In this document: positions 1-10,839 of the stretch, in pieces | Layout: every line of letters starts with the position of its first letter | Position numbering within the stretch: the first letter of the stretch is position 1 | From: an uncultured Clostridium sp. | GTDB lineage: Bacteria > Bacillota > Clostridia > Peptostreptococcales > Peptostreptococcaceae | DNA length: 10,839 nucleotides | Assembly: GCA_900550335.1 (NCBI GenBank) | Contig: URRU01000049.1 | Span: 1 to 10,839, forward strand | Reading direction: 5' to 3' | Translations under genes and position numbers: made by a program | The notes under the pieces: generated by a model | Database searches by the model: none | Told to the model about the DNA's origin: nothing | Seen by the model: the letters and a program-made list of their open reading frames with translations, nothing else

Positions 1-140
1 AATAATTATATCAAATTATGTAATTTTTTTCATTCTGCTTTAGAAACTATCATTATTATCTATAATAATTTTTATTTCTATTTTTACGAATTTTTATTTA
101 TACTGCATGTATTCTTATTTTTTACAATTTTTTATTTATG
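1..140. other. AT-rich intergenic region at the left edge
   Basis: No gene is seen here. The stretch is almost pure A and T and lies downstream of the ADP-ribosylglycohydrolase. A perfect AT-only inverted repeat (8-bp arms at 52-59 and 62-69, 2-bp spacer) is followed on the plus strand by T-rich sequence. It could be a weak terminator for a gene entering from the left on the plus strand, but a pure A/T stem makes that doubtful. I see no convincing GC-stemmed terminator for the minus-strand gene that ends at 141. Confidence 0.6.
5..33 (-). promoter_or_regulatory. possible promoter reading leftward off the window
   Basis: On the minus strand a perfect TATAAT (5-10) is preceded by TGA, making an extended -10. 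A 4/6 match to the -35 consensus (ATGAAA at 28-33) lies at the standard 17-bp spacing. It would drive a gene beyond the left edge. In DNA this AT-rich, TATAAT occurs easily by chance, so the spacing and the TG extension are the only real support. Confidence 0.4.
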
Positions 141-1379
141 CTATCTATACACATTCTTTTTCTTCATTTCATCCAGAAGAACGTAAACAGTTCCATCGTC
201 TACACATTTATCTACAGCACCCGGATTAAATATTTCCTGTCTTACAATACTAGTAAGCATCGCTCTAAGAAGATATGCACCAGATTCTTCTGCTTTTTCT
301 CTATATAAATCAGAATCCATTTCTATATTGTGAAGGTCTAATGTATCTATGTATGCTTTGTCAGTGATTTCAGGAAGATGTGCTGTATTTATAAGTCTTT
401 CAACTTCCTCAGACATCTCTGGCTGATTAAACATAAACATTGGAACTGGTCTTCCTGTGTCCTCTTTTATTCTTTCTTTGAAATATTTTATATCGTTAAA
501 CATTTTGTCATACGCTTTTTTTCTTTCGTTTCTTCTATACATTACGATATATGTGTAGTCAGTTATTCCTCTTTTTAAATCATCAGGAAGATAAGTAAGT
601 ACAAGCTCTTTTGCTTTTTCATCTATTCCATAGTATGCTTCAGCAATAGATCCTGTAATTGCAGCTATTGTGTCAGTATCTCCACCTATTGTAACAGCCT
701 TGATTACAGCATCTTCAAAGTTTTCACTTTCTAAAAATGCAGCCATCGCCTGAACAACTGCTGTTTCACATAATGCGTCTCTTTTCATTATGTCTGCACT
801 TCTGTAATCTTCTACAGATTTAGATAAGTCGTAGCCATATTCTTTTTCTATATATTTTTTTATTGTTTCTTTTTTACTTCCGTTTCTAGCTAAAAAAATT
901 GCACTCGCTATTGCCTGAGCACCTTTAATTCCTTCTTCACTGTTATGTGTAACTTCAGCAGTTAATCTTGCATATATATCCACTTCATTTAGGTTATTTG
1001 CAAGCCATCCAACAGAAGATACTCTCATAGCAGAGCCATTTCCTATACTTTCATAAGGTTCTGGTTTCTGAGAAATTAACCAGTTGCTAAATAAAGTTCC
1101 ATATCCAGCAGTTATATGGCTTCTTCCAAACATCTGCATATTGTATCTTAGACATAATTTTATTTCTTCTGCAGGTTTGTCAAAAGTCTGAGAAAGAGCT
1201 TTTCCAACAGCTACAGTCATTACTGTATCGTCGGTAAATATTTCCCTAACTCTTGGATTTATTTCTATTCCTTCTTTGAATAGCTCGTCGTATTTTTTCT
1301 GTACTTCTTCGTATTTAGGGATTGTTAGACCGAAATCGTATCCATTTCCTAGAATATCCCCAATTATTGCTCCTAACAT
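141..1379 (-). CDS. ADP-ribosylglycohydrolase family protein with extra C-terminal domain
   Basis: The protein belongs to the DraG/ARH family, dinuclear Mg enzymes that remove ADP-ribose from proteins or hydrolyse related ADP-ribosyl compounds; the substrate here is unknown. The family signatures are in order: the N-terminal MLGAIIGDILGN, FTDDT (residues 48-52), GNGSAMRV (113-120) and IGGDTDTIAA (about 231-240), which supply the metal-binding Asp and Thr residues, so it looks catalytically intact. ATG 1379 is chosen because an AAGGAG Shine-Dalgarno sits 8 bases upstream and because the family usually begins at this Met. A GTG nine bases further upstream (1386-1388) overlaps that Shine-Dalgarno and would add only three residues. 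The catalytic domain ends near residue 285. The last roughly 125 residues are extra and resemble the DUF6508 type (LRAMLTSIVRQEIF followed by a GTVYVLL stretch). There is no ADP-ribosyltransferase next door. It is transcribed alone from its own promoter. Confidence 0.87.
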   Translation of the reverse strand: MLGAIIGDILGNGYDFGLTIPKYEEVQKKYDELFKEGIEINPRVREIFTDDTVMTVAVGKALSQTFDKPAEEIKLCLRYNMQMFGRSHITAGYGTLFSNWLISQKPEPYESIGNGSAMRVSSVGWLANNLNEVDIYARLTAEVTHNSEEGIKGAQAIASAIFLARNGSKKETIKKYIEKEYGYDLSKSVEDYRSADIMKRDALCETAVVQAMAAFLESENFEDAVIKAVTIGGDTDTIAAITGSIAEAYYGIDEKAKELVLTYLPDDLKRGITDYTYIVMYRRNERKKAYDKMFNDIKYFKERIKEDTGRPVPMFMFNQPEMSEEVERLINTAHLPEITDKAYIDTLDLHNIEMDSDLYREKAEESGAYLLRAMLTSIVRQEIFNPGAVDKCVDDGTVYVLLDEMKKKNVYR

Positions 1380-1401
1380 TTTATTCACTCCTTGCTTTTA
1401 G

Positions 1402-1424
1402 ATAGAGGTCCTACTTTCCTCTAT
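1402..1424 (-). promoter_or_regulatory. perfect inverted repeat at the transcription start of the ADP-ribosylglycohydrolase gene
   Basis: Seven-base arms ATAGAGG (1402-1408) and CCTCTAT (1418-1424) flank a 9-base spacer. The expected transcription start, about 7 bases beyond the -10, falls in the upstream arm. The element is therefore either an operator at the start site or a hairpin at the extreme 5' end of the mRNA, where it could affect stability. The arms contain G and C in a region otherwise nearly devoid of them. Confidence 0.45.
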
Positions 1425-1429
1425 TGAAT

Positions 1430-1458
1430 ATAATAAGGTTTTCTTTGTATATAGTAAA
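1430..1458 (-). promoter_or_regulatory. sigma-A type promoter for the ADP-ribosylglycohydrolase gene
   Basis: On the minus strand TTTACT (1453-1458, -35, 4/6 match) is separated by exactly 17 bp from TATTAT (1430-1435, -10, 5/6 match). It lies just after the terminator of the upstream gene and about 50 bp before the start codon, where a promoter is needed. Confidence 0.6.
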
Positions 1459-1463
1459 GTATT

Positions 1464-1492
1464 AAAAAAGAGGATGCCTAAAACACCCTCTT
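1464..1492 (-). terminator. intrinsic terminator after the DedA-like gene
   Basis: Read on the minus strand, the arms AAGAGGGTG (1484-1492) and CATCCTCTT (1468-1476) form a 9-bp stem with one G-U pair and a 7-base loop. A run of six T follows (1464-1469). It begins 8 bases past the stop codon of the small membrane protein and insulates the ADP-ribosylglycohydrolase promoter. Confidence 0.88.
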
Positions 1493-1499
1493 AAATAAT

Positions 1500-1937
1500 C
1501 TATATTATATGCATAGATATTCCCGTTACAACTACTCCAGCCACCATATTCCCTACAAGAATTCCTAAAAATGCATTCTTTATCCTCATATGAAGTATCG
1601 AAGCAATTGCTGCAGCTGTCCAAGTACCAGTCGTCGGAAGCGGAACACCTACAAACAGAATTAGCCCCAGAACAGATGCACTTTTTAGTTTTTTCATAGA
1701 TGACTCGATTTTATTATCTATTTTTTTAGATATATTTTTCAAAAAAGATATACCTCTAATAAAGTTTAATATATGTCTAAAAGTAAGTATAAGCGGGATT
1801 GCCACCAAGCTAGACCCTACTACACTAGAAATATACACCCCCAATGGATCTAAATCCATAGCAATTCCAATAGGGATGGCACCTCTTAACTCTGTAACAG
1901 GCATCATCGATAAAAATAATATATTTAAATAATCCAA
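1500..1937 (-). CDS. small multi-drug export family membrane protein (COG2426, DedA-like)
   Basis: A 145-residue integral membrane protein of the COG2426 family, named small multi-drug export protein in databases although its transport substrate is not established. The two family hallmarks are visible: PVTELRGAIPIG near the N-terminus (residues 13-24) and a GVPLPTTGTWTAA motif around residues 97-109. Both resemble re-entrant loop motifs of DedA-type transporters. Hydrophobic segments lie at about 33-54, 86-116 and 120-143, with a Lys-rich polar stretch between the first two. The start is TTG at 1937: an in-frame stop lies just upstream, the family N-terminus begins at this point, and a weak purine-rich GGCGAG site precedes it. 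The gene begins 23 bases after the CWB2 gene ends and has no promoter of its own, so the two are probably co-transcribed; the rare start codon and weak site suggest low expression. Confidence 0.82.
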   Translation of the reverse strand: MDYLNILFLSMMPVTELRGAIPIGIAMDLDPLGVYISSVVGSSLVAIPLILTFRHILNFIRGISFLKNISKKIDNKIESSMKKLKSASVLGLILFVGVPLPTTGTWTAAAIASILHMRIKNAFLGILVGNMVAGVVVTGISMHII

Positions 1938-1960
1938 TTCCTACTCGCCTTTTATCTTCC

Positions 1961-3454
1961 TTATTTAGCTAAGTTTTCTTTATCTTTATCTTCTTCTTTA
2001 TTTTCTTCTTCTGATTTTTCCTGCTCAGTTTTGTTTCCAGTGAATGCATAATCTGTAGCTGTTCCTGATATTTTATCTGTTATCACACCGCTGTTGTTTA
2101 TAGATACACCACTAGCATTTACTTCTACATGTTTTACAACACCGCTATTTGTCATAACTAATTTATCAGCTGATGAAGCTATAACTATATTTTCTATCTG
2201 AACTTTATCTTCACTTATATTTAAAGTCTTAGCCTTTTTGATTTCTAATTCTTTTATAGATTTATCACTTACTTCTATATTTGCATTTTCTGCATCTACT
2301 ACAACCTTACCTGTAAAAGTACCTTCTAATTTTATATTTAGTGCTTTTTCTGTAGATATGTTATATTCTTCTGATGTAGCTGCAGGAGTTTTTATTGTTA
2401 TTGTATCTCCAGCATTTGCATTTGCTAATACTGTATTTAAATCATCTTTATTATTAACCTCGTAGTTTATAGTTGTCTGAGTTGCTTTTATTTCGTTTAT
2501 AGCATCTTCATTTCCGTTACCGCCAACCTGAGTTATAACTTTTACTATTTTATTTTTGAATAAAGTTTTCTGGTTGTTAGTAAGTTTTGAGCCAACTATA
2601 ACAACTGGAGCATTGTTTTTAGCTGCAAGTACTCCTACTGATAATGCATCTATCAACTGTCCCTGATTTTTAGAGCCATTTTTAGCTACATATATATTGC
2701 TTAATTCTTTAGAATTATAGAATTCTTCTATAACCTTAGCATTTGTATCATTTCTGTTGCTTCCTTCTATTCTAGTTGCACCCGGTAATTCACTTGCAAC
2801 TGATTCAGATACAACTGATTCTCCACCTACTATGTAAGAATTAGCTATTTTATTATCTGTTATAAAATCTTTTGAAGCAGCTATACCTTTTTTAGGATTT
2901 GAAAGTATTATTGGCATATCTTTCTGAGCTGCTGCAGCTGCTATACTTACTGCATCTGCAAGTCCTGTAGTACCATTTACTACTGCTATATCTGTAACTT
3001 TTTTAGTTTCGTTTAATTTTTTAGCTATTTCAAGAGCTGTTTCTTCTCTTGTATCACCTTTTATTCTTTCAACTGTAGCTACACCAGCATCTTTTAATTC
3101 AGATTCTAGTGCTGTTGGAAGTACAGCTTCTCCACCTATTAAAACAACTTTTTTAGCTTTTAATCTTACTATTTCGTCTTTTGTAACTGTAGTAAGAGCT
3201 TTTTTAGAAGTTAAAAGTATAGGTGCATTATTTGCTTCTGCATAAGGAGTTGCAGCAAGTGCATCTGCTATTGCAGAGTCGTTTACAAGAACAACTGTAT
3301 CTGCATTTGCAAATCCTTTTTTACTTATCATAACAGCTGTTTCATATCTATTATCACCTACTAATTTATCCATTGATGCTGCAGATACTGGAACAACTGT
3401 ACTGGCTAGCATAGTAACTGCCATAGCAACTGTTGTATATTTCTTTAAAGTCAT
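1961..3454 (-). CDS. secreted cell-wall-binding protein with three CWB2 repeats
   Basis: A 497-residue exported surface protein. Residues 1-25 are a classical signal peptide: Lys-Lys, a hydrophobic core and a VSA-A cleavage site. Three CWB2 repeats follow, at about 30-120, 128-222 and 230-322. The first two begin GDNRYETA and GDTREETA, the third GSNRNDTN, and each ends near a VGG or IGG turn. In C. difficile, triplets of this module anchor S-layer and other cell-wall proteins non-covalently to the anionic polymer PSII. After the repeats, residues 325-475 are rich in short Ile/Val/Asn strands with periodic Asn and Ser, suggesting a beta-helix-like effector domain that I cannot assign to a family. 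The last 22 residues are an acidic Glu/Lys tail. A strong GGAGGG ribosome-binding site lies 6 bases before ATG 3454. The gene leads a likely operon with the small membrane protein. Its specific role (adhesion, hydrolase or structural) is not shown by the sequence. Confidence 0.9.
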   Translation of the reverse strand: MTLKKYTTVAMAVTMLASTVVPVSAASMDKLVGDNRYETAVMISKKGFANADTVVLVNDSAIADALAATPYAEANNAPILLTSKKALTTVTKDEIVRLKAKKVVLIGGEAVLPTALESELKDAGVATVERIKGDTREETALEIAKKLNETKKVTDIAVVNGTTGLADAVSIAAAAAQKDMPIILSNPKKGIAASKDFITDNKIANSYIVGGESVVSESVASELPGATRIEGSNRNDTNAKVIEEFYNSKELSNIYVAKNGSKNQGQLIDALSVGVLAAKNNAPVVIVGSKLTNNQKTLFKNKIVKVITQVGGNGNEDAINEIKATQTTINYEVNNKDDLNTVLANANAGDTITIKTPAATSEEYNISTEKALNIKLEGTFTGKVVVDAENANIEVSDKSIKELEIKKAKTLNISEDKVQIENIVIASSADKLVMTNSGVVKHVEVNASGVSINNSGVITDKISGTATDYAFTGNKTEQEKSEEENKEEDKDKENLAK

Positions 3455-3617
3455 ACAAATCCCTCCATTTAGTCAAAATCCTTATATGTTTATATTACCA
3501 TATTTTGACTATACATTCTTTGATTTTTGCATATGTTAGATATTTTATGCATATTACAAAATCCAACTCTACTATTGCTTTTTACACATATTCTAACATT
3601 ATTTCAGCCCATATGTT
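3455..3617. other. intergenic region between the VOC and CWB2 genes
   Basis: No gene. It holds the CWB2 promoter, ribosome-binding site and inverted repeat described separately. It also holds several CATATG palindromes (near 3530, 3610 and 3620) and a distant pair of 8-base inverted arms. I see no GC-rich stem plus T-tract after the VOC gene, so read-through from VOC into the CWB2 gene is possible. Confidence 0.55.
3471..3510 (-). promoter_or_regulatory. inverted repeat enclosing the putative CWB2 gene promoter
   Basis: Perfect 9-base arms AGTCAAAAT (3471-3479) and ATTTTGACT (3502-3510) are separated by 22 bp. The interval contains, on the minus strand, TGG-TAATAT (TAATAT at 3492-3497), an extended -10 box with no good -35. 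The downstream arm ends about 5 bases before the GGAGGG ribosome-binding site. The layout suits an operator bound by a dimer on either side of the -10. The palindrome is seen directly; the operator role and the promoter are inferred. Confidence 0.45.
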
Positions 3618-3989
3618 TTACATATGTTCTGGTATTATTTCAACCCAGTAATTATCTGGATCCGCTATAAAGTATATTCCCATTGCTTCATTTTCAAAAC
3701 ATATACATCCCATTTCTTTATGAAGCTTATGTGCTTCTTCAAATTCTTTAACTCTTAATGCAAGATGGAATTCATTATCTCCTAAATTGTAAGGTCTATC
3801 CCAATCTCTAAGCCAAGTAAGCTCTAAATTATGTGGAGTAACTCCATCCCCAAGATAAACTATTATATAGCTTCCATCCTCTGCTTCTATTCTTCTAGTT
3901 TCTTTAAGTCCTAGTGCTTTTTCATAGAAATCCATACTTTTCTTTAAATCTAATACGTTTATATTATTGTGTGCAAATGTAAAATTCAT
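3618..3989 (-). CDS. VOC-family, glyoxalase I-like metalloenzyme
   Basis: A 123-residue protein of the vicinal oxygen chelate superfamily with two beta-alpha-beta-beta-beta halves. All four glyoxalase I metal ligand positions appear to be kept: His7, Glu56 (LELTW), His75 (FHLALRV) and Glu117 (YWVEIIP). The N-terminal half also has the typical SMDFYEKALGLKE helix. In bacterial glyoxalase I, usually Ni- or Co-dependent, this enzyme converts the methylglyoxal-thiol hemithioacetal to an S-lactoylthiol on the way to D-lactate. The thiol used here is unknown, since many clostridia lack glutathione. Close relatives in the superfamily include dioxygenases and resistance proteins, so lactoyl-thiol lyase is the best guess but not proven. 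An AGAGG ribosome-binding site and an extended -10 promoter lie upstream. Confidence 0.8.
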   Translation of the reverse strand: MNFTFAHNNINVLDLKKSMDFYEKALGLKETRRIEAEDGSYIIVYLGDGVTPHNLELTWLRDWDRPYNLGDNEFHLALRVKEFEEAHKLHKEMGCICFENEAMGIYFIADPDNYWVEIIPEHM

Positions 3990-4025
3990 ACTCTTTTACC
4001 TCTTTCTAATTTTTTAGTTTTTTTA

Positions 4026-4034
4026 ATTATACCA
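4026..4034 (-). promoter_or_regulatory. extended -10 promoter for the VOC gene
   Basis: On the minus strand TGG is followed directly by a perfect TATAAT (4026-4031), about 37 bases before the VOC start codon. The -35 position is only T-rich, so the TGn extension would have to compensate. Confidence 0.5.
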
Positions 4035-4210
4035 AAATATAAATAGATAAAAAATACACTAAATATTAATTTAACGTAAATTTTTATTTTTATTCAGAAG
4101 TTTATCATATTAATATAAAAGCAAATTTACATTCATATAATATTATAGAAATAAACTATATCTTTTTTTTAACTACATTTTTGAAATATAAGATAAATAA
4201 ATAAGTTTTA

Positions 4211-4230
4211 TGTTATAATATCATATAACA
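4211..4230 (+). promoter_or_regulatory. extended -10 promoter inside a perfect palindrome (probable RpiR operator)
   Basis: TGTTATAAT (4211-4219) is a perfect extended -10 box. It lies in an inverted repeat with 7-base arms TGTTATA (4211-4217) and TATAACA (4224-4230) and a 6-base spacer. A protein bound here would cover the -10 and the start site, so autoregulation by the regulator encoded immediately downstream is the simplest reading. The -35 is poor. The palindrome and -10 are directly visible; the bound protein is inferred. Confidence 0.55.
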
Positions 4231-4253
4231 CGCTTAATGAAAGGATTTATGTG

Positions 4254-5084
4254 ATGAGTTCAATAAAAGAAAAAATAATTGCAAATTTCGATTCATTTTC
4301 AAAGAACGAAAAAAGAATCGCTACTTTTATAATCGATAATTATAGTACTATATCACACTACAATGGAAATCAGATAGCAGAAAACGCAGAAACTAGTAAG
4401 GCTACTCTAGTAAGATTTAGCCAGAAGATAGGATATAAAGGTTTTATAGAATTAAAGAGAGATATAAACGATGAACAATTATCGACTATTAAACACAATC
4501 CTTATGAGACGTTTTTACCTACGCCTTGTACGGATTCTATCTTTTCAAATCTTATCAATGATATAAAAAATTTTGAAAAGATATTACCTCCAAATAAAAT
4601 CAAAAAAATTGTTAAGTATATAGCAAACGCTTCTACAGTCTATTTAATAGGTTTTGGTTCGGACTCTATAGCTTTAAAGTATCTATATAATTATCTTCCT
4701 ATATGCGGTATAAAATGCATTTATTCTGATGAACAGGGAGTTAGTTTGAGAGAAAGATTACTTTCACTTAACAAGCACGATTTGGTTATAATGTCAAACT
4801 TCTCTGATATGGAGGACGACGACTACATGGTTGCACGTTATGCAAAAAAGGTAGGAGCAAAGTTTGTTTCTATGACTAATTCAGATATAGTAGGTACTTC
4901 TCTAAATGCCGATGTATACGTTATAACTAAGGAATCTGCAGAAACATTCTACAATTCACCAATTCTGTCTATTCTTTTATGTAATATTATACTATCTGAA
5001 TTGAGACATACATACACTGAAAGAATAGAATCTGAGTTAAAAAAGTACAATGATGCTATAGAATTTATGAAAAATAGTTATTAA
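4254..5084 (+). CDS. RpiR/MurR-family transcriptional regulator
   Basis: A DNA-binding regulator of the RpiR family. Residues 1-75 form the helix-turn-helix domain with the family pattern FSKNEKRIATFIIDN, then ETSKATLVRFSQKIGYKGFIELK containing the recognition helix. Residues about 110-245 form the SIS sugar-isomerase-like domain, starting with a VYLIGFGSDSIA strand-turn-helix and including a DLVIMSNFS strand; such domains usually sense a phosphorylated sugar or related metabolite. The length (276 residues) is normal. ATG 4254 is preferred over the adjacent in-frame GTG 4251 because AAAGGA (4240-4245) then has 8-base rather than 5-base spacing; the difference is one residue. A palindrome over its own promoter suggests autoregulation. 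The M20 gene begins 59 bases later with no terminator between, so the regulator probably controls that amidohydrolase. The effector cannot be read from the sequence. Confidence 0.9.
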   Translation: MSSIKEKIIANFDSFSKNEKRIATFIIDNYSTISHYNGNQIAENAETSKATLVRFSQKIGYKGFIELKRDINDEQLSTIKHNPYETFLPTPCTDSIFSNLINDIKNFEKILPPNKIKKIVKYIANASTVYLIGFGSDSIALKYLYNYLPICGIKCIYSDEQGVSLRERLLSLNKHDLVIMSNFSDMEDDDYMVARYAKKVGAKFVSMTNSDIVGTSLNADVYVITKESAETFYNSPILSILLCNIILSELRHTYTERIESELKKYNDAIEFMKNSY

Positions 5085-5143
5085 AATAGAAGTAAGTATT
5101 AAATTGTAGTAAAAATTATCAATTAGAAAGGAATAGTTTAAAA

Positions 5144-6346
5144 ATGAGCGATTTTAAAAATAAGATTTGTTTACTAGCAGATGAATACCAAAGCAGTTTT
5201 GAATCGATGTCAACATATTTATTCGACAATCCTGAGCTTGGAGGAGAGGAATTTTTATCAGCAAAGTGTATTGTTGATATGCTAAAAAAACATAATTTTG
5301 TTGTAAATGAACCTTATAAAACTCTTCCAACAGCAGTTGTCGCATCTTATATAAACGATCCGTCTTATGAAAATTACGCATTCATCGCCGAATACGATGC
5401 ACTTCCAGGTTATGGTGACGATAAATGTACAAATGCACATGCATGTGGACATAACTGGATAGCAGCTACAATGACCGGATGTGCTGTTGTGCTTTCTAAA
5501 ATATCAAAAGAACTTGGTATAAATGTACTTTTGATAGGTACACCTGCAGAGGAAACTTTTGGTGCTAAATACGATATGATAAACTTAGGATCTTTTGACA
5601 GTGTAGATTATGCATTTCAGGCTCATTTAGATGCACATAGCAACATGTATGTGCATAATTTAGCTATGAATTCGATTGAGTTTGAATTTAGAGGTCTTGC
5701 ATCACACGCTTCTCAAGCTCCAGACAAGGGGGTAAACGCACTTGATGCAGTTATTTCAATGTTTGTAAATATAGGACTTCTTAGACAGCAGCTACCTCCT
5801 ACATCAAAAGTGCATGGTATAGTAAGCAATGGTGGTTCTGCTCCAAATATAATACCTGATTTGGCAGCATGTCAGTTTAGTATTAGAGAAAAAAACAAGG
5901 CATCACTTAAAGTGCTAAAAGATAAAATAGTGAACATTGCAAATGCGGCTGCTCTTAGCACAGGATGTACTTTAGAATATAAATTAATAGAAAATCCATT
6001 TGACGACAGCGTACACATAGATAGCATGATAAAGGCTACAGAGGATAATTTCAAATTATATGGTATGGATAATTTTTTAGATAAAGACAATACACTTCCT
6101 GCTGGCTCTTCAGATATAGGAAATGTAAGCTACATCTGCCCTACTATATACGCCGAAATAGCATTAGACTCACCAGAGCCAATGATGCTACATACTGAAA
6201 AAGCACTTGGACTTGTAAATTCTAAGTATGCTTACGACAAAATGAACTCTGTAATAAAAGCCTTCTGCTCAACTATTGTAGACATATCTCAAAACAAAGA
6301 ACTTGCAGAAAAAATAAAATCAGAATTCAAAGAAAAGACAATCTAA
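5144..6346 (+). CDS. M20-family amidohydrolase (AbgB/PM20D2-like)
   Basis: A 400-residue cytosolic metallopeptidase-fold amidohydrolase of the M20D type. Members cleave N-acyl or amide bonds, for example p-aminobenzoyl-glutamate (AbgB), N-acyl amino acids or beta-alanyl dipeptides (PM20D2). The core is visible: AEYDALPGYG (82-91), the metal site AHACGHN (98-104), GTPAEE (132-137) with the catalytic and ligand glutamates, the dimerisation or lid domain entered at GLASHAS (184-190) and spanning to about 300, SSDIGNVS (322-329), and a late His350 that would be the distal metal ligand. The AHACGHN form, with Asn in place of the common Asp after GH, and the DALPG motif point to the AbgB/PM20D2 branch rather than to succinyl-diaminopimelate or hippurate hydrolases. 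AGAAAGGA (5125-5132) serves ATG 5144. It follows the RpiR gene in the same direction. No transporter is nearby, so the substrate is unassigned. Confidence 0.88.
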   Translation: MSDFKNKICLLADEYQSSFESMSTYLFDNPELGGEEFLSAKCIVDMLKKHNFVVNEPYKTLPTAVVASYINDPSYENYAFIAEYDALPGYGDDKCTNAHACGHNWIAATMTGCAVVLSKISKELGINVLLIGTPAEETFGAKYDMINLGSFDSVDYAFQAHLDAHSNMYVHNLAMNSIEFEFRGLASHASQAPDKGVNALDAVISMFVNIGLLRQQLPPTSKVHGIVSNGGSAPNIIPDLAACQFSIREKNKASLKVLKDKIVNIANAAALSTGCTLEYKLIENPFDDSVHIDSMIKATEDNFKLYGMDNFLDKDNTLPAGSSDIGNVSYICPTIYAEIALDSPEPMMLHTEKALGLVNSKYAYDKMNSVIKAFCSTIVDISQNKELAEKIKSEFKEKTI

Positions 6347-6354
6347 CAAAGTAT

Positions 6355-6490
6355 AAAAAAAGACAAGAGTGTATAACTACTCTAAAGCGACAATACTGAA
6401 AACGCCCCATACCTATAAATGTGTTACATAATAGGATGGGGCGCTGAAGCCTGAAGCAAAGAGCAGTTATACTCTTGTCTTTACTTTTTT
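6355..6490. terminator. large nested inverted repeat acting as bidirectional terminator; possible structured RNA
   Basis: Outer arms at 6359-6383 and 6460-6482 pair for 23 positions, with a 2-base bulge and a single mismatch. Inside is a second, GC-rich stem (6403-6416 with 6431-6443, one bulged base) capped by a 14-base loop. Asymmetric internal loops of 19 and 16 bases separate the two stems, and the right one contains a tandem CTGAAGC. Beyond the outer stem the minus strand reads an unbroken T run (plus A 6355-6361). The plus strand reads TTT, two other bases and T6 (6485-6490), so both convergent transcripts could terminate here. The one outer mismatch is A-C on the plus strand but G-U on the minus strand, favouring folding of the lar transcript. 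The arm reaches into the larE stop codon. I do not recognise the family. Confidence 0.75.
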
Positions 6491-7299
6491 ATATGTATAT
6501 CCATACTTCCAGACCTAAATCCTTCTAGGTCTAGTGTTATATAATCGTATCCAAATTCTTTTAATTTCTCAACGACTTCTTCTTTCTTTTCTAAAAGCAT
6601 TATCATTTCATTTTTATCTACTTCTATCCTAGCAATATCCTCATGAACTCTTATTCTTACATTATAAAAACCTAAGTCTCTAAGCCATTTTTCAGCTTCC
6701 TCAACCTTTTGAATACTTTCATAATCTAGTATTGTTCCATAAGGGAATCTAGTAGCCATACATGGTGTAGACGGTCTATTAGATACAGATACTCCAAGTT
6801 CTGCGGCAAGCTTTCTAACTTCTTCCTTTGTAAATCCAGAATCAGCTAGTGGGCTATTTATCCCAAGTTCTCTTATTGCTTTTATCCCTGGTCTATATAC
6901 ATGTAAATCATCTTCATTTGTACCTTCCACTACCTGTTTTACACCAAGTTCTTCTGCATATCTCTGTAATTTTTCAAAAATACTTTTTTTACAAAGATAG
7001 CATCTATTAACAGGATTATCCTCTATTCCAGCTTCTTTAAGCTCATCTATTGATATTATTTTATGCTCTACACCCATTTCGTCAGCTACTCTCCGTGAAA
7101 TTTCTAAATCTTTCATCGGATGTATCTTTGTGTGTACTGTTACCGCATAGACTTTTTTACCTGTCTTTTTAGTTGACTTTGAGAATAATTTTAATAGAAG
7201 GCTGCTGTCTACACCTCCAGAAAATGCAAGTACAACATCTTCCTGAGATAACTTATCTACTTCTTCTAAAAGTTTTATCTTTTTTTCTTCATAACTCAT
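6481..7299 (-). CDS. larE: LarE, ATP-dependent sulfur insertase for NPN cofactor
   Basis: LarE adenylates the two pyridine carboxylates of the LarB product and replaces oxygen by sulfur, giving the dithio precursor of the nickel-pincer nucleotide. The N-terminal PP-loop (FSGGVDSS, residues 26-33) binds ATP. The protein has only three cysteines: Cys100 and Cys103 in NRCYLCKK, and Cys180 in NRPSTPCMATRF. Cys180 aligns with the sulfur-donor cysteine of the Lactobacillus plantarum enzyme. That enzyme lacks the CxxC pair and sacrifices its cysteine, whereas LarE proteins with three conserved cysteines (Thermotoga maritima, Methanococcus maripaludis) hold a [4Fe-4S] cluster. This protein therefore probably belongs to the cluster-containing, non-sacrificial class. 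It is 272 residues, a normal length. It starts 4 bases after the larC stop, with its GAGGAG site inside the end of larC, indicating translational coupling. It is the last gene of the operon. Confidence 0.95.
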   Translation of the reverse strand: MSYEEKKIKLLEEVDKLSQEDVVLAFSGGVDSSLLLKLFSKSTKKTGKKVYAVTVHTKIHPMKDLEISRRVADEMGVEHKIISIDELKEAGIEDNPVNRCYLCKKSIFEKLQRYAEELGVKQVVEGTNEDDLHVYRPGIKAIRELGINSPLADSGFTKEEVRKLAAELGVSVSNRPSTPCMATRFPYGTILDYESIQKVEEAEKWLRDLGFYNVRIRVHEDIARIEVDKNEMIMLLEKKEEVVEKLKEFGYDYITLDLEGFRSGSMDIHIKK

Positions 7300-7303
7300 C
7301 GTA

Positions 7304-8713
7304 TTACTTGCACTCCTCGATTATTTGACGGTATACATCCTGCCAAGTTCTACCAGTTTCTTTGCATATTCTCGCTATGCTGTCGTGTTCTGGATATATT
7401 CTTTCACCTGATGGAAGTCCACAAATTTTTATCTGCACTTTTCCCATAGATGTTTCTCTCATTTCAGTTCTTCTTTCTAAAATTTTTCTATCCATGTACT
7501 GTATTCTTATACCTATACTTGTTGTATCTTCAAATATTATTCTCTGTAATTCGTCCATTTTGTCTTCTTTACAGATAACATTTAGCTGATACCCAGGTCT
7601 ATTTTTCTTCATAAAAACAGGCATATAGTGTACATCTCTTGCACCTGCATCCATTAATTTCTGCATTACGTATCCAAGTGCTTCTCCTGTACAGTCATCT
7701 ATATTAGTTTCCATTTTTACTATTTTATCTTTTTCTATTTCAGTTTCTTCCTCTTCTATTATCATAGATCTAAGAAGACTAGGTCTTTCGTAATTTCTCT
7801 TACCTGCACCTATACCAGTTTTAACTACTCTAAATCTTTCTGGTAGATTTTTATCAGTACGTATTGCAGCTGCGATTGCTGCACCTGTTGGAGTTACAAA
7901 TTCTCCCTGTACACTAGTTATACTAAGAGTTAGATTTTCTGCATTTACTATATTTAAAACTGCTGGCACTGGAACTGGAAGCACACCATGCTGGCATCTA
8001 ACTGTTCCAACCCCTTCGTATAATGCAGGGATTATAACTTCTTCTATACCTAAATTATCTATACATACAGCTGCTGCAACTATATCTACTATAGAGTCTA
8101 CAGCTCCAACCTCATGGAAGTGAACTTCTGTTTTTGGTTTTCCATGTGCTTTAGCTTCTGCATCTGCAAGTATATCAAATATTTTATTCGCTATTTTTTT
8201 TGCATTTTCTGTTATTTCACTGCTATTTATTATATGCTGAATTTCGATAAGTCCAACATGTTCATGACTATGTCCGTGGCTGTGACCGTGATTGTGATCA
8301 TGGTTATGTTCATGACAATGATTGTGATCGTGATTATGCTCATGGCTATGTTCATGATCGTGATGGTCATGGTCATGGCTGTGGTCATGATCGTGGTGGT
8401 CGTGGTCATGATTATGCTCATGGCTGTGGTCATGATCGTGATGGTCATGGTCGTGTTTATAATCATTAGAATGTAGATACTCCATATCATGGTCGTGGTT
8501 ATCTACATCTAATACAACAGAAAAATCAAGTGCATCTAATCCTGATTTTACAACTCTGCTTGTCTTTATTTCAAATTTATCCTTGATTGATTCAAGGCTT
8601 TTTAAAGATTTTTCAAGTACTTCTAAATCAGCCCCTAAATCTAAAAGAGAGGCTACAAACATATCTCCACTAATTCCAGAATAGCATTCTAAGTATAATT
8701 TTTTCTTACTCAT
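7304..8713 (-). CDS. larC: LarC, CTP-dependent nickel insertase with giant His/Asp tract
   Basis: LarC (formerly UPF0272/DUF111) uses CTP to insert nickel into the dithio-pyridinium nucleotide, completing the NPN cofactor. Family blocks are in order: LYLECYSGISGDMFVASLL (6-24), EVHFHEVGAVDSIVDIV (196-212), GEFVTPTGAAIAAAI (270-284) and the C-terminal catalytic half opening with METNIDDCTGEALG (334-347), then MKKNRPGYQLNVIC (368-381). In L. plantarum the two halves are joined by a programmed frameshift; here they are one uninterrupted frame. Between residues 73 and 152 lies an exceptional metal-binding tract with 35 His among residues 87-152, alternating with Asp, Glu, Asn and Ser. It probably stores or hands over nickel. 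The start ATG 8713 has AGGAG 9 bases upstream and overlaps the end of larB by 8 bases (ATGAGTAA). Confidence 0.96.
   Translation of the reverse strand: MSKKKLYLECYSGISGDMFVASLLDLGADLEVLEKSLKSLESIKDKFEIKTSRVVKSGLDALDFSVVLDVDNHDHDMEYLHSNDYKHDHDHHDHDHSHEHNHDHDHHDHDHSHDHDHHDHEHSHEHNHDHNHCHEHNHDHNHGHSHGHSHEHVGLIEIQHIINSSEITENAKKIANKIFDILADAEAKAHGKPKTEVHFHEVGAVDSIVDIVAAAVCIDNLGIEEVIIPALYEGVGTVRCQHGVLPVPVPAVLNIVNAENLTLSITSVQGEFVTPTGAAIAAAIRTDKNLPERFRVVKTGIGAGKRNYERPSLLRSMIIEEEETEIEKDKIVKMETNIDDCTGEALGYVMQKLMDAGARDVHYMPVFMKKNRPGYQLNVICKEDKMDELQRIIFEDTTSIGIRIQYMDRKILERRTEMRETSMGKVQIKICGLPSGERIYPEHDSIARICKETGRTWQDVYRQIIEECK
8258..8455 (-). repeat. in-frame repeats encoding the LarC histidine tract
   Basis: This is internal to larC. 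The unit HHDHxHSHxH occurs at residues 91-100, 106-115 and 117-126, and a 10-residue unit HEHNHDHNH(C/G) is repeated in tandem at 124-133 and 134-143 (offset by position in the tract). At DNA level a 23-bp exact repeat occurs at 8373-8395 and 8418-8440, 45 bp apart. Exact repeats a multiple of three apart imply recent in-frame duplication or slippage, so the tract length may vary between strains. Confidence 0.85.
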
Positions 8714-9458
8714 GATTATTTACTCCTAGTTTATTAATTTGTGATGCAATATATCCAGCTCCATACCCATTATCTATATTCACTGTTGCAATACCATTTG
8801 CACAAGAATTTATCATTGTAAGTAGTGCTGATATACCATTCATACTAGCTCCATATCCTATTGATGTAGGTACAGCTATAACAGGTTTATCAACTAAACC
8901 TCCTATAACACTAGCTAGTGCTCCCTCCATTCCAGCAACTGCTATTACACAGTTTGCATCCTGTATTGTTTCCATTCTTGATAGAAGTCTGTGTATTCCA
9001 CTTACTCCTACATCGTATATTCTTTCTACCTTATTTCCAAAGAACTCAGCTGTCTGAGCTGCTTCTTCTGCAACCGGAATATCAGCTGTACCTGCTGTAC
9101 ATACTGCAATTTTTCCGACATGTTTTTTATTTTCATTTTCAATCTTTAAAATTTTTGAAAGAGGATCATACTGGACACAAGGAATTTTTGCCTGTACTAG
9201 CTCAGCCTGTTCTTTAGATGCTCTTGTTCCAAGAACTTCTCCTTCCATAGAATAAAGGTGTTCATATATGCTTAATAAATGTTCATTTGCTTTTCCACTG
9301 CAGAAAACAACTTCTGCACATCCTGAACGAACCTTTCTATGAGTATCTAATTTAGCATATCCTAATTCTTCAAATGGCTGCTTACGGAAAAATTTCTCTG
9401 CTTCTTCAACTGATATTTCTCCATTTTTTACCTTGCTTAACATTTCTCTTGTCTCCAT
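8706..9458 (-). CDS. larB: LarB, NaAD carboxylase/hydrolase for NPN cofactor
   Basis: LarB carboxylates the pyridinium ring of nicotinic acid adenine dinucleotide with CO2 and cleaves its phosphoanhydride, giving the biscarboxylate mononucleotide that LarE then sulfurates. Residues 1-110 form the N-terminal domain with a conserved RKVRSGCAEVVFCSGK stretch (41-56). Residues about 115-245 are a PurE (AIR carboxylase)-like domain: VCTAGTADIPVAEEA (119-133), AGMEGALASVIGGL (175-188), VPTSIGYGAS (196-205) and MINSCANGIATVNIDNGYGA (215-234). Cys219 in this last block matches the active-site cysteine (Cys221) of the L. plantarum enzyme. The length of 250 residues is standard. ATG 9458 has a clear GGAGG 8-9 bases upstream. 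The gene begins 31 bases after the ABC ATPase stop and overlaps larC. Confidence 0.95.
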   Translation of the reverse strand: METREMLSKVKNGEISVEEAEKFFRKQPFEELGYAKLDTHRKVRSGCAEVVFCSGKANEHLLSIYEHLYSMEGEVLGTRASKEQAELVQAKIPCVQYDPLSKILKIENENKKHVGKIAVCTAGTADIPVAEEAAQTAEFFGNKVERIYDVGVSGIHRLLSRMETIQDANCVIAVAGMEGALASVIGGLVDKPVIAVPTSIGYGASMNGISALLTMINSCANGIATVNIDNGYGAGYIASQINKLGVNNHE

Positions 9459-9489
9459 TTAAGTACCTCCATTTTATTTCCTATAATAA

Positions 9490-10104
9490 TTACTTGTGAT
9501 TTATTTCTCTTAAATCAACTATTCTTGTGCACACTCTCTTAGCCAATTCCATATTATGTGTTACTATAATCATCCCATAATCTTTTTCTTCAGCTATACT
9601 TAGTAGCACATTCCATATCTGTGCCTGAGAAATAACATCTAACATAGTAGTAATCTCATCACATATAAGAAATTTTGTTTCTGGTGCTAAAACCCTTGTA
9701 ATACAAAATCTCTGTAATTCTCCACCAGAAAGCTCATTTGGCCATCTTTTTAGCCATTCTTTTTCTATTCCAAAACGCTTTAGCATTTTGTCGTCTGGGT
9801 TCCAACATTCATTCAACACCTTATCCATTTTCCATCTTGGATTTACTGATAACTCTGGGTGCTGATGAATCATCTGAACGGGACAAAATCCCTTATCATC
9901 TATAGGCTTACCATCTATAAGTATTTTTCCTGATGTAGGTTTTTCATAACCTGCAATTATTTTAGAAAGCGTACTCTTTCCATAACCCGATGGCCCTATA
10001 ATACCTACTCTCTCTCCTGATTCTACTTTTAAATTTATATCTTTTAAAATCCAAGGAGATTTTTCTGTATATCTAAAATTTATATTTTCTATACTAAGTT
10101 GCAT
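9490..10104 (-). CDS. ABC transporter ATPase, NikE/OppF-like (probable nickel uptake)
   Basis: A compact 204-residue nucleotide-binding subunit of the peptide/nickel (Opp/Dpp/Nik) importer family. Its ATPase set is complete: Walker A GPSGYGKST (37-45), Q-loop around Gln81, signature LSGGE (125-129), Walker B FLICDE (145-150) and switch His183 in VTHN. The DEITTMLDVISQAQIW stretch after Walker B is of the NikE/OppF type. It lacks the usual C-terminal oligopeptide-transporter extension, so it ends right after the catalytic core. The start overlaps the preceding ATPase gene by 11 bases, so the two are coupled and should form a heterodimer driving one importer. Location directly ahead of larBCE argues for nickel as the cargo, but peptide or metallophore-metal complexes cannot be excluded from this subunit alone. 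Confidence 0.88.
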   Translation of the reverse strand: MQLSIENINFRYTEKSPWILKDINLKVESGERVGIIGPSGYGKSTLSKIIAGYEKPTSGKILIDGKPIDDKGFCPVQMIHQHPELSVNPRWKMDKVLNECWNPDDKMLKRFGIEKEWLKRWPNELSGGELQRFCITRVLAPETKFLICDEITTMLDVISQAQIWNVLLSIAEEKDYGMIIVTHNMELAKRVCTRIVDLREINHK

Positions 10105-10839
10105 TTACACACCTAACCTTTCCGCCTCTAAGCTCTCTCATAGGAATATTGCCTTCACATTTTTCTGATACATAAGGGCATCTACTTGCATATAAACATC
10201 CCTTAGGTAACTCACCTGCATAAGGTTGTAATCCTTCTATAGACTTAAATTCGTTTTGTGGTAATGCTGATATAAATTCCTTGCTGTATGGATGTCTAAG
10301 TGCATCCCTACCTTCAAGGAAGTCTTTTGTAGAAGCTATTTCAAATATTGTACCTGCATAAAATACTGCTATTCTATCTGCTACATGAAGTGCTAAATCG
10401 ACATCATGTGTTATAAGAAGTACTCCTGCTCCCTTATCTGCAATTTCTCTGAAATGCTTTAACGTATCCATAGCCATATCTACACTAAGTCCTGGAGTTG
10501 GCTCATCTGCAACTATAAGTCTAGGCATTTCCATAACCGCTGACGATACAAGCACCCTTCTCGCCATACCACCAGAAAGCTGGAATGGATACATTTCTTC
10601 TACACTTTTATCTAATTTATATTTTTTAAAAAGCTCTTCTTGTCTTTCCTTAGTAGAATAAACACCTTGAGCCTGTTTTCCTACTTTCATAACTGGATCT
10701 AGATAATCAATAGACTGAGGAATGAAAACCATCTTTCTCCCCAACAACTCACTTCTTTTTTCATCTGTAAGCTCTTCACCTTCATAAAGGATTTTTCCCT
10801 CTACTGTTGCATTTTTAGGAAGCAATCCTAAGATAGCAT
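10094..10839 (-). CDS. ABC transporter ATPase, NikD/OppD-like, partial (5' end beyond right edge)
   Basis: The reading frame is open to the right edge. The first visible codons read AILGLLPKNATVEGKI, which in this family follows the Walker A loop, so the true start and Walker A lie outside the window. The TTG at 10825 is an internal Leu, not a start. Visible motifs are the Q-loop FIPQS, a variant signature LSGGMARR, Walker B LIVADEPTPGLSVD and switch His in LLITHDVD. The C-terminal tail carries four cysteines, spaced C-x5-C-x6-C-x15-C, in the GCLYASRCPYVSEKC region to the final VRC. This is the oligopeptide-transporter C-terminal motif, which in dipeptide importers of this family binds an iron-sulfur cluster. 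It overlaps the next ATPase gene by 11 bases. Permease and binding-protein genes are presumably further right. Confidence 0.9.
   Translation of the reverse strand, partial: AILGLLPKNATVEGKILYEGEELTDEKRSELLGRKMVFIPQSIDYLDPVMKVGKQAQGVYSTKERQEELFKKYKLDKSVEEMYPFQLSGGMARRVLVSSAVMEMPRLIVADEPTPGLSVDMAMDTLKHFREIADKGAGVLLITHDVDLALHVADRIAVFYAGTIFEIASTKDFLEGRDALRHPYSKEFISALPQNEFKSIEGLQPYAGELPKGCLYASRCPYVSEKCEGNIPMRELRGGKVRCVNAT

Follow-up and report, generated by a model that had tools for sequence, protein, structure and literature searches.

ERIC, BOX and Correia elements represent the miniature inverted-repeat element and stem-loop sequence families, the members of which have terminal or stem sequence in common. 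In T7-type RNase III processing hairpins, a helix is followed by an asymmetric internal loop and a second helix. REP and REPIN sequences are described as many extragenic palindromic copies per genome, which can form hairpins in single-stranded DNA or mRNA (PMC3116915), and stem-loop sequence families as dispersed structured intergenic repeats of about 100–400 bp (PMC2267715); going by these descriptions, dispersed palindromic repeats are a known kind. Quasipalindromes undergo template switching, presented as a process that makes imperfect palindromes more perfect (PMC7202029). The hairpin found at the end of larE in the window, i.e. the whole stretch of 10,839 nt analyzed here, is one member of an apparently undescribed, lineage-specific family of structured gene-end elements. 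For an invariant asymmetric loop in gene-end hairpins whose arms are rewritten copy by copy, no description was found in searches of one open-access library, which is no proof that none exists.

The stops of the convergent M20-family ORF and larE are separated by 134 nt, nearly all of which form one hairpin (see the table). A preliminary description of this junction had reported a large two-tier structure with a 23-position outer stem, a 13-bp inner stem and a 14-base loop in about 124 bp, and all of these dimensions hold on a check of the letters. The outer arms face each other over 23 positions with a 2-nt bulge and one odd pair, G-U in larE-sense RNA and A-C in RNA of the opposite strand, while the inner stem comprises 13 pairs and one bulged base. 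Folding confirmed the structure: the larE strand reached -60.2 kcal/mol (z -9.9) and the opposite strand -50.0 kcal/mol (z -7.3), and for neither was any of 200 shuffles as stable. As had also been claimed, the T-run is unbroken on the larE side alone; the T-runs of the other side are split, the longer one lying at 6485-6490. The window hairpin has the stable stem followed by a U-tract that defines an intrinsic terminator. No Rfam family reached its gathering score in the window, where a single match beside the element was at chance level (E 3.5), and none matched at E<=1 in the loci of 16 relatives, in agreement with the earlier remark that it could be matched to no familiar riboswitch or RNA family.

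Table. Features of the larE junction in the window (minus strand = larE sense)
Feature	Position	Strand	Basis or remark
M20-family amidohydrolase/peptidase ORF	5144..6346	+	convergent neighbour; stop 6344-6346; PF01546, PF07687 and TIGR01891 above cut-offs
larE, gene preceding the element	6481..7299	-	stop 6481-6483; TIGR00268 LarE, 295 bits, cut-off 150
Whole hairpin element	6359..6482	- (larE sense)	fold; match of model R1 at 6361-6478, E 1e-32, the window copy being among the 30 sequences used to build R1
Outer stem P1, 5' arm in larE sense	6460..6482	-	overlaps the final two bases of the larE stop codon
Outer stem P1, 3' arm in larE sense	6359..6383	-	2-nt bulge
Internal loop, conserved 5' strand	6446..6456	-	CUUCAGGCUUC in the window; CUCCAGGCUUC in most relatives
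Internal loop, conserved 3' strand	6388..6399	-	UCAGUAUUGUCG in the window; UGCAG(A/U)AUUGUCG in many relatives
Inner stem P2, 5' side in larE sense	6431..6443	-	fold and alignment
Inner stem P2, 3' side in larE sense	6403..6416	-	fold and alignment
Apical loop, 14 nt, with GUAACACAUUU	6417..6430	-	common to one family subtype, replaced in others
T-tract at/after the outer stem end, terminator-like	6355..6361	-	direct reading; A-run on the + strand

LarE led to a Peptacetobacter MAG (L001, 81% identity) and from there to 71 genomes of the same family, which were searched for relatives of the hairpin. One of them, G033 (2.5 Mb), holds close matches to three of the 11 main ORFs of the window (87, 89 and 97% identity) in one region of its examined part, and for this reason we place the window in a close relative of G033. 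The 136-bp query gave 13 places in G033 among the matches listed, at 76-87% identity (12 of 52 candidates scored; two places are both strands of one copy), and only short weak matches in three other family genomes. The pattern GGGCGCTTGCAGNATTGTCGCT, with up to 3 mismatches allowed, was found at 30 places in G033 and nowhere in the other 70 family genomes (reversed control 0). The covariance model R1 detected at least 50 copies in G033 (51 of 1267 candidates scored) and two places in G001, reading as one locus at two contig ends (51 of 834 candidates scored); one weak match in G050 (L108, E 0.0021 / 0.037, 67 nt, middle mostly missing) was not counted. Exact CTCCAGGCTTC words numbered 64 in G033 and CCAGGCTTC-N38-66-ATTGTCG matched there 56 times, each with a reversed control of 0 and no occurrence in G001 or G034. 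A pattern missing the common GCAGATTGTCG form was left out (26 matches in G033, 3 in G034, reversed control 2 in G033). Evenly spaced samples of G033 covering 400 kb contained 16 model matches, from which the genome total is extrapolated at roughly 100 copies. The search among relatives called for by the preliminary description found dozens of copies in the genome of one close relative.

A loose core pattern yielded 65 cores in the examined stretches of G033. Core patterns served to gather this set, which accounts for part of its core conservation: exact CTCCAGGCTTC is carried by 56 of 65 copies, and 62 end in ATTGTCG. The tandem CTGAAGC pointed out earlier is present in the window (at 6444 and 6451) but looks incidental, since the window reads CTTCAGGCTTC where those 56 relatives have CTCCAGGCTTC. 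Starting from inverted repeats instead is a fairer check of core conservation, but a small one: 178 sampled gaps held eight long repeats, seven of which carry the core or a variant (five by string, two by eye). The eighth, in L214 (18781-19186), is a 27-bp AT-rich perfect palindrome without the core.

Exact patterns were further searched at the level of the order (393 genomes) and of the class (391 genomes), with G033 as the sole convincing carrier. One order genome with a single word and seven class genomes with one or two words each look like chance hits; these seven are among 390 other Clostridia genomes, in which the reversed-pattern control also matches twice. The same holds for the viral contigs, where exact words of the core occur in 12 and 12 stretches (short form 0). 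R1 gave no match on 12 of 12 contigs of one viral set, on 3 of 12 of the other, or on one locus from each of the seven Clostridia genomes (a second locus, L203, being left out), and the 5' word was absent from the surroundings of the match in 13 of 13 sequences, namely 12 viral contigs and the G129 locus. A phage or plasmid origin was also considered and rejected, with no plasmid match and just two 21-base matches in Vibrio phages.

In the aligned copies, two strands of one asymmetric internal loop are nearly invariant, 5′ CUCCAGGCUUC and 3′ UGCAG(A/U)AUUGUCG, the latter often one base shorter (UGCAGAUUGUCG). The sizes of 19 and 16 bases first given for the internal loops of the window are correct, but the consensus has pairs inside them (C-G, CAG/UUG and CU/AG). 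Lower helix, inner helix and apical loop each exist in several unrelated versions across copies, and a short form has its inner part reduced to about GCAAUCRAGUUGC. Because the loop is nearly invariant against the turnover of everything around it, a common partner is implied.

The helices covary strongly. A model-based alignment of 55 copies, fitted to the structure, shows changes on both sides at 31 of 33 pairs (0.629 vs 0.171 shuffled, 0/500; slid <=0.129). A MAFFT alignment of 30 copies, from which the structure itself had been chosen, gave 24 of 33 both-sided pairs (0.418 vs 0.142 shuffled, 0/500; slid <=0.170). Interchanges occur inside the core as well (AGCG/CGCU, GACG/CGUC and GGCG/CGCC). 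Outward from the core, pairing is poor over about 6 nt, reaches 94-98% at positions 8-18 and 88-97% at 19-24, then falls to about 80%. Arm length has a median of 69 nt, against 0 for mismatched arm pairs; since arms are common within groups of copies, 25 nt is still attained by 23 of the 300 mismatched pairs. With its conserved loop, covarying helices and sense orientation to the gene, the family has the properties of a cis-regulatory or protein-binding RNA, the binding being predicted.

The G-U compatibility of the odd outer pair in the larE sense alone had been taken, together with the unbroken T-run, as a hint of an RNA at work in the lar transcript. The observation is right, but as a general argument it is weak: over the 65 copies, arm mismatches comprise 142 G-U, 98 A-C and 394 transversions, and strand-biased mutation could be an alternative source of the G-U excess. 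Since G-U only mildly exceeds A-C and transversions outnumber both together, these counts do not show strong selection for sense-RNA pairing across whole arms.

Relative to the element, the neighbours of the 65 copies are ++ in 34, +- in 26, -- in 5 and -+ in none. Sixty of 65 copies lie downstream of a same-strand gene, where about 0.50 is expected from 348 G033 neighbour pairs (-- 160, ++ 105, -+ 43, +- 40); genes were called here with a simple ORF rule, terminators with a simple criterion of hairpin plus T. With origin and terminus of G033 placed roughly from GC skew, 18 of the 23 copies that oppose replication still follow their gene, and transcription rather than replication thus seems to set the direction. 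Together with the covariation, this position supports the proposal of a structured 3'-end element in the larE sense that is more than a terminator, and we favour an RNA reading because of gene-end location and sense direction. Both of these, as well as shared loop sequences, would also suit a family of 3'UTR-derived trans-acting small RNAs. We regard that as very unlikely, since the subtypes have in common only the sequence of an internal loop that is itself partly paired; their arms and apical loops vary, and no common unpaired seed is evident.

Of the 60 same-strand copies, 20 begin fewer than 25 nt after the stop codon, like the window copy, and the remaining 40 lie further away. A predicted terminator separates stop codon and element in 26 of these 40 (26/60 overall); at those sites the core would therefore be transcribed only on read-through, which counts against the RNA reading. 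Such copies, already provided with a terminator upstream, also weigh against the view of an ordinary intrinsic terminator with decorative extra length. That account is decidedly unlikely in our judgement, although the stem stands directly at the larE stop codon with a T-tract behind it and larE in both G034 and G001 ends in a short plain terminator-like hairpin. Termination does not need an invariant two-strand internal loop, and dozens of copies keep the loop with arms of unrelated sequence; moreover, the T-run directly after P1 is absent in many copies, so that the terminator layout is not family-wide. As a sufficient account, a plain terminator was rejected on core conservation and on the copies beyond other terminators.

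By inspection, arms are common within groups of copies and unrelated between groups, and chimeric and truncated copies exist. Whole arms shared in this way, along with the chimeric and truncated copies, point to spread of the unit itself. Individual cases, at L072 1430-1546, L082 ~1480-1530, L145 above 1627 (-) and L138 566-639, include a chimera whose arms come from two groups and do not pair, copies reduced to one half and a short form in which the inner hairpin is minimal. The 3′ arm reads, in examples, as an inverted and decayed version of the terminator region of the gene, and the outer arms of many copies resemble the terminator of their own gene in inverted form. Hairpins of the 5′ flank were stronger than those of the inverted 3′ flank in 51 of 65 copies (p 3e-7), flanks that may include gene sequence.

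These features would also fit a DNA-level mobile fold-back element, MITE-like, whose loop would be a recombinase or transposase site on an extruded or single-stranded hairpin and whose gene-end bias would come from insertion beside terminators. The copies are dispersed, numerous and non-coding, as in MITEs, and that part of the earlier suggestion of a MITE-like insertion stands. The shared-arm groups, the chimeric and half copies, the bare excess of G-U over A-C and the 26 copies beyond a predicted terminator all fit a DNA element, and the DNA strand folds too (z -9.2). So does the concentration round the terminus that GC skew suggests: between 0.5 and 1.5 Mb lie 51 of the 64 words, a pile-up that is possibly a mere accumulation zone. 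Per 252 kb, the word counts in G033 run 1, 3, 10, 12, 12, 17, 3, 3, 3 and 0 (n=64).

On the other hand, target duplications, the mark of classic MITEs, were not found in 65 copies, the longest common word at arm ends averaging 4.51 vs 4.34 +- 0.12 shuffled. Copies do not share terminal inverted repeats, their arms being unrelated between groups with no sequence common to all. A classic MITE was rejected on these two grounds. In a search for two enzyme families, G033 had no Y1_Tnp (RAYT) match, whereas four of four other genomes searched have one, and no RVT_1 match, found in two of the four (distant RT families were outside the search). Mobilization by RAYT and copying by reverse transcription were set aside for lack of these matches. 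Direction follows the gene even against replication, and one copy, at gpsA, occupies one place in two genomes. Taking both sides together, a DNA-level element is possible but somewhat unlikely.

The gpsA (glycerol-3-phosphate dehydrogenase) copy is found at the same place in G033 and G001, and for this reason seems older than the split of the two. Between them, the gene end is 82% identical, P1 92% and the core 81%; in G001, where no other copy was detected, otherwise invariant letters of the core have changed. Where the family is rare, the core thus seems to drift while the stem stays.

At the larE junction of G001 and G034, a short plain terminator-like hairpin follows larE instead. In G034 (L024), larE and rpiR face each other directly and no M20 match separates them, unlike in the window (4251-6346), where the M20 ORF and the hairpin lie between the two. 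The G034 junction is not a clean empty site, because the M20 match is absent too; since the window has both ORF and hairpin and G034 neither, gene gain or loss has taken place at the junction. No larE match was found in G033 at E<=0.001. Beside larE in the window, larC (7304-8713; TIGR00299 and NF052512 above cut-off) bears a long His/Asp-rich insertion, perhaps metal-binding. Codon 69 of larE is the single CGG among the 3306 codons of the window main ORFs. For Peptacetobacter, it is predicted that CGG is read as glutamine (PMC8629427); the larE codon was discarded as a clue to the code, the alignment at the site being uninformative.

Taken together, we see about an even chance that the unit is an RNA element of gene ends, bound at its loop by a putative trans-acting factor and doubling as a terminator at larE. 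Its working form would be the RNA, as part of the upstream gene's transcript: a lower helix of about 17 bp would expose the internal loop for a single trans-acting factor (RNA-binding protein or ribonuclease), which may process or protect the 3′ end of the transcript. Where a copy lies directly at a stop codon, as at larE, the outer stem and T-tract would double as an intrinsic terminator. In other copies, the long outer arms would be inverted duplications of the terminator region of their own gene, probably made by fold-back template switching at the hairpin.

On a further reading, the loop would be a self-copying device, at which a stalled nascent strand or RNA end folds back and copies the upstream terminator region, building inverted-duplicate arms around an unchanging core; such a unit, selfish or kept by the host, would owe its pairing to copying, without an RVT_1- or Y1-type enzyme. 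We consider this quite improbable. The nearly constant two-strand loop and the rewritten helices at dozens of gene ends point to one putative partner acting at many loci in a gut clostridial lineage, and the inverted-terminator arms would preserve a natural trace of fold-back copying on a bacterial chromosome.

How does the family compare with the described systems? Like intrinsic terminators, it has an outer stem and T-tract, at larE and in those other copies that lie directly at a stop codon; unlike them, it has a conserved internal loop, arms of median 69 nt and many copies beyond a separate predicted terminator. With REP/REPIN, as described, it shares the many extragenic copies able to form hairpins; these however conserve a short palindrome and go with RAYT, whereas the stems in G033 are not conserved between groups, the arms vary around a conserved central asymmetric loop and there is no Y1_Tnp match. 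Similarly to miniature inverted-repeat and stem-loop families, going by their published outline, it consists of dispersed structured intergenic repeats, but its stems vary almost wholly between groups with pairing kept, and target duplications were not found. The helix-loop-helix layout resembles that of T7-type RNase III hairpins. Finally, template switching as outlined for quasipalindromes could account for arms that stay paired while their sequence changes; one would expect it to erase an asymmetric loop as well, and in this family the loop is what is conserved.
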